A stretch of 64,000 nt of DNA, taken from NCBI RefSeq assembly GCF_003665435.1, contig NZ_CP023408.1:806001-870000 (forward strand), given 5' to 3'. This document shows, one piece after another, positions 1 through 64,000 of this stretch. Every line of letters starts with the position of its first letter. Positions within the stretch are counted from its first letter, which is position 1. The stretch comes from Streptomyces fungicidicus (GTDB lineage: Bacteria > Actinomycetota > Actinomycetes > Streptomycetales > Streptomycetaceae). Position numbers and translations under genes: made by a program. The notes beneath the pieces were generated by a model that made no database searches, had not been told where the DNA came from, and saw only the letters and a program-made list of their open reading frames with translations.

Positions 1-501
1 GCCGACGCGCCCGAGACCGAGACGGTCTACGTGCCGACCGGCGGCGGCGGACTCCTCGCAGGGATCTGCCTCGCGGCCGCGGACCACCCGGTCCGGATCG
101 TCGGCGTGGAGCCCGCCGACGCCGCCCGCTACGCCCGTTCCCTGGCCGCCGGACACCCGGTCCAGCTGCCGCCCTGCGCCACCGTCGCCGACGGCCTGCG
201 CGGCCAGCGGCCGGGACGCGTCCCCTACCCGATCATCCGTGACCGCGTCGACGACCTGATCGCCGTCGGCGACGAAGAGATCCTCGCCGCCGCCGCCCTG
301 CTGCGCGGCGGCGGCGTCGACGCCGAGCCCAGCGGAGCCGTCGCACTGGCCGGAGCCCTGCGCGCCGGCCGCCGCGAGCGGGCCGTGGCCGTCGTCTCCG
401 GCGGCAACACCCCCGCCCGCCTGCACGCCCTGCACCGTACGGACACCACCCGCACCACGGAAAGCACCGTGGCCACCACCACCGAGGAGCACACGTCATG
501 A
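1..501 (+). CDS. PLP-dependent threonine/serine dehydratase-like enzyme, C-terminal part
   Basis: The gene enters from the left edge and the reading frame is open from base 1, so the N-terminus and the PLP lysine are outside the window. The visible 166 residues begin just before a GGGGL loop (coded near 40-54), which in fold-type II PLP enzymes binds the cofactor phosphate. They continue through a typical IVGVEP segment and end with a VVSGGN motif. The family dehydrates serine, threonine or related beta-hydroxy amino acids. There is no C-terminal ACT regulatory domain, as in catabolic or pathway-specific members. The stop overlaps the start of the next gene (ATGA), so it is translationally coupled to a carrier protein. 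A role in tailoring an amino acid for a biosynthetic pathway is inference from that context. Confidence 0.75.
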   Translation, partial: ADAPETETVYVPTGGGGLLAGICLAAADHPVRIVGVEPADAARYARSLAAGHPVQLPPCATVADGLRGQRPGRVPYPIIRDRVDDLIAVGDEEILAAAALLRGGGVDAEPSGAVALAGALRAGRRERAVAVVSGGNTPARLHALHRTDTTRTTESTVATTTEEHTS

Positions 502-752
502 CCGAGAACGCCGCCACCGCCACCCGCACCGCCGACCTGCTCGTCGACATCTTCCGCGAGGTGCTCGGCCTGCCCGACCTGACCGAGGACACCGACTTCT
601 ACGAGGCGGGCGGCGACTCGCTCACCGCCTTCCAGATCACCGGCCGCCTCGAGGAGATCCTCGGCGCGCAGGTCCCGGTCTCCCTGGTCTTCGCCTACCC
701 CACGCCGCAGGACCTGGCCGAGGTCGTCGACACCGACTACGGCCGCCCCTGA
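498..752 (+). CDS. Stand-alone acyl/peptidyl carrier protein
   Basis: This is a protein of 84 residues with the length and pattern of a discrete carrier protein. The phosphopantetheine motif GGDSL is visible, with the attachment serine at residue 41, preceded by DTDFYEAG and followed by the helix that contacts partner enzymes. The ATG overlaps the stop of the upstream PLP enzyme and follows a GAGGAG ribosome site at 484-489. Carrier proteins hold acyl or aminoacyl groups as thioesters in NRPS, PKS or stand-alone pathways. No adenylation or ketosynthase gene is visible inside the window, so the loading enzyme is either upstream or unconventional. The next gene, 198 bases downstream, is LanB-like. 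Confidence 0.85.
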   Translation: MTENAATATRTADLLVDIFREVLGLPDLTEDTDFYEAGGDSLTAFQITGRLEEILGAQVPVSLVFAYPTPQDLAEVVDTDYGRP

Positions 753-875
753 CCCAGGGCCCCACCGGTCCCCGGCGCCGGCGCGACCCACCCGCACCAG
801 GACCGGGAGCCCGGTGCGGTCCCACCCCTCCACGCCCGCCGCCGGGCAGCCGTCACGCCCGCCCGGCGCAACCGC

Positions 876-928
876 GTCCCCTTGCCCGCCCGTTCCCCGC
901 CGTGTCCCCGTGCCCGCCCGTTCCCCGC
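876..928 (+). repeat. Two tandem 25-base repeats before the LanB-like gene
   Basis: A 25-base unit occurs at 876-900 and again at 904-928. The two copies differ at one base, and the shared core TGCCCGCCCGTTCCCCGC is identical. The copies lie in the untranslated stretch just upstream of the ribosome site of the LanB-like gene. A recent tandem duplication is the simplest explanation, and no function is evident. Confidence 0.6.
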
Positions 929-949
929 GCCCGCAAGGAGAGCCCCGCC

Positions 950-3232
950 ATGACCGAAGACCTCCAGCCGTCCCTCGGCCGCTGGCGCCTGTGGGAGCAG
1001 TTCGCCCTGCGCGGCCCCGGCTTCCCCGCCGACGGGGTGCTGCGGCTCGCCCCGTCCGGACTGGCCGAGGCCGCCGACAAGTTCGACACGGACGCCCCCC
1101 TCGACGGCTCCCGCTGGGAGGACTTCTCCCGCCTCTTCGCCGACGCCGCCGTGGAGAGCGCGCACACCCTCCAGGACATCGCCCGCACGCCGTCCTTCCG
1201 CCAGGCCGTGGCCTGGCAGAACCGCCCGGTGCTCACCTCGGGCATCGCGCCGTTCCTGCGCTGGACGCCGGGCGTGGACAAGCGCAGCAGCATGCCCCGC
1301 CAGCGCGAGGAGCTGGTCGCCCACTACTGGCAGCGGTTCTGCGTGAAGAACGACACCATCGGATTCTTCGGCCCCGTCGGCTGGGGCCGCTGGGACGCCG
1401 CGACCTCCGGTGCCGCCCTCGACACGGGCTCCGGACTGGTCGCCGAGTCCACCGTCTACTGGGCGAGCTGGGGCATCGACGCGCTCGCCAGGACGCTGGA
1501 CGCCGACCCCGGCCTGCGCGAGTGGATCGCTCCCCGCCGGGTGCCCTTCGTGACGGTGGACGGCGGCCGGGTCCGCGTGCCCGGCAGACGGCCGGTGACG
1601 GTTTCCGCCGACACCGCGGCCGTCCTCGCCCTCTGCGACGGCGTCCGCCCGGCACGGGCGATCACCGACGCCCTCCCGGACCACGACGTGCCCGCCGTAC
1701 TCGCCGACCTGGTCGCCCGGCGCTGGGTGACATGGCGCCTGGAGGTCCCCGCGGGCACGCACCCGGACCGGGACCTGCGGACCTGGCTGGAGACCGTCGG
1801 CGCACCCGGGCCGCGCCGGCGGGGGATCGCCGCGCTGGACCGGCTGGAGGAGGGGCGCGCGGCGGTGGCGGCCGCCCGCGACGTGGACGCCCTGGTCGGC
1901 GCGATGACCGATCTGGAGCGGGACTTCACCGAGCTGACCGACACCGCCGCCGTACGGGAGAAGTCCGCGTCGACCGCGCCGTGCCGCGCGCTCGTCTACC
2001 ACGACTCCCGCCGGGCCGCGACGGCCCGCCTCGGCCCCGAGGTGCTGGAGGCGCTGCACCCGTTGCGGCTCCTCATGGACAGCGCCGGATGGCTCACCTC
2101 ACGGCTCGCCGCCGCACTGCGGACCGGCATGCGCCCGGTGTACGAACGCCTCGCCGCCGAGGGCCCGGTCGACCTGGCCGCCTTCTGGTTCGCGTGCCTG
2201 CCGGTGCTGCACGGCCCCGTGCGCGCCACCGCCGGCGAACTCCAGGAGGAGTTCGCCGCCCGCTGGCGGCGGATCCTCTCGGTTCCCGCCGGCGCCCGCC
2301 GCGTGGACGTCCGCTCCGCGGACATCGAGGCCGCGGTGCGGGAGCGGTTCCCCGGCGCCGGCGGCTGGACGGCGGCCCGCTACCTCAGCCCCGACATCAT
2401 GATCGCCGCCGACGGCACCGAGGCGGTGGCCCGCGGCGACTTCACCCTCGTGCTCGGCGAACTCCACCTGGCCGCCAACACGCTGGGCGCCTCCCTCTTC
2501 ACCCACCAGCACCCCGACGTGGGCGAACTGATCCGTCTCACCGACCGGGACCACCCGGCCCCGCGCCTGCTGCCGCTGATCCCCAAGGAGCACCGGGCGC
2601 GGCTGTCCACCCGGGTCCGGCAGACGCTGATACGGCCCCAGGACTACCAGGTCGCCCTGACCGACTTCACCGCGGACCCCACCCGCCCGCGGGCCGTGCG
2701 CAGCGCCGACGCCGTCGTCGAGGAGCACGGCGGCGACCTCGTCGTCCGCCTCCCGGACGGTGCGACGTTCCCCGTCACGGACGTCTTCTCGCACGTCCTG
2801 ACCACGCTGTCGATGGACCTCTTCCGCCTCCTGCCGCAGGACGACCACACACCCCGGGTCACGCTGGACCGGCTGGTGGTGGCCCGGGAGACCTGGCGGC
2901 TGCCGGCCGCCGGCGCCGACTTCGCAGACGAGAAGGACGAGGCCCGCCGCTTCGTCCGCGCCCGCCGCTGGCGCGCCCGACTCGGCCTGCCCCGCTACGT
3001 CTTCGTCGTCTCACCGACCGAGTCCCGGCCGTTCTACGTCGACTTCGACAGCCCCGTGTACATCACCATCCTCGCCAAGGCGCTGCGCCGGCTGGCCCGC
3101 GGGGACCAGCGGGGCATGGTCACCATCACGGAGATGCTGCCCACCCCCGAGCAGAGCTGGCTCCTCGACGACGAAGGACGGCGCTACACCTCGGAACTCC
3201 GCTTCGTCGCGTTCGACACGGAAGCGGGCTGA
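950..3232 (+). CDS. Lantibiotic dehydratase (LanB) family protein without elimination domain
   Basis: This 760-residue protein matches the N-terminal LanB domain. Family landmarks include WEQFALRGPGFP near the start, KNDTIGFFGPVGWG, the CRALVYHDSRR segment and YLSPDIMIAADG followed by LVLGELHLAANTL. Full LanB enzymes are about 1000 residues. The shorter length suggests only the aminoacyl-tRNA-dependent half, as in split LanBs or the peptide aminoacyl-tRNA ligases (PEARLs). The chosen ATG follows AAGGAG at 935-940; an in-frame GTG at 902 is less likely. No precursor peptide gene was recognised nearby. The immediate neighbours are a carrier protein and a PLP enzyme, so the acceptor might be the carrier rather than a ribosomal peptide; that is inference. 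Confidence 0.8.
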   Translation: MTEDLQPSLGRWRLWEQFALRGPGFPADGVLRLAPSGLAEAADKFDTDAPLDGSRWEDFSRLFADAAVESAHTLQDIARTPSFRQAVAWQNRPVLTSGIAPFLRWTPGVDKRSSMPRQREELVAHYWQRFCVKNDTIGFFGPVGWGRWDAATSGAALDTGSGLVAESTVYWASWGIDALARTLDADPGLREWIAPRRVPFVTVDGGRVRVPGRRPVTVSADTAAVLALCDGVRPARAITDALPDHDVPAVLADLVARRWVTWRLEVPAGTHPDRDLRTWLETVGAPGPRRRGIAALDRLEEGRAAVAAARDVDALVGAMTDLERDFTELTDTAAVREKSASTAPCRALVYHDSRRAATARLGPEVLEALHPLRLLMDSAGWLTSRLAAALRTGMRPVYERLAAEGPVDLAAFWFACLPVLHGPVRATAGELQEEFAARWRRILSVPAGARRVDVRSADIEAAVRERFPGAGGWTAARYLSPDIMIAADGTEAVARGDFTLVLGELHLAANTLGASLFTHQHPDVGELIRLTDRDHPAPRLLPLIPKEHRARLSTRVRQTLIRPQDYQVALTDFTADPTRPRAVRSADAVVEEHGGDLVVRLPDGATFPVTDVFSHVLTTLSMDLFRLLPQDDHTPRVTLDRLVVARETWRLPAAGADFADEKDEARRFVRARRWRARLGLPRYVFVVSPTESRPFYVDFDSPVYITILAKALRRLARGDQRGMVTITEMLPTPEQSWLLDDEGRRYTSELRFVAFDTEAG

Positions 3233-3243
3233 CCGGGCCGGCC

Positions 3244-3274
3244 CCGCACCGGCGTGGTGGACACGCCGGTGCGG
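3244..3274. terminator. Perfect 13-bp hairpin between convergent genes
   Basis: CCGCACCGGCGTG at 3244-3256 pairs perfectly with 3262-3274 around a 5-base loop. It lies 12 bases after the stop of the LanB-like gene and 24 bases from the stop of the opposing methyltransferase. It is therefore well placed as a bidirectional terminator. There is no U-tract, as is common in streptomycetes. Confidence 0.75.
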
Positions 3275-3297
3275 ATCGGCCACCCGGCACCGCACCG

Positions 3298-4164
3298 TCA
3301 GGCCCTCTCCGACGTGCCGGCCGGCCGGTCCGCCGTCACCAGCCACGACGTGCTGCGCAGCCGGACCGTGCCGTCCGCCGCCTCCTGGTGGCGCAGGCGC
3401 TCCGTCAGGCCCCGGCGGGCGCGGTCCCGTGCCGTGGCGTCGGCCTGCTGCATCAGGTGGCGGCCGGGGCCCGTCCCCAGCAGGAACTCCGCCGCGTCCT
3501 CGGCACCGGCGCCCCATGTCCCGTACACCTGTGTCCGGGTGAGGGTGATGCCGGTGAACCCGGCCGCGCTGAGAACGCCGCGGATGCGATCCGGCGCGGC
3601 CAGGGAGAACATGCCGGGCGACCCCGCCCGCCCGAAGTCGCCGACCGGCAGGAAGTCACCCAGTGACGTCACCGCCGTCACCCAGTCGTTGAGCACGGCG
3701 TCGGCCGGGCAGACGAACGCCAGGCGCCCGCCGGGACGCAGCGCCCGGCCGATGTTGCCGAAGGCCGCCACGGGGTCGGCGAAGAACATCACCCCGTAGC
3801 GGCTGATCGCCGAGTCGAAGGAGCCCGCGGCGAAGGAGTGGACCTGAGCGTCGCCCTGCACGAAGGAAACGTTGGCGACGCCCTCCCGCTCGGCGCGGAT
3901 CCGGGCCTCGGCGAGCATCGGGCCGGACAGGTCGAGGCCCAGCGCGCGTCCGCGGGATGCCCGGAGCGCGGCAAGACGTGTGGTCTGCCCCGAGCCGCAC
4001 CCGAGATCGAGGATCCGCTGCTCCGCGGTGATTCCGGCGGCGTCGAGCAGCGGCTCGTCGAAGCCTCCGTTCACGGCGTTCCACCGGTCCTGGTTGCGCG
4101 CCCAGTGGGCTCCCTCCGGGCCGTTCCACGCCTGCGCCTGCTCGGTGTTGACGATGTCGGACAC
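3298..4164 (-). CDS. Class I SAM-dependent methyltransferase
   Basis: This 288-residue protein has the Rossmann methyltransferase motif I (LDLGCGSG) and a following acidic loop (LGLDLSGPM), then an AISRYGVMFF segment and LRPGGRLAFV. These are the usual features of small-molecule methyltransferases of the UbiE/MerR-adjacent type. The GTG at 4164-4162 is preceded at five bases by a perfect AGGAGG (4170-4175), which decides the start over upstream ATGs. The gene diverges from a TetR regulator, and two palindromes lie between them, so repression by that TetR is likely. The substrate is unknown. Confidence 0.82.
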   Translation of the reverse strand: MSDIVNTEQAQAWNGPEGAHWARNQDRWNAVNGGFDEPLLDAAGITAEQRILDLGCGSGQTTRLAALRASRGRALGLDLSGPMLAEARIRAEREGVANVSFVQGDAQVHSFAAGSFDSAISRYGVMFFADPVAAFGNIGRALRPGGRLAFVCPADAVLNDWVTAVTSLGDFLPVGDFGRAGSPGMFSLAAPDRIRGVLSAAGFTGITLTRTQVYGTWGAGAEDAAEFLLGTGPGRHLMQQADATARDRARRGLTERLRHQEAADGTVRLRSTSWLVTADRPAGTSERA

Positions 4165-4194
4165 GGATGCCTCCTGTGCGGGACGACGAGAGAA

Positions 4195-4229
4195 TGGGCG
4201 TGCGCCCAAACAGTATGGGCGTATGCCCA
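4195..4229. promoter_or_regulatory. Two tandem palindromic operators, probable TetR sites
   Basis: TGGGCGTGCGCCCA at 4195-4208 is a perfect inverted repeat with a two-base centre. TGGGCGTATGCCCA at 4216-4229 is a near copy. The centres are 21 bases apart, two helical turns, which would put two dimers on one DNA face. The pair lies between the methyltransferase start and the divergent TetR gene, the classical arrangement for an autoregulated local repressor. Confidence 0.7.
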
Positions 4230-4287
4230 ATCCCGCAATCCCGATTACCATCGACCGGGGGGTGCCGGCGGAACGGAAGAGAGGCCC

Positions 4288-4872
4288 ATGTCACCGCGCG
4301 GAGTGGCGACGCCCGACGTACGCGAGCTGCTGTTCGCGGCCGCCGAGCGCGTCGTGGAGAGAGAGGGGCCCGGCGCGCTCACCAGCCGGTCCGTCACGAC
4401 CGAAGCGGGCTGCGCCAAGGGGCTGTTGCACGCGCATTTCGCGGGGTTCGACGAGTTCGTCGCCGAACTCTGTCTCGACCGGTTCGCCCGGACGGCGGTG
4501 AAGGCGCGGGCCCTGTCGGGGCTCGCCGGGCAGGGCACCGTGGCGCGCAATCTCGAGGCCGTCGCCCTCGCGCTGTTCGACCCCGGCGGTCCCGCCCTCT
4601 CCGGCCTGGCCATGACCCGCCCCGCCGCCGCGCTGCGTATCCGCGAGGCACTGGAAGGCGGCGCGCCCGGTTTCACCGCGATCCAGGAGGCCATCACCGG
4701 CTATCTGCAGGCCGAGCGGCGACTCGGCAGGGTGGCGGAGACCGTCGATCCCGGCACCGTGGCCCTCGCCGTCGTCGGAACCGCCCACCACCTCCTGATG
4801 ACCAACTGGCCCGGCGCACCCGACCCACGACCCTCCATGAAGCGCGTGGTGACCGCGCTGGTGGCCGGCTGA
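4288..4872 (+). CDS. TetR family transcriptional regulator
   Basis: This 194-residue protein has an N-terminal TetR helix-turn-helix. The pattern runs from VRELLFAAAERVVEREG through LTSRSVTTEAGCAKGLLHAHF to FDEFVAEL. The C-terminal ligand domain is not conserved enough to name an inducer. The start ATG has a GAGAGG site a few bases upstream. It is divergent from the methyltransferase at 3298-4164, with two matching palindromes between them, and probably represses both itself and that gene. Confidence 0.85.
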   Translation: MSPRGVATPDVRELLFAAAERVVEREGPGALTSRSVTTEAGCAKGLLHAHFAGFDEFVAELCLDRFARTAVKARALSGLAGQGTVARNLEAVALALFDPGGPALSGLAMTRPAAALRIREALEGGAPGFTAIQEAITGYLQAERRLGRVAETVDPGTVALAVVGTAHHLLMTNWPGAPDPRPSMKRVVTALVAG

Positions 4873-4909
4873 GAGCCGCTTCGCAGCCTCGACGCCGGCT
4901 GCGTCCCGG

Positions 4910-6076
4910 TCAGGGAGCGGACCGCAGCGGCGGGGCCTGCCATGTTATCGCCGGTGGCTGGAGCAGGGGCGACGGCTCGGGACCAGGGTCCTCGGTGTCG
5001 ACGACTCCCGCGGCCGCGTGGTCGAAGCCGGCGGGCCAGCGGGTGCGCTCGCTGGCCAGGGCGCCGGTCAGGCGTGCTGCGACGAGGTCGGCGGTGCTCA
5101 GGTCGGTGCCGCGCAAGTCGGCCATGCGGAGGTCGGCGCGGTGGAAGACCGCGCCGTGGGCGCCGGCCTTGCGCAGATTCGCCTCGCGGAGGTCGGTCCC
5201 GGTGAAGTCGGCGTCACGCAGGTCGGTTTCGACCAGCTTCGCGGCCCGCAGATCGGCCAGAACGCAGCGGGCCCGGCGGAGAACCGCGGTGGTGAGGTCG
5301 GCGTGCCGCAGGTTGACCGAGACCAGCGAGGCCTGCGTCAGATTGGCGTGGTACAGGCTCGCCGCCTCCATGCACGCGCGGTCGAAGTTGACCTCGGGGA
5401 ACCACAGTCCGTCGCAGTCGGCCCGGCGCAGATCGGTGCTGCTGAGATTGACCCAGGACTGCTCCCGGTCACGGCACAGCACCCCCAGCGCGGTCAACGC
5501 CACCTGGGCGTCGGCCGCACGGGTCTCCAGGGGCGCGATGTCGTTGATCGGCACGTCCGCCGCCGGTGACTCCGGCCCGGCGGGCGGCCAGGCCAGGTGC
5601 GTACGCAGATACGCGGCCTGGATGGAGATGATGGCCTCGCGGTCGCGGGCGGACTGCTCCGCGATCCGCCACAGCGCGTGCAGCCCGCCGATGCGCACAT
5701 CCAGCTTGTCGCTGCCCAGTTGGTCGACGGCACGGCTGAACCGGTCGGTGACGTAGCCCTCCTGGGTGGCACGCAAACCGTCCTGGCTCACTCGCAGTTG
5801 CCGCCAGGTGGCGTACGCGCCGAAGAGCACCACCAGACCGCCGACCACCTGCAGAAGCGTCGTGCGGACATCGTTCACCGCCTTCAGCCGGTCCTGCGCG
5901 GCGACGCTCGCCCCGGAGAGATCGTGGTCGACCACGACACCCGGCAGCACGACGAACACCGCGCCCAGGACGGCCAGCCCCGCCCCGGCCAGCAGACTTG
6001 CGGCGATCCGCCGCCCGGCCGGCCCGCCGGGCCATGCCCGCCGCCGACGGTCCGGTTCCCCCATCCCCATGAGCAT
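4910..6076 (-). CDS. Membrane protein with pentapeptide repeats
   Basis: This protein of about 388 residues has two N-terminal membrane helices (about residues 25-50 and 75-95) and a helical linker. From about residue 205 there is a run of A(D/N)LXX pentapeptide repeats, for example LRHADLTTAVLRRARC, LRDADFTGTDLREANL and LRMADLRGTDLSTADL. Such repeats fold as a right-handed quadrilateral beta-helix. Their function in this streptomycete family is unknown; known members include DNA mimics, but no such role is visible here. Two further in-frame ATGs lie 6 and 12 bases downstream of 6076 and no strong ribosome site separates them, so the start could shift by a few codons. Confidence 0.8.
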   Translation of the reverse strand: MLMGMGEPDRRRRAWPGGPAGRRIAASLLAGAGLAVLGAVFVVLPGVVVDHDLSGASVAAQDRLKAVNDVRTTLLQVVGGLVVLFGAYATWRQLRVSQDGLRATQEGYVTDRFSRAVDQLGSDKLDVRIGGLHALWRIAEQSARDREAIISIQAAYLRTHLAWPPAGPESPAADVPINDIAPLETRAADAQVALTALGVLCRDREQSWVNLSSTDLRRADCDGLWFPEVNFDRACMEAASLYHANLTQASLVSVNLRHADLTTAVLRRARCVLADLRAAKLVETDLRDADFTGTDLREANLRKAGAHGAVFHRADLRMADLRGTDLSTADLVAARLTGALASERTRWPAGFDHAAAGVVDTEDPGPEPSPLLQPPAITWQAPPLRSAP

Positions 6077-6148
6077 GAGAGCCTAGGCGCCGCCCAGAAG
6101 ACGATCAACCGTGTACGGGCAGCCGCCCGCCGCCGGAAGAGTGGATCC

Positions 6149-6883
6149 ATGCGCCGACTTCTCCTGCTCGCCCCGCTGTTGCTGTGCTGCGTCGGCTGCG
6201 GGGTGGTGCAGTCCTCCGAGGACGAGGCGACGGACGCCGCACGCGAGGTGGCCAGGAAGGCGGGCGAGCAGCTCTACGGCCAGCGTCCGCGCACGGCGGA
6301 GGAGGTCGGCCGCTCCGCTTCCCGCATCGACGGGGTGGAGGTGCTGCGGGTGACGGGCACCTCGACACACGACGGGGACGGCGTCGAGGTGATCGTCCGC
6401 ACGTCCGGATCGGCGTACGACGGATGGCTCGACCCCGAGGAGATCGCGGTGCGGCGCTGTTTCGCGGTGCGGGTGTCGCCCCGGTCGGAATGGCGTGAGG
6501 AGCCTCGTGACGTGGACTGCCCGGACGGCCCTCCGCCGACTTTCGCCCCGCCACCCGAACCGCCCCGGCTGCCGTACGAGGAACTCCGCGCAAAACTCAC
6601 CGGCGTTCCGGAGGACGGCCGGGTGGACGAGCCGGAGGTGCGGCGTGCCCTCGCCGCCCTTGACCTGGATCCGGCGGTCCGTACCGAGGTGAAGGCGGAC
6701 GGTGGCCGGGTCGGCGTTCTCCTGTCGGTCAAGGGCAACGGCTTCGACCCGCAGGACTGCCTTCTCGCCCGCGTGAGCCCCGGCGCCACCGAGGTGTGGG
6801 TGCCGCCCCGGATCCAGCGGATGCCCGGAGAGGGCGGCTGCTCCGTCGGCAACGCCCTGGACCCGCAACCGGCGCCGCACTGA
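6149..6883 (+). CDS. Predicted lipoprotein of unknown function
   Basis: The 244-residue product starts MRRLLLLAPLLLCCVGC. This is a signal peptide ending in a lipobox-like CVGC whose +1 cysteine is residue 17, so the protein is probably lipidated and held on the outer face of the membrane. The mature part has no recognised domain but contains a Pro-rich segment (PPPTFAPPPEPP) in the middle and several cysteines. A GGAAGAG sequence precedes the ATG at a suitable distance. The upstream neighbour is divergent and the next gene is 142 bases away, so it is probably monocistronic. Confidence 0.7.
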   Translation: MRRLLLLAPLLLCCVGCGVVQSSEDEATDAAREVARKAGEQLYGQRPRTAEEVGRSASRIDGVEVLRVTGTSTHDGDGVEVIVRTSGSAYDGWLDPEEIAVRRCFAVRVSPRSEWREEPRDVDCPDGPPPTFAPPPEPPRLPYEELRAKLTGVPEDGRVDEPEVRRALAALDLDPAVRTEVKADGGRVGVLLSVKGNGFDPQDCLLARVSPGATEVWVPPRIQRMPGEGGCSVGNALDPQPAPH

Positions 6884-7025
6884 CGGAACCTAGTCCGCCT
6901 TGCTGTCATCCGGTGACGATGCGGCGCCCCGCTTCGCTCACCCGAAAAGAAAGCACGGTGATCCTTCCGGGAATCGCGCCCATCGGCATTGCTCCGATCA
7001 ATCCCGCACCCTTGGCGTCGGTTTC

Positions 7026-7658
7026 GTGAAGAGGCCATTACGCAGAAAAACCCTCATGGCCACAACGACGTGTCTCGCCTTCGGCCTCGCCGTTGTGCCC
7101 GCAACCGCCAATCCCTCGACGTCGTGGACCGCGAACCCCAACCCCGCCGCCATCAGCGGGGTGAACAGCGGTCCTACGAGCCTGACCGCGGGCGTCCCGC
7201 TGGTCTGCACGCAATCCTCCCTCCAGGGCTCGATGTTCAGCGCCGTCGGAAATCCGGCCACGGTGGCGACACTCGGCACACTGACCTTCGGCAGCACCAC
7301 CTCGCCCTGTCAAAGCGTCCTCGGCGGCGCGACCTTCACGCCCACCGCCCCGTGGCGTTTCGTCGCGCAGGACCACAACCCGGCCACGGGCGTCACCACC
7401 GGCTACCTCGAAGGCGTCCAGCTGAGCGTCGCCGTGTCCTTCTGCCGCTTCACCACCGCCGGCAAGGCATCCGCCACCTACCGCAGCTCCACCGGCGTTT
7501 TCTCGGTCAACAGCGTCCCCGGCGAGCTGGCGGTGACCGGCGCCCTCGGCTGCGGAACGACGATCACCACCAGCACGCTGCCGGTCCTGAAGGGCAACTT
7601 CCTCATCAAGATCCTCGGCACCTCCACCGCCCCCACCCTCACCGGCTCCAACCCGTGA
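7026..7658 (+). CDS. Small secreted protein of unknown function
   Basis: This product of about 210 residues begins VKRPLRRKTLMATTTCLAFG, a Sec signal peptide with a likely cleavage after a VPATA segment. The mature part is rich in Thr, Ser and Gly and contains four regularly placed cysteines (LVCTQ, SPCQS, SFCRF, LGCGT). These could form two disulfides. This pattern resembles extracellular beta-rich proteins of streptomycetes with no assigned role. The start is uncertain: the GTG at 7026 and an ATG at 7056 are both possible and neither has a clear ribosome site. Confidence 0.65.
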   Translation: MKRPLRRKTLMATTTCLAFGLAVVPATANPSTSWTANPNPAAISGVNSGPTSLTAGVPLVCTQSSLQGSMFSAVGNPATVATLGTLTFGSTTSPCQSVLGGATFTPTAPWRFVAQDHNPATGVTTGYLEGVQLSVAVSFCRFTTAGKASATYRSSTGVFSVNSVPGELAVTGALGCGTTITTSTLPVLKGNFLIKILGTSTAPTLTGSNP

Positions 7659-7687
7659 GCAGGCGAAGCGAGGTTTAGCGTGGACCC

Positions 7688-8020
7688 ATGTCCGAACGCA
7701 TGTACATACTCCACATCACCGAGCGCTCCTCCTGGGAGGCGGCCCGCGAGCACGGCGAGTACCGGATGTCCACCCGTGGCCGCACCCTCGCGCAGGAGGG
7801 CTTCATCCACTGTTCGACCCGTGCCCAGCTCCCCTCCGTGGCCGCCTTTCTGTATGGCTCCTACGAGGGCCCTGACGAGTTGGTCGTGCTCGTCATAGAC
7901 CCCGGACGGCTCGACGTGCCGGTGAAGTACGAGGCTCCGAAGCCCGGCGCTGAGAAGTTCCCGCATGTGTACGGGCCGATTCCGGTGGACGCGGTGGTGC
8001 AGGTGGAGCCGTGGCGGTGA
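7688..8020 (+). CDS. DUF952 family protein
   Basis: This 110-residue protein has the DUF952 landmarks. They are an N-terminal ILHIT, EGFIHCST in the middle, an LVVLVIDP strand, then VKYE and a C-terminal FPHVYGPI. The full family length is present. The fold is small and cytoplasmic, and the biochemical role is unknown. The gene stands alone, 29 bases after the secreted-protein gene and convergent with the M23 peptidase. Confidence 0.85.
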   Translation: MSERMYILHITERSSWEAAREHGEYRMSTRGRTLAQEGFIHCSTRAQLPSVAAFLYGSYEGPDELVVLVIDPGRLDVPVKYEAPKPGAEKFPHVYGPIPVDAVVQVEPWR

Positions 8021-8193
8021 ACGGCCGCAGGTGCCGCGCCCGGGGTCGGCCGACCGGCACGTGCAAGGGCGCGCAGGTCACCGTTGGCCGGTGAGCGCGA
8101 CATCGAGGTTCGCGACGTACCGCGCTTCGGCCTCCTTGCGGACGTCCGCGAACCTACGGTCGACGTGCGCGTTCACCGGCCGCCGGACCGCCG

Positions 8194-9285
8194 TCAGCTG
8201 GTGCGGTTGTAGATCGCCGTTCCGGGACAGGCGGTGTAACCGAGACGCGTTGCGCAGCCGGAGTACTGGCTGGAGCCGTTCCACCATGCCCAGCCGCCGA
8301 TGGTGCGGCCGTTCAGCCAGGTGTACTGGCCTACGTAGTTGGCGTCGTACGTGCGCAGGCTCCAGTGCACGTGGGCACCGGTCGCGGAACCACCGGCGCA
8401 GGTGTCGGTGCCGATGTTGCCGAGCAGGGCGCTGCTGGAGATCGCCGTCCCGTTGTAGTAGGTCGCATTCCACATGTGGTAGTAGTCCGTGGAGAAGCCG
8501 CCGGGGTGGATCACCCGGGTCCAGCCGCCGCCGGCGCCGCACATCGAGGTCGCCGTGCCCTCACGGGATGCGCGGACTCGCCCGCTGGCGTTGCCGCCGG
8601 CGAAGTCGAGGGCGCTCCAGTAGCCGGTCGCGCCGTCGTGCGCGTGCGGCCCACCGGTCAGGGTCATGTAGTAGTCCGGCATCCAAGGCAGCAGCAGCCC
8701 GTTGGTGTTGGCCAGCGCGCCGGTCGGCGACACCCGCGTCCCAGGCGTCGCCTTGTGCTCGGCGTATGCCGTCATGGTCTGCCGTTCCGCCTTGCCGACC
8801 AGCGGGGACCGGGCCACGTAGTCGGCGAACTCGCGGTCGCCTTCGAGGCCCGAGGTCCATCGCCCGTCCTTGCGGTGGGCGATGTAGAGCCAGCCCTCCG
8901 GCTCGCCGTGCCGCTTGCGCGACGCCTCGACGTAGGCCACGCCTCGGGCCCAGTCGCGCGAGACGGTGCGCACGTCGACGACCACCTCGCGGCCCTCGGC
9001 GGCGAGCTTCGTGACGGCGGCCTCGGGGGCGAGTCCCCTGGCGTCGTGGGACCGGGAGAGGACGTCCGCGGAGACGGCGTCCATCAGCGCCTTGCGGCCG
9101 GTGCCGAGACGGTCGGCGACGGTGTCCGACATCTTCACGGTGACACCGGCGGACGGAGACTTGGAGGCGGCCGAGGAGACCGTGGACGAGCCCTGGCCGA
9201 TGGCCGGCGCCGAAGGCGCGGCGGCGAACAGCCCGGTGACGGCGAGTGCGGTGACGGCGATTCTCATGGAGAGTCTGGAGAACAT
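8194..9285 (-). CDS. Secreted M23 family metallopeptidase
   Basis: This 363-residue exported enzyme has a signal peptide (about residues 1-28), a propeptide-like region to about residue 195 and a C-terminal M23 catalytic domain. Zinc ligands are visible as GGPHAHDG (His 214), SALDF (Asp 227) and GAHVHW (the HxH at 305-307). The domain resembles LasA/beta-lytic endopeptidases, which cut glycine-containing peptides in peptidoglycan or elastin. The ATG at 9285 is preceded by AAAGGAA, and upstream in-frame starts would place the signal peptide internally. It probably acts in the cell wall or on competitor walls. Confidence 0.85.
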   Translation of the reverse strand: MFSRLSMRIAVTALAVTGLFAAAPSAPAIGQGSSTVSSAASKSPSAGVTVKMSDTVADRLGTGRKALMDAVSADVLSRSHDARGLAPEAAVTKLAAEGREVVVDVRTVSRDWARGVAYVEASRKRHGEPEGWLYIAHRKDGRWTSGLEGDREFADYVARSPLVGKAERQTMTAYAEHKATPGTRVSPTGALANTNGLLLPWMPDYYMTLTGGPHAHDGATGYWSALDFAGGNASGRVRASREGTATSMCGAGGGWTRVIHPGGFSTDYYHMWNATYYNGTAISSSALLGNIGTDTCAGGSATGAHVHWSLRTYDANYVGQYTWLNGRTIGGWAWWNGSSQYSGCATRLGYTACPGTAIYNRTS

Positions 9286-9688
9286 GGGCGGTGTTCCTTT
9301 CGCGAGGAAGAAAGGCACGCACAGGCACCGGTCCAGATGCCGCAGGGGGTTCCACATGAGTGCGGTCGCCGTGTCCGGGATGTCCGGAGCAACGCAAAGC
9401 CTTCGGGCACGCCAAGAAGGGGCGCGTCCAGGTGAGTCGCGGGTGTTCCTGCCGTGGGCGAAGTGAACCGGAAAGCCGCCGTCGTCTTGCCGGCCGCCGA
9501 TGGTGCGAGAACGAGTACTCGTCCTGACGCGGGTTGACGTGTACCTGTCCAAGTGTCATGTGACTCGTCAACGCGTGTCAACCAGCTCAGGATGTCGTCA
9601 TTCGTCCGCCCAATGACGGTGGAGCGGACGCCACCGGGAAGCGTCCCGCTGCGGCATCGCCGCGGCGACCGGCCCCGTCCGCGACAAA

Positions 9689-9716
9689 CCCGCCCCGGTT
9701 CTCACTCCGGAGCGGG
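9689..9716 (-). terminator. Hairpin after the reductase gene
   Basis: CCCGCCCCGG at 9689-9698 pairs with CCGGAGCGGG at 9707-9716 with one mismatch and an 8-base loop. It lies 20 bases downstream of the stop of the minus-strand reductase at 9737, as expected for its terminator. Confidence 0.5.
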
Positions 9717-9736
9717 CACGTCGTGGTGTCCTCGGG

Positions 9737-10384
9737 TCACTTCCGCCAGAACAGGTGGTGCGTCACACCGCTCGGGCTGGGCACGACGTCGAGGTGGAAC
9801 CGGTCGAGCAGTTCGTCGGGGGAGTTCCAGAGCCGCAGTCCGGAGCCGAGCTTCACCGGTGAGACCGTCACGTGCATGGTGTCGACGAGGTCGGCGTCGA
9901 GGAACTGCCGGATGGTGGTGACCCCGCCGCCCAGGCGGACGTCCTTGCCCTGAGCCGCCTCCCGTGCCTGCTCAAGGATCGTGGCCGGATCGCCGGCGAC
10001 GAAGTGGAACGTGGTGTCGGAGAGCGTGAACGAAGGGCGCTCATGGTGGGACATGACGAACACCGGTGTATGGAACGGAGGTTCGTCACCCCACCAGCCG
10101 CGCCACTCGTGGTTCTCCCAGGGCCCGCGCTGGGGCCCGAACTTGTTGCGTCCCATGATCTCGGCGCCGATGTTGTGCGTGTAGTCGCGGGTCAAGTAGT
10201 CGTCGAGGCCGCGGCTGCCTCCGGGGTCCGTACGCATGGGCCAGCTGGCGGTGGCGCCGGCCCAGGCGAACAGCCTCGCGGGATCGACGCCGCTACCGAA
10301 AGGATTCTCGAAGGTCTGGTCCTCGCCGGCACCGATGCCGTCGCTAGAGATGTTGAAGTTCTGGACTCGCAGTAGCTGAGTCAC
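9737..10384 (-). CDS. Dihydrofolate reductase / RibD C-terminal family protein
   Basis: This 215-residue protein of the RibD C-terminal reductase fold contains NIGAEIMGRNKFG near residue 75, VFVMSHHERPSF, then DVRLGGGVTTIRQFLDADLVD and a beta-rich C-terminus. This is the pattern of streptomycete dihydrofolate-reductase-family proteins that bind NADPH; most are uncharacterised. The GTG start at 10384 has GGGAGGAA just upstream. The monooxygenase gene lies 81 bases upstream in the same direction, so the two may be co-transcribed under the TetR at 11632. Confidence 0.82.
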   Translation of the reverse strand: MTQLLRVQNFNISSDGIGAGEDQTFENPFGSGVDPARLFAWAGATASWPMRTDPGGSRGLDDYLTRDYTHNIGAEIMGRNKFGPQRGPWENHEWRGWWGDEPPFHTPVFVMSHHERPSFTLSDTTFHFVAGDPATILEQAREAAQGKDVRLGGGVTTIRQFLDADLVDTMHVTVSPVKLGSGLRLWNSPDELLDRFHLDVVPSPSGVTHHLFWRK

Positions 10385-10465
10385 GTGATTCCTCCCGCGT
10401 GGACAATGACGGTGCTGAGACTCTCCCGGCCGGGAGAATTCATCGCTGTGTCCAGGATCCACCGA

Positions 10466-11578
10466 TTACCGGAGTTGGTCGAAGAGGGCGAGGGCTTCGG
10501 CGGGGTCAGGGCTCACGAGGCGTTCCAGACCGGCGGTCGTGATCTTCGCCCACCTGCCGGCCCGTTCCCACATCCGTTCCTCGAAGGCGCGGACGGCCTC
10601 GTTCAGGTCCTCGGGGCCGGCGGCGATCGACTCGGCGAGTTCGGCGCCTTCCAGCATCGCGAGGTTCGCGCCCGCCCCCAGCGGGGGCATCAGGTGGGCG
10701 GCGTCGCCCAGTAGCGTCACCCCGGCGACATGGGTCCAGGTATGGGCAACGGGCATGACGTAGAGGGGGCGGTGGACGAAAACGGAGCCGTGACGCAGGA
10801 GGCCGAGGACGGGAGCGGCCCAGCCCTCGAACAGAGTCAGCAGACTCGATCGCACGGCCTCCGCGTCCGCCAGGTCCAGGTCCGAGTGCCAGTCCAGCGG
10901 CGCGCGGAACTGGGCGTACACCTTGACGTGGCCGCCGCTGTTGCGCTGCGCGACGAGGGCGCGGTTCACGCCGTACACGGCCATGGAACCGTCGCCGATC
11001 AGCCGGGCGAGGTCGGGGTGCCGGGTGTCGACGTCGTCCAGGGAGGTCTCGATCAGGGTGACGCCGGTGTACTGCGGCGTCACGGACGAGACTGCCGGGC
11101 GGACCCGGGACCAGGCGCCGTCCGCGCCGACCACCAGGTCGAACGTCTCCTGCCGCCCGTCCGTGAAGAGGATCAGTACACCGTCCCCTGACCCCGGCAC
11201 CACCTGCGTCACACGCCGTCCCCACTGGACGTCGAGAGTGCCGAGCAGCAGGTCACGGAGTTGCCCGCGGTCGATCTCGGGATTGGCCCGGTCGCCTGGA
11301 CGGGGCCGCCAGTCGCGCAGGACGGTCCCGGCGGTGTCCAGGATGCGCATCGCCTGCCCCTCGGGACGGGACAGCGCGTGGAACCCGGCCAGCAACCCCG
11401 CCTTGTCCAGAGCGAGCTGGCCCAGCCCTTCGTGCAGGTCCAGGGTGCCGCCCGGGGGCCGGGCGTCGGGGGAGGGGTCGCGTTCGAGGACAGTCACAGG
11501 GTGGCCGTGACGGTGCAGGACTCGGGCGAAGGCAAGGCCGGCAGGGCCGCTCCCGACTACAGCGATGCGATGTCTCAT
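10466..11578 (-). CDS. FAD-dependent monooxygenase (TetX/aromatic hydroxylase type)
   Basis: This 370-residue flavoprotein of group A has the Rossmann FAD motif GSGPAGLAFARVLHRHG at its N-terminus, a DLVVGADGAWSRVR motif (DG fingerprint) near residue 150 and GDAAHLMPPLGAGANLA near the C-terminus. These are the three standard fingerprints of FAD/NAD(P)H aromatic hydroxylases. The order and length match TetX-like enzymes, which oxidise drugs or natural products. The ATG at 11578 lies 53 bases from the divergent TetR gene, across a pair of palindromes. Substrate-responsive derepression is likely but the substrate is unknown. Confidence 0.87.
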   Translation of the reverse strand: MRHRIAVVGSGPAGLAFARVLHRHGHPVTVLERDPSPDARPPGGTLDLHEGLGQLALDKAGLLAGFHALSRPEGQAMRILDTAGTVLRDWRPRPGDRANPEIDRGQLRDLLLGTLDVQWGRRVTQVVPGSGDGVLILFTDGRQETFDLVVGADGAWSRVRPAVSSVTPQYTGVTLIETSLDDVDTRHPDLARLIGDGSMAVYGVNRALVAQRNSGGHVKVYAQFRAPLDWHSDLDLADAEAVRSSLLTLFEGWAAPVLGLLRHGSVFVHRPLYVMPVAHTWTHVAGVTLLGDAAHLMPPLGAGANLAMLEGAELAESIAAGPEDLNEAVRAFEERMWERAGRWAKITTAGLERLVSPDPAEALALFDQLR

Positions 11579-11631
11579 GGCGATACACTGTATTTTCTCG
11601 ATACACTGCATCGCAACAGTACAATGTGGCC
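11579..11631. promoter_or_regulatory. Short divergent promoter region with two palindromes
   Basis: ATACACTGTAT at 11583-11593 is a perfect inverted repeat around one base. CGATACACTGCATCG at 11599-11613 is an imperfect copy. The motif CGATACACTG is directly repeated 18 bases apart (11581 and 11599). The only 53 bases between monooxygenase and TetR genes contain both, so they are probably the TetR binding sites controlling both genes. Confidence 0.6.
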
Positions 11632-12357
11632 ATGACTGTGTGGGACCGACCGGAGCAGCCGACTCGCCCCGTGCCCCTCGACCGGGAGCGGATCGTCGCC
11701 GCCGCCGTCGCGCTGGCCGACGAGGGCGGGCTCGAGGCGGTGTCACTGCGCAAGGTCGCCGCCCGGCTGAACGCCGGCCCGATGCGGCTGTACGGATACA
11801 TCTCCACCAAGGAGGAGCTCTTCGACCTCATGGTGGACGAGGTCCAGGCCGAAATCCTCCCCGAGGAGCAGTCCGATGACTGGCGGGAGGCACTGAGCGC
11901 CCTCGCCCACCGCACCAGGCGGACCGCCCTCCGCCACGAATGGCTCGCCGACCTGCTCGGCCGCCGCCCCAGCCTGGGTCCGAACGGCCTCGCCGTGACC
12001 GAGGCCACGCTCGCCCCCCTCGAGGGCCTCGCCGACATCGACACCGTCATGCGCGCCGTGGAGACCGTCAGCGCCTACTTCACCGGCGCGATCAGACGCG
12101 AGATCACGAATCTGCGGGCCGAGCGTGCCACGGGCCTGTCCAAGCACGACTGGCAGCGCGCCTCCGGCCCGCACGTGACGAGAATGTTGGCCACGGGCCG
12201 CTTCCCGGCACTGGCCAAGGCCGTGCACGACGGCACGGACGTGGACGCCGAGACGTCCTTCGCGACCGGCCTTGAGTGGGTCCTCGACGCCGTGGCCGTC
12301 AGACTCACCCGAGCCGGCGACCGCGACCACGACGACTCCGGCGAGCCGGCCGCATAA
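11632..12357 (+). CDS. TetR/AcrR family transcriptional regulator
   Basis: This 241-residue regulator has an N-terminal TetR domain (RIVAAAVALADEGGLEAVSL, then KVAARLNAGPMRLYGYISTKEEL) and a long actinobacterial TetR_C domain rich in Arg and Ala. A GTG six bases upstream (11626) is an alternative start. It is divergent from the FAD monooxygenase at 10466-11578, with palindromes in the 53-base gap, the typical arrangement for a repressor of a detoxifying or tailoring enzyme. The ligand is not predictable. Confidence 0.87.
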   Translation: MTVWDRPEQPTRPVPLDRERIVAAAVALADEGGLEAVSLRKVAARLNAGPMRLYGYISTKEELFDLMVDEVQAEILPEEQSDDWREALSALAHRTRRTALRHEWLADLLGRRPSLGPNGLAVTEATLAPLEGLADIDTVMRAVETVSAYFTGAIRREITNLRAERATGLSKHDWQRASGPHVTRMLATGRFPALAKAVHDGTDVDAETSFATGLEWVLDAVAVRLTRAGDRDHDDSGEPAA

Positions 12358-12435
12358 TGCATCCGGGTGGCTGATGGCCGAGCCGTCACACCCCCGGGAC
12401 GGCGCCGCCCCCGGTGTGCGCGGCCTACCGGGATC

Positions 12436-12744
12436 TCACTTCAGCCGTCTTCGCCGACCGATCCATGGGTGGTCGTCCTCCACCACCACGTCGTGCACGG
12501 TGACCACTGCCGGATGGTCCACACGCGCCGCAGCCCGGGCTTCCCGCAGGATCCGCGCGGTCAAGGGGCCGGCGGCCGGCGTGAGCACCTGTTTGACGGC
12601 GACCTCTCGGTCCATGCGAGTGTCCCGACCCGCCCAGACCGTGCCCCTGGCGCCGGCGCCCAACCGCCCGATCAGCCGGTAACGCCCGCCGATCAGCCGC
12701 TGCCCGGTCGCCGCCGAGCTCTCCGGTTCTTCCCCCGTCGTCAT
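12436..12744 (-). pseudogene. Truncated Ser/Thr protein kinase stub
   Basis: The 102-codon frame encodes only the N-lobe of an STPK. It has YRLIGRLGAGARGTVWAGRD (glycine loop), then VAVKQVL with the ATP-binding lysine and LREARAAARVDHPAVVTVHDVV. It breaks off in a basic tail GRRRRLK. The HRD and DFG segments and everything after them are missing, and the downstream sequence does not restore the frame. It lies beside a TnpB remnant and near an intact kinase. Decay after an insertion or deletion is the likely explanation. Confidence 0.75.
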
Positions 12745-12861
12745 AGCGGAATCATCCTTCAGCCCGGCCCTCTCACGGCGTCTGCCGAAGATCGGCGATG
12801 TGCGGGTGAGGTGGTCCCGCGCTCTGCCGTCGGTGCCGTCCACGGTGACCGTGGTCAAGGA

Positions 12862-13140
12862 CAGTGCGGGCCGCGCAAGAACCGGGACAGGGCCAGGGTT
12901 AGCGTGGCGCGGGCGCACGCCCGTGTTGCGGACGCGCGCCGGGAGTTCCACCACCGGCTCTCCACGAAGCTGATCCACGACAGCCAAGCGGTCGCTGTGG
13001 AGGACCTGGCGGTGAAAGGACTCGCGCGTACGCGCCTGGCCAAGTCCGTGCACGACGCCGGATGGTCGGCGTTCGTGGCCATGCTGGAATACAAGGCCGC
13101 CCGGTACGGCAAGGGCGAGCAACGACTCATCCTCAATCGC
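12862..13140 (+). pseudogene. TnpB (OrfB, IS200/IS605-type) transposon protein remnant
   Basis: About 85 codons match the central helical part of TnpB. KNRDRARVSVARAHARVAD is followed by the well-conserved IHDSQAVAVEDLAVKGLART and KSVHDAGWSAFVAMLEYKAARYGK. The first part of the protein and the RuvC/zinc-ribbon C-terminus (with its CxxC motifs) are absent, so it cannot be an active nuclease. No guide-RNA-like element or transposon end could be identified. It marks an old IS insertion in this patch. Confidence 0.75.
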
Positions 13141-13141
13141 T

Positions 13142-13255
13142 CTCGGCATCGACGGCCGTATCCACCTGCTCTTGGCCATCGGACCCGAAGTCGCACGGGA
13201 CACGGTGACCCGGTTCTACGATCACGCGGCCAAGACTCACAAGCCGTCGGACTGA
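13142..13255 (+). pseudogene. Short C-terminal gene remnant, unidentified
   Basis: A 37-codon open stretch with good codon bias (LGIDGRIHLLLAIGPEVARD, then TVTRFYDHAAKTHKPSD) ends in TGA at 13253. It has no start codon. It directly follows the TnpB remnant in a different frame and looks like the tail of a real protein, but I cannot name the family. Confidence 0.3.
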
Positions 13256-13267
13256 GTCTGTGTTGTG

Positions 13268-14965
13268 TCAGGCGTTGAGCCTCACTGATTGCATGGCTGT
13301 CAGCCGGTGGACGTAACGTGCCGTCACCACGGCAGTAGGGATGACGAAAAGACGGAGGAGTAGAGGTATCCAACCGAATTCCTTGAGGTCGGCCGTGCCG
13401 TCGTCGCCGCCACGGAAGAAGTCCACGCCGAAGCTCAGCCAGTACAGCGGCCAGGTGACGAAGGTGATCAGCCAGAAAACCCACCAGGTACGCAGTGGGC
13501 CGGCCGAGGCCATCCCCGCCTGCCCCGGTGTGCTGGAGGCGTGCCAGATGTCGTCGGCGATCTGCTTGGGCAGATACAGGTTGCGAACCGGGATGAACCA
13601 GGCGCGGATCGCCATGGACGGTTCGTACCGCAGACGCCCGGGAGCGAAGCTCTCCGCGATGTCGCGCACCTTGGCGAACCACAGCAGCCAGCATCCGACC
13701 AGGCCTATCCCGGCAGCCAACTGAGAGATGGCCCAGAGGGCCATGACCTCGTCTTCGTCGTGGGTGAAGTAGTAGTAGCGGGATTCGTTCAGCAGGTAGG
13801 TCATGTGGCTGACGATTCCGGCTGAGACCAACGCGAACAGACCGAGCGCGGCATACACGGCGACGGCGTAGTGTTTCGCGCTCCGAACGCCATGAGGTTC
13901 CTCGTTGCGTTCGTCAGCGAGCAGACGCTGTGGTTGCTCGTGCGTGCGGCCGCCCCGTGCAGCCGCCCCCTCGCTCCTCAGCCCTGCGGGAACGGTCGGC
14001 GCCTCCGAATCCGCCGCGTCAGGCCGTGGCATCCCGGACCGCGCGACGATGTCGACGCGGGTGCCCGGGTCCTCGTGCTCGAGCAGTTGCGCCGCGTCCT
14101 GCCCCAGCCTGGCCAGGATCTCCGCCGGCAGCCACGGTCCGAGACGCTGGTGCAGCGTCTCTTCCCGGGCCCGCAGTTCGGGCAGGGTCGGGCGGGCGGC
14201 CGGATCCTTGGCGAGGCAGTCCCGGACCAGTCCGAGCAGCGGCTCCGGTACGCCTGTAAGGTCCGGTTCTTCATGCACGACCCGGTACATGAGGGCGTGC
14301 ACCTGCCCCTCGCTCGCTTCGAACGGCATGCGCCCGCAGGCCGCGAAGACCAGCACAGCGCCGAGGGAGAAGACGTCGGCGGCCTCGGTGAGGCGCTCGC
14401 CGCGGACCTGCTCCGGCGCCATGAAACCGGGCGTCCCCACCACCATCCCGGTCGACGTCATCCCACCATGAGTGGCCGCGTCCAGCGCACGGACGATACC
14501 GAAGTCGATCACTCGGGGACCGTCGATGGTGATCATGATGTTCGACGGTTTCAGATCCCGGTGCACTAGCCCGGCGGCGTGGATGTCGCCCAACGCCCGG
14601 CACAGCCCGAACGCCAGGCTCCGCAAAGACTGTTCCGGAAGCGGACCGTGCTGGGCCACCACCTCTGCCAGCGTCGGGCCGGGCACGTACGCCGTAGCGA
14701 CCCAGGGCCGCTCCGCGTCGGGGTCGGCGTCCAGCACAGCGGCCGTCCACTCCCCGCCCACCCGCCGGGCCATGGCAACTTCGTTCGCGAACCGGCGCCG
14801 GAAGTCCGGCACCTCCGCCAGCTCCGCCTTGATCGACTTCACCGCCGCCATCCGGCCCCTCGGCGATCGAGCGAGGTACACCACGCCCATCCCGCCCTCG
14901 CCGAGCCGACCGAGCAGCCGGTAGTCCGCGATCCGGTGCGGATCATGATCTCGCAGCGCCAGCAC
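13268..14965 (-). CDS. Transmembrane Ser/Thr protein kinase with DUF4328 domain
   Basis: This 565-residue protein has an N-terminal Hanks-type kinase and a C-terminal membrane domain. The kinase carries a GEGGMGVV glycine loop at 22-29, catalytic Lys at 43 (AAVKSI), HRDLKPSN with Asp 137, and DFG at 154-156. A Pro/Ala/Glu-rich linker leads to a C-terminal membrane domain. That domain carries the DUF4328 signature, AIRAWFIPVRNLYLPKQI and about four hydrophobic helices. Such fusions are common in streptomycetes; the DUF4328 part probably senses a membrane signal. The GTG at 14965 lies downstream of a GGAGGGG sequence, and an upstream GTG (14998) is possible. The gene is not obviously in an operon. 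Confidence 0.87.
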   Translation of the reverse strand: MLALRDHDPHRIADYRLLGRLGEGGMGVVYLARSPRGRMAAVKSIKAELAEVPDFRRRFANEVAMARRVGGEWTAAVLDADPDAERPWVATAYVPGPTLAEVVAQHGPLPEQSLRSLAFGLCRALGDIHAAGLVHRDLKPSNIMITIDGPRVIDFGIVRALDAATHGGMTSTGMVVGTPGFMAPEQVRGERLTEAADVFSLGAVLVFAACGRMPFEASEGQVHALMYRVVHEEPDLTGVPEPLLGLVRDCLAKDPAARPTLPELRAREETLHQRLGPWLPAEILARLGQDAAQLLEHEDPGTRVDIVARSGMPRPDAADSEAPTVPAGLRSEGAAARGGRTHEQPQRLLADERNEEPHGVRSAKHYAVAVYAALGLFALVSAGIVSHMTYLLNESRYYYFTHDEDEVMALWAISQLAAGIGLVGCWLLWFAKVRDIAESFAPGRLRYEPSMAIRAWFIPVRNLYLPKQIADDIWHASSTPGQAGMASAGPLRTWWVFWLITFVTWPLYWLSFGVDFFRGGDDGTADLKEFGWIPLLLRLFVIPTAVVTARYVHRLTAMQSVRLNA

Positions 14966-15055
14966 AGCAGCCCAGCCCCCTCCACCACAGGCGCGCACGG
15001 TGCGCGATCAGCCGATCAGGCTAGTGGATAAGACCCGAAGGGGAGGCAAGTCACC

Positions 15056-15652
15056 TCACACCGAGTCGCCCGGCCTCAGATACCGGTAGCCGCTGTCGGT
15101 CTCCTCGGTGAGCCAGCCGTTGACGCTGCTGAGGCCACGATCGTTGATCTGGGCGTCATGGATGGCGAACGCCCGCTGAGGTCGGATCGTGTTGACGAAG
15201 TCGATCGCCTCCGTCGTCTTCATCCACGACCCGTGGACCGGGACCAGGAGCGTCTCGACCGGCTGATCGGGCACGTGCAGCGAATCCCCGGGGTGGTAGA
15301 CCGCCTCGTCGAGGACGTAGCCGAGGTTCGCACAGTCCGGTTGGCCCGCGTGGATGAACGCATGACGACCGCCGACCGCCCCTACCCGGAACCCGCCGGC
15401 CGTGAACTCCGTCCCGGAGGACACCCCGATCACCTCCACCTGTGGGATGTCCGCTTCGGCGGGTGCGTAGACCGGCACGCCGAGCCCGGCCAGGCGAAGG
15501 ACGTCGATGTGATCGGCGTGTTCGTGAGTCACGAGCACGGCGTCCGCCCCGGCCAGGGCAGCCGGCTCGCTCCACGTCCCGGGATCGATGACCAGCACGC
15601 GCCCCTCGTGCTCGAGCCGTACACAGGCGTGGGTGTACTTCGTGATCCGCAT
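15056..15652 (-). CDS. MBL fold metallo-hydrolase
   Basis: This 198-residue metallo-beta-lactamase fold protein has VLVTHEHADHID supplying the HxHxDH zinc-binding motif. Further ligands are in GGRHAFIH, YHPGD and the C-terminal AIHDAQ. The short length resembles the UlaG/RomA-like L-ascorbate-lactonase relatives, whose substrates vary widely. The ATG at 15652 is used because upstream in-frame ATGs have no homologous look. It diverges from a SAM methyltransferase 107 bases away. Confidence 0.82.
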   Translation of the reverse strand: MRITKYTHACVRLEHEGRVLVIDPGTWSEPAALAGADAVLVTHEHADHIDVLRLAGLGVPVYAPAEADIPQVEVIGVSSGTEFTAGGFRVGAVGGRHAFIHAGQPDCANLGYVLDEAVYHPGDSLHVPDQPVETLLVPVHGSWMKTTEAIDFVNTIRPQRAFAIHDAQINDRGLSSVNGWLTEETDSGYRYLRPGDSV

Positions 15653-15759
15653 GGCGCACCAACGTACCCGCCCACGGACTCTTCGAAGGCCGGGGATTCG
15701 ACACAATGCCGAGGTGGGATATGAGGTCATAGGCACGGCTTGCGAAGGACGGGAGGACG

Positions 15760-16548
15760 ATGGATCTCATCTCTCATGAATACGCGGATCTCCGGCCATT
15801 ACGCACCCGGCGCATCATCCATGCCACCTACAGCGAGCCGCCCGACCGCGTCGACGAGGTCGCGTTGGCGGCGTTACGCACGGGAACAGCCGCGTCCGGC
15901 ACGGTGGTCGACGTCGGGTGCGGAACAGGGGCACTGCTGCGCCGCTGCGCCGAATCCGGCCATGCCGGGCGGCTCATAGGGGTGGACACCTCGATCGCCT
16001 CCGTTCGTGCCACCGGGGGCAAAGGAGTGACGGCGCTGCAGGGCGACGCATGCGCCCTGCCCCTCCGGACGCGGTCCGTGGACTGCTTGATGGAACGTCA
16101 CATGCTGTACCACGTGACCGACGTGGAGCGAGCCCTGCGGGAGGCCCGCCGAGTACTGCAGCCCGACGGTACGTTGGTGGTGGTGCTCAATATGCGAGGC
16201 ACCACTCCCCGCCTGGCCCGGATGCTTCGCGCGTGCGCCGGCCGGGTCGGCCCACCCCTGCCCCGCCAGGCGCTCGTCGACGCCGAGGCCATCAAACCGC
16301 TGCTTGCGGCACAGTTCCCACGGGTGACGGAAACCCCCTACAGCGGGCACTTGGTCTTCCGGCACCCCGCCCCGCTGGCGGCACTGGCGGAGTCCCTGCT
16401 GGGCTTCTACGGCCTGCTTCGGGGCACGGAAGGGCACCGGCGGGCGGCCGCCCTGTTACGGACGGAGGCCAGGACGTGGTTCGAGGCGAACGAGGGCCCG
16501 TGGAGGGACGTCAAGGGGTGGACGGTATTCGCGGCGACAGCCGGGTGA
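15760..16548 (+). CDS. SAM-dependent methyltransferase with three TTA codons
   Basis: This 262-residue class I methyltransferase has motif I at VVDVGCGTGALL, a GVDTSIASV acidic loop, a DACALPL segment and LQPDGTLVVVLN. The GGGAGGAC sequence just upstream of the ATG is a good ribosome site. Three in-frame TTA codons occur, at 15799 (codon 14), 15874 (codon 39) and 16456 (codon 233). In streptomycetes TTA is read only by the bldA tRNA, so translation is expected late in growth. It is followed 34 bases later by the NB-ARC gene, which may be co-transcribed. The substrate is unknown. Confidence 0.82.
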   Translation: MDLISHEYADLRPLRTRRIIHATYSEPPDRVDEVALAALRTGTAASGTVVDVGCGTGALLRRCAESGHAGRLIGVDTSIASVRATGGKGVTALQGDACALPLRTRSVDCLMERHMLYHVTDVERALREARRVLQPDGTLVVVLNMRGTTPRLARMLRACAGRVGPPLPRQALVDAEAIKPLLAAQFPRVTETPYSGHLVFRHPAPLAALAESLLGFYGLLRGTEGHRRAAALLRTEARTWFEANEGPWRDVKGWTVFAATAG

Positions 16549-16582
16549 GGGTGAGGACCGGGACATCGTCGGGAGTCCGCTG

Positions 16583-18970
16583 GTGACCGGTGCGGCAGGA
16601 GGGCGTCGAGCCGCCCGCGTCACCGTGCTGGTCGTCGCGTGGTCGGCGGCCGCCGCCATCGCCGCGGTACTCGGCGCCCTCAACTCCCCTCCGCCCTGGG
16701 CGATCGGAGTGGGCGCGGCCGTGGGAGCGGTGGGCTCCGTCCTCAGCGTCCGCGTGAATACGCTGCTCGAACATGACCCCGCCCTGTCCCCAGCAGGGTC
16801 GGCCAGGCCGACCGTCCACCAACTTCCCCCGGTGGTCGCCCACTTCACCGGGAGGGAGGTTCTGCTGCGCGAGGTGCGGGAACTCGCCATGGGTAGGGCG
16901 TCCTTCCCCTGGCTGGGGTCGAGGCGGCCCGGGCGCGGGGAGGCCTCCAGACCCCGCATCCTGACACTCTGGGGCCGTGGAGGGGTAGGAAAGACGGCAC
17001 TGGCCATCCGGCTCGGTCATGACGTCGCGCCCGGCTTTCCCGACGGACAGATCTACGTCGATCTGCGGGGCGCCCCCGGTTCCCTGCCCCGGTCCCCGAC
17101 GGACGTGTTGGAGATGCTGCTGCGCGACCTCGGCGCGGACGCCGCCTCGATTCCCGACAACCTCGATGACCGGGCACGGACGTTCCGCACCCGCACCTCG
17201 GGCCTGCGGCTCCTGATCATCCTCGACAACGCACAGAGCGAAGAGCACGTGCGGTACCTCCTCCCGGGCACCTCCACCGCGTTGACCATCGTGACGAGCC
17301 GATCACCGCTTCCCGGCCTCGACGGGAGCGTGCCGGTGGAGGTCGGCATCCTGGAACACGACCAGGCCGTCGCGCTCCTGGGAAAGCTGGCCGGTGCCGG
17401 CCGGGTGGCCGCCGAAGCGGAAGCGGCCACCGACATAGTGCGCTCTTGCGGTCTGCTGCCACTCGCCGTGCGGATCGCGGGAGCTCGACTGGCGGCACGC
17501 CCCGGCTGGTCGCTGGCCCGGTTCGCGCAGCGACTTGCTGACCAGCAGCGGCGGCTGGGCGAGCTGGAGACCGGCGGACTCGATGTCCGGGCAAGCATCA
17601 GTCTCGGGGTCAACGCCCAGTCGCCCGCCGTCCGGCGCGCGTTCCAGTTGCTCGCCCTGTGCGACGCTCCTTCCTTCTCCACCCGTCCGTTGCAGGCGGC
17701 ACTCGACATCCCGGCTCAGGAAGCCGAGCAGGTGATGGAGCAACTGGTCGAAGCGCAACTCCTGGAGTTCATGAATCACGACCCCTTTGGTGAGCCGCGC
17801 TATCGCTACCACGATCTGGTACGGGACTACGCGGCCGAGCGCCTGGCCATCGAGGTGGCTGAGGAAGACCGCCGAGCGGCACTGTCCCGCATCGTGAGTC
17901 TCTGCCTTCACCAGGCAGGCCAGGCCGAGCAGTTGCTGGCGCCCGGGGCGTACCGCCCGCCGATGCGTACCCCGCCGTGGACGCCCCCGAGCGTCATCGG
18001 CGTGGACCTGGCCCCGGTGGACGCACTGGCACGATTCGCCACCGAGTACGAGTTCCAGGTGTGTGCCGTCCGGGCGGCGCTCGCCGCGGGCATGTCCGCC
18101 CCCGCTGCCGAACTGGCTGGCAGACTCGTCGCGTATCAGGATGCTCACGCCCTGTGGAGCGACTGGGAGCGTCTGCAGCAGTCGGTTCTCGAGGCCTGCC
18201 GCCGGGACGGGGACGAGATCGGCGAGGCCGTCACCCTTGCCGACCTCGGGCTTCTGCACAGGCTCCAGGGGCGACTGGAGCAAGCGGAGTCCGAGGGCCA
18301 CCACGCCCTGGACCTCTTCGCCCGTGCCGGAGAACACGCGGCCACGGCAAGCTGCCTCGCCAATCTCGGATGGCTGTACCGCGTGCGAGGCGAACACGAG
18401 CGGGCCCGGGCTCATCTTCGCCGGGCCCTCGCTGTCGCCGAGGAACACGGGGTGGCGCGCACGCGTGGCTGGTCACTGCAGATGCTCGCGGACCTGGAAA
18501 TCGATGGCGGGAATCCGCAAGCCGCCCTGCATCTGCTGGATCAGTCCCGGCAGGTCTTCGAGGAGACCGGCGACCGGCGGGGCCTGGGCTGGACGTTCCG
18601 CATCATGGGTGATGCCCACCGCAAGCAGGGGGACGATGGTTGCGCGCTGCGCCGGTACGAGGAGTCCTCCACCATCATGGAGGAGTTCGGCGACCGCCGG
18701 GGCGCAGCGCGCAACCTGGGTGCCATCGGGGCGCTGCACCAGCGGATGGGCCGCCCGCAGCAGGCGCTGACCTGCTACGCGGAGAGTCTGGAGGTGTTCC
18801 GCGATCTGGGGGACCGGCAGTGGCAGGCGCGCACCCTGGAAGCGCTCATAGAACTGCACGAGGAGACCGGCCAGGCGGAGCTGGCCGAGTCCCGGAGAAC
18901 GGAACTCACCGGGCTGATGAGCAGCCTCACTCGCGTCTCCCAGGGTCCCCTGCCCTCACGACGGCTGTGA
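16583..18970 (+). CDS. Membrane-anchored NB-ARC ATPase with TPR repeats
   Basis: This 795-residue STAND protein has two membrane helices at its N-terminus (about residues 13-33 and 40-57), then an NB-ARC ATPase. Walker A is GRGGVGKTA at 131-139, Walker B is LLIILDNA at 210-217, and CGLLPLAVRIAGARL is the GLPLA motif. A winged-helix region follows and about six TPR repeats fill residues 530-790. The layout is that of AfsR-type regulators with the DNA-binding SARP domain replaced by membrane helices. It therefore probably acts as a membrane signalling switch, not a transcription factor. The start is GTG. Confidence 0.85.
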   Translation: MTGAAGGRRAARVTVLVVAWSAAAAIAAVLGALNSPPPWAIGVGAAVGAVGSVLSVRVNTLLEHDPALSPAGSARPTVHQLPPVVAHFTGREVLLREVRELAMGRASFPWLGSRRPGRGEASRPRILTLWGRGGVGKTALAIRLGHDVAPGFPDGQIYVDLRGAPGSLPRSPTDVLEMLLRDLGADAASIPDNLDDRARTFRTRTSGLRLLIILDNAQSEEHVRYLLPGTSTALTIVTSRSPLPGLDGSVPVEVGILEHDQAVALLGKLAGAGRVAAEAEAATDIVRSCGLLPLAVRIAGARLAARPGWSLARFAQRLADQQRRLGELETGGLDVRASISLGVNAQSPAVRRAFQLLALCDAPSFSTRPLQAALDIPAQEAEQVMEQLVEAQLLEFMNHDPFGEPRYRYHDLVRDYAAERLAIEVAEEDRRAALSRIVSLCLHQAGQAEQLLAPGAYRPPMRTPPWTPPSVIGVDLAPVDALARFATEYEFQVCAVRAALAAGMSAPAAELAGRLVAYQDAHALWSDWERLQQSVLEACRRDGDEIGEAVTLADLGLLHRLQGRLEQAESEGHHALDLFARAGEHAATASCLANLGWLYRVRGEHERARAHLRRALAVAEEHGVARTRGWSLQMLADLEIDGGNPQAALHLLDQSRQVFEETGDRRGLGWTFRIMGDAHRKQGDDGCALRRYEESSTIMEEFGDRRGAARNLGAIGALHQRMGRPQQALTCYAESLEVFRDLGDRQWQARTLEALIELHEETGQAELAESRRTELTGLMSSLTRVSQGPLPSRRL

Positions 18971-19386
18971 ACCGCGTCCGGCGTACGCGGCACCGGCGGA
19001 AGTGCCCGCGGTTTCACACCGCGCTGATCAGGGGACGGGCACCCTTCAACAGTGGTCGCGCGCCGTCCGAGGTCTCCATCGCCTTGCCGTCCTGACCCCG
19101 GCCGGCGATTCTGGGCTGGTGCCAGGACAGAGGAAACGCGGAGCTGCGCGCGCAGCTGGGCCGCCTTCGGGAGGCCCGAGTCCACGCGTCGATGCTCCAG
19201 ATCGACACGCTGTGCGGCCGCCTGGCGCTGCCGACCACCTACCGGCTGAGCCGGTTCGTGGCGGACCCGGCGTGCGACTCCGATCACAGTCACTCCGATC
19301 GTTGATCTCGCGGCAAGTCGAGATGAGCCGACGGGTAGCGAGAGGGCCCGCCGTCGTCGCGGGCCCAGTCGGGATCGAGCAGCCGG
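18971..19386. other. Intergenic region with a possible gene tail
   Basis: This 416-base gap lies between the NB-ARC gene and the convergent molybdopterin oxidoreductase. One start-less plus-strand frame ending in TGA at 19303-19305 reads GNAELRAQLGRLREARVHAS, then MLQIDTLCGRLALPTTYRLS. It looks protein-like but I do not recognise it, and it may be a remnant. No promoter or RNA gene is evident. Confidence 0.35.
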
Positions 19387-21699
19387 TCAGGCGGGCGTGG
19401 GGCGGGCCCGGTCAGGGGTGGGTTCGAGACGGACGACGAGGCCCTTCGACGTGGGCTGGTTGCTGATGTCGGCGACGCTGTCCAGCGGCACCAACACGTT
19501 CGTCTCCGGGTAGTAGGCGGCGGCCGAGCCCTTGGCGGCCGGGTAGGCCACGATCTCGAAGTTCTCCGCCCGGCGCTCGGTGCCGTCCGACCAGACGCTC
19601 ACCACGTCGACGTGATCGCCCTGGACGAGGCCGAGTTCGGTCAGGTCGGCCGGGTTGACGAGTACGACGTGGCGGCTGCCGTGGATGCCGCGGTAGCGGT
19701 CGTTGTTGGTGTAGGGGACGGTGTTCCACTGGTCGTGCGAGCGCAGTGTCTGCAGCAGCAGGTGCCCTTCGGGTGCTCGGGGGACCACCCGCTCGTTGCA
19801 GGTGAACAGGGCCTTGCCGACCTTGTTGTTGAAGACGCCCTCGTTGACGGGGTTGGGCAGTTGGAAGCCCCCGGGGCGGGTCACCCGTGCGTTGAAGTCG
19901 TGGAAACCGGGCACGACGCGGGAGATGCGGTCGCGGATGGTGCCGTAGTCCCCCTCGAACTCGTACCAGGGGATGTCCGCCTTGCCGTCCAGGGTGCGGC
20001 GGGCGAGCCGACACAGGATGGCGACTTCGCTGAGCAGCAGCGGGGAGGCCGGTTCGAGGCGCCCCTGTGAGGTGTGCACCTCGCTCATGGAATTCTCCAC
20101 GGTGACGAACTGCTCGCCGTCGGCCTGCACGTCACGCTCGGTGCGCCCCAGGGTCGGCAGGATCAGCGCGGTGTCGCCGCAGACGGTGTGCGAGCGGTTG
20201 AGCTTGGTGGAGATGTGGGCGGTCAGCCGGCACGAGCGCATCGCCTCCTCGGTGGCCTCGCTGTCGGGAGCGGCACGGACGAAGTTGCCGGCCAGGGCGA
20301 GGAAGACCTTGACGCCGCCCTCGCGCATCGCCTTGATCGCGTTCACCGAGTCCAGGCCGTGCGGGCGTGGCGGGTCGAAGCCGAACTCCTCCTGCAGGGC
20401 GTCGAGGAAGGTGTCCGGCATCTGCTCCCAGATGCCCATGGTGCGGTCGCCCTGGACGTTGCTGTGACCGCGCACCGGGCAGGCGCCGGTACCGGCGCGG
20501 CCCAGGTTGCCGCGCAGCATCAGGAAGTTGACGATCTCCCGGATGGTGGGCACGCCGTGCTTGTGCTGGGTGATGCCCATCGCCCAGCAGACGATGACGC
20601 GGTCGCTCCGCAGCACCTCGTCGCGGACCTTCTCGATCTCCTCGCGGGTCAGCCCGGTCGCCGTGCGCACGTCGTCCCAGTCGACGGTGCGGGCGTGCCG
20701 GACGAATTCCTCGAAGCCGGTGGTGTGGGCGTCGATGAAGTCGTGGTCCAGGACGGTGCCGGGCCGGGCGTCCTCGGCCTCCAGCAGCAGGCGGTTGAGG
20801 GCCTGGAACAGGGCGAGGTCGCCGCCGGGCTTGATGTGAAGGAAGCGGTCGGCGATCTGGGTGCCGCGGCCGACGATCCCGCTCGGTTTCTGCGGGTTCT
20901 TGAAGCGCCGCAGTCCGGCCTCCGGCAGCGGGTTGACCGCCACGATCCGGGCGCCGTTGCGCTTGGCCTCCTCCAGGGCGGTGAGCTGGCGCGGGTGGTT
21001 GGTGCCGGGGTTCTGCCCGACCAGGAAGATCAGGTCGGCGTGGTGGAGGTCGTCGAGGCTGACGGTGCCCTTGCCGGTGCCCAGCGTCTCGCTCAGGGCG
21101 AAGCCGCTGGACTCGTGGCACATGTTGCTGCAGTCGGGCAGGTTGTTGGTGCCGTAGGCGCGGGCGAAGAGCTGCAGGACGAAGGCGGCCTCGTTGCTGG
21201 CGCGGCCGGAGGTGTAGAAGACGGCCTCGTCTGGGGAGGCCAGTGCCTGGAGTTCCTGTGCGAGGGCGTTCAGGGCGTCGTTCCAGCTGATGGGCTCGTA
21301 ATGCTCGCGGCCGGGCCGCTTGATCATCGGTTCGGTGAGCCGCCCCTGCTGGTTGAGCCACATGTCGGAGCGGGCGGCGAGGTCGGCGACGCTGTGCTCA
21401 CGGAAGAAGTCGGCGGTGATCCGGCGCGTGGTGGCCTCGTCGTTGATGTGCTTGGCGCCGTTCTCGCAGTACTCGTTGCGATGGCGCCGGCCCGGGGCCG
21501 GGTCCGCCCACGCGCAGCCCGGGCAGTCGATTCCGCCCACCTGGTTCATGGTCAGCAGGTCCACCCCGGTATTGCGCGGGGAGGTCTGCTCGAGGGAGTA
21601 CTCCAGGGCGTGCACGACCGCGGGGACTCCGGCCGCCCACTTTTTCGGTGGTGTCACGGAGAGGGTGGTCTCCGGCTCCTCGCCGGGCGGGTTCTGCAT
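19387..21699 (-). CDS. FdhF/YdeP family molybdopterin oxidoreductase
   Basis: This 770-residue protein is a large molybdopterin-dependent oxidoreductase of the YdeP subgroup. Near the N-terminus GGIDCPGCAW (Cys 59 and 62) replaces the four-cysteine [4Fe-4S] motif of true formate dehydrogenases, a hallmark of this subgroup. Further segments are FYTSGRASNEAAF, DLIFLVGQNPGTNHP, a molybdopterin-binding GTGACPVRGHSNVQGDRTMG, and a C-terminal dinucleotide-binding domain with HVVLVNPADL. The length is typical. Electron donor and substrate are unknown; E. coli YdeP is linked to acid resistance. An SRPBCC gene lies 36 bases upstream in the same direction and is probably co-transcribed. Confidence 0.9.
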   Translation of the reverse strand: MQNPPGEEPETTLSVTPPKKWAAGVPAVVHALEYSLEQTSPRNTGVDLLTMNQVGGIDCPGCAWADPAPGRRHRNEYCENGAKHINDEATTRRITADFFREHSVADLAARSDMWLNQQGRLTEPMIKRPGREHYEPISWNDALNALAQELQALASPDEAVFYTSGRASNEAAFVLQLFARAYGTNNLPDCSNMCHESSGFALSETLGTGKGTVSLDDLHHADLIFLVGQNPGTNHPRQLTALEEAKRNGARIVAVNPLPEAGLRRFKNPQKPSGIVGRGTQIADRFLHIKPGGDLALFQALNRLLLEAEDARPGTVLDHDFIDAHTTGFEEFVRHARTVDWDDVRTATGLTREEIEKVRDEVLRSDRVIVCWAMGITQHKHGVPTIREIVNFLMLRGNLGRAGTGACPVRGHSNVQGDRTMGIWEQMPDTFLDALQEEFGFDPPRPHGLDSVNAIKAMREGGVKVFLALAGNFVRAAPDSEATEEAMRSCRLTAHISTKLNRSHTVCGDTALILPTLGRTERDVQADGEQFVTVENSMSEVHTSQGRLEPASPLLLSEVAILCRLARRTLDGKADIPWYEFEGDYGTIRDRISRVVPGFHDFNARVTRPGGFQLPNPVNEGVFNNKVGKALFTCNERVVPRAPEGHLLLQTLRSHDQWNTVPYTNNDRYRGIHGSRHVVLVNPADLTELGLVQGDHVDVVSVWSDGTERRAENFEIVAYPAAKGSAAAYYPETNVLVPLDSVADISNQPTSKGLVVRLEPTPDRARPTPA

Positions 21700-21735
21700 C
21701 GGTTCGCCTTTCTCTTGCCGTGTGTGGCACGCCGG

Positions 21736-22356
21736 TCAGCCGACGGGCCACTGGGCCACGCGGCTCCTGGGCGGTTCCGGGTGCTCGTGCTGCACTCGGC
21801 CGTTGCGGATGGTGCCGCGCCAGGCCCCGCCCTCCTGCCCCAGTCCCTCGATGAACCGCTTGAAGTTCATGAGTTCCCCGCGTACCAGCCGGGCGGTCAG
21901 CCGGGTGGCCCTGGACGAGCGGGTGAGGATCCTCGCGGCTCCCCGCGGTTCCAGGAGCATCCGGACGGTGATCGCGGTGCCACCGGACCCTGTCGGCCTG
22001 AACTCGACCTCGCCCTGGTGGGAGGGTTTCTGCTCGAGACCGCGCCAGGCCAGGTAGGCGTCGGGGTCCTGTTCCACCGTCTCGACCGCGAACCGGTGCC
22101 GCAGGGGCCCGTAGCCGATGGTCCAGACGGTCACGGCGGGCCTGACCTGCTCGACGGCGTGCACCACGGTCGAGAAACGCGGGAAGGTCTTGAACTGCGT
22201 CCACTGGTTGTACGCCGTCCGTACCGGCACCGCGACCTCGACCGTCTCCTCGACGTGCCGCACCCGCAGCGGTCGGCGCCGCGCGCCGCCGGCTCCGTCG
22301 GTGTGCATCCCCGGGGTGTCCGGCGCGGCCTCCTGGGCGTCGTCTTCCTGCGCCAT
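21736..22356 (-). CDS. SRPBCC family protein (cyclase/dehydrase-like)
   Basis: This 206-residue protein has an SRPBCC lipid-binding fold. EETVEVAVPVRTAYNQWTQF leads the first strand and helix, with FPRFSTVVHAVEQV, and a central YLAWRGLEQKPSHQGEVEF. A C-terminal helix follows (LMNFKRFIEGL). This subgroup is often annotated cyclase/dehydrase by distant similarity to polyketide cyclases but is widespread without PKS genes. The ATG at 22356 follows GGAGGAGAG. It is upstream of, and probably in one transcript with, the YdeP-like oxidoreductase. Confidence 0.82.
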   Translation of the reverse strand: MAQEDDAQEAAPDTPGMHTDGAGGARRRPLRVRHVEETVEVAVPVRTAYNQWTQFKTFPRFSTVVHAVEQVRPAVTVWTIGYGPLRHRFAVETVEQDPDAYLAWRGLEQKPSHQGEVEFRPTGSGGTAITVRMLLEPRGAARILTRSSRATRLTARLVRGELMNFKRFIEGLGQEGGAWRGTIRNGRVQHEHPEPPRSRVAQWPVG

Positions 22357-22727
22357 CGCGGTCTCTCCTCCGATAGGGGAGCCGGGCGGGCACCCGGCCG
22401 TCCCTTGTGCGTCAGGGCTTCTCATCCAGTTCCCCACATCGCGCGGTTCGAGTCACCTTGGTCGCACCCGGTCGTGGAGCGTCTCGGAGCGGGCGTGCTG
22501 TGCGCGCGTCGAAGGAGTGCGCGGCTGGTGCTCGGCAGGAGTGAGTGCGGCGAGTGGGCCCGTTGCATCGGCATCGGCATCATGCACCGGCGCCGGAGTC
22601 GGCAGGCCGGTTCCGACGCGTCCCCGCGCCCGTGCCCGTCGTCCTGCGGCAGGGAAGGCACCAGGTCAGAATGGAGGGAGGCGAGATCGGGCTGAAGTGA
22701 TCGGTTACCTCGAGTGAGGGGCAGCCC

Positions 22728-23714
22728 ATGGAACGAGCCGCCATCAACGTCGTCGGCCTCAGCAAGCGCTTCGGGTCGCTGGTGGCCCTGGACCGGGTGA
22801 CCTTCGAGGTCCGGCCCGGGGAGGTCTTCGGACTGCTGGGCCCCAACGGCGCGGGCAAGACCACCGTGATCCGGATCCTGACGACCATCCTGCACCCGAG
22901 CGCCGGGCGCGCCGAGGTGCTTGGGCATGACGTGGTGCGGGAGGCCTCCGCTGTTCGGCGGCTGATCGGGCTGGCCGGTCAGTACGCGGCCGTGGATCCC
23001 AACCTGACCGGGCGGGAGAATCTGCGGCTGATAGGCCGGCTGAGCCAGTCGGCCCGGGCCCGGATCCGTCCCCGGGCGAGTGCCCTCCTGGACCGTTTCG
23101 ACCTGGCGGCGGCCGCTGACCGCCCTGTGCGGACCTATTCGGGCGGTATGCGGCGTCGTCTCGACGTCGCCGCCGCGCTGGTCGCGCAACCGCCCATCCT
23201 CTTCCTGGACGAGCCGACCACCGGTCTGGACCCGCAGAGCCGCAACCCCCTGTGGGAGCTGATCCGCGAGCTGGTGAGGGAAGGGACCACGGTCCTGCTG
23301 ACCACCCAGTACCTGGAGGAGGCGGACCAGCTGGCCGAGCGGGTCGTCGTCGTGGACGAGGGACGGGTCATCGCCGACGACACGCCCGCGGCCCTCAAAG
23401 CCCACCTGGGCAACACCGTCATCGAACTGGACATGGGCGACCAACAGCATGCGGCGAGGGCGGCCAAGACCATCGACGGGCGACTCGGACTCGCGGAAGC
23501 GACGGAGATCGAGGGGTCGCGGCTCAGACTGCCCTGCCGCGACGCCTTCGAGCTGCTGCGCGACATCCTGAACCTGCTGGAGGCCGACGGGCTCGTCCCG
23601 CGGACCGTCGCGGTGCGCGAGTCGAGCCTTGACGACGTGTTCCTCGCCCTGACCGGCCACCGGACATGGACGGGCTCCGGCACCGAGCCGGCCACCGCGG
23701 GAGGGTCGGAGTGA
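22728..23714 (+). CDS. DrrA-like ABC transporter ATP-binding protein
   Basis: This 328-residue ATPase of the daunorubicin-resistance (DrrA) family has Walker A GPNGAGKTT at 38-46, a Q-loop (AGQYAAVDPNLTG), signature YSGGM at 137-141 and Walker B ILFLDEP at 157-163. An H-loop is replaced by TTQYLEEAD. A C-terminal extension (about residues 210-320) is the usual dimer-stabilising domain and carries the DrrA-type ESSLDDVFLALTGH end. ATP hydrolysis drives export of hydrophobic drugs or lipids through the membrane partner encoded next. GAGGGGC precedes the ATG, and the stop overlaps a GTG start for the permease (GTGA at 23711-23714). Confidence 0.92.
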   Translation: MERAAINVVGLSKRFGSLVALDRVTFEVRPGEVFGLLGPNGAGKTTVIRILTTILHPSAGRAEVLGHDVVREASAVRRLIGLAGQYAAVDPNLTGRENLRLIGRLSQSARARIRPRASALLDRFDLAAAADRPVRTYSGGMRRRLDVAAALVAQPPILFLDEPTTGLDPQSRNPLWELIRELVREGTTVLLTTQYLEEADQLAERVVVVDEGRVIADDTPAALKAHLGNTVIELDMGDQQHAARAAKTIDGRLGLAEATEIEGSRLRLPCRDAFELLRDILNLLEADGLVPRTVAVRESSLDDVFLALTGHRTWTGSGTEPATAGGSE

Positions 23715-23787
23715 CCACGACCGCGACGGGGCACCCCTGTCAGCAGGGCGGCTCGGCAGCTGGATCGCCGCCACGGTCCGAGACGGT

Positions 23788-24531
23788 TTGGCAGTCGCCT
23801 GGCGCAACCTCATCGGGCTGCGCCGGGTGCCGCGGCTGCTGGTCTTCTCCACCATCCAGCCGCTCGTCTTCGTGCTGATGTTCCGCTACGTCTTCGGCGG
23901 TGTCGTCGGTCCGTCGCTGCCGCCCGGCGTCTCCTACGTCGACTTCCTGATTCCCGGGATCTTCGTGCAGACAGCCGTCTTCGGATCGATGAACACGGCC
24001 ATTGGGCTGGCCACCGACATGCAGACCGGTCTGATGGAGCGCTTCCGCTCGCTGCCGATGGCGCGCTCGGCCGTGCTGGTCGGCCGGACCACGGCCGACC
24101 TGGCACGCAACGTCTTCGTGGTGACGCTGATGACCGGTGTCGGTTTCGCCCTCGGGTTTCGGATTCACGCCGGTGTCCCGGCGTTCCTGGGCGGGGTCCT
24201 GCTGGTACTGGCCTTCGGCTTCGCGATGTCGTGGATCTTCGCGGTGGTGGGCATGGCGGTCGGCGACCCGGAGACCGCCCAGGCCGCCGCCTTCCCGGTG
24301 CTCGCACCGCTGGTCTTTGCCTCCTCGGCGTTCGTCCCTACGGACACCATGCCGGGCTGGCTCCAAGCGTTCGCGAACCACCAACCGGTCTCGCAGACCG
24401 CCGAGGCGGTGCGGGTCCTGGTGCTGGGCGGCCCGGCCACCGGCGACGTCTGGCAGGCGCTCTTCTGGGACGCCGGGATCGTGGCGGTCTTCGCGCCGCT
24501 GGGTGTGTGGCTCTACCGCCGGGTCGTCTAA
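23788..24531 (+). CDS. DrrB-like ABC transporter permease, 5' end apparently frameshifted
   Basis: This ABC-2 type membrane protein of the DrrB family has about six hydrophobic helices and starts AVAWRNLIGLRRVPRLLVFS, with typical segments MFRYVFGG, SYVDFLIPGIF and GLMERFRSLPMARSAVL. In this frame the first usable start is a TTG at 23788 without a ribosome site. However, the expected N-terminus is encoded upstream in two frames: VTTTATGHP from the GTG at 23711 (frame 2), then LSAGRLGSWIAATVRDG from about 23737 (frame 1). One extra C in the CCCC run near 23732-23735 would join them. It is either a real frameshift or a sequencing error. The true gene probably spans 23711-24531. Confidence 0.8.
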   Translation: MAVAWRNLIGLRRVPRLLVFSTIQPLVFVLMFRYVFGGVVGPSLPPGVSYVDFLIPGIFVQTAVFGSMNTAIGLATDMQTGLMERFRSLPMARSAVLVGRTTADLARNVFVVTLMTGVGFALGFRIHAGVPAFLGGVLLVLAFGFAMSWIFAVVGMAVGDPETAQAAAFPVLAPLVFASSAFVPTDTMPGWLQAFANHQPVSQTAEAVRVLVLGGPATGDVWQALFWDAGIVAVFAPLGVWLYRRVV

Positions 24532-24591
24532 GACCATGTCCTCCTGGTATCGGCCGCTGGTGAGGAGCGTCGCCGTCCCGGGCCACAGTGA

Positions 24592-24628
24592 TGTGAGCGG
24601 TGCGTTCCCGGCAGGTGCGCACCGCTCA
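24592..24628. terminator. 12-bp stem hairpin followed by CACCT repeats
   Basis: GTGAGCGGTGCG at 24592-24603 pairs perfectly with 24617-24628 around a 13-base loop. A short CACCT tandem repeat follows directly. It lies between the convergent permease (ending 24531) and the exported-protein gene (ending 24641), so it can terminate both. Confidence 0.6.
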
Positions 24629-24640
24629 CCTCACCTCACC

Positions 24641-26962
24641 TCACCTGCGCGACCCCGGCCGTACCCCTGCCCGCCTGCGGACCACGAGCGCGACGAACAA
24701 GAGCCCGGCGCCCACCAGCAGCGGCACTGACCAGCCCCCGACAACGCCGGACGGGTCCTCGGAGGACTGCGCGGCGTTCCGTCCCTTGTCGCTTCCGCTC
24801 CCGGAGCTGCCCTCTTCGTTGATCGAGTTGTCGCCGCCCATCCACGTCCGGGAGCCGTCCGCAGCGGGGCGGGCCACCTGAGTGGACCGCGCGGTGTCCT
24901 GCCGCATGCCCGCCCAGCGGCCGCGGAAGGCATCGGACGAGGCCACCTTCTGCAGCTGGAGCCGGGAGAGGTCGACGCCGCCGTAGATATAGGTCTGCGT
25001 GTAGACGTAGTTGCCCTTGCGGCTGCGCTCGGTGACCTTGAACTCGCCATGCTTGTACGAGCGTACGTAGGCGTCGAAGGTGTCGCGCGGCTTCCACCGG
25101 GTCCGCGTCTCCCAACGGCTCACATCACCTCGGTCGATGAGATCGCCGTACGTGGACGGGCCCTGGGTGTCGCGCTCGCGGTACCACTCCGCGGCGACCC
25201 TGGAGAGGTAGACGCGGCGCAGATCGGCGTACTGCGCTCCGTGGTTCACGGCCCGCTCGATGCCGGGCAGGATCAGGTCCCGGAACGTCTCCTCGTTGCG
25301 TTTCTCGGACCCGGGATCACTGCGGTCCTTGCACGAGGCGGCGCCTTCGCTGCCCTGCCCGGAGAGGTGCTGCGACTCCATCCTCACCTTCAGCGGGGCG
25401 TCGAGCACATACAGCTGGTCGCCCTGCTCATTGACGCGTGCCTGACCGGGCACGATCCACGTGCGGAACGACATGCACCTGCCGCCGATCCGGTTCCAGA
25501 ACTTCTTGCCCAGCCGGGTCTTCGGGTGGATCAGGGAGGCCGTCGTCTTCTTCAGCTGGAGGTCGGCCTGAAGCAGGACGCGGCCCACGTCGGTGCGGCC
25601 CAGGTCCGCGTCGACGATACGGTCCGGCTCGGTCGGGTTGAGGTTCACCCAGAACGTGGAGCGCGGCATCGACAGCCAGACGAAGAAGGCGTCCGAGCTC
25701 AACTTGGCCGCCTTCACCCCGGCCGCCGCATTCTTCTCGTTGGCGGGGCCGCCGGGGCCTGCGCTGAAGGCGTACTGCAGTCCCTGGCCGGAGTCGGACA
25801 GGTAGCGCAACTCCAGAGTGGTGAAGTCGATGCCGCCCGGCGCGGAGGCCGGGTCCGCCAGAGCCTTCGCCAGACCGCTGCCGCGCGGCGCGGACGCGTC
25901 CTCACGCTCGTCGCAGGGCTGTGAGCGCAGGGAACCGGAGCGGGTGAAGACCGCGGGGTTCGCCGCGGCGACGGAGGAACTGCCGTGCACCGAGGCGTTA
26001 TTGGCTGAGGTACCGGGGCACGGGGCGCCCGGGACCTTCAGGGTGTCCTTGGTCGCCTCCTGGTACTCCTTCTCGAGCCGCTGCTCCTCTCCGTACTTCT
26101 TCCTTGCCTTGGGGATGTCCTTGCTCAGCTGCAGCCGAGTCTCCTCGTTGCGCGGGGAGGCGATCTTCCTGTACTTCGCGTTGATCGCCCTCACCGCCCG
26201 TTCCCGGGCCTCGTCCGTGGTGTGCTTCTTCATCGCCACGGCGATCTTCTGGTTGCGCTCGGCGACTTCGGCGTCGGTGAGGTCGTAGTCGTAGGAGTAG
26301 AAGCGGCGTGCCCCGCCGTCGACGAGTTCGCGGCACCGTGTGCAGAAGGCCCGTTCCGAGGCCCAGGTGAGCTCGTCGAAGGAGGCGCCCTCGTAGTCCG
26401 GGTCGGCGTTCAGGCGTTCCAGGGCGCGCAGGACGAGGGTCTCGGAGTGGCTGCCGGGGTCGGTGGTCTCGTCGGAACTCCGGCGCTTGGGAAAGCTCAT
26501 ACCGCCCACCATCAGCAGGTGGTCGAGGCCCGCGTCGCGCACGCGCTGGTACGCGCCTTCGGGCAGGTAGTCGCGGAACTCGAAGAGGTCGACCTTCCGG
26601 TAGACGACGAGCGGCCCGCTGCCCCGGGGCGGGTTGCCGACGACCGCGTCCAGTTGCTCCTCGCTCAAACCGGTCGGGTCGATTAGGGCGAAGGCCACAT
26701 TGGACCACTCGCTGAACGCCTTGCCCGGCTGCCCCTTCTCCATGGCGAGCCGGATCATCAGAAGCTCTTTCATGAGCTTGTCGTCGTAGTACGGCAGTTT
26801 CCCGTTGTCCGGTACGCCGGCCGGCAGAGCAGGAGCCGAGGCGGGTGCGGCGGCGGAAGGCGACGCGAAGGCCGCACTGCCCGCGAGCGGGAGAGTGAGG
26901 GCGAAGGCGACGGTGATGGAGCCGACGGTTCTCGTCAGGCGGTGCCGAGTGCGGTGAGTCAC
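24641..26962 (-). CDS. Exported, membrane-anchored protein with deaminase-like motif
   Basis: This 773-residue product has an N-terminal signal peptide (about residues 8-34) and a C-terminal single helix (VPLLVGAGLLFVALVV) followed by arginines, so it is exported and anchored. Residues 170-212 contain HSE (His 172, Glu 174) and, 33 residues on, SERAFCTRC (Cys 207, 210). This spacing fits the H-x-E / C-x2-C zinc site of the cytidine-deaminase fold, especially secreted deaminase toxins. A Lys/Glu-rich coiled region follows (about 230-310). The rest (FTTLELRYLSDS, STFWVNLNPTEPDRI) resembles a recurrent streptomycete secreted domain of unknown function. The GTG start is supported by GGGGGA upstream. 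The function is not established. Confidence 0.7.
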   Translation of the reverse strand: MTHRTRHRLTRTVGSITVAFALTLPLAGSAAFASPSAAAPASAPALPAGVPDNGKLPYYDDKLMKELLMIRLAMEKGQPGKAFSEWSNVAFALIDPTGLSEEQLDAVVGNPPRGSGPLVVYRKVDLFEFRDYLPEGAYQRVRDAGLDHLLMVGGMSFPKRRSSDETTDPGSHSETLVLRALERLNADPDYEGASFDELTWASERAFCTRCRELVDGGARRFYSYDYDLTDAEVAERNQKIAVAMKKHTTDEARERAVRAINAKYRKIASPRNEETRLQLSKDIPKARKKYGEEQRLEKEYQEATKDTLKVPGAPCPGTSANNASVHGSSSVAAANPAVFTRSGSLRSQPCDEREDASAPRGSGLAKALADPASAPGGIDFTTLELRYLSDSGQGLQYAFSAGPGGPANEKNAAAGVKAAKLSSDAFFVWLSMPRSTFWVNLNPTEPDRIVDADLGRTDVGRVLLQADLQLKKTTASLIHPKTRLGKKFWNRIGGRCMSFRTWIVPGQARVNEQGDQLYVLDAPLKVRMESQHLSGQGSEGAASCKDRSDPGSEKRNEETFRDLILPGIERAVNHGAQYADLRRVYLSRVAAEWYRERDTQGPSTYGDLIDRGDVSRWETRTRWKPRDTFDAYVRSYKHGEFKVTERSRKGNYVYTQTYIYGGVDLSRLQLQKVASSDAFRGRWAGMRQDTARSTQVARPAADGSRTWMGGDNSINEEGSSGSGSDKGRNAAQSSEDPSGVVGGWSVPLLVGAGLLFVALVVRRRAGVRPGSRR

Positions 26963-27181
26963 GGTGACACATCCCCCGTATGCGCGGTGAGTCGCGATGA
27001 AGGTGTCCGTTCCGGTGAAGCGCTCAATGGCTCTTGGCGATACGGAGGGTGACGTGTCGTAAGGGGCCTGCGGTTCCGGCTCGAGGTGGCGCATGGGAGT
27101 GGACTCCACCAATGTCCGGAGGATTCCGGCCACAGCTCGACGCCGATGCCTGCCGCAGCCGGCCCGCGCCGGCAAGACGGA

Positions 27182-27751
27182 TCAGACCGAGGCGAGGAAC
27201 GCGCGCACCCGCTCCAGGAGCAGTCGGGACGCCTCCGGGTCGTACGCGTCGAGCGAGGAGTCGGCGAAGAGATGCTGGTCGCCGGGATACACGAACAGCT
27301 CGGCGGCCCCCGTGGAGCCGACGAGCTCGCGCGCGGCCGGCAGGTCCTCGTCGAAGAACTCGTCGCCTTCCTTGCCGTGGATCTGAACAGGCACCCCGAC
27401 CGGCCACGCCTCCCCGTATTCCGAGACCGGGAGGCAGGAGTCCATGAGCAGTGCCCCGCGGGCCCCGGGCCGGGTCTGCGCGAGCCGCTGGGCGATCGTC
27501 ACACCGAAGGAGAAACCGGCGTAGACCAGCCCGGGGGCGTGACCGTCGGCCGCGGCGGCGCCGCGTTCCCGGAGCGCGTCAAGACCCTTGTCACGCGCGA
27601 AGCCGAATCCTTCCTCGATGCTGGCGAACGTGCGGCCGTCGAACAGATCGGGCGTGTGCACGGTGTGCCCCGCTTGTCGCAGGTCGTCGGCGAAGGCCCG
27701 CACGCCGTCGGTCAGACCCTGGATGTGGTGGTAGAGCAGCACTTCGGCCAT
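27182..27751 (-). CDS. Dienelactone hydrolase family protein
   Basis: This 189-residue alpha/beta hydrolase of the dienelactone hydrolase family has an N-terminal LLYHHIQGLTDGV, a nucleophile elbow AGFSFGV and a late acid/base pair (GKEGDEFF; PGDQHLF). Classical DLH enzymes use a cysteine nucleophile; here the elbow carries serine. The ATG at 27751 is placed by homology-like start and a GAGGGA upstream. It is divergent from an ArsR regulator 66 bases away, which probably controls it. Confidence 0.85.
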   Translation of the reverse strand: MAEVLLYHHIQGLTDGVRAFADDLRQAGHTVHTPDLFDGRTFASIEEGFGFARDKGLDALRERGAAAADGHAPGLVYAGFSFGVTIAQRLAQTRPGARGALLMDSCLPVSEYGEAWPVGVPVQIHGKEGDEFFDEDLPAARELVGSTGAAELFVYPGDQHLFADSSLDAYDPEASRLLLERVRAFLASV

Positions 27752-27773
27752 GTCAGCGGATCCCTCGCCCAAT

Positions 27774-27809
27774 GTTCGGTTCTTTTGGAACGTTCGGCGA
27801 CGCTAGACT
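27774..27809 (+). promoter_or_regulatory. Repeat-containing divergent control region with leaderless -10
   Basis: GTTCGG occurs at 27774-27779 and 27792-27797, flanking a GTTC/GAAC inverted repeat (27779-27782 with 27788-27791). TAGACT at 27804-27809 is a reasonable -10 and ends eight bases before the GTG of the ArsR gene. Transcription could therefore begin at or very near the start codon. The repeats are plausible ArsR contacts. This is inference from position. Confidence 0.4.
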
Positions 27810-27817
27810 GTTCTGTC

Positions 27818-28381
27818 GTGGCTGACAACCCCCCGGACTACGAGCTGGCCGAGCGGATGGCGCTGACCGAGCCGGCCCAAGTGCAGGCCATTGGCCACCC
27901 GCTCCGCACGACGATCCTGCAGCTCCTCCACGAGCGGGCCGCGACCGTCACCGAGCTCGCGACCGCGGTCGAGCGCCCGAAGAGCACGGTTGCGCACCAC
28001 GTGGACGTGCTCACCCGCAACGGCCTGCTCCAGGTGGTGCGCACGCGGAGGGTACGAGCGATCGAGGAGCGCTTCTACGGGCGCACCGCGCGCATGTTCA
28101 CCGTGGCAGTCGAGCCCTCACCCGCCGGCGAAGTGATGCCGGGCGATTTCAACGACTTCGAGGTGGCCGCACGCGAGTCCTCGAAGGCGTTCGAGCAGGG
28201 AAAGCTCTGGGGCTTCCTCCGCCATGCGCGCATCTCGGAGGACCAGGCCTCCCAGTTCTGGGACCGGATGGCCGAACTGGTCGAGGAGTTCGACCGGATG
28301 CCGAGGTCCGGCGAAACCATGTACGGCTTCGCGCTGGGCGTCTATCCCACCGACCATCCGACCCTGCCGGCAGCGGAGTGA
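27818..28381 (+). CDS. ArsR-like winged-helix regulator
   Basis: This 187-residue regulator has an N-terminal winged helix (QVQAIGHPLRTTILQLLHER, then TVTELATAVERPKSTVAHHV and VLTRNGLLQVV). No metal-binding cysteines of the ArsR/SmtB type are visible, so it probably senses an organic ligand or protein state. The longer C-terminus (EQGKLWGFLRHARISEDQ) is a dimer or ligand domain. There is no ribosome site before the GTG, and a -10-like TAGACT lies eight bases upstream, which suggests a leaderless mRNA. It is divergent from the dienelactone hydrolase. Confidence 0.82.
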   Translation: MADNPPDYELAERMALTEPAQVQAIGHPLRTTILQLLHERAATVTELATAVERPKSTVAHHVDVLTRNGLLQVVRTRRVRAIEERFYGRTARMFTVAVEPSPAGEVMPGDFNDFEVAARESSKAFEQGKLWGFLRHARISEDQASQFWDRMAELVEEFDRMPRSGETMYGFALGVYPTDHPTLPAAE

Positions 28382-28396
28382 CGCCCCTGCGCGCGG

Positions 28397-28412
28397 GTCC
28401 CGTGCACGGGAC
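28397..28412. terminator. 16-base palindrome between convergent regulators
   Basis: GTCCCGTGCACGGGAC is a perfect palindrome 15 bases after the ArsR stop and 59 bases from the opposing TetR stop. As RNA it gives a six-pair stem with a TGCA loop. A weak bidirectional terminator is the simplest reading. Confidence 0.4.
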
Positions 28413-28471
28413 AGCCTTCCAGCGCCCCAACCGGTCAAGTGGCCCCTGCGGACGCGCATGCTCGGCAGGCC

Positions 28472-29071
28472 TCAGGGGCTCGGCGCGGTCAGGTACCGCT
28501 GGATCGTCGGTGCCAGCCACACCACGATCTCCGACCGCGCCAGCTCCACCGCCGGCGGCATCCGCAGCACGTACCGGGTGAGCGCCAGTCCCAGCAGTTG
28601 CGACGCCAGGAGCGCCGCACGTGTCGGGACCTGCTCGGGGTCGGGGCACACCTGCCGGGTGACCGGCAGCAACTGGTCCCGCAGGAGGCCCTGCATGCGC
28701 TCCGCCCCTGCCTGGTTCGTCACGCCGACCCGCAGCAGGGCGGTGAGGACCTCGTTGTTCTCCCACATGTCGAGGAAGTGCTCGACGAGGATCCGTCCCG
28801 CGTCCTGCCGGGAGTGCGCCCCGCTCAGGTTCGGCAGCCGCAGGTCGATGGCGACGGCCGCGGCGAAGAGGCCCTCCTTGTTGCGGTAGTACCGCATCAC
28901 CATCGACGGATCGATGTTCGCGTCCCTGGCGATGGCGCGGATGGTGGCTCGCTCGTAGCCGTCGGCCGCGAAGCGCTCGCGGGCCGCCGCGAGGATCGCG
29001 CCGCGAGTGGCGTCGGAGCGGCGGGGGCTGCCGGAGCCGGAAACCGTGGAGGTGCTGTCGCCGCTGGTCAT
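28472..29071 (-). CDS. TetR family regulator of the flavin monooxygenase
   Basis: This 199-residue TetR protein has DNA-binding segments TRGAILAAARERFAADGYER and TIRAIARDANIDPSMVMRYY, followed by NKEGLFAAAV. The C-terminal domain matches the actinobacterial TetR_C type (LLGLALTRYVLRMPP). The ATG at 29071 has no clear ribosome site. Its start is separated from the divergent monooxygenase by 182 bases that are almost entirely made of 14-bp YCAAC-N4-GTTGG-like units. The first unit begins two bases upstream of the start codon, so strong cooperative autoregulation is likely. Confidence 0.87.
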   Translation of the reverse strand: MTSGDSTSTVSGSGSPRRSDATRGAILAAARERFAADGYERATIRAIARDANIDPSMVMRYYRNKEGLFAAAVAIDLRLPNLSGAHSRQDAGRILVEHFLDMWENNEVLTALLRVGVTNQAGAERMQGLLRDQLLPVTRQVCPDPEQVPTRAALLASQLLGLALTRYVLRMPPAVELARSEIVVWLAPTIQRYLTAPSP

Positions 29072-29072
29072 G

Positions 29073-29238
29073 CCAACAAACGTAGGCCAACGGACGTAGG
29101 TCAACAAGTGTTCACCCACACTTGTTTGCCAACAGCTGTTGACACGCTCTCGAGGCCTCCCTAACGTTGCCAACGAGCGTTGGTCAACACACGTTGGCCT
29201 ACGCGCGTTGGCAAAAGGCGTTGGCAAGTAAGCGTTGG
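29073..29238. promoter_or_regulatory. Ladder of about ten 14-bp operator-like palindromes
   Basis: Five units abut without spacers: 29073-29086, 29087-29100, 29101-29114, 29115-29128 and 29129-29142. A second block starts with CCAACGAGCGTTGG at 29170-29183. It continues at 29184-29197 (TCAACACACGTTGG), 29198-29211 (CCTACGCGCGTTGG), 29212-29224 (13 bases, degenerate left arm) and 29225-29238. A degenerate unit may sit at 29156-29169. The consensus is YCAAC-N4-GTTGG. Best units are 29129-29142 and 29170-29183. The 14-base phase matches one TetR footprint each, and the ladder fills the gap between the TetR and monooxygenase starts. Confidence 0.8.
29139..29167 (+). promoter_or_regulatory. Promoter of the flavin monooxygenase inside the operator ladder
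   Basis: TTGACA at 29139-29144 and TAACGT at 29162-29167 are separated by 17 bases, an ideal housekeeping-type spacing with a perfect -35. The -35 overlaps the end of operator unit five and the -10 lies just before the second block. A bound repressor would cover both elements and the start region. Confidence 0.6.
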
Positions 29239-29253
29239 CAACAGGAGGCCACC

Positions 29254-30702
29254 ATGAACGGCACCGCCACCCACCGCACCGTGATCGTCGTCGGCTCCGG
29301 CCCCACCGGCCTCCTCCTCGCCGGTGACCTCGCCACAACCGGCGTCAGCGTGGCCCTCGTCGAGAAGCGGCCGCGCAAGATCAGCAACCTCTCCCGAGCC
29401 TTCGGGGTGCACGCCCGCACCCTTGAGCAGCTCGACGCCCGCGGCCTCGCCGGCGAACTCCTCGCCACCGGCGACACCATCACCGGCCTGCGGCTCTTCC
29501 GCCGCCTCTCCCTCGATCTGAGCACGCTGCCCTCGCGCTTCCCGTTCCTGCTCATCACCCCGCAGTACGAGGTCGAGCGGCTCCTGGAGCGGCGGGCCCG
29601 GGAGGCCGGGGTCGAGTTCGCGTACGAGAGCGAGGTCGTGGGGCTGCGGCAGGACGACGAGGGGGTCGACCTCGACGTGCGCGGCGCGAACGGGGCGGTC
29701 GTCACCCGCCGGGCGGCCTACGTCGTCGGCGCAGACGGTCACCGGAGCGCCGTGCGGGAGGCGATCGGCCTGGACTTCCCCGGTGTCTCCGTCATCAAGT
29801 CGCTGATCCTGGCCGACGTCCGGCTGGCCGAGAAGCCCGAGGGCGTCCTCACCGTCAACGGCCGCGGCGACGCCTTCGCGATGATCGCCTCCTTCGGCGA
29901 CGGCTGGTACCGGGTCATGGGCTGGAACCGCCGCAACGAGGTCTCCGACGACGCCCCGCTCGACCTCGACGAGGTCAAGGAGATCACCCGCCGTGCCCTG
30001 GGCACCGACTACGGCATGCACGACGCCCGCTGGCTGTCCCGTTTCCACAGCGACGAGCGCCAGGCACCCCACTACCGGGTCGGGCGGGTCTTCCTCGCCG
30101 GGGACGCCGCGCACATCCACTCCCCGGCCGGAGGGCAGGGCATGAACACCGGCCTCCAGGACGCCGCCAACCTGAGCTGGAAGCTCGCCGCGGCCGTCCA
30201 GGGCCGGGCGCCCCAAGGGCTCCTCGACAGCTACGAGGCCGAGCGCCACCCGGTCGGCAGGGCGGTGCTGCGCAGCAGCGGCGGACTGGTCCGGCTTGCC
30301 CGCGCACGGAATCCGCTGCTGCGTGCCGCCCGCGCCCTCGTCTCCGCGTTCGCCGACATGGCCCCGCCCGTCCGGCGCAAGGCCCTGGGCCAGATCAGCG
30401 GGATCGGCTACTCCTACCCCGCTCCCCGCGGCGCCCACCGCCTCACCGGTACCCGCGTCCCCGACGTCGCCCTTGAGGGCGGCCGGCTGTACGAGGCACT
30501 GCGCGGCGGCCGCTTCGTGCTGATCACGCCCGGGACGTACGAAGGCCCCGGTGTCCGTGAGGGGTGGCTGTCCGTGAAGCGCTGGGCGGGCGACCGCCGG
30601 ACGACCGTCCTGGTGCGACCCGACGGATACGTCGCCTGGGCGGCGGAGAGCGCGGAGACGGCGCGGATCGAGGAGGCGGTGGCCCGGTGGTCTCTGGGCT
30701 AG
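29254..30702 (+). CDS. FAD-dependent monooxygenase (PheA/TfdB, Rox-like group)
   Basis: This 482-residue class A flavin monooxygenase has N-terminal VVGSGPTGLLLAGDLA for the FAD ADP moiety, a YVVGADGHRSAVRE DG motif and GDAAHIHSPAGGQGMNTGLQ near residue 290. A C-terminal thioredoxin-like domain (RFVLITPGTYEG and on) completes it. This layout is shared with drug-modifying and polyketide-tailoring hydroxylases. AGGAGG at 29243-29248 sits five bases before the ATG. Expression is probably controlled by the divergent TetR through the long operator ladder. The substrate is unknown. Confidence 0.9.
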   Translation: MNGTATHRTVIVVGSGPTGLLLAGDLATTGVSVALVEKRPRKISNLSRAFGVHARTLEQLDARGLAGELLATGDTITGLRLFRRLSLDLSTLPSRFPFLLITPQYEVERLLERRAREAGVEFAYESEVVGLRQDDEGVDLDVRGANGAVVTRRAAYVVGADGHRSAVREAIGLDFPGVSVIKSLILADVRLAEKPEGVLTVNGRGDAFAMIASFGDGWYRVMGWNRRNEVSDDAPLDLDEVKEITRRALGTDYGMHDARWLSRFHSDERQAPHYRVGRVFLAGDAAHIHSPAGGQGMNTGLQDAANLSWKLAAAVQGRAPQGLLDSYEAERHPVGRAVLRSSGGLVRLARARNPLLRAARALVSAFADMAPPVRRKALGQISGIGYSYPAPRGAHRLTGTRVPDVALEGGRLYEALRGGRFVLITPGTYEGPGVREGWLSVKRWAGDRRTTVLVRPDGYVAWAAESAETARIEEAVARWSLG

Positions 30703-30965
30703 GCAGTTCCGTTGTCACCACGTGCCGGAGCCGCAGGGCAACTGGAGAGGCATCCACAACCGGCTCGCTGGCAGCAGGTGCCGGCGCTTGCCTCCTGGGC
30801 TGCGAACAGTGCGGCCCGGACCGAATGGCCGGACGGGTGATAACAGGCGGTATGGCACCGGATGGTGCGAGTGCCTCCCCCCAGAACCGGGGCCGAGTGC
30901 GGATCCCGGCAAGAGGACGCTCTCGGGCAGGCACGGGCGGCGTTGCCGCCGCCGGTGCCCAGGCG

Positions 30966-32999
30966 TCATCCCGCTGCCGCGCGCTCCTTGGACGGTGTCC
31001 GGCGTGTTGTCGGGGTGTCCAGGTGGACGACCACGGTGGTGTAGAAGCGGTGCACGGCGTCGTCAACGCTGCGGATGAAGCCGGTCTCGGCGTTGCCGCG
31101 GCCGCTCCCCATGCTCTTGAGCAGGGACAGGAGGAACCCGGTGATCCTGGCGTTGTCCTTGGGCAGCAGGTCCGCCGGTTCGGGTCGCAACCGCTCCAGC
31201 GTCCCGCGCGGACCTCCGCTTTCGCCGTCGACGAGGGTCTCGATGTGCAGGTCCGCCGGTGCCTCGGCCAGGAGCCGGACGAGCCGCTTTGCCCGGCTCA
31301 GCGGGTAGCCCTGCTCGGGGGCGGGGACGGCGATGCCGGTGCGCAGTTTGCCCGTGCGCAGGTCGGCGCCGACGGTCAGGACGCCGGGGGTGCCGTCGAT
31401 GCGCAGCTCCGCCTGAAGCCGCCCGTCGAGGCAGAGCTGATCGGCCAGGCGGGCCCGGCGCTCCTTGGGGTCCGTTCCGCGCTTGGCGCGCTGGACGGGC
31501 AGCACCTTCTGTCCGAGTTCGCCGCCCAGCCTGAGGCAGACCTGGCGGATGAGCCGTTCCCAGTTCTCGACCACCTCCAGCGCCCGGGCGTCGCCCTGAC
31601 AGAGGGTTTCGTCGTCGATGCCGTTGCGGACGGGGACCCAGGCGGGGCCCATGTTCTGGAAGCCGTGGCAGCCGGAGTTCTCGTGCTGCAGGTAGTGCAG
31701 CAGTTCCTGCAGGAGCCAGGCGTGCGCGGCGTTGCCCACTCCCTCATGCCTGATCAGCAGCTGTGCCTGGTGGGCGACTTCGGCCCAGGACAGGTGCCAG
31801 AGGGCCACCTTGTGCTTCCGCCGCTTGTCGATCTTGACGTCGACGAGCGGGCTGCCCTCCAGCGCGACGTCGTTCGTCAGCGTGATCACGGCCTCGTAGC
31901 CGCGGCGCGCGGCGATGTCCATGTACGCCTGCACCTGGTCGGCCTTGAGTACGTTGCCGTTGGTCTTCGTCTCGACCAGCGCGGTCCACAACTTGCCGGC
32001 CCGCTCCACGCGAATCACCCCGTCCGGGCGACGCGGAGTGTCACCGTGAGGCAGGGAGACCTCGGTGAACGTCTCCATACGACCCGCCGGAGCCCCGAAC
32101 CCCGCGGTGAGCCTCCTGCTGAACTCCGGCACCTGCGCCATCACCGACAGCAACACCGAGGTGGCACGCATCTCGCGATCCCGGTCGCTTTTGAGCGCCG
32201 ACACCGGGAAAAGCCTGGCCTGCCGCCAGGAGTCGTTCTCCGCCAAGGTCTTCTTGACCGTCCTGGGAAGGGTGACCTTCTTCTTGGCGGTGCGAGGACG
32301 GGTGGCCGGCTTCCTCGGCTCGCCGGCCTCCGCCTCAGGCCGGCGAGGAGCAGGGACGGCCTCCAGCGGCACCTGCCCGGTCGGCTCCCCGGCCGGCGCG
32401 CGATCCGCCGCATCCGCCTGCTCGTCGGCCGCGTCCCCGTCGAGCGCGGCTTCCGCCTCCGTGGCCGCGTCGTCCTCGATGTCGACCCCGAAGTCCGTCG
32501 CCAACCCCGCGAGACCGGTCTCGTAGCCCTGCCCGACGGCTCGGAACTTCCATCCCTCACCCCGCCGGTAGAGCTCGCCGAAGATGACCGCCGTCACCGA
32601 GCCGGCGTCGTCGACGGCGAACCGCAGGAGGCTCTCGCCGGCCGCGTCGGCCAGCGTGATCCTCACGTCCTCCAGTTCACCGAAACGAGCTTCGCCGTAC
32701 CTGCTCGCGGCGACGACGATCCGGTCGATCCCGGCCGGCACCGCGGTGAGGTCGAAGCTGATCCGGTCCTCACTGCCGTCCGCCGTCGGCGTCTTCCCCA
32801 GAAGCTGCACGCTTCCGTCAGCGGCCACCGGATGGTTGTAGAAGTAGAAGTCGCCGTCGCTGCGCACCTTGCCGTTCGCGTCCAGCAGTAGGACCGACAC
32901 ATCCGCGTCGCCCTCGCCGGTAGGGCTGACCCAGCCCAGACTGACGATCACCGAACCGATGTCGTCGCTCAGGTCCGCCAGGGCTACATTCGAACCCAT
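30966..32999 (-). CDS. TerD domain protein fused to a PD-(D/E)xK nuclease-like domain
   Basis: This 677-residue protein has an N-terminal TerD domain (about 1-172) including GWVSPTGEGDADVSVLLLDA, DGDFYFYN and FGELYRRGEGWKFRAVGQGY, the acidic calcium-binding type. A 60-residue Ala/Glu/Pro/Lys-rich linker follows. The C-terminal two thirds contains PDGVI (Pro 325-Asp 326) and, 17 residues on, VETK (Glu 343, Lys 345), the core of a PD-(D/E)xK nuclease fold, then QVQAYMDIAARRGYEAVITLT. TerD proteins belong to stress and defence-linked Ter systems. The fusion suggests DNA cleavage or binding during stress, which is inference. ATG 32999 has GGAA upstream. Confidence 0.75.
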   Translation of the reverse strand: MGSNVALADLSDDIGSVIVSLGWVSPTGEGDADVSVLLLDANGKVRSDGDFYFYNHPVAADGSVQLLGKTPTADGSEDRISFDLTAVPAGIDRIVVAASRYGEARFGELEDVRITLADAAGESLLRFAVDDAGSVTAVIFGELYRRGEGWKFRAVGQGYETGLAGLATDFGVDIEDDAATEAEAALDGDAADEQADAADRAPAGEPTGQVPLEAVPAPRRPEAEAGEPRKPATRPRTAKKKVTLPRTVKKTLAENDSWRQARLFPVSALKSDRDREMRATSVLLSVMAQVPEFSRRLTAGFGAPAGRMETFTEVSLPHGDTPRRPDGVIRVERAGKLWTALVETKTNGNVLKADQVQAYMDIAARRGYEAVITLTNDVALEGSPLVDVKIDKRRKHKVALWHLSWAEVAHQAQLLIRHEGVGNAAHAWLLQELLHYLQHENSGCHGFQNMGPAWVPVRNGIDDETLCQGDARALEVVENWERLIRQVCLRLGGELGQKVLPVQRAKRGTDPKERRARLADQLCLDGRLQAELRIDGTPGVLTVGADLRTGKLRTGIAVPAPEQGYPLSRAKRLVRLLAEAPADLHIETLVDGESGGPRGTLERLRPEPADLLPKDNARITGFLLSLLKSMGSGRGNAETGFIRSVDDAVHRFYTTVVVHLDTPTTRRTPSKERAAAG

Positions 33000-33355
33000 G
33001 ATCATTTCCTGCACAAAGCCCCCCAACGGCGCACCCTGGGCATGCGGGAGAACCCGCCCCATCTGTCTCATGCGCGACACAAGATGACGAGTCGCGCGGA
33101 GAAGACTGTAATACGCACCGAGCTCGCTCGTGGAGGTTCTGTGAAGCGGATACGTAACAGCGGTGTCCCGGCGGCACGTCACGGCGCAGTCCGGACGGCT
33201 CAGGTCTTCCGTTCTCCACCGTGGCCCCGGCGGTCCTCGGGTGCTCGTCGTCTTCCGTCGGCTGGGTCGAGTCCGCTGCTGGAGCGCGTGGGCAAGACGC
33301 GCCAGACGTCGACAGAGCGCCGATTCGGGCGCGGCGCGTGCCGTGCCGGCCGGGA
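33000..33355. other. Intergenic region upstream of the TerD fusion
   Basis: These 356 bases lie between the HU-like gene's stop and the TerD gene's start, both on the minus strand. The reading frame of the TerD gene stays open through it, but codon bias and composition look non-coding, and a clear GGAA site supports the downstream start. I see no terminator, RNA gene or repeat. A promoter for the TerD gene presumably lies here. Confidence 0.4.
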
Positions 33356-33613
33356 TCAGCCGACGTTGCCGTTGACGTACTCGTTCAGCGCCTGGCCCGG
33401 CCGGAGGATGACCACGGAGTCGTCGAGCTGGAAGGCACCGAACCCGATGACCGTGACGCTCTCGCCCCTCTTGAGGCCCTCGGCGATCACCCCGGGGCGC
33501 TCCACCGTGCCGAAGAGCGCGTCGATCACCCGCCCGACCTGATCCGGCGCCAACTCCGCACCTGTCCCTGCCATTTTGCGTGCGGCGGCTTCGGCCAAGG
33601 CGTTCTTGTCCAT
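33356..33613 (-). CDS. Shortened HU-family DNA-binding protein
   Basis: This 85-residue HU-like protein has MDKNALAEAAARKMAGTGAE followed by QVGRVIDALFGTV (helical dimer core) and RGESVTVIGFGAF, the well-known turn before the beta arm. Normal HU then has the RNPRTG arm that wraps DNA. Here the rest is only QLDDSVVILRPGQALNEYVN and four residues, so the arm sequence is absent. AAGGAAG is ideally spaced before the ATG. It may form a dimer with weak or no DNA wrapping, or act on other HU proteins. The TerD fusion gene lies downstream in the same direction. Confidence 0.75.
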   Translation of the reverse strand: MDKNALAEAAARKMAGTGAELAPDQVGRVIDALFGTVERPGVIAEGLKRGESVTVIGFGAFQLDDSVVILRPGQALNEYVNGNVG

Positions 33614-33848
33614 GACTTCCTTTCTGAAGCAGCGAGAAGGCGTCTCCATCAGAGCGCGCTCCGCCGTTTGCTGGGGTGACAGCGGCAACCAAGCGCAGAG
33701 CGGCCCCTCGGGTCTGAGAGCACGACGCCGAGGGGAACGGGACGACCGGCGGGTGGTCATGCCCAGTGGCTCGCCTTGCGTCGAGCAATTCGTCGTGCTC
33801 CACCAGGGATTCACTTGAATTTCCGCTCACGCCGCCGGTCGAGGGCGG

Positions 33849-34064
33849 TTATTTCTCGTAGTTCGCAAGCGCCAGGCCGAGGGCGAAGAAGGTGGGAGCC
33901 CACTCCCCGACAAAGATTCCCCAGCGGTCGGCGCGCTCCTCACCCTTCTTCTCCACACGCAGGGACGCGCTCCAGGAGACGACGGTCAGGCCGATGGAGA
34001 TGAATCCTGCAGCGTACGCGTGCTCGGACCGGATCCCTGATTCGTGCAGCTTCTTTACGATCAC
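33849..34064 (-). CDS. Small membrane protein of unknown function
   Basis: The 71-residue product starts (GTG) with IVKKLHESGIRSEHAYAAGF. It has two hydrophobic helices (about 17-33 and 50-66) separated by a charged loop (RVEKKGEERADR). Similar short proteins recur in streptomycetes without known function. The frame extends to a TTG at 34100, but the GTG at 34064 gives a better hydrophobic pattern. The ribosome site is weak. Confidence 0.55.
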   Translation of the reverse strand: MIVKKLHESGIRSEHAYAAGFISIGLTVVSWSASLRVEKKGEERADRWGIFVGEWAPTFFALGLALANYEK

Positions 34065-34257
34065 AGCGGCTCTCGCTTTCGTGGTGGGGGAGCGGGCCAA
34101 CCATTTACGGCCACTACACCCTCACCACCAGGAGGCCGCCAGTGGACAGGCCCGGTCGGGTCAGTGCCGTGTCCTGTCCCTGGCCCTCGGCTCGGCCGCA
34201 CGCTCGCTGGTCGGACCCTGGAGCCACGACGAGCAACGGCCAAGAGTTGCGACTGTC

Positions 34258-35385
34258 CTACGGAGCCGGGCTGATGGCGCCGTTGGTGTCCATGTTGAAG
34301 ATGCCCTGGGTCTTGCCGTCGACCTTGAGGTGCTTGAGCCAGTGCTTCGAGAGGTTGTGCACGTTCTTGTGCTGCATCTCCCACACCACCGAGTGTCCGG
34401 CGCAGTCCAGCTTGACCATCAGCTTGTGGTCGCCCCCGATGGCGTTGTACAGCGCGGGGACCGAGAAGTTGAGTTCCGGGTCTTCGCTGGACGTGTTCGC
34501 CTGCCTGTCGTGTTCTCCGTACGCGATGAGCACCGGCACGCTGCCGCCGAGGACGCCACCCTGCGCCGCGGTGGTCCTGTTCCAGCCCCAACGGACGAAG
34601 TTCCTGATGCGGTTGAGGCCTTCACCTTCTGGCCCCCACGTGCTGCCGACCGGATCGCTTTGCATGATCGCGTCCCACACCACGTGCTCCATCGCGGGTT
34701 CGCGCTGGCCCGCGCAGAGCGCCTCGTTGCCCCACCCGTTCCAGGTTCCCGATTTCGTGCTCACGGACATGGGGAAGCCGGGCCGCGGCAGCGGGTCGGG
34801 GGCGTTCGACGTGCCGTCGGGCGGGAAGATCGGCGCCAGCAGGAACAGGCTGGACACCTTCCCGGGGTTCTTGACCGCGTACGGCCCCATCGTGAATGCG
34901 GCCGCAGACCAGCCGATGAAGGCGACCTTCTCCACCTTGCGCTCGCGGATGATCCACTCCACGACGGTGTTCAGCTCGTCCCGGTCGCTGTTCGAGTTGG
35001 TCAGCTGGAACGGGTAGTTCGGCGGACCTGGCGTGAAACCCGGCGGTCTCGGCTTGAGAAGGTGCTGCTGAGCGGGGTTGACGTTGCGAGGGTCGTCCAT
35101 CTTCGGCCGAGGCGACAGCCCTGAGCCCTGGAGGTCCATCATGAAGACGTCGTAACCGGCCTTTGCCAGCGCGTCGGCCCAGCTGTACGACTTGTACTCG
35201 AGATCGAAGCCCGGGAGCACCGGAATGCTCCGGCCGTGGAGCATCAGCACTGCCGTGCGCTCGTCGGCGTGGCCGGGAGGCGTGCCGTCGCGCTCCCGCA
35301 CGAAGAGCTGCACCTGTTCCCCCTCGTTCGCGCCGGGGACGGTGGACTTGTGGGGTATGGCATGGTTGTGCACTTCTACGGGCAT
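34258..35385 (-). CDS. Alpha/beta hydrolase
   Basis: This 375-residue cytoplasmic alpha/beta hydrolase has an oxyanion-hole segment LMLHGRSIPV, a nucleophile elbow FIGWSAAAF, and a late GHS (DCAGHSVVWE) for the catalytic histidine. The elbow reads G-W-S-A-A instead of G-x-S-x-G, seen in some esterases. There is no signal peptide. The ATG at 35385 follows AAGGGA. Substrate unknown. Confidence 0.82.
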   Translation of the reverse strand: MPVEVHNHAIPHKSTVPGANEGEQVQLFVRERDGTPPGHADERTAVLMLHGRSIPVLPGFDLEYKSYSWADALAKAGYDVFMMDLQGSGLSPRPKMDDPRNVNPAQQHLLKPRPPGFTPGPPNYPFQLTNSNSDRDELNTVVEWIIRERKVEKVAFIGWSAAAFTMGPYAVKNPGKVSSLFLLAPIFPPDGTSNAPDPLPRPGFPMSVSTKSGTWNGWGNEALCAGQREPAMEHVVWDAIMQSDPVGSTWGPEGEGLNRIRNFVRWGWNRTTAAQGGVLGGSVPVLIAYGEHDRQANTSSEDPELNFSVPALYNAIGGDHKLMVKLDCAGHSVVWEMQHKNVHNLSKHWLKHLKVDGKTQGIFNMDTNGAISPAP

Positions 35386-35756
35386 GGGGATCCCTTCTGC
35401 TCGGCCGGAGCGTCGTCGCCCTGCGAGAACCACGCTCAATGCGCGGTACCGTCCGCGCCACAACAGGGAGGCCAGCCGTGTGACGTGCACGTTCGCCAGG
35501 CCGGCGGCCTCCTGATGCGGTGGCCGTCCTCGAACAGCGGCAGCGCCGCCCGCCACCCCTATCCGGGTGCGGGACGTCGAGATCCTCGGGCTTCGGCCGG
35601 CAGACGGCCGACACCGCGCTGGTCGACGCTGCCCCCGATTCAACGGTTCGCCGACGATCGTGGTGTCGGGTGGCCCGCCCGGGGAGCGTGAGAGGGGTTC
35701 TGCCGGCGGAGGCACATGGCGTGGGGAGCGCACGCGAACTGATTATGATCTTGGGC
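35386..35756. other. Intergenic region with a leaderless-type promoter
   Basis: This 371-base divergent gap separates the hydrolase start and the small helical-protein gene. The only clear element is TATGAT at 35744-35749 on the plus strand, an excellent -10 ending seven bases before the next ATG. No ribosome site precedes that ATG, suggesting a leaderless transcript. No convincing -35 was found. Confidence 0.45.
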
Positions 35757-36053
35757 ATGTCTGTGCAGAGCTCTGACAAGCCCCTTTCCCGCAAGCAGAG
35801 GCTTCAGGAGAAGCAGCGCCGCCAGTTGGCGGTGGTCGACACCGTCGACAAGGCCGAGGCGAAGGTCCGCAAGGCAGAGGTCGAGCTGGCTGGGGCTGTC
35901 GCCGAGGCCGTGCAGGTGTTCGGGGACGAGCAGTCGGCGTCCGAAGGGCTCGACATGCCGGTCGCGGCGATCCGCCGTTTCCTCGACATGGTGCGGGACG
36001 AACCGGCCGGCGCCGGCGAAGTCGCTGAGGAGGAGGCAGTGGACTCGCCGTAA
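35757..36053 (+). CDS. Small charged helical protein, probably leaderless
   Basis: This 98-residue protein has a basic N-terminus (KPLSRKQRLQEKQRRQ) and an Ala/Glu/Lys/Val heptad-like segment (VDKAEAKVRKAEVELAGAVA) consistent with a coiled coil. A possible helix-turn-helix follows (SASEGLDMPVAAIRRFLDMV). The end is acidic. I do not recognise a family. It could be a small DNA-binding or structural protein. TATGAT lies seven bases before the ATG and there is no ribosome site, so translation probably starts at the mRNA 5' end. An ATG 12 bases upstream is possible. Confidence 0.6.
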   Translation: MSVQSSDKPLSRKQRLQEKQRRQLAVVDTVDKAEAKVRKAEVELAGAVAEAVQVFGDEQSASEGLDMPVAAIRRFLDMVRDEPAGAGEVAEEEAVDSP

Positions 36054-36192
36054 GCCGACCCGAGCGATCGACCTCCCCTCGACGGCATGCCGGTGGCTTC
36101 TTCTACGCTCACCACCGTGACAGGGCGGCGTCGACGAGGTCGTCGACCCGCTCGTTCCGCACGTCGGTGAGGGATGCCGCCGGCCGCCCGGG

Positions 36193-38448
36193 TCAGTCCT
36201 GGGACCGCGCGGAACTGGTCAAACTCTCCCGCAACCAGTCGTGGCGGAACTGGTAGGCCGGCCCCGCCGCTCTCAGGAGGTTGCGGCGCCGGGCGTCCTC
36301 GAGAAAGGACACCAGACGCACCGGGGTGCCCTCACTGATGGAGAGCTGGACGGCGGAGAGAGCGGCGGCGACGCCCAGATTTCCGACCGGCCCGGCGAAG
36401 AGGCAGGCCCACAGCCCGGCAATGCCACCGACCACGACGCCCTTCCAGACGCCGTACTCGTAGGCCGCGAGCGAGCCGGCGAACACCGCGATGGCGACTC
36501 CCGTCAGGAGACCGAGTGCCAGCCTCAGCCCGATGTGGTGCCGCCACACGGCCTGCGGACTGACCGCCCGGGTTTCCGTCACAGGGCGCCGGCTGAGACG
36601 GTCCCTGAGTTCGTCGTACTGGGGTCCTGAACCGGTGCCGAGGATGGTCCCGGCCACCAGTTTGTAGCCGCGGCTGCTCACCAGCGTCGTGCCGAATCCG
36701 AGCGGAAGTGCGGCGAGATAGGCAAGCCAGGCAGGCAACGGGTCGCTCCCGGGCAGTTGGAAAGCCAACCAGGACGTGGTTCCCGACAACAGCCAGATGA
36801 AGGCGCCCAAGGCCACGGCGCCGGGCGGGAAGATGTCGCGCCACCCGGCGCTGGGGAGGGGCTGCTCGTCGCTGAGCTCCGCATGACGCTGGGCGGCGAG
36901 TAAGCCTCCGACGATTGCGCAGGGGGGCGCGAGCAGACACGCCCACACCGGGCCGGTCGTCCCCCACAGCGTGAAGAGGCCGCTCACTCCGTACAGCAGA
37001 CCGATGACGGCCCCGACGAGGATCACCCTGGGCCGGCGGTCCGTCCAGGTGGGGATGTCCCACCAGCGCAGCTCACGGTCTGCCTGGTTCCGGGTGACTT
37101 GCGTGGCGAGGTAGCGCAGCGTCCGTTCCGCGGTCTCGGATGAGTACCGTGGGCGCGGGCGTCCCCGTCTCGGGGTGTACGCGGCCGAGACCAACTGGTC
37201 CAGGAGGTGGTCCTGGAGTGACCGGGTGCTGGGAAAGCGGACGGTGTCCAGCAGTTCGTCCACAGGACGTCCACCGGTGTCGGCGTAGATGTCCCGGACC
37301 AGGCTTACCGCCAGCGGACTGGCCAACGTCTCGGTCACCGCACTGTCGGGTTCGTCCTGAAGTCTGCGGTTGAGTTCCTGCCAGCCGGGCGGGGCCGGAG
37401 TCGGCAGGGCATTCATCAGATAGGCGCTGGCGTCCTTGGCGCACACCGGCTGGATCTCCAGCGCCGCGGCTCCGCTCAGCCGCTGCCGCCTGCCAGTGAG
37501 AGCCCTGGCCCGCGAAACCACCACAACACGGAAGCTGGCCAACTCCAACGCGCCCAACATGGCGGCGCGTTGCTTCCCACCGACCTCGTCGAGCCCGTCC
37601 AGGAACAGCGAGATCCGCCCGTCCGCCAGCAGCTCCCTCGCCCGTACGACCCCTCCTCTGTTCCGGAAAAGGGTGTACTCGCGGGAGATCCGGCCTGCCG
37701 CCCAGGCGGTCACATCCTCCTCATCTGGATCCCAGCCAAAGGGCGTGAGCATCACCGGCACGGGGATATGGGGCCTTACCTCGGGCGCCGCCTTCGCACG
37801 GTGCTTGAGCGCCTCCCGGATCAGCAGCACCGCGGCAGACGTCTTGCCCACCGCCGGCTCACCCACGAGCAGCAGTCGACCGGAAGCCAACCCACCGTAG
37901 ACCGCGTGCAGTGCGGGCAGAGCTCCGCCCCGGTGCAGAATGTCGCGGGTGACTGCGGCGCACCCGGGCAGTGGGGCGAAACGGGCGCGGCCGTCGTCGG
38001 CGATCGCCCCTTCGATCCGGCCCGCCACTCTGCGTTTGGTCACCTGCCATCGCACCGGAAGGGGCGCAGGCTCCAAGAGCCGCCGCAGCGTGGCCTCCTC
38101 CTCCCACTCCTTGCGCACGGCCTTGGCCAGCTCATCGGCGGCGACGTCCAGCGGGGGGCGTGGGGCGGCGGACTGTTGCACCTGGATGAACTTGCGGATC
38201 AACAGGTACCCGGTATTGGCCAAGCCGCCGCTGTGGGCAGTGGCGTTCCCGGTACGGCTCACGTGCACCGAGCCTGCGGGCCCTGAGTCAGGTCCGGCAT
38301 AGTCGGGTACCGCGGTGGCGTCTTCGCGGGGGCCGGCATCGCAGACTTCAGGCGCGGCTGCCTTCGCCCCTTGGCTTTCGGCTGCGGCCTCGGAGAAGAC
38401 ACCAGGGGCGCCGTCCGGGGTACGGCGCCGACGAGGCCATCTCACCAT
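36193..38448 (-). CDS. NACHT-type STAND NTPase with C-terminal membrane domain
   Basis: This 751-residue NLR-like ATPase has a low-complexity N-terminus with motif VHVSRTGNATAHSGGLANTG at 61-80. Walker A is GEPAVGKT at 196-203, Walker B is SLFLDGLDEV at 280-289 with the acidic pair of NACHT domains, and a VVVSRARALTG sensor segment follows. From about 475 to 700 there are some six to eight hydrophobic helices in place of a repeat sensor domain. The end is FRHDWLRESL. One TTA codon (Leu 516, 36901-36903) suggests bldA-dependent expression. The upstream gene encodes a small membrane protein with two copies of the same N-terminal motif. Defence or signalling is inference. Confidence 0.85.
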   Translation of the reverse strand: MVRWPRRRRTPDGAPGVFSEAAAESQGAKAAAPEVCDAGPREDATAVPDYAGPDSGPAGSVHVSRTGNATAHSGGLANTGYLLIRKFIQVQQSAAPRPPLDVAADELAKAVRKEWEEEATLRRLLEPAPLPVRWQVTKRRVAGRIEGAIADDGRARFAPLPGCAAVTRDILHRGGALPALHAVYGGLASGRLLLVGEPAVGKTSAAVLLIREALKHRAKAAPEVRPHIPVPVMLTPFGWDPDEEDVTAWAAGRISREYTLFRNRGGVVRARELLADGRISLFLDGLDEVGGKQRAAMLGALELASFRVVVVSRARALTGRRQRLSGAAALEIQPVCAKDASAYLMNALPTPAPPGWQELNRRLQDEPDSAVTETLASPLAVSLVRDIYADTGGRPVDELLDTVRFPSTRSLQDHLLDQLVSAAYTPRRGRPRPRYSSETAERTLRYLATQVTRNQADRELRWWDIPTWTDRRPRVILVGAVIGLLYGVSGLFTLWGTTGPVWACLLAPPCAIVGGLLAAQRHAELSDEQPLPSAGWRDIFPPGAVALGAFIWLLSGTTSWLAFQLPGSDPLPAWLAYLAALPLGFGTTLVSSRGYKLVAGTILGTGSGPQYDELRDRLSRRPVTETRAVSPQAVWRHHIGLRLALGLLTGVAIAVFAGSLAAYEYGVWKGVVVGGIAGLWACLFAGPVGNLGVAAALSAVQLSISEGTPVRLVSFLEDARRRNLLRAAGPAYQFRHDWLRESLTSSARSQD

Positions 38449-38489
38449 CGGCCAGAACCTCCCGCATGCTGTGGCCTTCGAGGGCCCGG

Positions 38490-38855
38490 TCAGCTGAAGT
38501 CGATACCCGAATTCGCGTTACTGCCGGTACCGTCCGAGGTGGCGTCGCCGGTTCGCTCCACCCGAATCGACCCATTCCCGGCTTCCCGCGGGCGTCGCAC
38601 GCCGGATGACGCCCGGCCTCCACCGGTCGCCTCGGCCCTCCCCGTATCGGTCACGACAATCCCGCCTTGCGAGTGGGAGGTTGAGGACTGCAACAATGCC
38701 CAGACCAGGGCCGCGACGCCAGTGGCGCCCTGGACCGACGCGGCAACCAACTGGCCGGTATCCGGATTGTCCAGCAGCCAGAAGAACGGCGTCGATGCCG
38801 TCAGCACGACCGCGACCACGATGACCGTGATCTTCCTGCCTCGCGACATGGTCAC
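38490..38855 (-). CDS. Small membrane protein with two signalling-motif copies
   Basis: This 121-residue protein starts with GTG after GGGAGGG. It has two hydrophobic helices (about 8-28 and 34-56) with a short loop, then a soluble tail with two copies of a Gly/Asn/Thr-rich motif. Copy A is at 66-86 (VVTDTGRAEATGGGRASSGV) and copy B at 97-118 (RVERTGDATSDGTGSNANSG). The neighbouring NACHT gene carries a third copy. The stop is 41 bases from the NACHT start, so they are co-transcribed. By analogy with amyloid-type motif pairs of bacterial NLR systems, homotypic motif contact could link the two. This is unproven. Confidence 0.65.
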   Translation of the reverse strand: MTMSRGRKITVIVVAVVLTASTPFFWLLDNPDTGQLVAASVQGATGVAALVWALLQSSTSHSQGGIVVTDTGRAEATGGGRASSGVRRPREAGNGSIRVERTGDATSDGTGSNANSGIDFS

Positions 38856-39085
38856 TCGTCCCTCCCACCAGCCGACGAACGCCTGCCTTCAGCAGCATCG
38901 GACGAACTCCGCCGGTACGCAAGGACGCCGCCGCACGTCCACCGGTTCCTACCAACTCAGAGCTCAAATAGAAGACTTGCCAGACAATCCGATCGCATCG
39001 AGGAGCTCGTCATTCCCTGCACAATCGCCCAGCCCGGCCTGGATGTTCCGGCTCACTCACCACGCGCCGCAGCTGTGCTCACCGC

Positions 39086-39124
39086 GGCCGGCTGCCGCGA
39101 CGTCGTGCGATGCGGCAGCCGGCC
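39086..39124. terminator. 13-bp perfect hairpin
   Basis: GGCCGGCTGCCGC at 39086-39098 pairs perfectly with 39112-39124 around a 13-base loop. It lies 41 bases after the stop of the minus-strand gene at 39166 and is well placed as its terminator. A separate 16-base perfect palindrome (39163-39178) covers that stop codon. The 310 bases between 38856 and 39165 hold no gene. Confidence 0.6.
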
Positions 39125-39165
39125 TGAGACAACCGGGCGCCGGAGGCCTGCCGGGGCGGTGACCG

Positions 39166-39480
39166 TCAGGCCTGACGGGGCCTGTTGAGTGCGCGGATGG
39201 CGACGTCGTATGCCATGCCCGCGATCGCGAGGGTGACGGCCGGCCAGACCACGCTGGGCTGGATGTGTCCGGTCGCGATCGCGGCGGTCAGTCCGCCACC
39301 GCCACCGACGGCCGTGATCGTGGGGATTGCTGGCAGCTTGGGGGCGGGTACCTCGACACGCCACACACGGCGGCGTCCACCCTCTGCGGTCGTGCTGTCG
39401 CCGATGGCAGCACCTTGCTGTGGGAGATTGCCGGCGTTCGGGCGCTGAGGGGTCCGATCCGTGCGACGCTGGGAAGGCAT
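39166..39480 (-). CDS. Small membrane protein of unknown function
   Basis: This 104-residue protein has a basic, polar N-terminus (SQRRTDRTPQRPN) and one or two hydrophobic helices near residues 55-95, with a GGGGGLTAA turn between them. Ends with NRPRQA. The ATG at 39480 follows GGAG by six bases, which supports it over the in-frame ATG at 39492. No family recognised. It lies in the run of minus-strand genes between the sigma-factor/carrier pair and the NACHT gene. Confidence 0.55.
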   Translation of the reverse strand: MPSQRRTDRTPQRPNAGNLPQQGAAIGDSTTAEGGRRRVWRVEVPAPKLPAIPTITAVGGGGGLTAAIATGHIQPSVVWPAVTLAIAGMAYDVAIRALNRPRQA

Positions 39481-39701
39481 GTAACGCTCCATGGCTGAGT
39501 ACTGGCCGTGCTCGGGTTGTATGGGGCTTTGCGCAGCGGGTGGGTGCTTGGCGCGCCTAAGAACCCACAGCGCGCCCACCCCTTTACTCTGGGGTTCTCA
39601 TCGTCGTCTCCTTCGAGCCACGTGGCTCCTTGTGCCGGAACTCGCGCACTGGGTCCTTGGTTCCGGACCACAGAGACTGCTCGGCGCGCAGCCATTCACC
39701 G

Positions 39702-40025
39702 TCATCTCTCTCTCGTGGTGAGTTGCTGGACGCGGGCGGCTCGGCTGTGTGCTGGTTCGTCTGCGGACTCCATGTGGATCGACGCTTGCTGGATACGGAC
39801 TCGGACCCGGCGCAGACGCGATCTGTCGAGGTACGGCCATGCGATGGCCAGCCTCGCCGTACCGATGGCAGCGCCGACGACGGCGTACACGCCGGCTCCC
39901 GTGGGAGTGCCGAATCCCGTGGAGAGCGCGCTCCAGACACCGACGAGAATCACGATGGCCGCATAGCCGCCCAGCTGGTGATGTGCCATCATGCGATCCA
40001 CAGCCGTCTGATGCAGGTCAGCCAC
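39702..40025 (-). CDS. Small two-helix membrane protein of unknown function
   Basis: This 107-residue product starts at GTG (VADLHQTAVDRMMAHHQLGG). Two hydrophobic helices occupy about 19-40 and 45-63, separated by a GTPTGAG turn. The tail is basic, RSRLRRVRVRIQQ, and probably cytoplasmic. A GAGGAG lies about 11 bases before the GTG, somewhat far. No family recognised. It follows the carrier-protein gene in the same direction after 133 bases. Confidence 0.55.
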   Translation of the reverse strand: MADLHQTAVDRMMAHHQLGGYAAIVILVGVWSALSTGFGTPTGAGVYAVVGAAIGTARLAIAWPYLDRSRLRRVRVRIQQASIHMESADEPAHSRAARVQQLTTRER

Positions 40026-40158
40026 CGCGTATACAGGGCTCCTCTTCCGGCGTCAGCCGTGTACTCCGCCATCGCCTCGTACAGTTCCGCGCGACGCCGG
40101 CGAGAGTGATCCCTACGCCGCGCGTCAGGGCGATGGGCAGGGATCGCCTTCGTACGGC

Positions 40159-40809
40159 TCAACTCCAGGGTTTTGCGCTCGCTCTCCCGGTGCCGTCCTT
40201 GGCTCCTGGAACGGCCTGCGAGGCGGCGGCAGCCGCAGAATCCTCCTTGGCCGGAGGAGCCAACAGAGCTGCGATTTTGGCCGGCGTGCGCTCGTCGAAC
40301 AGCGCGTGAACCCCGAACTCGAAGCCCAGTGCGGACCGGAGGCGACTGAGGAGGCGGATCGCCAGAATGGAATCGCCACCGAGAGCGAAGAAGTCGTCGT
40401 CGATACCGACCTCAGGCAGCTCCAGGACTTCTGCGAAAGCTGTGCAGAGGATTTTCTCCAGTGGAGTCGTCGGCGCGCGGCCACGCGTCCTTGCGGCGGG
40501 CCTGAAATCCGAGAGGGCAGAGTCCGTGCGGTTGGGTTGAACGTCGCCCCTTGCTGGCAGGGTGTTCTTGACCTTGAGGACCGCCTTGATGTCGTCAGCC
40601 ATCTGGAGCACGAGGTCCAGGCGGGGGGTGAGGTCGAGACCGTCAGGGACTTCCCAGAGCGACTCGTCCGAAAGGATCGGATGGCTTCCGTCCGCCGCGG
40701 CTCCTTCAATGAGCGCCTGCAGGCTGTCACCTGCTTCGGTCCACTCGTAGATGTGGGGGTTATCAGCGATTAGTCCGTCAGTTCTGCCGGGCTTGTCGTT
40801 CTCGGTCAT
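40159..40809 (-). CDS. Carrier protein with extra N-terminal domain, paired with a sigma factor
   Basis: This 216-residue protein has a clear peptidyl/acyl carrier domain at about 112-185: TPLEKILCTAFAEVLELP, then VGIDDDFFALGGDSILAIRL with the phosphopantetheine serine at residue 147, and HALFDERTPAKIAALL. The first 100 residues (SLQALIEGAAADGSHPILSD and on) are not a known NRPS domain to me. The end is an Ala/Lys-rich tail. The ATG overlaps the stop of the sigma-factor gene (ATGA), so the pair is translationally coupled. No NRPS or PKS enzyme is nearby. A stand-alone carrier linked to a sigma factor is unusual. Confidence 0.78.
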   Translation of the reverse strand: MTENDKPGRTDGLIADNPHIYEWTEAGDSLQALIEGAAADGSHPILSDESLWEVPDGLDLTPRLDLVLQMADDIKAVLKVKNTLPARGDVQPNRTDSALSDFRPAARTRGRAPTTPLEKILCTAFAEVLELPEVGIDDDFFALGGDSILAIRLLSRLRSALGFEFGVHALFDERTPAKIAALLAPPAKEDSAAAAASQAVPGAKDGTGRASAKPWS

Positions 40810-41405
40810 TTGATGTCCCCCTCTGCACTTTCCGTCTTCTGGTCCCTTGGAACGAGGTCAGGAGCCAGCTCCCGGAGCATTCGTTGGGCTTTCACCTTGC
40901 CCCTGCTGCTGTGTTGCCGTTCGGTGCCCCACTTGACGTCCTTCAACGTCGCGCGTTCCCGGGGGTTGTATCCATCGGCCTCCAGGCCGATCGAGGCTCT
41001 GTACACAGGCGCCATCGCCTGTAACGACTCGATGATGCGGCGAGTGTTCTCGTCGGACACCACCTTCTGATGTGGAAGTTCGGAAGGGGAGGTGACCAGC
41101 TCAGAGGCAGAGTCGTCGATGTCGGGCCGCAAGCCGAGCCTGGCGAGCAGAGCCCGGCCGTTCATCTGCTTTCTGATCAACGTGCAAGCCATGTTGAGGA
41201 CCGTTTGGCGAAAGAACGCCTCCGGATGTCTCAACCTTCCCCGCTGCGCCGCCTCCAGGACCACGGCCATGGCTGCGTGAGTCACATCGCGCGCATCCTC
41301 GTATCCCAGTTTCAGCCGCGAGCAAGCGGCGATGCCCGACTTCCAGTTGCCCAGGTAGAACTCCGAGAACAGGGTCGGATCAGCGAGCGGATGTGTATCG
41401 GACAC
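40806..41405 (-). CDS. Divergent sigma-70 family (ECF-like) sigma factor
   Basis: This 199-residue protein with the size of an ECF sigma factor has SRLKLGYEDARDVTHAAMAV followed by HPEAFFRQTVLNMACTLIRK, matching sigma region 2. The C-terminal half, a region 4 candidate, has a poorly conserved helix-turn-helix (YNPRERATLKDVKWGTERQH). An anti-sigma gene is not adjacent. The GTG start at 41405 has only a weak upstream purine stretch. The stop overlaps the start of the carrier-protein gene. It could control its own operon or a remote biosynthetic locus, which I cannot tell from the sequence. Confidence 0.7.
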   Translation of the reverse strand: MSDTHPLADPTLFSEFYLGNWKSGIAACSRLKLGYEDARDVTHAAMAVVLEAAQRGRLRHPEAFFRQTVLNMACTLIRKQMNGRALLARLGLRPDIDDSASELVTSPSELPHQKVVSDENTRRIIESLQAMAPVYRASIGLEADGYNPRERATLKDVKWGTERQHSSRGKVKAQRMLRELAPDLVPRDQKTESAEGDIK

Positions 41406-41802
41406 GGCTCACCCGCCCCATCTTCCAGCACTGGTCACCAGCACTTCCTTCCATCGATGCCGGCCCGCCTCACCGCGGTCCCAGAAGGTAGGTCTTGCCA
41501 CGCCTCTATCTGTTACAAGTCACCCCGAATTCCTTGACGCGCGTCCTGACCAACATGGTGAAGGTCGCCTGCTTCTCAACTGAGACGCGCCCGCCAGCTG
41601 GCTGGACTGGGGCGGCCCCGGAGAGTCCTTCTGGAACGGCGTCAGAAGCCAGGTGAGGGTGTCGTCACGACGACGAGGCGCGGTTGGCCGTCACGGTCGC
41701 GAAGACCGCGGCCAGGCCTAGCGCAGTGCTGTGTCCAGCCGCCGGACGCTTTTGGAGGTAATCCGCTGTCCTGTCGGAGCCGTGCTTCCCTAGGATCGTG
41801 TC
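41406..41802. other. Divergent intergenic region
   Basis: The 397 bases lie between the sigma-factor start and the 41803 gene. I see no gene, no clear terminator and no repeat beyond a short CTGGTCACCAG palindrome near 41432. Promoters for both divergent genes must lie here but I could not assign them. Confidence 0.4.
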
Positions 41803-42294
41803 ATGACTGCCGATGCCCCGCTCACCCGAGAGTCGTTCCGGCGCCTCCACCCCATCAGCCTGCCCCGGCCGGTGTCCCAGTTGCCGGATCGTGTCTGGAC
41901 CGACGCGGACTGGGATCGGATCCAGCGTGGATATCGAGCCCGGGACATGGACGAGAAGTGGAACGTGTTCGTCGAGGGCGATGTCCTTTTCATGCACCGG
42001 AGTTGGACCGGGCGAGGCGTCTATGAGGTGTCCTTTGCCCCTGCCCCCGAGGCGGGCCGTGGCAGGAGGATCGCCTCTGCTGTGGTCGAGGCCGATGGCA
42101 AGCGCAGTCGGAGTAGGGGCGACGAGTTCGACTGCCTGATGATGGAGCTGGTCATCAGTGCGATCGTCCTCGGTGAGCCCGCCGCCGAACTGCGGACGCG
42201 ACTGGCCGAGTTGACGGCCCAGGCCGGGGGCAGGAGCGATCTCCCCTCGGGCGTGGTGGAGCACAGTGCTCTGGGACTGCGCTCGGAATCGTAA
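41803..42294 (+). CDS. Conserved hypothetical protein
   Basis: This 163-residue soluble protein has a central WTDADWDRIQRGYRARDMDE followed by KWNVFVEGDVLFMHRSWTG and VYEVSFAP. The alternating beta strands with conserved tryptophans suggest a small beta-rich fold. No catalytic motif, signal peptide or membrane helix is visible. AGGATCG lies close upstream of the ATG. I do not recognise an established family name. Confidence 0.7.
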   Translation: MTADAPLTRESFRRLHPISLPRPVSQLPDRVWTDADWDRIQRGYRARDMDEKWNVFVEGDVLFMHRSWTGRGVYEVSFAPAPEAGRGRRIASAVVEADGKRSRSRGDEFDCLMMELVISAIVLGEPAAELRTRLAELTAQAGGRSDLPSGVVEHSALGLRSES

Positions 42295-42359
42295 GTTTCA
42301 AAGCTCGGAGAGCACTGTCACCACCCTGCACCGTGCGCCTGGATCCCGCGTTGCCGGCG

Positions 42360-43889
42360 TCACACGGACGGCGCCGGGGCGTACTCGAACCAGTCGAAGG
42401 CGACCGCTCCCTCGATGGCGTACATGCCGATCACACGGCCGGTGAAGCCGCAGGCGACCTCGGTGGACAGGTAGCGTCCGTCCAGTTCGGCGAGCGGCTC
42501 GGCGTCCGGAGCGTCGGGATCGTCGAGCCAGAAGGCGATCGTGTCGGGGCCCGTGGTGCCTCCGTCGGTGAGTTCGGGCGACGCGGGCACGAGACGGGAC
42601 GTCCGGATCGTGACGGTGAGGTGCAGCGGCCCGGCAGGGACCGGCCGGCGGGCCACGGTCTGGCGCAGCGGCCCGATCCGGGCGACGACGCCCACCTCCC
42701 CGTCCCCGGCCTCGAGTTCGTAGTGGTGGGCCTCGTCCAGGCGTACGCCGAGACCACCGCGTCCCGTACCCGGATCGATCACGGCGGTGACGCGGCAGTC
42801 GTGGTGCTGCTGGCGGCGGCCGACGAAGGTGTACCCGGGGCGGTCGAGGGTGGGGCCGGTGGCGCTGAGGACCAGCCAGCCGGGGCGCTCGGTGAGCGAC
42901 CAGGAGTCCTCCGTGCGGACGAACGGCGAGATCCAGTGCGGCGCGAGAGAGGCCCCGTGGAAGTCGTCGCGGGCGGACGGGTCAGCAACGGGATGCCAGG
43001 CACCGCCCGGGGCCGTGTGGCTGTCCGGAACGGGCGCGACGACGGGCCAGCCGTCATCGTCCCACTCCACCGGGGTCAGGAACGTCTCGCGGCCGAGTAC
43101 GTGCACGTCGGGCGTGAAGCCGCGGGGGCGGACGCCGAGCAGCACCATCCACCAGCTGCCGTCGGGAGCCTGCACCAGGTCGGCGTGGCCGGTGTTCTGG
43201 ATGGAGCGGTCAGTACCGCTGTGTGACAGCAGGGGATTGGCGGGCGCGCCCTCCCAGGGGCCGCGCGGTGAGCGGCTGCGCGCCATGGACACGCTGTGGC
43301 CGCGTTCCGTGCCGCCTTCCGCGATCAGCAGGTACCACCAGTCACCGATGCGATAGAGGTGGGGCGCCTCGGGGTACTTGAGGCCGCTGCCCGACCAGAT
43401 GGCGAAAGGCCCCTCCAGCACCTCGCCCTTGACCGGGTCGATCCTGGCCAGGTTGACGCCCCCTTCGGAGCCGGAGAAGGCGCACCAGCAGGTGCCGTCC
43501 TCCTCCCACGCCAGGTCGGGGTCGATCCCGGACAGGTCGATCCACACCGGGTCGCTCCACGGCCCCTCGGGCCGCTCGGCCGAGACGACGAAGTTGCCGC
43601 CGCCGTCGACATTGGTGTTGATGACCCAGAAGCGGCCGTCGTGGTGGCGGATCGTGGGGGCGTAGAGCCCTCCGGACGCCTTGGAGCCGGGGAGGGGCAG
43701 CGGCAACTGCCCCGGCCGGTCGAGCACGTTGCCGAGCTGCTCCCAGTGCACGAGGTCCTTGCTGTGGAAGAGCGGCAGCCCGGGGAAGTACTCGAAGCTG
43801 GAGCACACCAGGTAGTAGTCGTCCCCGACCCGGCACACGCTCGGATCGGGGTGGAACCCGCTGATTACAGGGTTGTCGTAGACATGCAC
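42360..43889 (-). CDS. Glycoside hydrolase family 43 enzyme (beta-xylosidase/arabinofuranosidase-like)
   Basis: This 509-residue GH43 enzyme has an N-terminal five-bladed propeller with NPVISGFHPDPSVCRVGDDY, where Asp 15 is the general base, GIDPDLAWEEDG with the pKa-tuning Asp near 123, and KYPEAPHLY with the general-acid Glu 174. From about residue 320 there is a C-terminal beta-sandwich (DDFHGASLAPHWISPF, GPTLDRPGYTFVGRR) typical of xylosidase-type GH43 proteins. No signal peptide, so it acts on imported xylo- or arabino-oligosaccharides. The GTG at 43889 follows GGGGAG by eight bases. Confidence 0.9.
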   Translation of the reverse strand: MHVYDNPVISGFHPDPSVCRVGDDYYLVCSSFEYFPGLPLFHSKDLVHWEQLGNVLDRPGQLPLPLPGSKASGGLYAPTIRHHDGRFWVINTNVDGGGNFVVSAERPEGPWSDPVWIDLSGIDPDLAWEEDGTCWCAFSGSEGGVNLARIDPVKGEVLEGPFAIWSGSGLKYPEAPHLYRIGDWWYLLIAEGGTERGHSVSMARSRSPRGPWEGAPANPLLSHSGTDRSIQNTGHADLVQAPDGSWWMVLLGVRPRGFTPDVHVLGRETFLTPVEWDDDGWPVVAPVPDSHTAPGGAWHPVADPSARDDFHGASLAPHWISPFVRTEDSWSLTERPGWLVLSATGPTLDRPGYTFVGRRQQHHDCRVTAVIDPGTGRGGLGVRLDEAHHYELEAGDGEVGVVARIGPLRQTVARRPVPAGPLHLTVTIRTSRLVPASPELTDGGTTGPDTIAFWLDDPDAPDAEPLAELDGRYLSTEVACGFTGRVIGMYAIEGAVAFDWFEYAPAPSV

Positions 43890-44029
43890 GGAAACGTCTC
43901 CCCTTCGAGCTGCCGGGTGCTTTGGGACGAGTCTAGAGACTTCCCTTCGAGCCCTCGGGCGTGCATTTCCTCGGGACCTGGTAGAACCGGGTCGCATGTG
44001 GCGGCGGACCACACGTTTGTGGAGGGACC

Positions 44030-44608
44030 ATGTCGGGACCGGCAGTTGGGCTGTGGATGTTCGAGTCGCGTGGCTTCGAGGACATCCTGGCCGGGGTGGT
44101 CCCCTGGTTGGAGACCTTCTGCGAGCCGGTGGCGACCGAGGCCGGCGGTGATCTGGCCTTCCGGGTGCGAGAGGTTTCGCCGTTGGGTTTGCGGAGCTTC
44201 GATCCGACCGTCGCCGGTGGCTTCTTCCTGTCGGAAGACGAGTGCATACCGGCGGACGACGAGGATTACTCGGCCTTCTCGACGCCACCGGTGCAAGGCC
44301 TGGTGCTCGGCGCCGACTGCTCGGGGTCGGAGAACCATCTGCTGCTCGGCCACATGACCCTCGCCCTTGCACGCCGCCTCGGTGCACTGGTCGACTTCGA
44401 CGGCGTCCTGGGCTACCCGACTCCTCGCGATGAGACGCGCGACGAGGAGGACCTCACCAAGGCGAGGGCACTGGTGACATCCCTGCCGGGGACGGTCGTA
44501 GAGGTGTCCTACAGCACGGGCGGCGGAGGCCGCTGGGTTCGGCACGTCGGTGATGTGGAGTTCCTGACCGCCTGGCTGGGACATCCGGACTTCCACCTGG
44601 TCACGTAG
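44030..44608 (+). CDS. DUF6368-like protein
   Basis: This 192-residue soluble protein starts MSGPAVGLWMFESRGFEDIL with VVPWLETFCEPV, then AFSTPPVQGLVLGADCSG and a long helix LLLGHMTLALARRLGALVDFD. Ends with VEFLTAWLGHPDFHLV. These segments match a streptomycete DUF6368-type family, function unknown. GGAGGG sits just before the ATG. Such proteins often occur near immunity-like genes of polymorphic toxins, but none is visible here. Confidence 0.65.
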   Translation: MSGPAVGLWMFESRGFEDILAGVVPWLETFCEPVATEAGGDLAFRVREVSPLGLRSFDPTVAGGFFLSEDECIPADDEDYSAFSTPPVQGLVLGADCSGSENHLLLGHMTLALARRLGALVDFDGVLGYPTPRDETRDEEDLTKARALVTSLPGTVVEVSYSTGGGGRWVRHVGDVEFLTAWLGHPDFHLVT

Positions 44609-44829
44609 TGAGCCCGATTCACCGACCTGTTTCCCTCGCGCGCAGCAGCGTTCGACTACATCGCGGCCGCGACTGGACTGCACGTCGCACGCGAGGGGCC
44701 GGCAGAATCCCTGCCCCCAGAAGACCAACTCCTGTTATCAATTAGCACTGTTGTGCGTAACTCCGTAAGATTTCGGCGCGAGGCGGTGCCGCAGTGGCCG
44801 AATGCTCGCTCGAACTCCCGGAGAATCCC

Positions 44830-45642
44830 ATGCGCCGTCCCCTCGTGCTGGCCACTGCCGCCGCACTGCTGTGCGCCGGCTGTTCCACGGCCACACCCGG
44901 ACACCGTGACAAGCCCGCGGACGCGTTGTCACCTTCTGCGGCCTCGGCATCCGACTTGCGTACCGCCGTACGAGCGGCCGTCGTGGCTCTTCGCGAGGAC
45001 AGCGCCACCTTCCGCCAAGAGGTTGAACTGGAGGACGAGGGCAAGGTCTACGGCCTCACGGTCACCGGCGGTTTCGACTTCGCCGCAGACAAGGGCCACT
45101 TGGGGGTAGACCTCCAAGGCGGCGCCATCGACCACAGCGACCAGGTCTTCGCGGACGGCGAGATCTACATCAGCGGCAGCGAGGGGATCGGCAAGGGTGC
45201 CTGGGGAGTCATGCCCCGGGACGAGGCGGAGGCCCACTACCTGCTGCGGGCCCCGCTCAACGACCCCGAGCACGTACTGCTGCAGATCGCGGCCATGCAC
45301 AAGATCTCCCGGGAGGGCGAGGAAGACGTCCAAGGCGTGCGCACTGTGCACTACCGCGGCATCCTCGACCACCGGACCGTCACCCTGCGCATGGCCCCGG
45401 AGGTGAGCGCGGTACTGGACGAGGTCCGCGACATGCTGGGCAGCGACCTCCCGGTCTTCGCCGACGCGTGGCTCGACGCGCGAGGACGGCTCGTGCAGAC
45501 CCGCACGAGCGTGAACATCTCCGGCACACGGGCGACGCTGACCATGGCACTGTCGGACATCGGTGAGCCGGTGCGCGTGACGGTCCCGCAGGCCGCGGAC
45601 ACGATCTCCGTCACCGGGGTCAGTGGCATCCTGAACGGCTGA
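44830..45642 (+). CDS. Predicted lipoprotein (LppX/LprG-like fold)
   Basis: The 270-residue product starts MRRPLVLATAAALLCAGCST, a signal peptide with a CAGC lipobox whose cysteine is residue 18. The mature part carries beta-strand patterns (SATFRQEVELEDEGKVYGLT, VTGGFDFAADKGHLGVDLQG) resembling the half-barrel of LppX/LprG/LolA-type lipoproteins that hold lipids. This assignment rests on general pattern only. The ATG at 44830 follows GGAG. No partner gene is adjacent. Confidence 0.7.
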   Translation: MRRPLVLATAAALLCAGCSTATPGHRDKPADALSPSAASASDLRTAVRAAVVALREDSATFRQEVELEDEGKVYGLTVTGGFDFAADKGHLGVDLQGGAIDHSDQVFADGEIYISGSEGIGKGAWGVMPRDEAEAHYLLRAPLNDPEHVLLQIAAMHKISREGEEDVQGVRTVHYRGILDHRTVTLRMAPEVSAVLDEVRDMLGSDLPVFADAWLDARGRLVQTRTSVNISGTRATLTMALSDIGEPVRVTVPQAADTISVTGVSGILNG

Positions 45643-45786
45643 GCCGGATGCCGGCAGCTGAGACCGCCGGCTCCCAGGACCCAAGCCGTTGTACGGCCTG
45701 GCCGATTGGGCCTGGGGAGCAGAGCGTCCTGACAACGACCCACCAGGGCACCGCCGGCGACGGTCGCCCGGCTCCGCCCGTAGAGA

Positions 45787-46530
45787 TCAAGCGGTGGGAC
45801 GGGTGCCGGGGGTGTGGCCGAAGGCGCGGCGGAATACGTTGATGAAAGTGCTGGCGGATGACCATCCGCAACGGTGGGCGACCGCGGTGACGGGGATGTC
45901 ATCGGCCAGGAGCAACAGGGCGTGGTGGAGCCTGACCTGGGTGCGCCACTGGGGGTAAGTGAGACCGAGGTCGTCGCGGAGGCGGCGGGACAGAGTGCGG
46001 GCGCTGGCACCGATCTGACGTCCGAGGTCTTCGAGAGAACGGTTGTCGGCCGGGTCGCCGCACAGGATGTCGTGCAGTTCGCGGATCAGGGGGTCGGTGG
46101 GGACCGGCAGATGCAAGGGCTGCTCGGGGGAGATGGTGAGCTGGTCGAGCATGACGGCTCGCAGGCGAAGGTGGGGTGGGCTGTCGTTGTCGGGGTCGTG
46201 GGTGTAGGCGACGATGAGTTCGCGCAGCAGGGGACTGACGGCGAGGACGGCGGGCTTGTCGAGACCGAGGGGGTTGTCCGTGACGGGCAGGCCGACGAGG
46301 TGGAGGTCGAGTTCGCCGTGGGCCTGGTGCTGGTGGATGGTACCGGCGGGGATCCAGATCGCGCGGGTGGCGGGGGCGACCCATGAGCCGGCGTCCGTGG
46401 TCACCGCGATGGTGCCTTTGCTGGCGTAGGCGATCTGGTGGTCGTCGTGGCGGTGCGCGTCGATCTCGCCGCCGGACGCCAGGCGCTGGGTCCGGGTCGG
46501 CGCGACGGGTGTGTGGCGGATTTTCGGCAT
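45787..46530 (-). CDS. AraC family transcriptional regulator
   Basis: This 247-residue regulator has an N-terminal cupin (HRHDDHQIAYASKGTIAVTT, IWIPAGTIHQHQAHG) and a C-terminal AraC domain with two helix-turn-helix motifs (LEDLGRQIGASARTLSRRLR; VTAVAHRCGWSSASTFINVF, then RRAFGHTPG). The divergent MFS gene lies only 46 bases away, so this protein probably activates that transporter in response to a small molecule. Confidence 0.9.
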   Translation of the reverse strand: MPKIRHTPVAPTRTQRLASGGEIDAHRHDDHQIAYASKGTIAVTTDAGSWVAPATRAIWIPAGTIHQHQAHGELDLHLVGLPVTDNPLGLDKPAVLAVSPLLRELIVAYTHDPDNDSPPHLRLRAVMLDQLTISPEQPLHLPVPTDPLIRELHDILCGDPADNRSLEDLGRQIGASARTLSRRLRDDLGLTYPQWRTQVRLHHALLLLADDIPVTAVAHRCGWSSASTFINVFRRAFGHTPGTRPTA

Positions 46531-46576
46531 CGGCTGTCAATCTATCGAAAGCGCGACACGCGGTGGTGCTTCCAGC

Positions 46577-47773
46577 ATGGGAGGGGTGCGAAGGAATACA
46601 TCGATCTTGCTGCTGGCCGTGGGACACGCCTGCGTCGACATCTACCAGGGTGCCGTCGCGGCGCTGATCCCGTTCTTCGTGGCCGAACGGGACTACACCT
46701 ACGCGGTCGCCTCCGGCATCGTGCTGGCCGCGTCCTTGCTGTCGTCGGTGGCCCAGCCGGTGTTCGGCGCGCTCACCGACCGGTGGGCGATGCCGTGGCT
46801 GCTGCCGGTGAGCACACTGCTGGGCGGGGTGGGCATCGCGCTCAGCGGCCTGAGCGGCGCTTACGGCCTCACCCTGTTCTTCGTCGCCGTCTCCGGCATC
46901 GGCGTGGCCGCCTATCACCCGGAGTCCGCCCGCGTGGCCCGGCTGGCCAGCGAAGGCAGCCACAGCGCGATGAGCTGGTTCTCACTCGGCGGCAACATCG
47001 GCTTCGCATGCGCCCCGCTCATGGTGGCGGCCGCGATCGGACACGGCTCCCTGCACTGGACACCCGTCCTCGTTCTCCCCGCCCTCGCCGGCGCCGCCCT
47101 GTGCGTACCCGTCCTGCGGATGCTCGCCCGAACCCCAACCGGCCACGCCGAAGCACAAGCACCCCGCAGCGCGGACGACGTGGCCTCGTTCGTGAAGCTG
47201 TCCCTGGCGGTGGTCTTCCGCTCCATCGTCTTCACCGGCCTGAGCACCTTCATCTCCCTCTACGCCCAGCAGCGCCTGCACGGCAGCACTACCGCGGGGA
47301 CTACCGCCCTGTTCCTGCTGTTCCTGGGCGGCGCCCTCGGCTCGGTCCTCGGCGGGTCCCTGGCCAACCGCTACGACCGCGTCCGCGTCTCCCGCTGGTC
47401 GTACCTGCTTTCCATCGCCGCCGTCACCGGAGTGATCTACACACCCGGCCCGGCCATGCTCCTTTTCGTGGCCCTCACCTCCGCCGGCCTGTACGTTCCC
47501 TTCTCCCTCCAAGTCACCCTGGGCCAGGACTACCTGCCCTCCCGCATCGGCACCGCCAGCGGCGTCACCCTTGGCCTCACCGTCAGCATCGGCGGCCTCA
47601 TCAGCCCTCTGCTGGGCCACCTCGCCGACACCACCGACCTCCAGACAGCTCTCGCCCCCTTGATCGCCATGCCTGCCCTGAGCTGGCTCGTCTTCCGTGC
47701 TCTGCCCGAACCCACCGCTCCTGGTACCCGGACCGCCACACTCACACCCGCCACCGCACGACATGACGGGTAA
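46577..47773 (+). CDS. MFS transporter (fosmidomycin-resistance-like)
   Basis: This protein of 398 residues has about 12 hydrophobic helices in the major facilitator pattern. N-terminal VGHACVDIYQGAVAALIPFF and an A-motif-like GALTDRWAMPWLLPV are visible. The sequence AAYHPESARVARLASEG near residue 130 resembles the Fsr-type (fosmidomycin resistance) exporters. A second A-like motif GGSLANRYDRVRV follows. The start ATG at 46577 lies 46 bases from the divergent AraC regulator, which probably controls it. The export substrate is unknown. Confidence 0.85.
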   Translation: MGGVRRNTSILLLAVGHACVDIYQGAVAALIPFFVAERDYTYAVASGIVLAASLLSSVAQPVFGALTDRWAMPWLLPVSTLLGGVGIALSGLSGAYGLTLFFVAVSGIGVAAYHPESARVARLASEGSHSAMSWFSLGGNIGFACAPLMVAAAIGHGSLHWTPVLVLPALAGAALCVPVLRMLARTPTGHAEAQAPRSADDVASFVKLSLAVVFRSIVFTGLSTFISLYAQQRLHGSTTAGTTALFLLFLGGALGSVLGGSLANRYDRVRVSRWSYLLSIAAVTGVIYTPGPAMLLFVALTSAGLYVPFSLQVTLGQDYLPSRIGTASGVTLGLTVSIGGLISPLLGHLADTTDLQTALAPLIAMPALSWLVFRALPEPTAPGTRTATLTPATARHDG

Positions 47774-48001
47774 ACCCGCTGAAACCAGTGGGCACGCCTA
47801 TGGCTCGCTGTCACCGCCGTCTGGAAGGCCGCTGCACGACAGTAAGAACCGACGATGCCGGTCCGGACGCCGACCCGGCGGTGATCACCGGCTACACAGC
47901 CGCCCGGCAGAGGTCAGCAGCGCACCCGGGGACGCTCCGCGTTCGTGACGGCCCGCAGTACCCATTCGGCCGGGCCGTACCGGTACAGGCCAGCGACAGG
48001 C

Positions 48002-48838
48002 TCACTTTTGGAGGGCCTCGGTTATCTGTGGGGCTACCTTCTTGGGTGCCATGACCACCGCGCCGTGGTTGAGGCCGGGCACGGTGCGGTGGTCGGCCTC
48101 GGGCAGCAGCTCAGCCAGGGCGCGGGCGGCACGCTGGAAGGCGACTGGGCTTTTGCCTCCGGTCAGCACCCTGGTGGTCGCGTGCACGCCCGCCCATTCC
48201 GCGGCGTTGAGCGGCTTGCCCTGCTGGGTGCCGCCCATGACCGCGATGTCGTAGGGCAGGGTGCGGGCCAGCCCGGTGAGATTGGCCCACACCTTCGGCA
48301 TGAGCTTCATGAAGAGCACCGCGATACCGGGCATGCCCTGCACCTTGGTCATGAAGTACTTCACTGCGTCGCTGTCGCGGCCCTGCTCGAGCAAGGTGGT
48401 GACCTGCTGGGCAAGGTCCCGGGGCGGGCCGTTGTCGGCGGCGGCGACCACGAAGGGCGGCTCATACAGGGCCAGCCGGTCGATGCTCAGTCCGGCGGCC
48501 GCGGCGCGCAGAGCGAGCACAGCTCCCGAGGACGAGCCGAAGAGCGACGCCGAGCCGCCGCTGTGCTCGATCAGCGCGGCAATGTCATCGATCTCGCGAG
48601 CAACTGAGTATGAACCGGCGTCACCGCTGGCGCCGCGGCCACGGCGGTCGTAGTTGATGACCGTGAACCGCTCGCTGAGCAGGGCGGCAAGTTTGGCGGT
48701 ATCGGAGCGGTCGGCCAGCGCCGACGCCACCAGGATGACCACCGGCCCGCTGCCCGACTGTTCAAACGCGATCTCGGTTCCGTCGGCGGAGACGACGCGC
48801 GCCTCAGAAACGGCTGCCTGCTTTCGCGCTGCGGACAT
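48002..48838 (-). CDS. Alpha/beta hydrolase
   Basis: This 278-residue alpha/beta hydrolase has VVILVASALADRS as the oxyanion-hole region, NYDRRGRGASGD, a nucleophile elbow LFGSSSGAVLA and a late GLNHGAVVMAP for the catalytic histidine. Typical of small-molecule esterases or lactonases. GGAGAGAAGG precedes the ATG. It stands alone, after a 228-base gap. Confidence 0.85.
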   Translation of the reverse strand: MSAARKQAAVSEARVVSADGTEIAFEQSGSGPVVILVASALADRSDTAKLAALLSERFTVINYDRRGRGASGDAGSYSVAREIDDIAALIEHSGGSASLFGSSSGAVLALRAAAAGLSIDRLALYEPPFVVAAADNGPPRDLAQQVTTLLEQGRDSDAVKYFMTKVQGMPGIAVLFMKLMPKVWANLTGLARTLPYDIAVMGGTQQGKPLNAAEWAGVHATTRVLTGGKSPVAFQRAARALAELLPEADHRTVPGLNHGAVVMAPKKVAPQITEALQK

Positions 48839-49274
48839 GTCCTTCTCTCCTCACATAGCCGGCGACCGTATCGACGCGGTACGGACTGCCGACCATCTGA
48901 CTGGAGTGAAGCAGGAAACTCATCGGTGCCCAGACACGCACTTTGAACAGCGAACCTGCACAGTGAGGTTGATGAGTGGTGCCCGTCCCCCTCCTGGATG
49001 CTGAGGGGCGCATCGAGAGCCACGCGGGCCCCTGTTCCGGTTCTTCGCCGAGCGGGACGGCCTGACGCTTCCCGGGCGCAGGGCGGCGAGCCCATGTCAC
49101 AGGCGACGTCGAACGGCGCCGAGGGTTCGCGGAAGGCGCAGTCGGCGACGTGTCCCTGGCCCACCTGTTGCTGGGCCAGGGACACGCCCCGGGAACGGGA
49201 CGGGCCGATTTCGCGGGCCGCAGTGCGGTCGCCTGCGGTCGCACCGAGGCGGCGGAGTCGGCCGGCGGGGTGGC
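48839..49274. other. Intergenic region upstream of hydrolase, with terminator
   Basis: These 436 bases separate two minus-strand transcription units. The only clear element is the strong hairpin at 49150-49185 (listed separately). No gene, RNA or repeat could be supported in the rest. A promoter for the hydrolase at 48838 presumably lies near 48860-48900. Confidence 0.4.
49150..49185 (-). terminator. Perfect 14-bp hairpin after the formaldehyde detoxification operon
   Basis: GTGTCCCTGGCCCA at 49150-49163 pairs perfectly with 49172-49185 around an eight-base loop. It lies about 90 bases after the stop of the MBL gene at 49275 and is the strongest hairpin in this region. A Rho-independent or stabilising 3' structure for the operon is likely; no U-run is present. 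Confidence 0.65.
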
Positions 49275-49904
49275 TCAGCCCTCGCCGGAGAAATCTTGGT
49301 CGAAACCGGGGGCCTCCGCAGCGATAGTGGTGCTCGGCCCGTGGCCCGTGTGCACGACCGTGTCGAGCGGCAGAGTGAGCAACCGTCGCCGGATCGAGTC
49401 CACGATCGTCGAGCGGTCGGAGAACGAGCGGCCAGTGGCCCCGGGGCCACCCGAGAAGAGGGTGTCACCGGTGAACACCACCCCGAGGGCGGGCGCGTAC
49501 AAGCACACCGCGCCGGGCGCGTGGCCCGGTGTGTGCAGCACCTGCAGTTCGATGCCCGCGATCTCGACGGCCCGCCCGTCGGCCAGTTCACCGTCCGGCT
49601 CGCGGCCGGGGTGGGTCAGCTCCCACACGGGCAGGTCGTCGGGGTGCAGCAGGATCGGGGCGCCGGTCCTCGCGGACAGCTTCGGGGCCTCGCGCACATG
49701 GTCGTCGTGCGCATGCGTGCACACTATGGCCCTCAGTGTGCGTTCGCCGACGGCCTCGGCGATCGCGTCCGCGTCGTGCGGGGCGTCGATGACGACCACC
49801 TCGGTGTCGTCGCCGACGATCCAGACGTTGTTGTCGACCTCCCACGTCCCGCCGTCCAGGCTGAACGTGCCGGAGGTGACGAGGTGTTCGATGCGGGCCC
49901 CCAT
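49275..49904 (-). CDS. MBL fold hydrolase paired with mycothiol dehydrogenase
   Basis: This 209-residue metallo-beta-lactamase fold protein has VCTHAHDDHVREA as the HxHxDH motif, LHTPGHAPGAVC and FTGDTLF with further ligands, and VVHTGHGPST near the end. These are the motifs of glyoxalase-II-type thioester hydrolases. The start shares one base with the stop of the mycothiol dehydrogenase (TGATG). By context it probably hydrolyses S-formylmycothiol to formate and mycothiol. That is inference. Confidence 0.88.
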   Translation of the reverse strand: MGARIEHLVTSGTFSLDGGTWEVDNNVWIVGDDTEVVVIDAPHDADAIAEAVGERTLRAIVCTHAHDDHVREAPKLSARTGAPILLHPDDLPVWELTHPGREPDGELADGRAVEIAGIELQVLHTPGHAPGAVCLYAPALGVVFTGDTLFSGGPGATGRSFSDRSTIVDSIRRRLLTLPLDTVVHTGHGPSTTIAAEAPGFDQDFSGEG

Positions 49905-50989
49905 CAGAGGACCACCACCGAGCGCAGGACGTCCCCGTCGTGCATCCGCGCGAAGGCCTTCTCGACGTCGCCCAGGCCGACCGTCTCGGTGACGAAGGCG
50001 CCCAGGTCCAGACGCCCCTGCTGGTGCAGGTCGATCAGCATCGGGAAGTCCCGCGAGGGCAGACAGTCGCCGTACCAGCTGGACTTCAGCGCGCCGCCGC
50101 GGCCGAACACGTCGAGCAGCGGCAGCTCGACGCGCATGTCGGGGGTCGGTACGCCGACGAGGACGACGGTGCCGGCCAAGTCCCGAGCGTAAAATGCCTG
50201 CTCGTATGTCTCCGGGCGACCGACCGCCTCGACGACGACGTCGGCGCCGTTGCCGCCGGTCAGCTCGCGGATGGCCTCGACGGCGTCCTGCTTACGGGAG
50301 TTGACGGTGTGCGTGGCGCCCAGCGCGCGCGCCGTCTGCAGCTTGTTGTCGTCGATGTCCACCGCGATGATCCGCGCGGCGCCCGCGAGCCGCGAACCGG
50401 TGATCGCCGCGCCGCCGACACCACCACAGCCGATCACGGCGACACTGTCACCGCGACCGACCTGGCCGGTGTTGATCGCGGCACCGATGCCCGCCATGAC
50501 ACCGCAGCCGAGCAGACCGGCGACGGCCGGCGAGACCCCCGGGTCCACCTTGGTGCACTGCCCCGCGGCCACCAGGGTCTTCTCGGCGAAGGCGCCGATG
50601 CCCAGGGCGGGGGAGAGCTCGGTGCCGTCCTCCAGGGTCATCTTCTGCCGGGCGTTGTGGGTGTCGAAGCAGTACTGCGGGCGCCCCCGGCGGCAGGCGC
50701 GGCACTGCCCGCACACGGCCCGCCAGTTCAGGACGACGAAGTCACCGACGCCGACCTCGCTGACGCCCTCGCCGACGCTTTCCACGATGCCCGCCGCCTC
50801 GTGACCGAGGAGGTAGGGGAACTCGTCGCCGATGCCACCCTGCTTGTAGTGCAGGTCGGTGTGGCACACGCCGCACGCCTGGATCTTCACCACGGCCTCG
50901 CCCGGACCCGGGTCGGGGATCACGATGGTGGTGACTTCTGCCGGGGCGTCCTCGGCGGTGACCACGACTCCGCGAACCTGCTGTGACAT
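49904..50989 (-). CDS. S-(hydroxymethyl)mycothiol dehydrogenase
   Basis: This 361-residue zinc-dependent medium-chain dehydrogenase has [14 protein letters not shown] (catalytic zinc Cys) and [24 protein letters not shown] holds the structural zinc cysteines, [13 protein letters not shown] is the NAD-binding loop, and ACGV/GEYDWR-like variation fits the mycothiol branch. Length and motifs match the actinobacterial formaldehyde dehydrogenase that oxidises S-hydroxymethylmycothiol to S-formylmycothiol with NAD. GAGGACGTCAC precedes the ATG. The next gene, an MBL hydrolase, is translationally coupled. The pair detoxifies formaldehyde in the cytoplasm. Confidence 0.93.
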
Positions 50990-51157
50990 GTGACGTCCTC
51001 AAATCATGAAAAAAAGGGGTGCTGAAGGGGTGCCGGTCATCGCGACTGTGAACCGGTCCGACACCCTCCGTCCGTGGGACTTACGATCACGTGACACACC
51101 TGCCGCTCACAGCCGACGCAGAAAAAGCGGCAGACACCGGCAAGACATGAGGGCTCC

Positions 51158-52171
51158 GTGACCGATACCAGCACCCCGGACCGACTCGACCACCAGCTGC
51201 TGCACGCGCTCCAACTCGACGGCCGGGCGCAGTTCCGCCGCATCGCTCCGGTCCTTGAGGTCTCCGAGCACACGGTGGCCCGCCGCTACCGGCGGCTGCG
51301 GGGAACGGGCCTGCACATCGTCGGTGAACCCGACGCCGAACGACTCGGCCGCACCCGCTGGCTGCGCCGCCTGCGGTGCGTCCCGGACGCCGCCCTCTCC
51401 ATCGCCGAGGCCCTCGCCCGCCGCCCGGACACCGGCTACATCAGCCTCGCCTCCGGCGGAACCGAACTCCACTGCACCATCCACACGGGCAGCGCCAAGG
51501 AGGACGAGGAGGTCCTGCTGCGCGTCCTGCCCCGCACCCCGCGCGTCACCTCCTTCGACGCCCACTGCTTCCTGCGCACCTTCTGCGGAAACCCGCCCCG
51601 CTGGTACACCAAGCTCGGCGCCCTCACCGCGGAACAGCACGCGGCACTCCTGCCCCCGTACACCCCGGAGCCGGCCCCGCCCGTCCCGCCGCTCGCCGCC
51701 CTTGGCACCGTCCAACAGACCGTCGAGCTCGATGCGGCCGACCACATGCTGGTCGACGCGCTCGCCAGGGACGGCCGTGCCGGCCTGCCCGAACTGGCCG
51801 CCGAGACCGGCCTGTCCCCGTCGAGCGTGCGGCGCCGCCTCGAACGTCTGCGGGAGACCGGCGCGATCCGCGTCAACGTCGACTTCCCACCGTCCCGGCT
51901 CGGCTACCGCAAGCGCGCGATGCTGTGGCTGCGAGTGGCGCCGGGCGCGCTGCAACGAGTCGGTGAAACCCTCAGCGCCCATCCGCAGACCGACCTGGTG
52001 GCCGCCACCACGGGCCCCTCGAACCTGGTCGCCACGGTGATCTGCCGCAACGCCACCGAGCTGTACCTCTACCTCAACCACCACATCGGTGCTCTGCCGG
52101 ACATCCAGTCGGTGGAGACTGCCCCGGTCATCCGGGAGGTCAAGCGCCTCACACCGCGCGGCCCTGCCTGA
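51158..52171 (+). CDS. Lrp/AsnC family regulator with two domain copies
   Basis: This 337-residue regulator has two AsnC-type winged helices. The first has DRLDHQLLHALQLDGRAQFR and ISLEV-like VSEHTVARRYRRL. The second is DAADHMLVDALARDGRAGLP and AAETGLSPSSVRRRLERLRE, followed by a ligand (RAM-like) domain with NLVATVICRNATELYLYL. Lrp/AsnC proteins are usually about 150 residues; the duplication is common in streptomycetes. The GTG at 51158 follows GAGGGC. It is divergent from the mycothiol dehydrogenase operon and might control it, but no clear palindrome supports that. Confidence 0.88.
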   Translation: MTDTSTPDRLDHQLLHALQLDGRAQFRRIAPVLEVSEHTVARRYRRLRGTGLHIVGEPDAERLGRTRWLRRLRCVPDAALSIAEALARRPDTGYISLASGGTELHCTIHTGSAKEDEEVLLRVLPRTPRVTSFDAHCFLRTFCGNPPRWYTKLGALTAEQHAALLPPYTPEPAPPVPPLAALGTVQQTVELDAADHMLVDALARDGRAGLPELAAETGLSPSSVRRRLERLRETGAIRVNVDFPPSRLGYRKRAMLWLRVAPGALQRVGETLSAHPQTDLVAATTGPSNLVATVICRNATELYLYLNHHIGALPDIQSVETAPVIREVKRLTPRGPA

Positions 52172-52358
52172 CATCGATCCGGATCCTCCGCGGTCGGCAG
52201 AACGCTCGCGTCAACGGCTCACGGTTCTCGCGACATTGCCGCCGACGGGAACCGGTCGGTGAAACGGCCCGATCCCGGGGCAGACGGCGTACGTGATCTT
52301 GAGTGGTCCCGGTCGCCCCGCGGACCTCATGCCGGATGTCAGAGAGGGGAACCACACG

Positions 52359-53135
52359 GTGACCACGCCCGAGTGCCGAACGCCCGCGACGCGTCACGGA
52401 CGCCGCTTCGACCTACGCGCGACCGCCATGTTCTTCGGGCTGCTCGCCACGGCTCTGGTCGCGGCGGGCTTCGCGGTGCGCGCCCTTGCCGGGGTCGTGC
52501 AGCGGCGTCCGGAGTGGGTCGTCGTCCTGGTGTGCGTGGCCCTCGCCGGCGCTCTGGCGCACGGACGCAGGCGACGGCGGTTGTCCGCGGCGCGGCTCGC
52601 CCGCGGGGCCACCGAGGTCTTGGAGGAGGCCACGGCCACGGCCCTGGGCGCACTCGACGTGCCCCCGCCCGCTCCCTCGGCCGGGCCGGCCGTGACGGAG
52701 CCGATGCCCCCGGCGGGCGAGCCAAGGTCCCTTGACCACGAGGCCCTGACCCCGGAGGAGTTCGAGGAGGCGATAGCGGCCCTGTGCGTACGGGACGGGT
52801 GCTCCGAGGTGGAGGTAGTCGGCGGAGCCGGTGACCTGGGCGCCGACGTGGTGGCTCTGTCCCCCGAGGGGCGGCGCCTCGTGATCCAGTGCAAGCGCTA
52901 CAGCGAAGACAACAAGGTCGGCTCGCAGGACCTGCAACGCTTCGGCGGCACCTGCTTCACCGTCCACGACGCCGACGTCGCCCTCGTCGTCACCACCGGC
53001 GACTTCACCGCGCCCGCGGAGGAGTACGCCGAACAGTGCGGCATCGTGTGCGTGAACGGCGCCGCCCTGCTCGCCTGGAGCGACGGCCTGGCCTTGGTGC
53101 CGTGGGCGGCGGGCGCCGGTGAGGTCGGCGCATAG
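52359..53135 (+). CDS. Membrane-tethered Mrr-like restriction endonuclease domain protein
   Basis: This 258-residue protein starts with GTG after GGGGA. Two hydrophobic helices (about 22-44 and 52-66) precede an Arg-rich stretch (HGRRRRRL). From about residue 125 a C-terminal Mrr-type domain is visible: LTPEEFEEAIAALC, GAGDLGADVVALSPEGRRLV and IQCKRYS, giving the D-x(n)-Q-x-K core of PD-(D/E)xK nucleases, then AEEYAEQCGIVCVNGAAL. Mrr-type enzymes cut modified DNA. A membrane-tethered form could act on incoming phage DNA; that is inference. It is not in a visible operon. Confidence 0.82.
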   Translation: MTTPECRTPATRHGRRFDLRATAMFFGLLATALVAAGFAVRALAGVVQRRPEWVVVLVCVALAGALAHGRRRRRLSAARLARGATEVLEEATATALGALDVPPPAPSAGPAVTEPMPPAGEPRSLDHEALTPEEFEEAIAALCVRDGCSEVEVVGGAGDLGADVVALSPEGRRLVIQCKRYSEDNKVGSQDLQRFGGTCFTVHDADVALVVTTGDFTAPAEEYAEQCGIVCVNGAALLAWSDGLALVPWAAGAGEVGA

Positions 53136-53319
53136 GTCCCGTTGTCGGTGCGGGATGCCACCCTGCCGTTATGGACCAACTGGGGCATGCGCGGGTGGAT
53201 CCGACCACGAACCGGCGCCCGCGACCGTCTACCAGCGCATCGTGACGACGTTCAACGAGCACCTCGGGAAGGTGTGCCGCGTTCGCGATCTGCACGAGCA
53301 CCGCCAGCTCCACGCCGTC

Positions 53320-53460
53320 CCGCCAGGTGGGGGCAAAGGTCGTGAGGCGGCGGAGCATGCTGGCAAGTGGAGGCCCCGTAGATGCGGAAGGCCGCGTTGT
53401 CTGGCCGGTGGTCATAGTCGCGGGCCAGGCGCCGGTGCAGCATGAGGGTGCCGTCGACAG
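53320..53460 (-). pseudogene. IS5-type transposase C-terminal remnant
   Basis: On the minus strand about 30 codons read GTLMLHRRLARDYDHRPDNA then FRIYGAST. After a frame change MLRRLTTFAPTWRDG follows near 53320-53360. This is the C-terminal end of a DDE transposase of the IS5 group (WLMLHRRLARDYE...TPTWR pattern). The catalytic parts are missing, and no terminal repeats are visible. It lies directly upstream of a broken DUF2332 gene. Confidence 0.65.
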
Positions 53461-53531
53461 AACGTGGCCGACCGGCCCGACGCTGTGACGTTCACGACAC
53501 CCGCTCGCCGTGTCCAAAGCCCTCGGCCCGC

Positions 53532-54259
53532 GAGTTCTTGACGTGGGTGGTGAGGCATTGGGGCCAGGTGAGCTCCCTCATGCTCGCCCGAATGACGCAG
53601 ACGAACGAAAGCGCCCGGTGTGCCACCTTGCTGCCGGTCCTGGCCGCGTTGCCGCAGCCGCCGGCGCTGATCGAGGTCGGAGCCAGGCGATCGGCCCTGC
53701 GGACAGCCCGGTCACCCTTCCCTGCCGCACCACCGGGCCGGTGCCGATCCCGCGTCAGCTGCCCGATGTTGTCTGGCGGACTGGAGTCGACCTCAACCCG
53801 CTCGACCCTTCCGATCCTGAAGACGCCAGCTGGCTGGAAAGCCTGGTCTGGCCGGAGCAAGCCGAGCGTCTGCAGCGACTGCGTGGCGCCCTCGATGTGG
53901 CACGGGAGGAGCCCGCGCACGTAGTCCGCGGCGACCTGAACGAGACGGTACGCAATTTGTTGGCTCAGGCTCCCAAAGGGGCTACGCCCGTGATCTTCCA
54001 CAGCGCGGTTTTGGCCTATCTCTCCCCCGAGGCGCGGGCCCAGTTCGCGCGGACGGTGCGGAACCTCCCGTGCCGCTGGATTTCGAACGAGGCACCGAGC
54101 GTCTTTCCCGCGCTGCTCGACCTCCTGCCTGAACCGGCCCCCACCGACCGCGCCACTTTCGTGATGGCCCTCGACGAGCGCCCGATCGCATTCACAGGAC
54201 CCCATGGCGAGCTTCTCCACTGGTTCGTCGATGCCGATCTGCCTGTTGCGAGCGAATGA
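53532..54259 (+). pseudogene. DUF2332 family gene with internal deletion/frameshift
   Basis: The N-terminal DUF2332 part is in one frame from about 53532 (MLARMTQTNESARCATLLPV, then LAALPQPPALIEVGA). It then shifts near 53680-53700 to a second frame that continues GPADSPVTLPCRTTGPVPIP, VVWRTGVDLNPLDPSDPED and GATPVIFHSAVLAYLS to the stop at 54259. The segment expected between EVGA and GPADSP (the SAGLxL glycine-rich region) is missing. The N-terminal start is also absent. A deletion of a few dozen codons explains both. It is not expected to be functional. Confidence 0.75.
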
Positions 54260-54597
54260 GGCGCCGCCCCGCCAGTAGAGCGCGCCCGAGTCAGCTGGCC
54301 GGATGCCCCGAGATTGCCGCACCCTGACCTTCAACTGACCGCTTCCGCCGCTGGGCTACCGCCCGTTTGTGCCGCCCGGGCGGGGGCGCGGAACCGGCCG
54401 CCGGCCCCGGGCACCTTTCGCACCGTTCCCCGCGACGATGACTGTCGATTACGTTCGCTGCTATGGCGAGGGGCACGCCTGAAAGCCCGCGACCTGTCGC
54501 GCTGCACGGCGGGGGAGCGCGCGAGTTCTCGGGAGCAGTCGCAGGAGCAGCTGCGCCACGTCGCCCGCTCCGTGCGGCGTTTGTCCGGCGGCTCTCG
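54260..54597. other. Intergenic region between convergent units
   Basis: These 338 bases follow the DUF2332 remnant and precede the stop of the SigJ gene. There is no convincing gene, hairpin or repeat. Open frames here are shadows in high-GC sequence. Confidence 0.4.
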
Positions 54598-55536
54598 TCA
54601 CCATGCGCTGATGACCGGCGTGTCGGGTTGGTGCCGCCGCCAGGCCACGTTGAGACGTGCGAGCCGGTCCGTGGCGGCGATGCCGCGCAGGGAGGCGACC
54701 TTGCCGTCGCTGACGTCGAACGCCACGGCGCCCACGACCCGGTCGTCGACCACGGCGAGGACGGCCGGGGAGCCGTTGACCAGCGCGAAGTGCATCGCGG
54801 GGGAGCCGCCGGCCAGCCGCCGCTTCGCCGGAGTGGGCTTGAAGCCGGCCCGCACGTAGGAGGCGACGCGCTCGCGCGTCGTGTACCGCAGCAGCCGCCT
54901 GGCCAGTCCGGCGCCGTCCGAGACCGCGGTGACGTCTGTGGTGAGCAGCGCCACCAGCCGTTCCGTGCGCCCCGACGCGGCGGCGGCAAGGAACTCCTCG
55001 ACGATCCGGCGCGCGGACGCGGGGTCCGCTTCGTCGCCGCGGCGGCGCTGGGCGGCGACCCGGCGTCGGGCCCGGTGGACATGCTGCTGGCTCGCGGACT
55101 CGGTGATGTCGAGGACCCCGGCGATCTCGGCGTGGGGGTAGCAGAAGGCCTCGCGCAGGACGTAAGCGGCCCGCTCGACCGGCGAGAGGCGCTCCATGAG
55201 GGTCAGTACGGCCAGGGATACCGATTCGCGCTGCTCGTAGGTATCGGCGGGCCCGAGCAGGGGGTCGCCCTCGAGGAGTGGCTCGGGCAGCCAGTCCCCG
55301 GCAGCCCGTTCGTGGCGGGCCTGCGCCGAGCGGAGCCGGTCGAGGCAGAGATTGGTGACGACCTTGGTCAGCCACGCCTCGGGCGTCTCGATTCGTTCCC
55401 GGTCCGCGGCCTGCCAGCGCAGGAAGGTGTCCTGCACGGCGTCCTCGGCGTCGGCCGCCGAGCCGAGCAGACGGTACGCGAGCGAGGCCAGCCGGCCCCG
55501 GCTGGCCTCGAACCGGTTGATCGCTGCGCTGTCCAT
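54598..55536 (-). CDS. sigJ: SigJ-like (ECF41) sigma factor with SnoaL-like C-terminal domain
   Basis: This 312-residue ECF41-type sigma factor has region 2 (RGRLASLAYRLLGSAADAED, then VQDTFLRWQA) and region 4 (LSPVERAAYVLREAFCYPHA, EIAGVLDITESASQQHVHRA). The C-terminal domain (residues 190-305) is a SnoaL/NTF2-like fold that in ECF41 members replaces an anti-sigma factor, with the pattern AMHFALVNGSPAVLAVVDDR and VVGAVAFDV. The start lies ten bases after the stop of the upstream flavoprotein, so the two genes form an operon, as is typical for this group. The ATG is preceded by a weak AGGCTCC. Confidence 0.9.
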   Translation of the reverse strand: MDSAAINRFEASRGRLASLAYRLLGSAADAEDAVQDTFLRWQAADRERIETPEAWLTKVVTNLCLDRLRSAQARHERAAGDWLPEPLLEGDPLLGPADTYEQRESVSLAVLTLMERLSPVERAAYVLREAFCYPHAEIAGVLDITESASQQHVHRARRRVAAQRRRGDEADPASARRIVEEFLAAAASGRTERLVALLTTDVTAVSDGAGLARRLLRYTTRERVASYVRAGFKPTPAKRRLAGGSPAMHFALVNGSPAVLAVVDDRVVGAVAFDVSDGKVASLRGIAATDRLARLNVAWRRHQPDTPVISAW

Positions 55537-55546
55537 GAAAAGGAGC

Positions 55547-56737
55547 CTATGCGGCGGTCCTCACACCGTCCTGGTGAGGTGCGGTGGCCAGGCGCCGCCT
55601 GCGCTTGGGCATGCCGAAGGTCGGGTGGGCGATGCTCCACCCGGACCCCGTGAGGATGCCCGACTTGAGGCGCGCGGCGGTCCGGCCGCCCAGGTACCAG
55701 GACTTCGAGCGGACGTCCCCGTCCACCATCTGGAAGATCGCGTCTTGCCGCCCGAGGCTGATGTGGTTGCCGTGGTACTTCAGCCCGATGATGGGGACTT
55801 CCCTGCCCGTCAGGCGCGCGATGATCGCGGCGGTTGCCTGCATGTTGGTGTAGCCGGCCGAGGCGCAGGACATCGGCAGCGGGCGGCCGTTCTCGCCGAT
55901 CGCGTAGGCGCTGTCACCGGCGGCGTAGACGTCCGGGTGCGAGAGCGAGCGCATGGTGCGGTCGACGACGATCTGGCCGGTCTCGGTGACCTCCAGGCCG
56001 CTGGTGGCCGCGACGGGGTGCACGGCGAACCCGGCCGACCACACCGTCACGTCGGACGGAATGGACCTGCCGTCAGCGGTGATCGCCCCTGTCGGCCCGA
56101 CAGCTTCGATGCCGGTGTGCTCGTGGACGGTGATGCCGAGCCGGTCGAAGGCCTGGAGCAGGTGACGTCGGGCCTTCGGCGAAAGCCAGGCGCCCAGTTC
56201 GCCGCGGGCAGCGAGCGCGACCGAGAGGTCGGGCCGTGACTCGGCGAACTCGGTGGCCGTCTCGATGCCGGTCAGCCCCTCACCGACGATCAGCACGGTG
56301 CCGCCCTCGCCCAGACCGGCCAGACGCTCGCGCAGACGCCGCGCCGAGGACCAGCCGGCCACATCGAAGGCGTACTCGGACACGCCGGGGACGCCATGGT
56401 GGGCGACGGAGCTGCCGAGCGCGTAGAGAAGCGTGTCGTACGCGAGCTCCCCATCGCCGTCCTCGCCGGTCACGGCGACGGTCCGGCGCTCGGGGTCGAT
56501 GCCGGTGACGCGCGCCAGGCGCAGCCGCACCCCGGTGCCCGCGAATACGTCGGCGAGCTTGCGGAACGCGAGGTCCTGGCCGCTCGCGAGCTGGTGCAGC
56601 CGCATCCGCTCAACGAACTCGGGTACGGCGTTGACAACGGTGATCTCGGTGTCGGCGGGGGAGAGCCGACGGGCCAGATTCCCGGCGGCGAAGGCTCCGG
56701 CGTATCCCGCGCCGAGTACAACGATGCGGTGTTTCAT
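55547..56737 (-). CDS. FAD-dependent NADH dehydrogenase-like oxidoreductase
   Basis: This 396-residue pyridine nucleotide-disulfide family flavoprotein has HRIVVLGAGYAGAFAAGNLA for FAD, VLIVGEGLTGIETATEFAES for NADH, and SLSHPDVYAAGDSAYA near residue 310. The C-terminus resembles NDH-2 type dehydrogenases but lacks a membrane helix. AGGAG precedes the ATG. Oxidoreductases are the usual partners of ECF41 sigma factors, and this gene is co-transcribed with sigJ. Its substrate is unknown. Confidence 0.88.
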   Translation of the reverse strand: MKHRIVVLGAGYAGAFAAGNLARRLSPADTEITVVNAVPEFVERMRLHQLASGQDLAFRKLADVFAGTGVRLRLARVTGIDPERRTVAVTGEDGDGELAYDTLLYALGSSVAHHGVPGVSEYAFDVAGWSSARRLRERLAGLGEGGTVLIVGEGLTGIETATEFAESRPDLSVALAARGELGAWLSPKARRHLLQAFDRLGITVHEHTGIEAVGPTGAITADGRSIPSDVTVWSAGFAVHPVAATSGLEVTETGQIVVDRTMRSLSHPDVYAAGDSAYAIGENGRPLPMSCASAGYTNMQATAAIIARLTGREVPIIGLKYHGNHISLGRQDAIFQMVDGDVRSKSWYLGGRTAARLKSGILTGSGWSIAHPTFGMPKRRRRLATAPHQDGVRTAA

Positions 56738-56770
56738 GGCGATGCTCCTGTCTCGTCCGCGTGCCCCTTG

Positions 56771-56797
56771 AACGAGACGGCACCTCCATTGCTGACA
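56771..56797 (-). promoter_or_regulatory. Candidate ECF41 (SigJ) promoter for its own operon
   Basis: Reading the minus strand, TGTCAGC (56797-56791), 16 bases, then CGTT (56774-56771). Known ECF41 promoters read TGTCACA-N16-CGTC, so the match is good, with correct spacing. The -10 lies 33 bases before the flavoprotein ATG, and the operon includes sigJ, so autoregulation is likely. Confidence 0.5.
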
Positions 56798-56817
56798 GAA
56801 GCCCGATGTGACGTGGG

Positions 56818-56834
56818 TCACCCATCATGGGTGA
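56818..56834. promoter_or_regulatory. 17-base palindrome upstream of the sigJ promoter
   Basis: TCACCCAT, one base, ATGGGTGA: eight-base arms with perfect symmetry, 20 bases upstream of the candidate -35. A dimeric regulator could bind here. No regulator gene is adjacent, so the partner is unknown. Confidence 0.4.
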
Positions 56835-57236
56835 GCGGCCGGCTGCTGCCGCTACCTGCGCTCACCGGCCCGACGCGGGGCGGGCAGAGCCGTGGACCGA
56901 GCTTCCTCCGGCAGCGATCCGTCGTCCGCGAGCTCGTGGAGCAGTGTCCGCGCTTCCTCCTCGAATGCCGCGGGTCGTTCGGCGAAGGGGCCGGCCCCGG
57001 CGGTGGATGAGGTGCGCAGATGGCCGAGCACCGATTTTGGGGGTCCAGGACCGCGTGACAGGGAAGCGGTACTCGCTCACGTCGCTCCACGCCGAGTCCC
57101 GGCTGGTTCCTCCTGACACGGACGCAATGGCTCGGGGTGGTCGCCATCGCCAGTACGTCCGGACCGCTCATCCCACGTCGCGGGCATGTTCATCCGGTCC
57201 GCACGGTGATCCAAACGAGACTGCCTGGTGGGGCGC

Positions 57237-57920
57237 TCAGTTCTTGGCGGCGAACGGCAGGCGAGTGAGGCTGCGGTCGTGGAGGCGGCTGAGGAGCAGC
57301 AGTGAGCAGGTGGCGCCGATCAGCGCGCAGAACATGTCCCACTGGGTGTCCCAGACATCGCCCTGAGTGGCCAGGAACGCGTCGGCGGCATGTCCGCCGG
57401 TAACGGCCGCCGCCCACTCCAGCATCTCGAAGACGGCGCTGAAGGCGAGGCAGGCGCAGACGGTCAGCGGGGCGAGCCAGCGGCTGCCGCGCAACGGCGA
57501 GGTGCGGACGAGGAGTTCACGGACCAGGATCGCCGGAACGAAGCCCTGCATGAGGTGGCCGAAGCGGTCGTAGGGGTTGCGGTCCAGGCCGAACCAGTCG
57601 CGCACCCAGTCACCGGCCGGGACCTCCGCGTAGGTGTAGTGCCCGCCCACGATCAGGACCAGCGCGTGAACGGCGAGCAGACCACACAGCAGGCCGCTCA
57701 GCGGAAACCGCCGCCGCAGCAGGACCGCCAGGGGCAGGCCCACCATCACCCACACCGTCTCCAGCAGCCAGGTGGTCGGGTCCTTGGCACCCCACGCCGA
57801 CGCCGCGAGCGCTGAGGCGACGACGGCCACGAGAACGGCGGGCAGTCGGCGACCTGTACCGCCGGGGGCCGGCGGTACGTCCGACGGCGACGGGCTGACG
57901 GACATGTTGATGGCGGACAT
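57237..57920 (-). CDS. DUF2238 (YjdF-like) membrane protein
   Basis: The 227-residue protein has about six hydrophobic helices. Segments DRNPYDRFGHLMQGFVPAIL, SAVFEMLEWAAAVTGG and GDVWDTQWDMFCALIGA are the DUF2238 hallmarks (YjdF of E. coli). The role is unknown. The ATG at 57920 follows GAGGAG. The N-terminus to about residue 25 is cytoplasmic and Pro/Ser-rich. Confidence 0.88.
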   Translation of the reverse strand: MSAINMSVSPSPSDVPPAPGGTGRRLPAVLVAVVASALAASAWGAKDPTTWLLETVWVMVGLPLAVLLRRRFPLSGLLCGLLAVHALVLIVGGHYTYAEVPAGDWVRDWFGLDRNPYDRFGHLMQGFVPAILVRELLVRTSPLRGSRWLAPLTVCACLAFSAVFEMLEWAAAVTGGHAADAFLATQGDVWDTQWDMFCALIGATCSLLLLSRLHDRSLTRLPFAAKN

Positions 57921-58246
57921 CGTGCGCTCCTCGTGTCTGTGTGGTGCCGCCATCCTCGGGGTTCTCGCGAAGCCCGGCATGAGTGCACCTACTCATCTGA
58001 CGTGTGGGGGCCGCGGGTGGGGAACTCAGCGGGAGGCCAGGGCCGGAGCTCAGGAAGTGGGCGGCGGCGGCGCGTCGGGCCCAGGTGGTGGTGGCCGTCG
58101 TCCTTTGCTCGGGCACCCCGGGCGGCCGGCATGCGGCGGACAACGGGCTCCTGCATGCGGATCACCACCGGGTGCGGCAGGCTCAGCTCCCGTAGTTGCC
58201 GAAAGCCGGTTGAGACGGCGTCCTCGGTAGGGGAGGGTCTGTGGTC
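57921..58246. other. Divergent intergenic region
   Basis: These 326 bases separate the DUF2238 start and the YciI-like start. I saw no palindrome, RNA or gene; the two promoters must lie here. Confidence 0.4.
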
Positions 58247-58795
58247 ATGGAGTTCTTCTGCTACCACCGTGATCGGCCTGGCTCCCTCGCCTTACGCGAG
58301 GAGTTGCTGGAGGAGCATTGGTCCTACATGGACCGGTACGCGAAGGAGCTGATCGCTCGCGGCCCGACCTTCGCCGATGAGGGTGAAACACCCACCGGCA
58401 GCGTGCACATCGTCGATCTGCCCGATCCCGCCGCCGCCCGCGCGTTCGCCTTCGACGAGCCCAACTACCAGGCCGGCGCGTACCGGGACGTGCTGCTGCG
58501 CCGGTGGCGCAACGTGCTGGGGCGCACCATGTGGGACTTCCCCGGTGGCCCGAGCGGTGGCAACCGCTACCTGGTGCTCGGTTTCGGCGAGGGTCCGGCC
58601 GCCGATCTTGCGCTGCCACCCGACCGGGACGAACTGATCGCGTACGGGCCGCTGCTGTCCGACGACGGCGACACCTGGCTGGGTACGGCGGTGCTGCTCA
58701 GGGCCCCGGATCCGGACACGGCACGGGCCCTTTTGAACCCGGACCGGTATGCGGACATCGAGGTCCACGACTGGGAGTTCGGCGGGCGCCGATGA
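58247..58795 (+). CDS. YciI-like protein, probably two domain copies
   Basis: This 182-residue protein has two YciI-like halves. The first is MEFFCYHRDRPGSLALREEL, EEHWSYMDRYAKELIARGPT and AARAFAFDEPNYQAGAYRDV. The second is YLVLGFGEG, LPPDRDELIAYGPLLSDDGD and ARALLNPDRYADIEVHDWEF. YciI proteins are small dimeric, ferredoxin-like proteins of unclear catalytic role. Halves in tandem could replace the dimer. A GTG six bases upstream (58241) is an alternative; GGAGGG lies before both. Confidence 0.78.
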   Translation: MEFFCYHRDRPGSLALREELLEEHWSYMDRYAKELIARGPTFADEGETPTGSVHIVDLPDPAAARAFAFDEPNYQAGAYRDVLLRRWRNVLGRTMWDFPGGPSGGNRYLVLGFGEGPAADLALPPDRDELIAYGPLLSDDGDTWLGTAVLLRAPDPDTARALLNPDRYADIEVHDWEFGGRR

Positions 58796-58831
58796 GCTGT
58801 CCGGCCCTGGAGGATGCCTCTCAGCGAGAGG

Positions 58832-60055
58832 TCAGTTGGGCAGTTGGGCGCGGCGACGGCGCTGGACGAGCAGCATGGTGGCTCCCATCGCTACCGCCGC
58901 AGCAGCCACGCCGGCGGCCGGCAGCACCGGGGAGCCGGATTCCGCGAGGTTGCCGCCGCTCGTCGTCCCGCTGGTCACCGTTCCGCCGGTGACAGTGGAG
59001 GACGATCCGCCGTCCGATGCGTTGGTTGAGCCGCCCACCGATCCGCCGGAGTCACCCGAACCGTTCGAGCCGCCTGCCGAGCCGGAGGAGCCGCCGCCCG
59101 AGACGTCCAGGGTGATGTCAGCCTGGTCGTTGGCCTTGTCGGGATCGAACGGCCGGGCTTCGGTGCTCAGGGCTATGGACCCCTTGGCGTCGGGCACGCG
59201 CTTGTCGATGCGCAAGCGGAAGGTGTAGGTCTCCCCGCTGCCTTCGTAGAGCGACCGCATGCCGCAGACGTACGCTCCATCATCGGCCCGGCAGAAGGTG
59301 CCGCGTTTGACGACCGACGTTCCGGGAGGAGGAGTGATCACCACCCGGACGGCCTCGTCCCCTTCTCTGGGCCATACCCAGGCAGGTCCGGCATTGGTGA
59401 ACTTCACCGTCATGGTGACCGTGTCCCCGACGCTCCCCCTGAGTGCGGCACCCGTCACCTGGTAGTCGGCCGTGTTCACCGTGGTGACGGGCACGTCGAC
59501 GATGCGCGCCGACCCCACGCCCCCGGCATCCGTCGCAACGAGCTTCACAGGCGGTGCGGCTCCCGCCACCGGATCACTGCCATTCTCATCAGCTCCCGGA
59601 TCAGCACTCTCGACACGCAGGCGCAGTTCGTCGTTGAGCGCGCGGTCCAGAGCCGTGACGCGCAGGGGCCTGTCGGTCGTGTAGACGGCGCCGGGCTCCA
59701 CCGCCTGCTCGAACGCGCACACCGCCGTCCACCGTTCGGGCATCTCGTCGTAGGGCCGCACGTGCTGCACCTGGCAGTTGGAGGGCATCTGGGCGAAGTC
59801 GAGTCCTCGGGTGACGGAGTAGGCGACCCACACCTTCTCGGCCGTCACCGTGCCCTTGTTCGCCACGGTGGCCGTGACGTCGATGCCGTCTCCCGGTCTC
59901 AGCCCGCTGACCGGCGCGATGCCCCCGACGGCCAGGTCGGGGGTGTTCTCTTCGCCGTAGGCCGCAGGTGCGGGTGCCAATGCCATAAGACCTGCTGCGC
60001 CGAGGGCGGCGACAGAAGACCGGAAGGTGCGACGGGCTGGTGAGGGTGTCGGCAC
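58832..60055 (-). CDS. Cell-wall-anchored protein with sortase-like signal
   Basis: This 407-residue exported protein has a signal peptide (about 8-36, ending APAAYG) and two CARDB/DUF11-like beta domains (about 40-120 and 190-300), for example GDGIDVTATVANKGTVTAEK and GDTVTMTVKFTNAGPAWVWP. A Gly/Ser-rich spacer follows, then NLAESGS, a hydrophobic helix and RRRRAQLPN. LAXTG is the usual streptomycete sortase E signal; LAESG here is a close variant. AAAGGA precedes the GTG start. Probably a surface adhesin or stalk protein. Confidence 0.82.
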   Translation of the reverse strand: MPTPSPARRTFRSSVAALGAAGLMALAPAPAAYGEENTPDLAVGGIAPVSGLRPGDGIDVTATVANKGTVTAEKVWVAYSVTRGLDFAQMPSNCQVQHVRPYDEMPERWTAVCAFEQAVEPGAVYTTDRPLRVTALDRALNDELRLRVESADPGADENGSDPVAGAAPPVKLVATDAGGVGSARIVDVPVTTVNTADYQVTGAALRGSVGDTVTMTVKFTNAGPAWVWPREGDEAVRVVITPPPGTSVVKRGTFCRADDGAYVCGMRSLYEGSGETYTFRLRIDKRVPDAKGSIALSTEARPFDPDKANDQADITLDVSGGGSSGSAGGSNGSGDSGGSVGGSTNASDGGSSSTVTGGTVTSGTTSGGNLAESGSPVLPAAGVAAAAVAMGATMLLVQRRRRAQLPN

Positions 60056-60327
60056 GGAAAATCCTTTGCTGGGGCCCAAGTAAACAGACGGTGTCGCCGG
60101 GGGATCAGTCCCCGCTCGCTAGACTCCTGCCGATCGAGAACGGTTGCCCATCCGGCACGCGGCAACTGCTCTCCTGGCGCAGACGCACTCCCGGAGCGCT
60201 GGCGTTCGTCCCTTCGCGTCCGAGGACGCGCTTCGTGGAACCCGGTTTGCCACGGTCCACCGTGCTCAGGCCTCTTCGTGCCTGCTGCTTCCTTGATGAT
60301 TTCCGGCAAAGCGTTCCGCGAGCCCTC

Positions 60328-60900
60328 CTACGGGAACTGCTCTTCCTCGCGGCCGATGTCATCGATCGGGCCGAGGATCGTCCAGCCGGGACCGAGGGGG
60401 CGGGTGGAGCGGAAGCCGTGGGCGTTCGCGTACTCCTCGGCCTCCTCCGCGGTGTCCTCGGGGGCGCGCATGATCGTGTAGCGCGGGGGGTCCTCATGGT
60501 AGAAGCGGTAGAACGTGCGGCCCTCGTCCTTGGGCTGGTAGAGGATCACGCTGACCCCCCAGAGGGCGTCGTACACCTTCTGGTCCCGCGGGGGCGTCGT
60601 CGTGCACGTGTCGGAGGGGCGGCCTGGCTCGCGGACGCAGGTCCGGTACTGGCTCCAGTCGATGCGTTCGGCGCGGGGGTGTTCCGCGATCAGCTTCCGC
60701 ATCCGGGCGTCGGCCCGGGCGAAGGCGTCCTCGCGGCGGTCGTACTCCTGCTGCAGCCGGTTGAAGCGCTGTTCGTCGAGGCCGCTGCCGAAGTGGTCCT
60801 CCAGGCCCGCGAAGACGGCGACTCGCCAGGCCAGGTACCCGGCCGTCACGACGAGCAGCGTGACGACCAGGATCCGGCCCGGCGAGCGCCTGTGGGGCAT
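60328..60900 (-). CDS. Single-pass membrane protein downstream of the DUF3289-like protein
   Basis: This 190-residue protein has one N-terminal hydrophobic helix (GRILVVTLLVVTAGYLAW at about 8-25), an amphipathic coiled stretch (FNRLQQEYDRREDAFARADA) and an extracytoplasmic domain with two cysteines (TCVREPGRPSDTC). Ends with GWTILGPIDDIG. It follows the DUF3289-like gene after 13 bases, so the two are co-expressed. A membrane immunity role would fit that arrangement, but this is only inference. The ribosome site is weak. Confidence 0.65.
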   Translation of the reverse strand: MPHRRSPGRILVVTLLVVTAGYLAWRVAVFAGLEDHFGSGLDEQRFNRLQQEYDRREDAFARADARMRKLIAEHPRAERIDWSQYRTCVREPGRPSDTCTTTPPRDQKVYDALWGVSVILYQPKDEGRTFYRFYHEDPPRYTIMRAPEDTAEEAEEYANAHGFRSTRPLGPGWTILGPIDDIGREEEQFP

Positions 60901-60913
60901 CAGGTCGGCGAGG

Positions 60914-63079
60914 TCAGAACGTGCCGCTGATGGGGATCTCGATGTCCGCCTGCGCGATCGGCGGGGGGTACTTCCCGTCGAACCGGTCATAGTGCTGGAG
61001 CGTAAACCAGTCGATGAAGCCGTACTCCGTGATCTCGTCGTCCGGGTCGAGACCGAAGTGGTCGTAGGAGTGGAAGACGAGCTTGCCGGAGAAGGAGTTG
61101 CCCTCGACCTTGTAGTCCTTCAGCGCGATCGTGTGGCCGTGGAACTGGTGGATCGCGATGGAGAGGGCGCGCTGGTTGGCGTCCCAGAGCGAGAAGTCGT
61201 ACACCGGGTATTTCACGTCCTGGCGGAGGAACTCCTGGAAGAGGAGGTTCTTGGAGAGGTCTTCCTGGACCTTGAGCTGATCGGTGCGGCCCTGGTTGTC
61301 GATGAGGGACTGCTTGATGATCTGGCCGGCCTTGTCGGTGTACGTCTTCTCCTGTGGTGAGGCGCCGACGGCGCGGGAGAGGGCCGTGCCGGAGCCGCGG
61401 TAGAGGTAGCGGCCGGGGTCGAAGTTGTCGTCGACGGTGACCGTGCCCGCGCTCTGGCCGCCGAGGCCGTAGCGGAAGGCGTTGCGGAGGTCGTCGACGG
61501 ACTGGGCGTAGTCGGCGTCGGCGCCGAGTTTGCCGAAGTTCATGATGTCGTTGAACTCGGCCCACATCCAGGACTCGGGCGTGATTCGGGCGACCCAGAA
61601 CTCCCAGCCGAGGTCGGTGAGTTCGTCGAAGTCGTAGTCGTTGAAGGTGAGGTCGTCGGCGACGCGCGGGTCGGCCGGGACGGGCGGATGCTGGGGGTCG
61701 GGGGCCTTGCGGCGGCCCTCGCGGAAGGACGACTGGTGGATCAGCATGTCCGTCGGGGGCGGGTCACCTGGGTCTCCTCCGTCGCCGGGATCGTCGGAGA
61801 GAGTTCGCTTGCCAGGGGCCTCGGGGCCTGCCTTGTCGAAGGCGTGGCTGTCGAGGACGACGTACTTGGCGGAGCCGTAGGCCGTGGCGGTTGCGGTGAT
61901 CGTGCTGCCGCTGCGCTGCTGGCCCGACTGCTTGACGAGGTGGCGGGCCTTCTCGTCGTAGCGGTAGAGGGCCGGTGCGGTGCCCTCCGTACGGTCGGGG
62001 TCGAGGCGGAAGGTGAGCCTTGCGGCGCGGTCCGCTGGGGCGGAGACCTGGAAGCCGTTGCCGAGGTAGCCCGGAGTGGACTGCGGGAACTCCCGCTGCT
62101 TGGCGGGGAGTCTGGTGACCTGGAAACCGCCGACCTGCTTGGCGCGCAAGCCTTTGAGCGTGGCCTCGGCGGTGGTGGCGCCCCCGTCCGCGCGGCGGGT
62201 CAGGTCGAAGGCGGAGTTCTTGGCGCGGGGGGAGGCGTTGAGCCTCGTCTCCTCGCCGTCCTGGACGCCGTCGCCGTCGGTGTCGGCCTGGGTGGGATCC
62301 GTGCGGAGCTTCAGCTCGCGGGCGTCCGCGAGGCCGTCCTGGTCGGTGTCGGCGCGGGTGGGCGTGGTGCGGAGCTCGAGCTCGCGGGCCGCCGTGAGGC
62401 CGTCCTTGTCGGGGTCCTCGGCGCCGTCCTTGGTGCCGTCGCCGTCTGTGTCGGCCTTGAGCGGGCTGCTGAAGCGGTAGCCGAGTTCGGCGAAGTCGGA
62501 GAGGCCGTCGCGGTCGGTGTCCTCGGACTTGGGGTCGAGCTTGGCGCGCACCTCCAGGTCGTCGGGGAGGCCGTCGCCGTCGGTGTCCTCCGTCGGTGAG
62601 ATGCCGTGCTTGGCGAAGGACGCCCAGGTCGGGGTATCGGCCTCGGCACCGGGCTCGGCGCGGTACCAGACGGTCTCGGTCCTGCCCGGCTGGAGGGTGT
62701 TCGTGGGGCCGACGCCCTGGAGCGTCGTGCGCGCGTCCTGGGGGGCGGCGAGCTTCGCGGCGGAGGTGTCCGTGATGCGGTCGGAGAGCTCGAAGGTCAG
62801 CGACCATTTGGAGACGGGGTGATCGGAGACGTTCTCGAGCTGGAGCCGGGCGACGTACGAGCCCTCCGTCGCTTTGCCTCGGAGGGCGGCCGGGACCTGG
62901 CTCCACGCCGTATCGCCGGGGGTGACCTGGTGGTAGGAGACGTCGACCGTGTCGTCGCGGTAGAGCGTGGCCCCGTCGGTGGTCGCTCCGTCGCCGGGGG
63001 TTCCCGCGGCGGCGGGCACGGCCGTGCCGAGGAGAAGGAGTAAGGCCGCGCCGAGGGGCACGGCGGCGCTTCTGTTCAT
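60914..63079 (-). CDS. Exported calcium-repeat protein with DUF3289-like C-terminal domain
   Basis: The 721-residue product has a signal peptide (about 1-30, ending AAAG) and a beta-sandwich region (SYHQVTPGDTAWSQVPAALR). Then come thrombospondin-type-3-like calcium loops: DTDGDGLPD, DTDRDGLSD, DTDGDGTKD, DTDQDGLAD and DTDGDGVQD at about 165-285. A Pro/Asp-rich linker precedes a C-terminal domain (about 470-721) with RALSIAIHQFHGHTIALKDY, FHSYDHFGLDPDDEI and WFTLQHYDRFDGKYPPP, resembling DUF3289, known from secreted effector-like proteins. GGGAGG precedes the ATG. The next gene is a small membrane protein. Toxin activity is inferred, not shown. Confidence 0.75.
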   Translation of the reverse strand: MNRSAAVPLGAALLLLLGTAVPAAAGTPGDGATTDGATLYRDDTVDVSYHQVTPGDTAWSQVPAALRGKATEGSYVARLQLENVSDHPVSKWSLTFELSDRITDTSAAKLAAPQDARTTLQGVGPTNTLQPGRTETVWYRAEPGAEADTPTWASFAKHGISPTEDTDGDGLPDDLEVRAKLDPKSEDTDRDGLSDFAELGYRFSSPLKADTDGDGTKDGAEDPDKDGLTAARELELRTTPTRADTDQDGLADARELKLRTDPTQADTDGDGVQDGEETRLNASPRAKNSAFDLTRRADGGATTAEATLKGLRAKQVGGFQVTRLPAKQREFPQSTPGYLGNGFQVSAPADRAARLTFRLDPDRTEGTAPALYRYDEKARHLVKQSGQQRSGSTITATATAYGSAKYVVLDSHAFDKAGPEAPGKRTLSDDPGDGGDPGDPPPTDMLIHQSSFREGRRKAPDPQHPPVPADPRVADDLTFNDYDFDELTDLGWEFWVARITPESWMWAEFNDIMNFGKLGADADYAQSVDDLRNAFRYGLGGQSAGTVTVDDNFDPGRYLYRGSGTALSRAVGASPQEKTYTDKAGQIIKQSLIDNQGRTDQLKVQEDLSKNLLFQEFLRQDVKYPVYDFSLWDANQRALSIAIHQFHGHTIALKDYKVEGNSFSGKLVFHSYDHFGLDPDDEITEYGFIDWFTLQHYDRFDGKYPPPIAQADIEIPISGTF

Positions 63080-63234
63080 GGGGCCTCCCATGTCTGAAGC
63101 CATGCCTGAAGACATGCCTGTCGTCTCGAAGATGCCGCTGTGCCACGGCAGTTCGGAATCGAACCGGGAAGTTAGCAGACGTGGGGGATGGTTCCCAAGG
63201 CGTAGTGGAGGCGAAATTGAGACGTTTAGGACTG

Positions 63235-63450
63235 GTAAGCCCCGCTCCGCTTGCGTTCCTGCTCTGCCTGGGCACCAGCCTGGCCACCAAGGAGGATCTC
63301 GCGGTCAACGGCGGCTACGTGCTCTTCCCGAGTAATCCGATCTTCGAGTCCTACAACGTGGTCCTCTCCGGCGGCGTGGTCATGCGGGCCGTGGTGGTCA
63401 GCGTCGTCATCACCCTGGTCGGCACGGCGCTCAGCCTGCTCTGCGGGTGG
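63235..63450 (+). pseudogene. ABC sugar-permease remnant
   Basis: About 60 codons read LATKEDLAVNGGYVLFPSNP and SGGVVMRAVVVSVVITLVGT, the first extracytoplasmic loop and second helix of a carbohydrate ABC permease of the LplC/YtcP type. The frame then runs into unrelated sequence (GWPWRTGVTAGHGGGQ). Without the rest of the membrane domain and EAA loop it cannot function. It probably marks a deletion beside the gene that enters from the right edge. Confidence 0.6.
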
Positions 63451-63615
63451 CCCTGGCGTACGGGTGTCACGGCCGGGCACGGTGGCGGGCAAGCCGCTGC
63501 CTGCGACGGCTGCGGTGCAACTGCCACTGTCAGACGCAGGTGGCAGCATGACCGAAGTGAACGCCCTGAGGCGTCCGCAACTCACCTTCTTGGCAAACGA
63601 AGAGGAGCATTCCCC

Positions 63616-63783
63616 TTGCGACTGCATCGCGTAGCGCCCGGCGCCGCGGCGGGCACCCTCGCCCCGGCTCTCCCGCTCGCCACCCCGTCCCTTCGCCGCC
63701 ACGGCGGGCACGCCGCCCTCGACGACAACACACCTGAAGCACTGCGCCACTTCCTGGAAGTCGGCAGATACCAGGTCGCCTGA
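63616..63783 (+). pseudogene. Possible truncated secreted-protein start
   Basis: A TTG at 63616 follows AGAGGAG and opens a 55-codon frame that starts like a signal peptide (LRLHRVAPGAAAGTLAPALP). It ends after ALRHFLEVGRYQVA. The length and stop suggest the 5' stub of a once longer exported protein. Confidence is low because the hydrophobic core is broken by prolines. Confidence 0.3.
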
Positions 63784-63917
63784 CCGGCACGGCGCCGCAC
63801 CACAGCGCGCCGCCCGGCAGGCACTGTGACGACTCGGCGCCCTCAGAGCTCTGCGGTCTCGCCGCCCGGTGCGGCATGGGCCACTGACACCTCCGACAGC
63901 AGAAAGCACATTCTTCG

Positions 63918-64000
63918 ATGACCACACAACCCGTACGCATCGAGCACAGCGGTCCGAAGACCGCTTCCGTCGTGACCGACCTGCCGTTCAAGCCTCAACT
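63918..64000 (+). CDS. 5' end of an unidentified gene
   Basis: ATG at 63918 opens a frame that runs off the right edge (MTTQPVRIEHSGPKTASVVT then DLPFKPQL). The visible 27 codons resemble N-termini of glycoside hydrolases, which would match the sugar-permease remnant, but that is a guess. No strong ribosome site is seen. Confidence 0.35.
   Translation, partial: MTTQPVRIEHSGPKTASVVTDLPFKPQ

Follow-up and report, generated by a model that had tools for sequence, protein, structure and literature searches.

Does a short motif shared by a NACHT-type ATPase and the small membrane protein encoded next to it mark the two as partners in signalling? The question is raised by an operon in a 64,000-nucleotide stretch of the Streptomyces fungicidicus genome, hereafter the window. 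A preliminary description of this DNA had proposed an amyloid-type pair of the BASS kind, located in the membrane. The best reading of the analysis reported here is a BASS-like signalling pair in which a two-helix membrane effector replaces the BELL domain and the NACHT receptor carries a membrane domain of its own. In evolution the shared motif behaves as a plug does to its socket, which suggests a prion-like switch for death or defence. No description of this pair was found in the open literature searched.

Gene layout and protein architecture

Both genes lie on the minus strand (Table 1), and the start of P0001, the NACHT protein, is 41 nt downstream of P0002, the small membrane protein. 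An RBS-like GGGAGGG is found at 38860-38866, 10 nt ahead of the P0002 ATG at 38849, and a second such sequence, GGGAGG, precedes P0001 at 38458-38463; no promoter or terminator consensus was found around the operon. Also near the pair (window 30966-33290, minus strand) is a gene whose product combines a TerD domain (5.8e-48) with a long extension at the C-terminus. The open reading frames and the three motif copies were found where the preliminary description had placed them.

Table 1. Features of the P0002-P0001 operon, in window coordinates
Feature	Position	Strand	Basis or remark
P0002, small membrane protein, predicted effector	38490..38855	-	ATG start likelier at 38849
Two-helix transmembrane hairpin, P0002 residues 5-61	38673..38843	-	AF2 helices 5-29, 34-61; hydropathy
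P0002 motif copy 1, residues 65-88 (GIVVTDTGRAEATGGGRASSGVRR)	38592..38663	-	34.8 bits, window-free profile
P0002 motif copy 2, residues 96-120 (SIRVERTGDATSDGTGSNANSGIDF)	38496..38570	-	34.5 bits, window-free profile
P0001, NACHT-type STAND ATPase with membrane domain, 751 aa	36193..38448	-	
Degenerate extra motif copy, P0001 residues 31-52	38293..38358	-	alignment only
P0001 motif, residues 60-82 (SVHVSRTGNATAHSGGLANTGYL)	38203..38271	-	22.5 bits, window-free effector-side profile
Sharp junction of two ancestries, end of receptor motif region	38152..38165 (~38,150-38,165)	.	
NACHT ATPase region, P0001 residues 100-455	37084..38151	-	Walker A GEPAVGKTS, Walker B LFLDGLDE
Membrane region, P0001 residues 471-706, about seven predicted helices	36331..37038	-	AF2; hydropathy
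Conserved C-terminal segment, P0001 residues 708-737 (YQFRH 732-736)	36238..36327	-	

The placing of P0002 in the membrane by the preliminary description agrees with the prediction of a two-helix hairpin throughout its family: all 47 homologues in the fetched loci have two hydrophobic helices, usually followed by two motif copies. In the AF2 model each copy forms three short strands (66-69, 74-76 and 81-87 in the first; 97-100, 105-107 and 113-119 in the second) at a pLDDT of about 83-91. Mean net charge over 46 family sequences is +1.3 at the N-terminus and -1.2 in the loop, a bias that predicts both ends of P0002 to be cytoplasmic and would thereby put its tail within possible reach of the receptor motif. 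Identity of P0002 with BELL was considered and rejected, as a profile comparison with the BELL alignment aligned the motif tails only and not the domain. Above the Pfam cut-offs P0001 had no match (RHIM, PF12721, included) and P0002 none to RHIM; PADLOC matched neither protein. The phage set held no relatives of P0002, and a direct link to phages was not found either. In a subgroup of seven loci (L057, L058, L211, L212, L214, L218 and L220) several residues are missing in parallel from both tandem copies of the effector; the receptors of this subgroup retain a full-length copy.

P0001 has the Walker A motif, the D-G-x-D-E form of Walker B and the NLR fold by which NACHT/NLR (STAND) proteins are recognised. 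The best structural matches of its AF2 model were NLRP3 (Z 16.3), NLRC4 (16.2) and NOD2 (15.7), and Pfam NACHT (PF05729) was matched by 15 of the 21 family members, at best with 1.2e-12. A membrane C-terminus had been attributed to this protein, which is right as far as the membrane helices go, hydropathy supporting the region in P0001 and 20 relatives. They do not form a simple tail, but lie before a conserved C-terminal segment in which G729, Y732, F734, R735 and H736 are invariant across 21 sequences, and which is likely to be where the NLR winged helix ends. The P0001 model aligned with NLRP3 as far as residue 734 of the former and 528 of the latter, so that the membrane domain is apparently set within the winged-helix region, at a point deduced from the model. 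A large NACHT family with such a multi-helix membrane domain before the YQFRH segment, represented by L092-L131, was found in 73 of 150 Streptomyces genomes (E <= 1e-10), a count that includes a few matches to the N-terminus alone.

The first 94 residues of P0001, with its single motif copy, were modelled as disordered. Orthologous pairs of the operon occur at L233, where the receptor is 80% identical to P0001, and at L234 (74%). In the alignment, an intact motif copy of L233 (TDTGDATARDGGIAVSGY) and a partly intact one of L234 face P0001 residues 31-52, which look like a decayed extra copy. Across the window, L233 and L234, pN was 0.10-0.16 in the P0001 motif versus 0.25-0.37 in residues 1-52, both being small segments. 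The motif is a conserved island inside a fast-changing, predicted-disordered N-terminus.

The shared motif and its distribution

The motif common to P0001 and P0002 is real. Direct BLASTP of the two proteins gave E = 0.008, and the best local score of P0001 against the P0002 copies, 50, was reached in none of 2000 whole-protein and none of 5000 N-terminal shuffles. A profile built from the effector-side copies of other loci, and so free of the window, was scanned over 10,204 ORFs; it recovered all three copies with the scores given in Table 1 (iE 4e-5 for P0001), and the first clearly unrelated ORF followed at about 11 bits. In the whole home genome of 7.67 Mb the three copies were the sole matches before E = 0.94, in a search whose motif model contains the window copies and which tests specificity, not independence. 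Low complexity or chance similarity was rejected on the profile, shuffle and whole-genome results. The family consensus, xxxVxxTGxAxAxGGGxAxTGxxx, is invariant only at G8, A18 and G21. The formula first given for the motif, R-T-G-D/N-A-T-x-x-G-G-x-x-A-N-S/T-G, therefore described a genuine motif too strictly, copy 1 of P0002 reading DTGRAEATGGGRASSG. In composition the motif is rich in Gly, Ala, Thr and Ser, with few Q, N or bulky hydrophobic residues, unlike RHIM. The motifs of cognate partners did not resemble each other significantly more than those of mismatched partners did (p = 0.085), and co-evolution of cognate pairs is not claimed.

A sample of 150 genomes from the genus, Streptomyces, gave relatives of P0002 in 30, one relative being from Embleya. 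Effectors with a motif tail were collected (n=49); for 32 the adjacent downstream same-strand ORF scores for the motif, and about 44, by score and reading by eye, adjoin a motif-bearing gene, usually a STAND ATPase. These pairs include a divergent arrangement at L225 and a reversed one at L224. Beside two effectors, L033 and L229, no motif-bearing neighbour was seen; L059 is decayed, and the partner at L062 is not recognisable as STAND. Indiscriminate occurrence of the motif in unrelated proteins, which the preliminary description had named as a refutation, was looked for, and the motif is not scattered in this way. Eighty of 12,562 ORFs scored at least 12 bits, about three of them outside a recognised pair (L226, L228 and the BELL-like L049:699-1655), and a motif scan of 101 genomes gave 44 matches, of which 42 fell within or adjoined a recognised pair or effector (exceptions, G067 and G049:C1:9969057). 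A spread through the phylum was considered and set aside: in genomes outside the Streptomyces-like ones the weak matches, at E of about 0.001-0.01, fell mostly in short ORFs and were chance-like, with the exception of G346, from the same class.

The receptors that carry the motif are built on different cores. Among the partners are proteins of the NB-ARC/TPR type (L046, L036) and of the NACHT type (L038, L061 and the window); two (L034, L224) matched the PADLOC model STAND_TPR, and in the regex typing 18 of 53 receptors were unclassified. At L227 the partner is a VMAP-C protein (PF20028, 2e-36) that has its motif copy close to the N-terminus, and this pair of a two-TM motif effector and VMAP-C (L227:3074-4849 and 4471-4845) ties the motif to vWA-MoxR conflict systems. 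Three further loci deserve mention. The L230 pair, on the S. anulatus plasmid NZ_CP108693 (effector 75% identical), has cas1e/cas2e about 4 kb away with a transposase between. At L051 the receptor frame is apparently broken, the motif copies lying in separate ORF fragments, and a transposase-like ORF lies downstream of the effector. The 982-aa ORF L226:4290-7235 (minus strand), which Pfam did not match, has a hydrophobic segment and, close to the C-terminus, two copies of the motif; it may represent another type of effector.

Exchange of modules between operons

The strongest evidence for the pair comes from an exchange of modules. Among the sampled relatives of the P0001 core that lack this motif, the six closest (L092-L097) are 45-58% identical to it and fall with it into one well-supported clade. 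Upstream of each lies a BELL-like gene, and here the receptor N-terminus and the BELL C-terminus share a RHIM-like sequence, GNTFHGPTAxQxGDxN, equalled in none of 1000 shuffles in each locus; the BELL tail of L094 also gave a weak Pfam RHIM hint (E 0.17). Conversely, a BELL domain at L036 (45% identity, 7e-25 to the BELL of L093) ends in the TG.A motif of the window. The N-terminal side of P0001 has other relations: residues 1-99 share about 51-54% identity with the NB-ARC receptors of L043 and L044, and the effectors of these two loci share about 75% with P0002. This double kinship was also seen in the DNA by blastn, the segment from about 38,949 to 38,152 matching the NB-ARC operons L043/L044 at 74-75% identity and that from about 38,165 to 36,226 matching the BELL-NACHT operons L092-L095 at 68-70%. 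An effector and receptor-motif cassette has therefore been fused, at a sharp joint, to a core taken from the other kind of receptor. Each of the three parts (effector domain, motif, ATPase core) can thus be exchanged, the sharing of a motif by neighbours being kept. The contiguity of the effector gene with the receptor N-terminus could alone explain why the two travel together. A more distant NACHT-membrane receptor, L124:1782-4355, shares with its upstream protein a third motif, GDVxNxxxGG...GRDF (0 of 1000 shuffles); for L122 a shared motif was unsupported, 621 of 1000 shuffles being equally good.

A proposed mechanism, its rivals and known systems

The pairing of motifs beyond chance, their restriction to pairs, the variety of receptor cores, the swap with its sharp junction, the constraint on the motif, the modelled strands and tandem copies that recall HET-s, and the NLR fold all support a signalling pair; the scarcity of Q and N, the p of 0.085, the weak match to HET-s, the contiguity of effector gene and receptor N-terminus, the unpaired effectors of L033 and L229 and the lack of relatives in the phage set count against it. 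On balance P0001 is probably a membrane-held NLR receptor and P0002 the executioner, acting through motif templating, a reading to which we give a probability of about 0.6. At rest, the disordered N-terminus of P0001 would hold its motif away from other copies. A trigger would lead to ATP-driven oligomerisation of the NACHT domain, as expected from its family, and the N-terminal motifs would cluster into a beta-arch or beta-solenoid template. The cytoplasmic tail of P0002 would be recruited to this template, its two tandem copies stacking onto it. The hairpins gathered in this way could perturb or permeabilise the membrane, and the infected or damaged hyphal compartment would be killed or halted. 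Motif contact, amyloid templating, membrane damage, an immune role and phage defence are what we infer for this pair, and for every step after motif sharing the precedent is that of BASS and HET-S.

The most serious rival, unlikely though it seems, keeps the same pair but takes the motif to be no self-propagating amyloid but a small folded homotypic adaptor, a finite beta-solenoid or beta-sheet assembly comparable to the effector-associated domains found in bacterial conflict systems. The ordering of the tandem P0002 copies as strands with good confidence by AF2, the motif on the VMAP-C protein of L227, itself a conflict-system component, and the poverty in Q/N would all suit such an adaptor. 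They have to be weighed against the exchange for a RHIM-like motif, relatives of which have been reported to be amyloids (PMC7889193), the disorder modelled for the single P0001 copy, and the length of the repeats, two copies of ~21 aa being very short for a stable globular domain. A clearly less probable arrangement would reverse the roles, P0002 being a membrane tether or inhibitor whose tail motifs fix the receptor motif at the membrane and so keep the NACHT protein off, and P0001, with its membrane domain, the toxic part. The roughly seven membrane helices of P0001 could serve such a part, and the leading place, held by the effector gene in nearly all operons, is one often taken by inhibitor genes; most partners, however, are of the NB-ARC/TPR type without obvious effector domains and need an output module, and in homologous operons the same position is filled by BELL, a proposed membrane-targeting death domain (PMC7889193). 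That the similarity merely reflects the composition of Gly/Ala/Thr-rich disordered linkers in high-GC actinobacterial proteins is very hard to credit, since a direct BLASTP E of just 0.008 and a Gly/Ala-rich motif are set against P0001 and P0002 as sole matches in a high-GC genome of 7.7 Mb, the 42 of 44 matches that fall within or adjoin recognised pairs or effectors, and a pN that is low in the motif relative to its own flanks.

A bolder and distinctly tentative proposal is that the motif is an amyloid-signalling family outside BASS1-10 and works wholly at the membrane, a NACHT protein with a membrane domain in its winged-helix region templating a minimal two-helix effector that forms pores or depolarises, and that receptor cores and motif/effector cassettes recombine at a fixed joint. 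Were this true, swaps of prion-like plugs would be the means by which bacteria reconnect immune sensors with death effectors. The pair would also widen amyloid-type immune signalling beyond BELL to very small two-helix proteins of ~120 residues annotated just as hypothetical. The natural domain swap, one NACHT core with two unrelated motifs and two unrelated membrane effectors and a joint placed within ~15 bases, makes the question of whether the motif decides the executioner of bacterial NLRs directly testable by chimeras.

BASS pairs (Dyrka et al. 2020, as described in PMC7889193 and PMC8086366) consist of NLR proteins with BELL effectors. BELL is their defining association, and CHAT and TIR have also been reported. 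The operon resembles them in its adjacent or overlapping genes, its ~20-25 aa motif at the receptor N-terminus and the effector C-terminus, within the 20-40 aa by which such pairs are defined, its STAND/NLR receptor and its streptomycete host. It is further linked to them by the receptor core shared with the BELL pairs L092-L097 and by the BELL-like protein of L036 that bears the window motif. The earlier assignment to the BASS type is thus borne out in the motif-sharing neighbours, their recurrence and the exchange with a RHIM-like motif, and fails in the effector, since the P0002 family has a two-helix hairpin without detectable BELL similarity; this effector and the membrane-bearing NACHT protein differ from the BELL scheme as it is set out in those papers. 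The window motif may already have a BASS number. RHIM/BASS3-type motifs occupy the same slot on the homologous receptors L092-L097, but the window motif follows TG.A.A..GG.A.TG with no VQVG core, and the RHIM (I/V)Q(I/V/L)G core is absent from its consensus.

In fungal HET-S/NWD2, the effector acts on membranes and the receptor copy of its motif is called R0 (PMC7889193). As there, an effector with two C-terminal tandem pseudo-repeats of ~21 aa, with beta-strands predicted in each, adjoins a NACHT protein with one N-terminal copy. There is no sequence similarity, the P0002 hairpin is not HeLo, P0001 lacks WD repeats, and many relatives of this receptor have two motif copies. The HET-s prion domain (2RNM), of the HET-s/HRAM class defined by a two-rung beta-solenoid built from two pseudo-repeats, was among just three Foldseek matches, at E 8.4, and comparison with HET-s(218-289) gave no significant structural match (VIA Z 2.3 over 55 residues, rmsd 5.4), a likeness to be taken as a hint, not evidence. 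With bNACHT systems (PMC12169576) the pair has in common a NACHT ATPase with an NLR fold; it differs from them in a receptor with membrane helices and in an output module that is placed on a separate gene and reached through the motif.

Follow-up and report, generated by a model that had tools for sequence, protein, structure and literature searches.

Why should a carrier protein of the kind found in non-ribosomal peptide synthetases (NRPS) be encoded together with a sigma factor? The question is raised by a locus on the minus strand of a 64,000-nucleotide stretch of the Streptomyces fungicidicus genome (contig NZ_CP023408.1, positions 806,001 to 870,000), which we refer to here as the window. 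The TGA stop of an ORF for an ECF-type sigma factor overlaps the ATG of the next ORF, whose product, referred to here as the partner, bears a phosphopantetheine carrier domain (PCP); a purine-rich GAGGGGG stretch lies just ahead of the overlap (Table 1). Behind the partner follow, on the same strand, a 107-residue ORF, a small Gly-rich membrane protein whose true start is probably at MPSQRRT, a gap of 310 bases, a 121-residue protein and a NACHT-like protein. Ahead of the sigma gene and divergent from it are an ORF with no Pfam match and then a GH43 enzyme. Further off, 30966-33830 on the minus strand encodes a protein of 954 residues, of which 276-447 form a TerD domain, and the left end of the window (31-3232, plus strand) holds the edge of a biosynthetic cluster, with a PLP-dependent enzyme fragment, a free-standing carrier (498-752) and the N-terminal domain of a lantibiotic dehydratase (902-3232).

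Table 1. Features of the locus and of its neighbours, in window coordinates
Feature	Position	Strand	Basis or remark
ECF-type sigma factor, 199 aa, GTG start	40806..41405	-	Profile of four relatives; AlphaFold2 model
Partner protein with carrier domain, 216 aa	40159..40809	-	ATGA overlap with sigma gene
Partner residues 1-100, no known domain; LWE at residue 51	40510..40809	-	
PCP (phosphopantetheine carrier) domain, residues about 111-185	40255..40479	-	PF00550; PDB PCP domains
Codon of Ser147, predicted modification site	40371-40369	-	GGDSI motif
107-aa ORF, one hydrophobic segment	39702..40025	-	Between partner and small membrane protein
Small Gly-rich membrane protein, 137 residues	39166..39579	-	Kept in four of four loci
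Small membrane protein, 121 residues	38490-38855	-	
NACHT-like protein, 751 residues	36193-38448	-	Weak AAA/STAND matches; annotated relatives

Identity of the two overlapping proteins

Is the first protein a sigma factor? Taken alone, it scores below the curated cut-offs (18.1 bits against 42.9 for TIGR02937, 13.5 against 24 for Pfam Sigma70_r2), which are a naming convention and not a defining feature of the sigma fold. A profile built from it and three relatives matches solved ECF sigma factors in the PDB over both regions, with a best E of 2.4e-12 (8z6g) and an E of 2.5e-9 for the sigma-E structure 1or7, and TIGR02937 is matched by all four members (E 0.0016 for the window's, 1.7e-8 for the best). 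The AlphaFold2 model, made from two sequences, has seven helices arranged in a sigma-2-like and a sigma-4-like domain (pLDDT 66). With this model as Foldseek query, ECF sigma factors rank first, at an E of 1.1e-3 at best and none below 1e-3; whole-chain TM-scores are low, and region 4 alone gives a TMt of about 0.75. The identification is weak from the single sequence but firm with the relatives, as profile and model have it, and by sequence the protein is a divergent member of the ECF group (group 4) that lies below the curated cut-offs.

The carrier is recognised without such help. PF00550 (PP-binding) matches residues 121-183 of the partner with 61.2 bits against a cut-off of 20.8, PCP domains in the PDB match it with E values down to 1.2e-21, and the serine motif, FFALGGDSI, predicts Ser147 as the attachment site. 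Carrier core, serine motif and reading frame are all intact. The closest carriers in the same genome are 55% identical and sit in very long frames, as in NRPS synthetases. Similarity to a solved NRPS module (5u89) begins at residue 82, so the N-terminal part is joined to NRPS-like sequence around residues 82-110. The phosphopantetheinyl transferase family has five matches in the genome, which would make phosphopantetheine on Ser147 possible.

What precedes the carrier is harder to place. Pfam and NCBIfam have no entry that matches residues 1-100. The other 248 genomes of the family gave no match either, nor did viral contigs at E<=1e-3, and the one plasmid match is at chance level (E 0.5). The absence of Cys from this part makes a zinc motif impossible, and the structure model of the partner (pLDDT 38) is too low in confidence for a four-helix domain, as at the N-terminus of class I anti-sigma factors, to be read from it. 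The preliminary description of this DNA had spoken of a divergent ECF-like sigma factor overlapping, by ATGA, a carrier gene with an N-terminal domain of unknown kind. Coordinates, strands and overlap were all confirmed, as was the carrier domain, and the four-sequence profile together with the two-domain model bears out the sigma factor.

The module in related genomes

Do related loci tell us what the partner does? Three were found, in Streptomyces netropsis (G142), in the genome G500 and on a linear plasmid of Streptomyces sp. NBC_00015, and together with the window they make up a module of three closely spaced genes in the same order: sigma factor, overlapping partner and small Gly-rich membrane protein. 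The start-stop overlap of sigma and partner is present at all four (ATGA in the window and G500, TGATG in G142 and NBC_00015), and the 107-residue ORF between partner and small membrane protein occurs in the window alone. The small membrane protein is 55% identical to its G142 homologue (E 5.9e-24), and 0 of 1000 shuffles reached its alignment score with each of the three relatives. This protein is found in other genomes too (L043, L045-L049, L054). A family of about 300 residues lies near it, mostly just upstream, in 7 of 13 loci outside the sigma module; the family model was built from five of the seven, two looking degraded or frameshifted, and has no Pfam or PDB match.

How common is the module? 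With the window sigma factor as query, the best non-self match among 249 family genomes is G142 (E 1.9e-11), and 197 of the 249 match at E<=1e-3, mostly weakly. Two of 392 genus genomes match at E<=1e-8, namely its own and G500 (3.4e-14), and one of 71 relatives, again its own, at E<=1e-10; the three samples overlap. Only one of 72,556 plasmids, the NBC_00015 linear plasmid, was retrieved (E 2e-7). Across 84,980 species genomes, a pattern scan with the single sigma sequence gave no close relative, and one with the alignment gave S. netropsis only; a partner profile matched 2 of the 392 genus genomes (G142 and G500), and in viral contigs relatives of the sigma module were not found. A wider sigma profile matches 338 of 394 family genomes at E<=1e-12, the best beyond G142 and G000 being 1.8e-18; considered as module members, these matches were taken for other ECF sigma factors after two of them, L066 and L067, had been read. 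L066 itself (278-2067, minus strand, in G009) has a divergent sigma gene (1489-2067) against a long ORF of approximate start, in which repeats are rich in Asp, Arg and Ala and HEAFT.K.E.ALD.EAGLRDIL occurs twice; this is possibly a further variant of sigma factor and overlapping partner. That the module exists, as a rare one in Streptomyces-type genomes, is well supported, and we have little doubt of it. Seven proteins gave no match in PADLOC, and no convincing ECF-type promoter motif common to the four sigma genes was found upstream of them. GGTCACA, followed at differing distance by GAGTG.CACG, stands upstream of the sigma gene in L040 and L062 and was not seen by eye at the other two loci.

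The partners of G142, G500 and NBC_00015 have 201-263 residues with hydrophobic segments after residue ~135, and the Pfam scan found a carrier domain in none of them. The window partner has no hydrophobic segment or membrane helix; it appears to have the carrier where its relatives have a membrane anchor. The other three have an N-terminal region in common (SDSE.PRQ ... LWE ... LR..ET.ALEE..AP), in which LWE and LR..ET.ALEE are invariant. Does the window partner belong with them? Its LWE is at residue 51, against 60, 60 and 56 in the relatives, and in shuffles an LWE falls within residues 41-71 with a probability of 0.004. Residues 1 to 72 align with the G500 partner at a Smith-Waterman score that 13 of 2000 shuffles reached; in a second test 35 of 3000 shuffles did so, as did 1 of 115 natural N-termini used as controls. 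Against G142 and NBC_00015, 1030 and 591 of 2000 shuffles, respectively, score as high. When the three scores are summed, 4 of the 115 controls equal the window partner, and so do 217 of 3000 shuffles. Neither profile test is significant: hmmsearch with the partner profile gives E 0.034 with one target, and hhalign, which does align the LWE stretch, gives a probability of 1%. Taken together, these comparisons are mixed, and no more than suggestive of homology between the window N-terminal part and those of the other partners. No known anti-sigma family in Pfam matches any of the four. The 107-residue ORF was considered as a split-off membrane half of the partner, an idea left unsupported by shuffle tests against the C-terminal parts (1617, 104 and 126 of 2000 shuffles for G142, NBC_00015 and G500).

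A possible mechanism and its alternatives

How might such a module work? Our main reading, to which we give a probability of roughly 0.4, is that the module of sigma factor and candidate anti-sigma factor is present here in a lineage-specific variant, in which the C-terminal domain of the latter has been exchanged for a carrier that acts as an input. The overlapping stop and start would couple translation of the two proteins, which would probably be made in a fixed ratio, like sigma and anti-sigma factors. The N-terminal ~100 residues of the partner would bind the sigma factor and keep it inactive, and the membrane-helix part present in the relatives would have been swapped for an NRPS-derived carrier. 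With a carrier in place of helices the partner would be soluble and could release the sigma factor under a cytoplasmic cue, candidates for which are attachment of the phosphopantetheine arm, its load or the docking of an enzyme. The order of the genes, their overlaps, the sigma fold, the intact carrier and its absence from the relatives are observed; we infer three elements of this scheme, namely the homology of the N-terminal parts, their binding to the sigma factor and the carrier as input. That the partners are anti-sigma factors at all we consider an even bet. More specific versions are doubtful: it seems unlikely that the carrier is the sensor of an anti-sigma factor, a dedicated PCP that directly frees or retains the sigma factor according to how it is loaded or acylated, and the same holds for the corollary that a covalent thioester intermediate, or the cell's capacity for phosphopantetheinylation, is read out as transcription. 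We are just as hesitant about a generally modular partner, in which membrane or carrier domains are exchanged behind one sigma-binding part.

Could the carrier be idle? A chance recombination may have fused an NRPS fragment to the partner, to be kept for solubility or a protein contact, or to drift, with the serine serving no purpose. The carrier version of the module is a single instance in one genome, the only species returned by the pattern scan, S. netropsis, lacks it, and the N-terminal part went unmatched in the family genomes, all of which would fit such an origin. So would the base composition: the stretch 39161-41405 (64.6% G+C) is a low-G+C island, and no more than 1.8% of the 2.3-kb stretches of the window lie lower. 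A reading frame and carrier core preserved down to the serine motif speak against it, however, as do the coding-like codons of the partner gene, with a G+C of 0.73 at third against 0.50 at second positions, and we rate this explanation as rather improbable.

Is the carrier instead a free-standing PCP that receives its load from an A domain encoded far away and serves a biosynthetic pathway in trans, while the co-expressed sigma factor controls that pathway or itself? It is of NRPS type and resembles the PCPs of this genome's large synthetases (large frames with several carriers lie outside the window, at C2:777-788 kb), and the genome has 80 carrier-domain matches besides those to the transferase family. 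The surroundings argue otherwise. The nearest other carrier domain (537-725, beside the lantibiotic dehydratase) is about 40 kb away, which leaves an assembly-line role unsupported, and the neighbouring ORFs scanned over 30966-50989 (short ORFs, 45787-46530 and 49275-49904 left out) hold no adenylation or condensation domain. The related pairs do without a carrier, and the ~100 residues that precede the carrier in the window match nothing in NRPS. A role in trans is in our view unlikely.

These results also bear on what the preliminary description had made of the locus. Its remark that no biosynthetic enzymes lie nearby holds for assembly-line enzymes among the scanned ORFs; the cluster with its own carrier and lantibiotic dehydratase is ~37 kb off, where the window begins. 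It had thought that a regulatory reading would fall if homologous pairs always lay inside NRPS clusters; in the stretches read, the three relatives have no NRPS genes alongside. The overlapping pair that it had suggested looking for in other genomes does recur, at these three loci, but never with a carrier, and its proposed link between carrier and sigma factor is partly supported: the carrier gene sits in a recurrent partner slot, away from NRPS genes, which favours a regulatory link over assembly-line work, but the link is not conserved.

That the pair belongs to the adjacent NACHT/amyloid-motif unit (36193-38855), as a regulated immunity operon with a sigma output, is very unlikely, as common strand and consecutive genes are set against the intervening 310 bases, a relative on a Streptomyces sp. 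S501 plasmid with a small partner and no annotated sigma or carrier gene in the 18 kb listed, and the three sigma relatives, beside which no NACHT gene was recognised in the stretches read. The NACHT-like protein and its 121-residue neighbour look like a separate unit. They share the motif GSVHVSRTGNATAHSGG.ANTG / GSIRVERTGDATSDGTGSNANSG (2 of 3000 shuffles), which we take to be amyloid-like. The S501 protein (L095), the closest NACHT-like relative among plasmid records at 50% identity, shares another motif with its own small partner (0 of 3000 shuffles), as if motif and effector had been exchanged together. A survey in eLife of the conflict systems of multicellular prokaryotes (PMC7159879) does not use the word sigma in its main text.

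Comparison with known systems

What would be new here? The anti-sigma factors known so far respond to envelope stress, to redox state or to partner proteins. An anti-sigma factor that reads a covalently loaded carrier would connect thiotemplate metabolism with transcription, and no diffusible ligand would be needed. Even with an idle carrier, the three-gene module may be an undescribed unit of sigma control; by titles and abstract openings, none of the papers found in searches on carrier proteins with ECF or anti-sigma factors describes it.

Type II or free-standing NRPS carrier proteins exist as short proteins outside synthetases, and the window partner is likewise a short carrier protein; it differs from them in having no dedicated enzymes nearby and an extra N-terminus of ~100 residues. 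Carrier proteins are also known to feed metabolic state into regulation. Acyl-ACP acts as a corepressor with FabT. Examples are the contact of ACP with SpoT in E. coli (PMC3340395) and FabT with acyl-ACP (PMC13046290); there the carrier is the general ACP of fatty-acid synthesis, whereas here it is a dedicated PCP made with the sigma factor.

On the side of the sigma factor the closest likeness is to class I anti-sigma factors. Their domains have a mean length of 101 residues; membrane-bound proteins make up ~65% of them and soluble ones ~35%, and there is little sequence in common between the classes (PMC7406223). As a rule, an anti-sigma factor is transcribed together with its sigma factor, which it retains until a signal brings about release (PMC3426412). 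An overlapping partner with an N-terminus of ~100 residues followed by membrane helices fits the class I scheme, in which the gene overlaps or adjoins that of the sigma factor, as the window partner does through its ATGA. The arrangement recalls RpoE/RseA and SigK/RskA (PMC7406223), where a sigma gene is likewise followed by an overlapping partner with such an N-terminus, and the three relatives have the helices as well. It departs from them in a partner N-terminus outside the known anti-sigma families and, in the window, in a carrier with no membrane helix. ECF41 offers another parallel, as an ECF sigma factor tied to a non-classical regulatory part (PMC3426412); in ECF41 the sigma factor itself bears that domain as a fusion, whereas here the regulatory part is encoded by a separate, overlapping gene and is a carrier domain.
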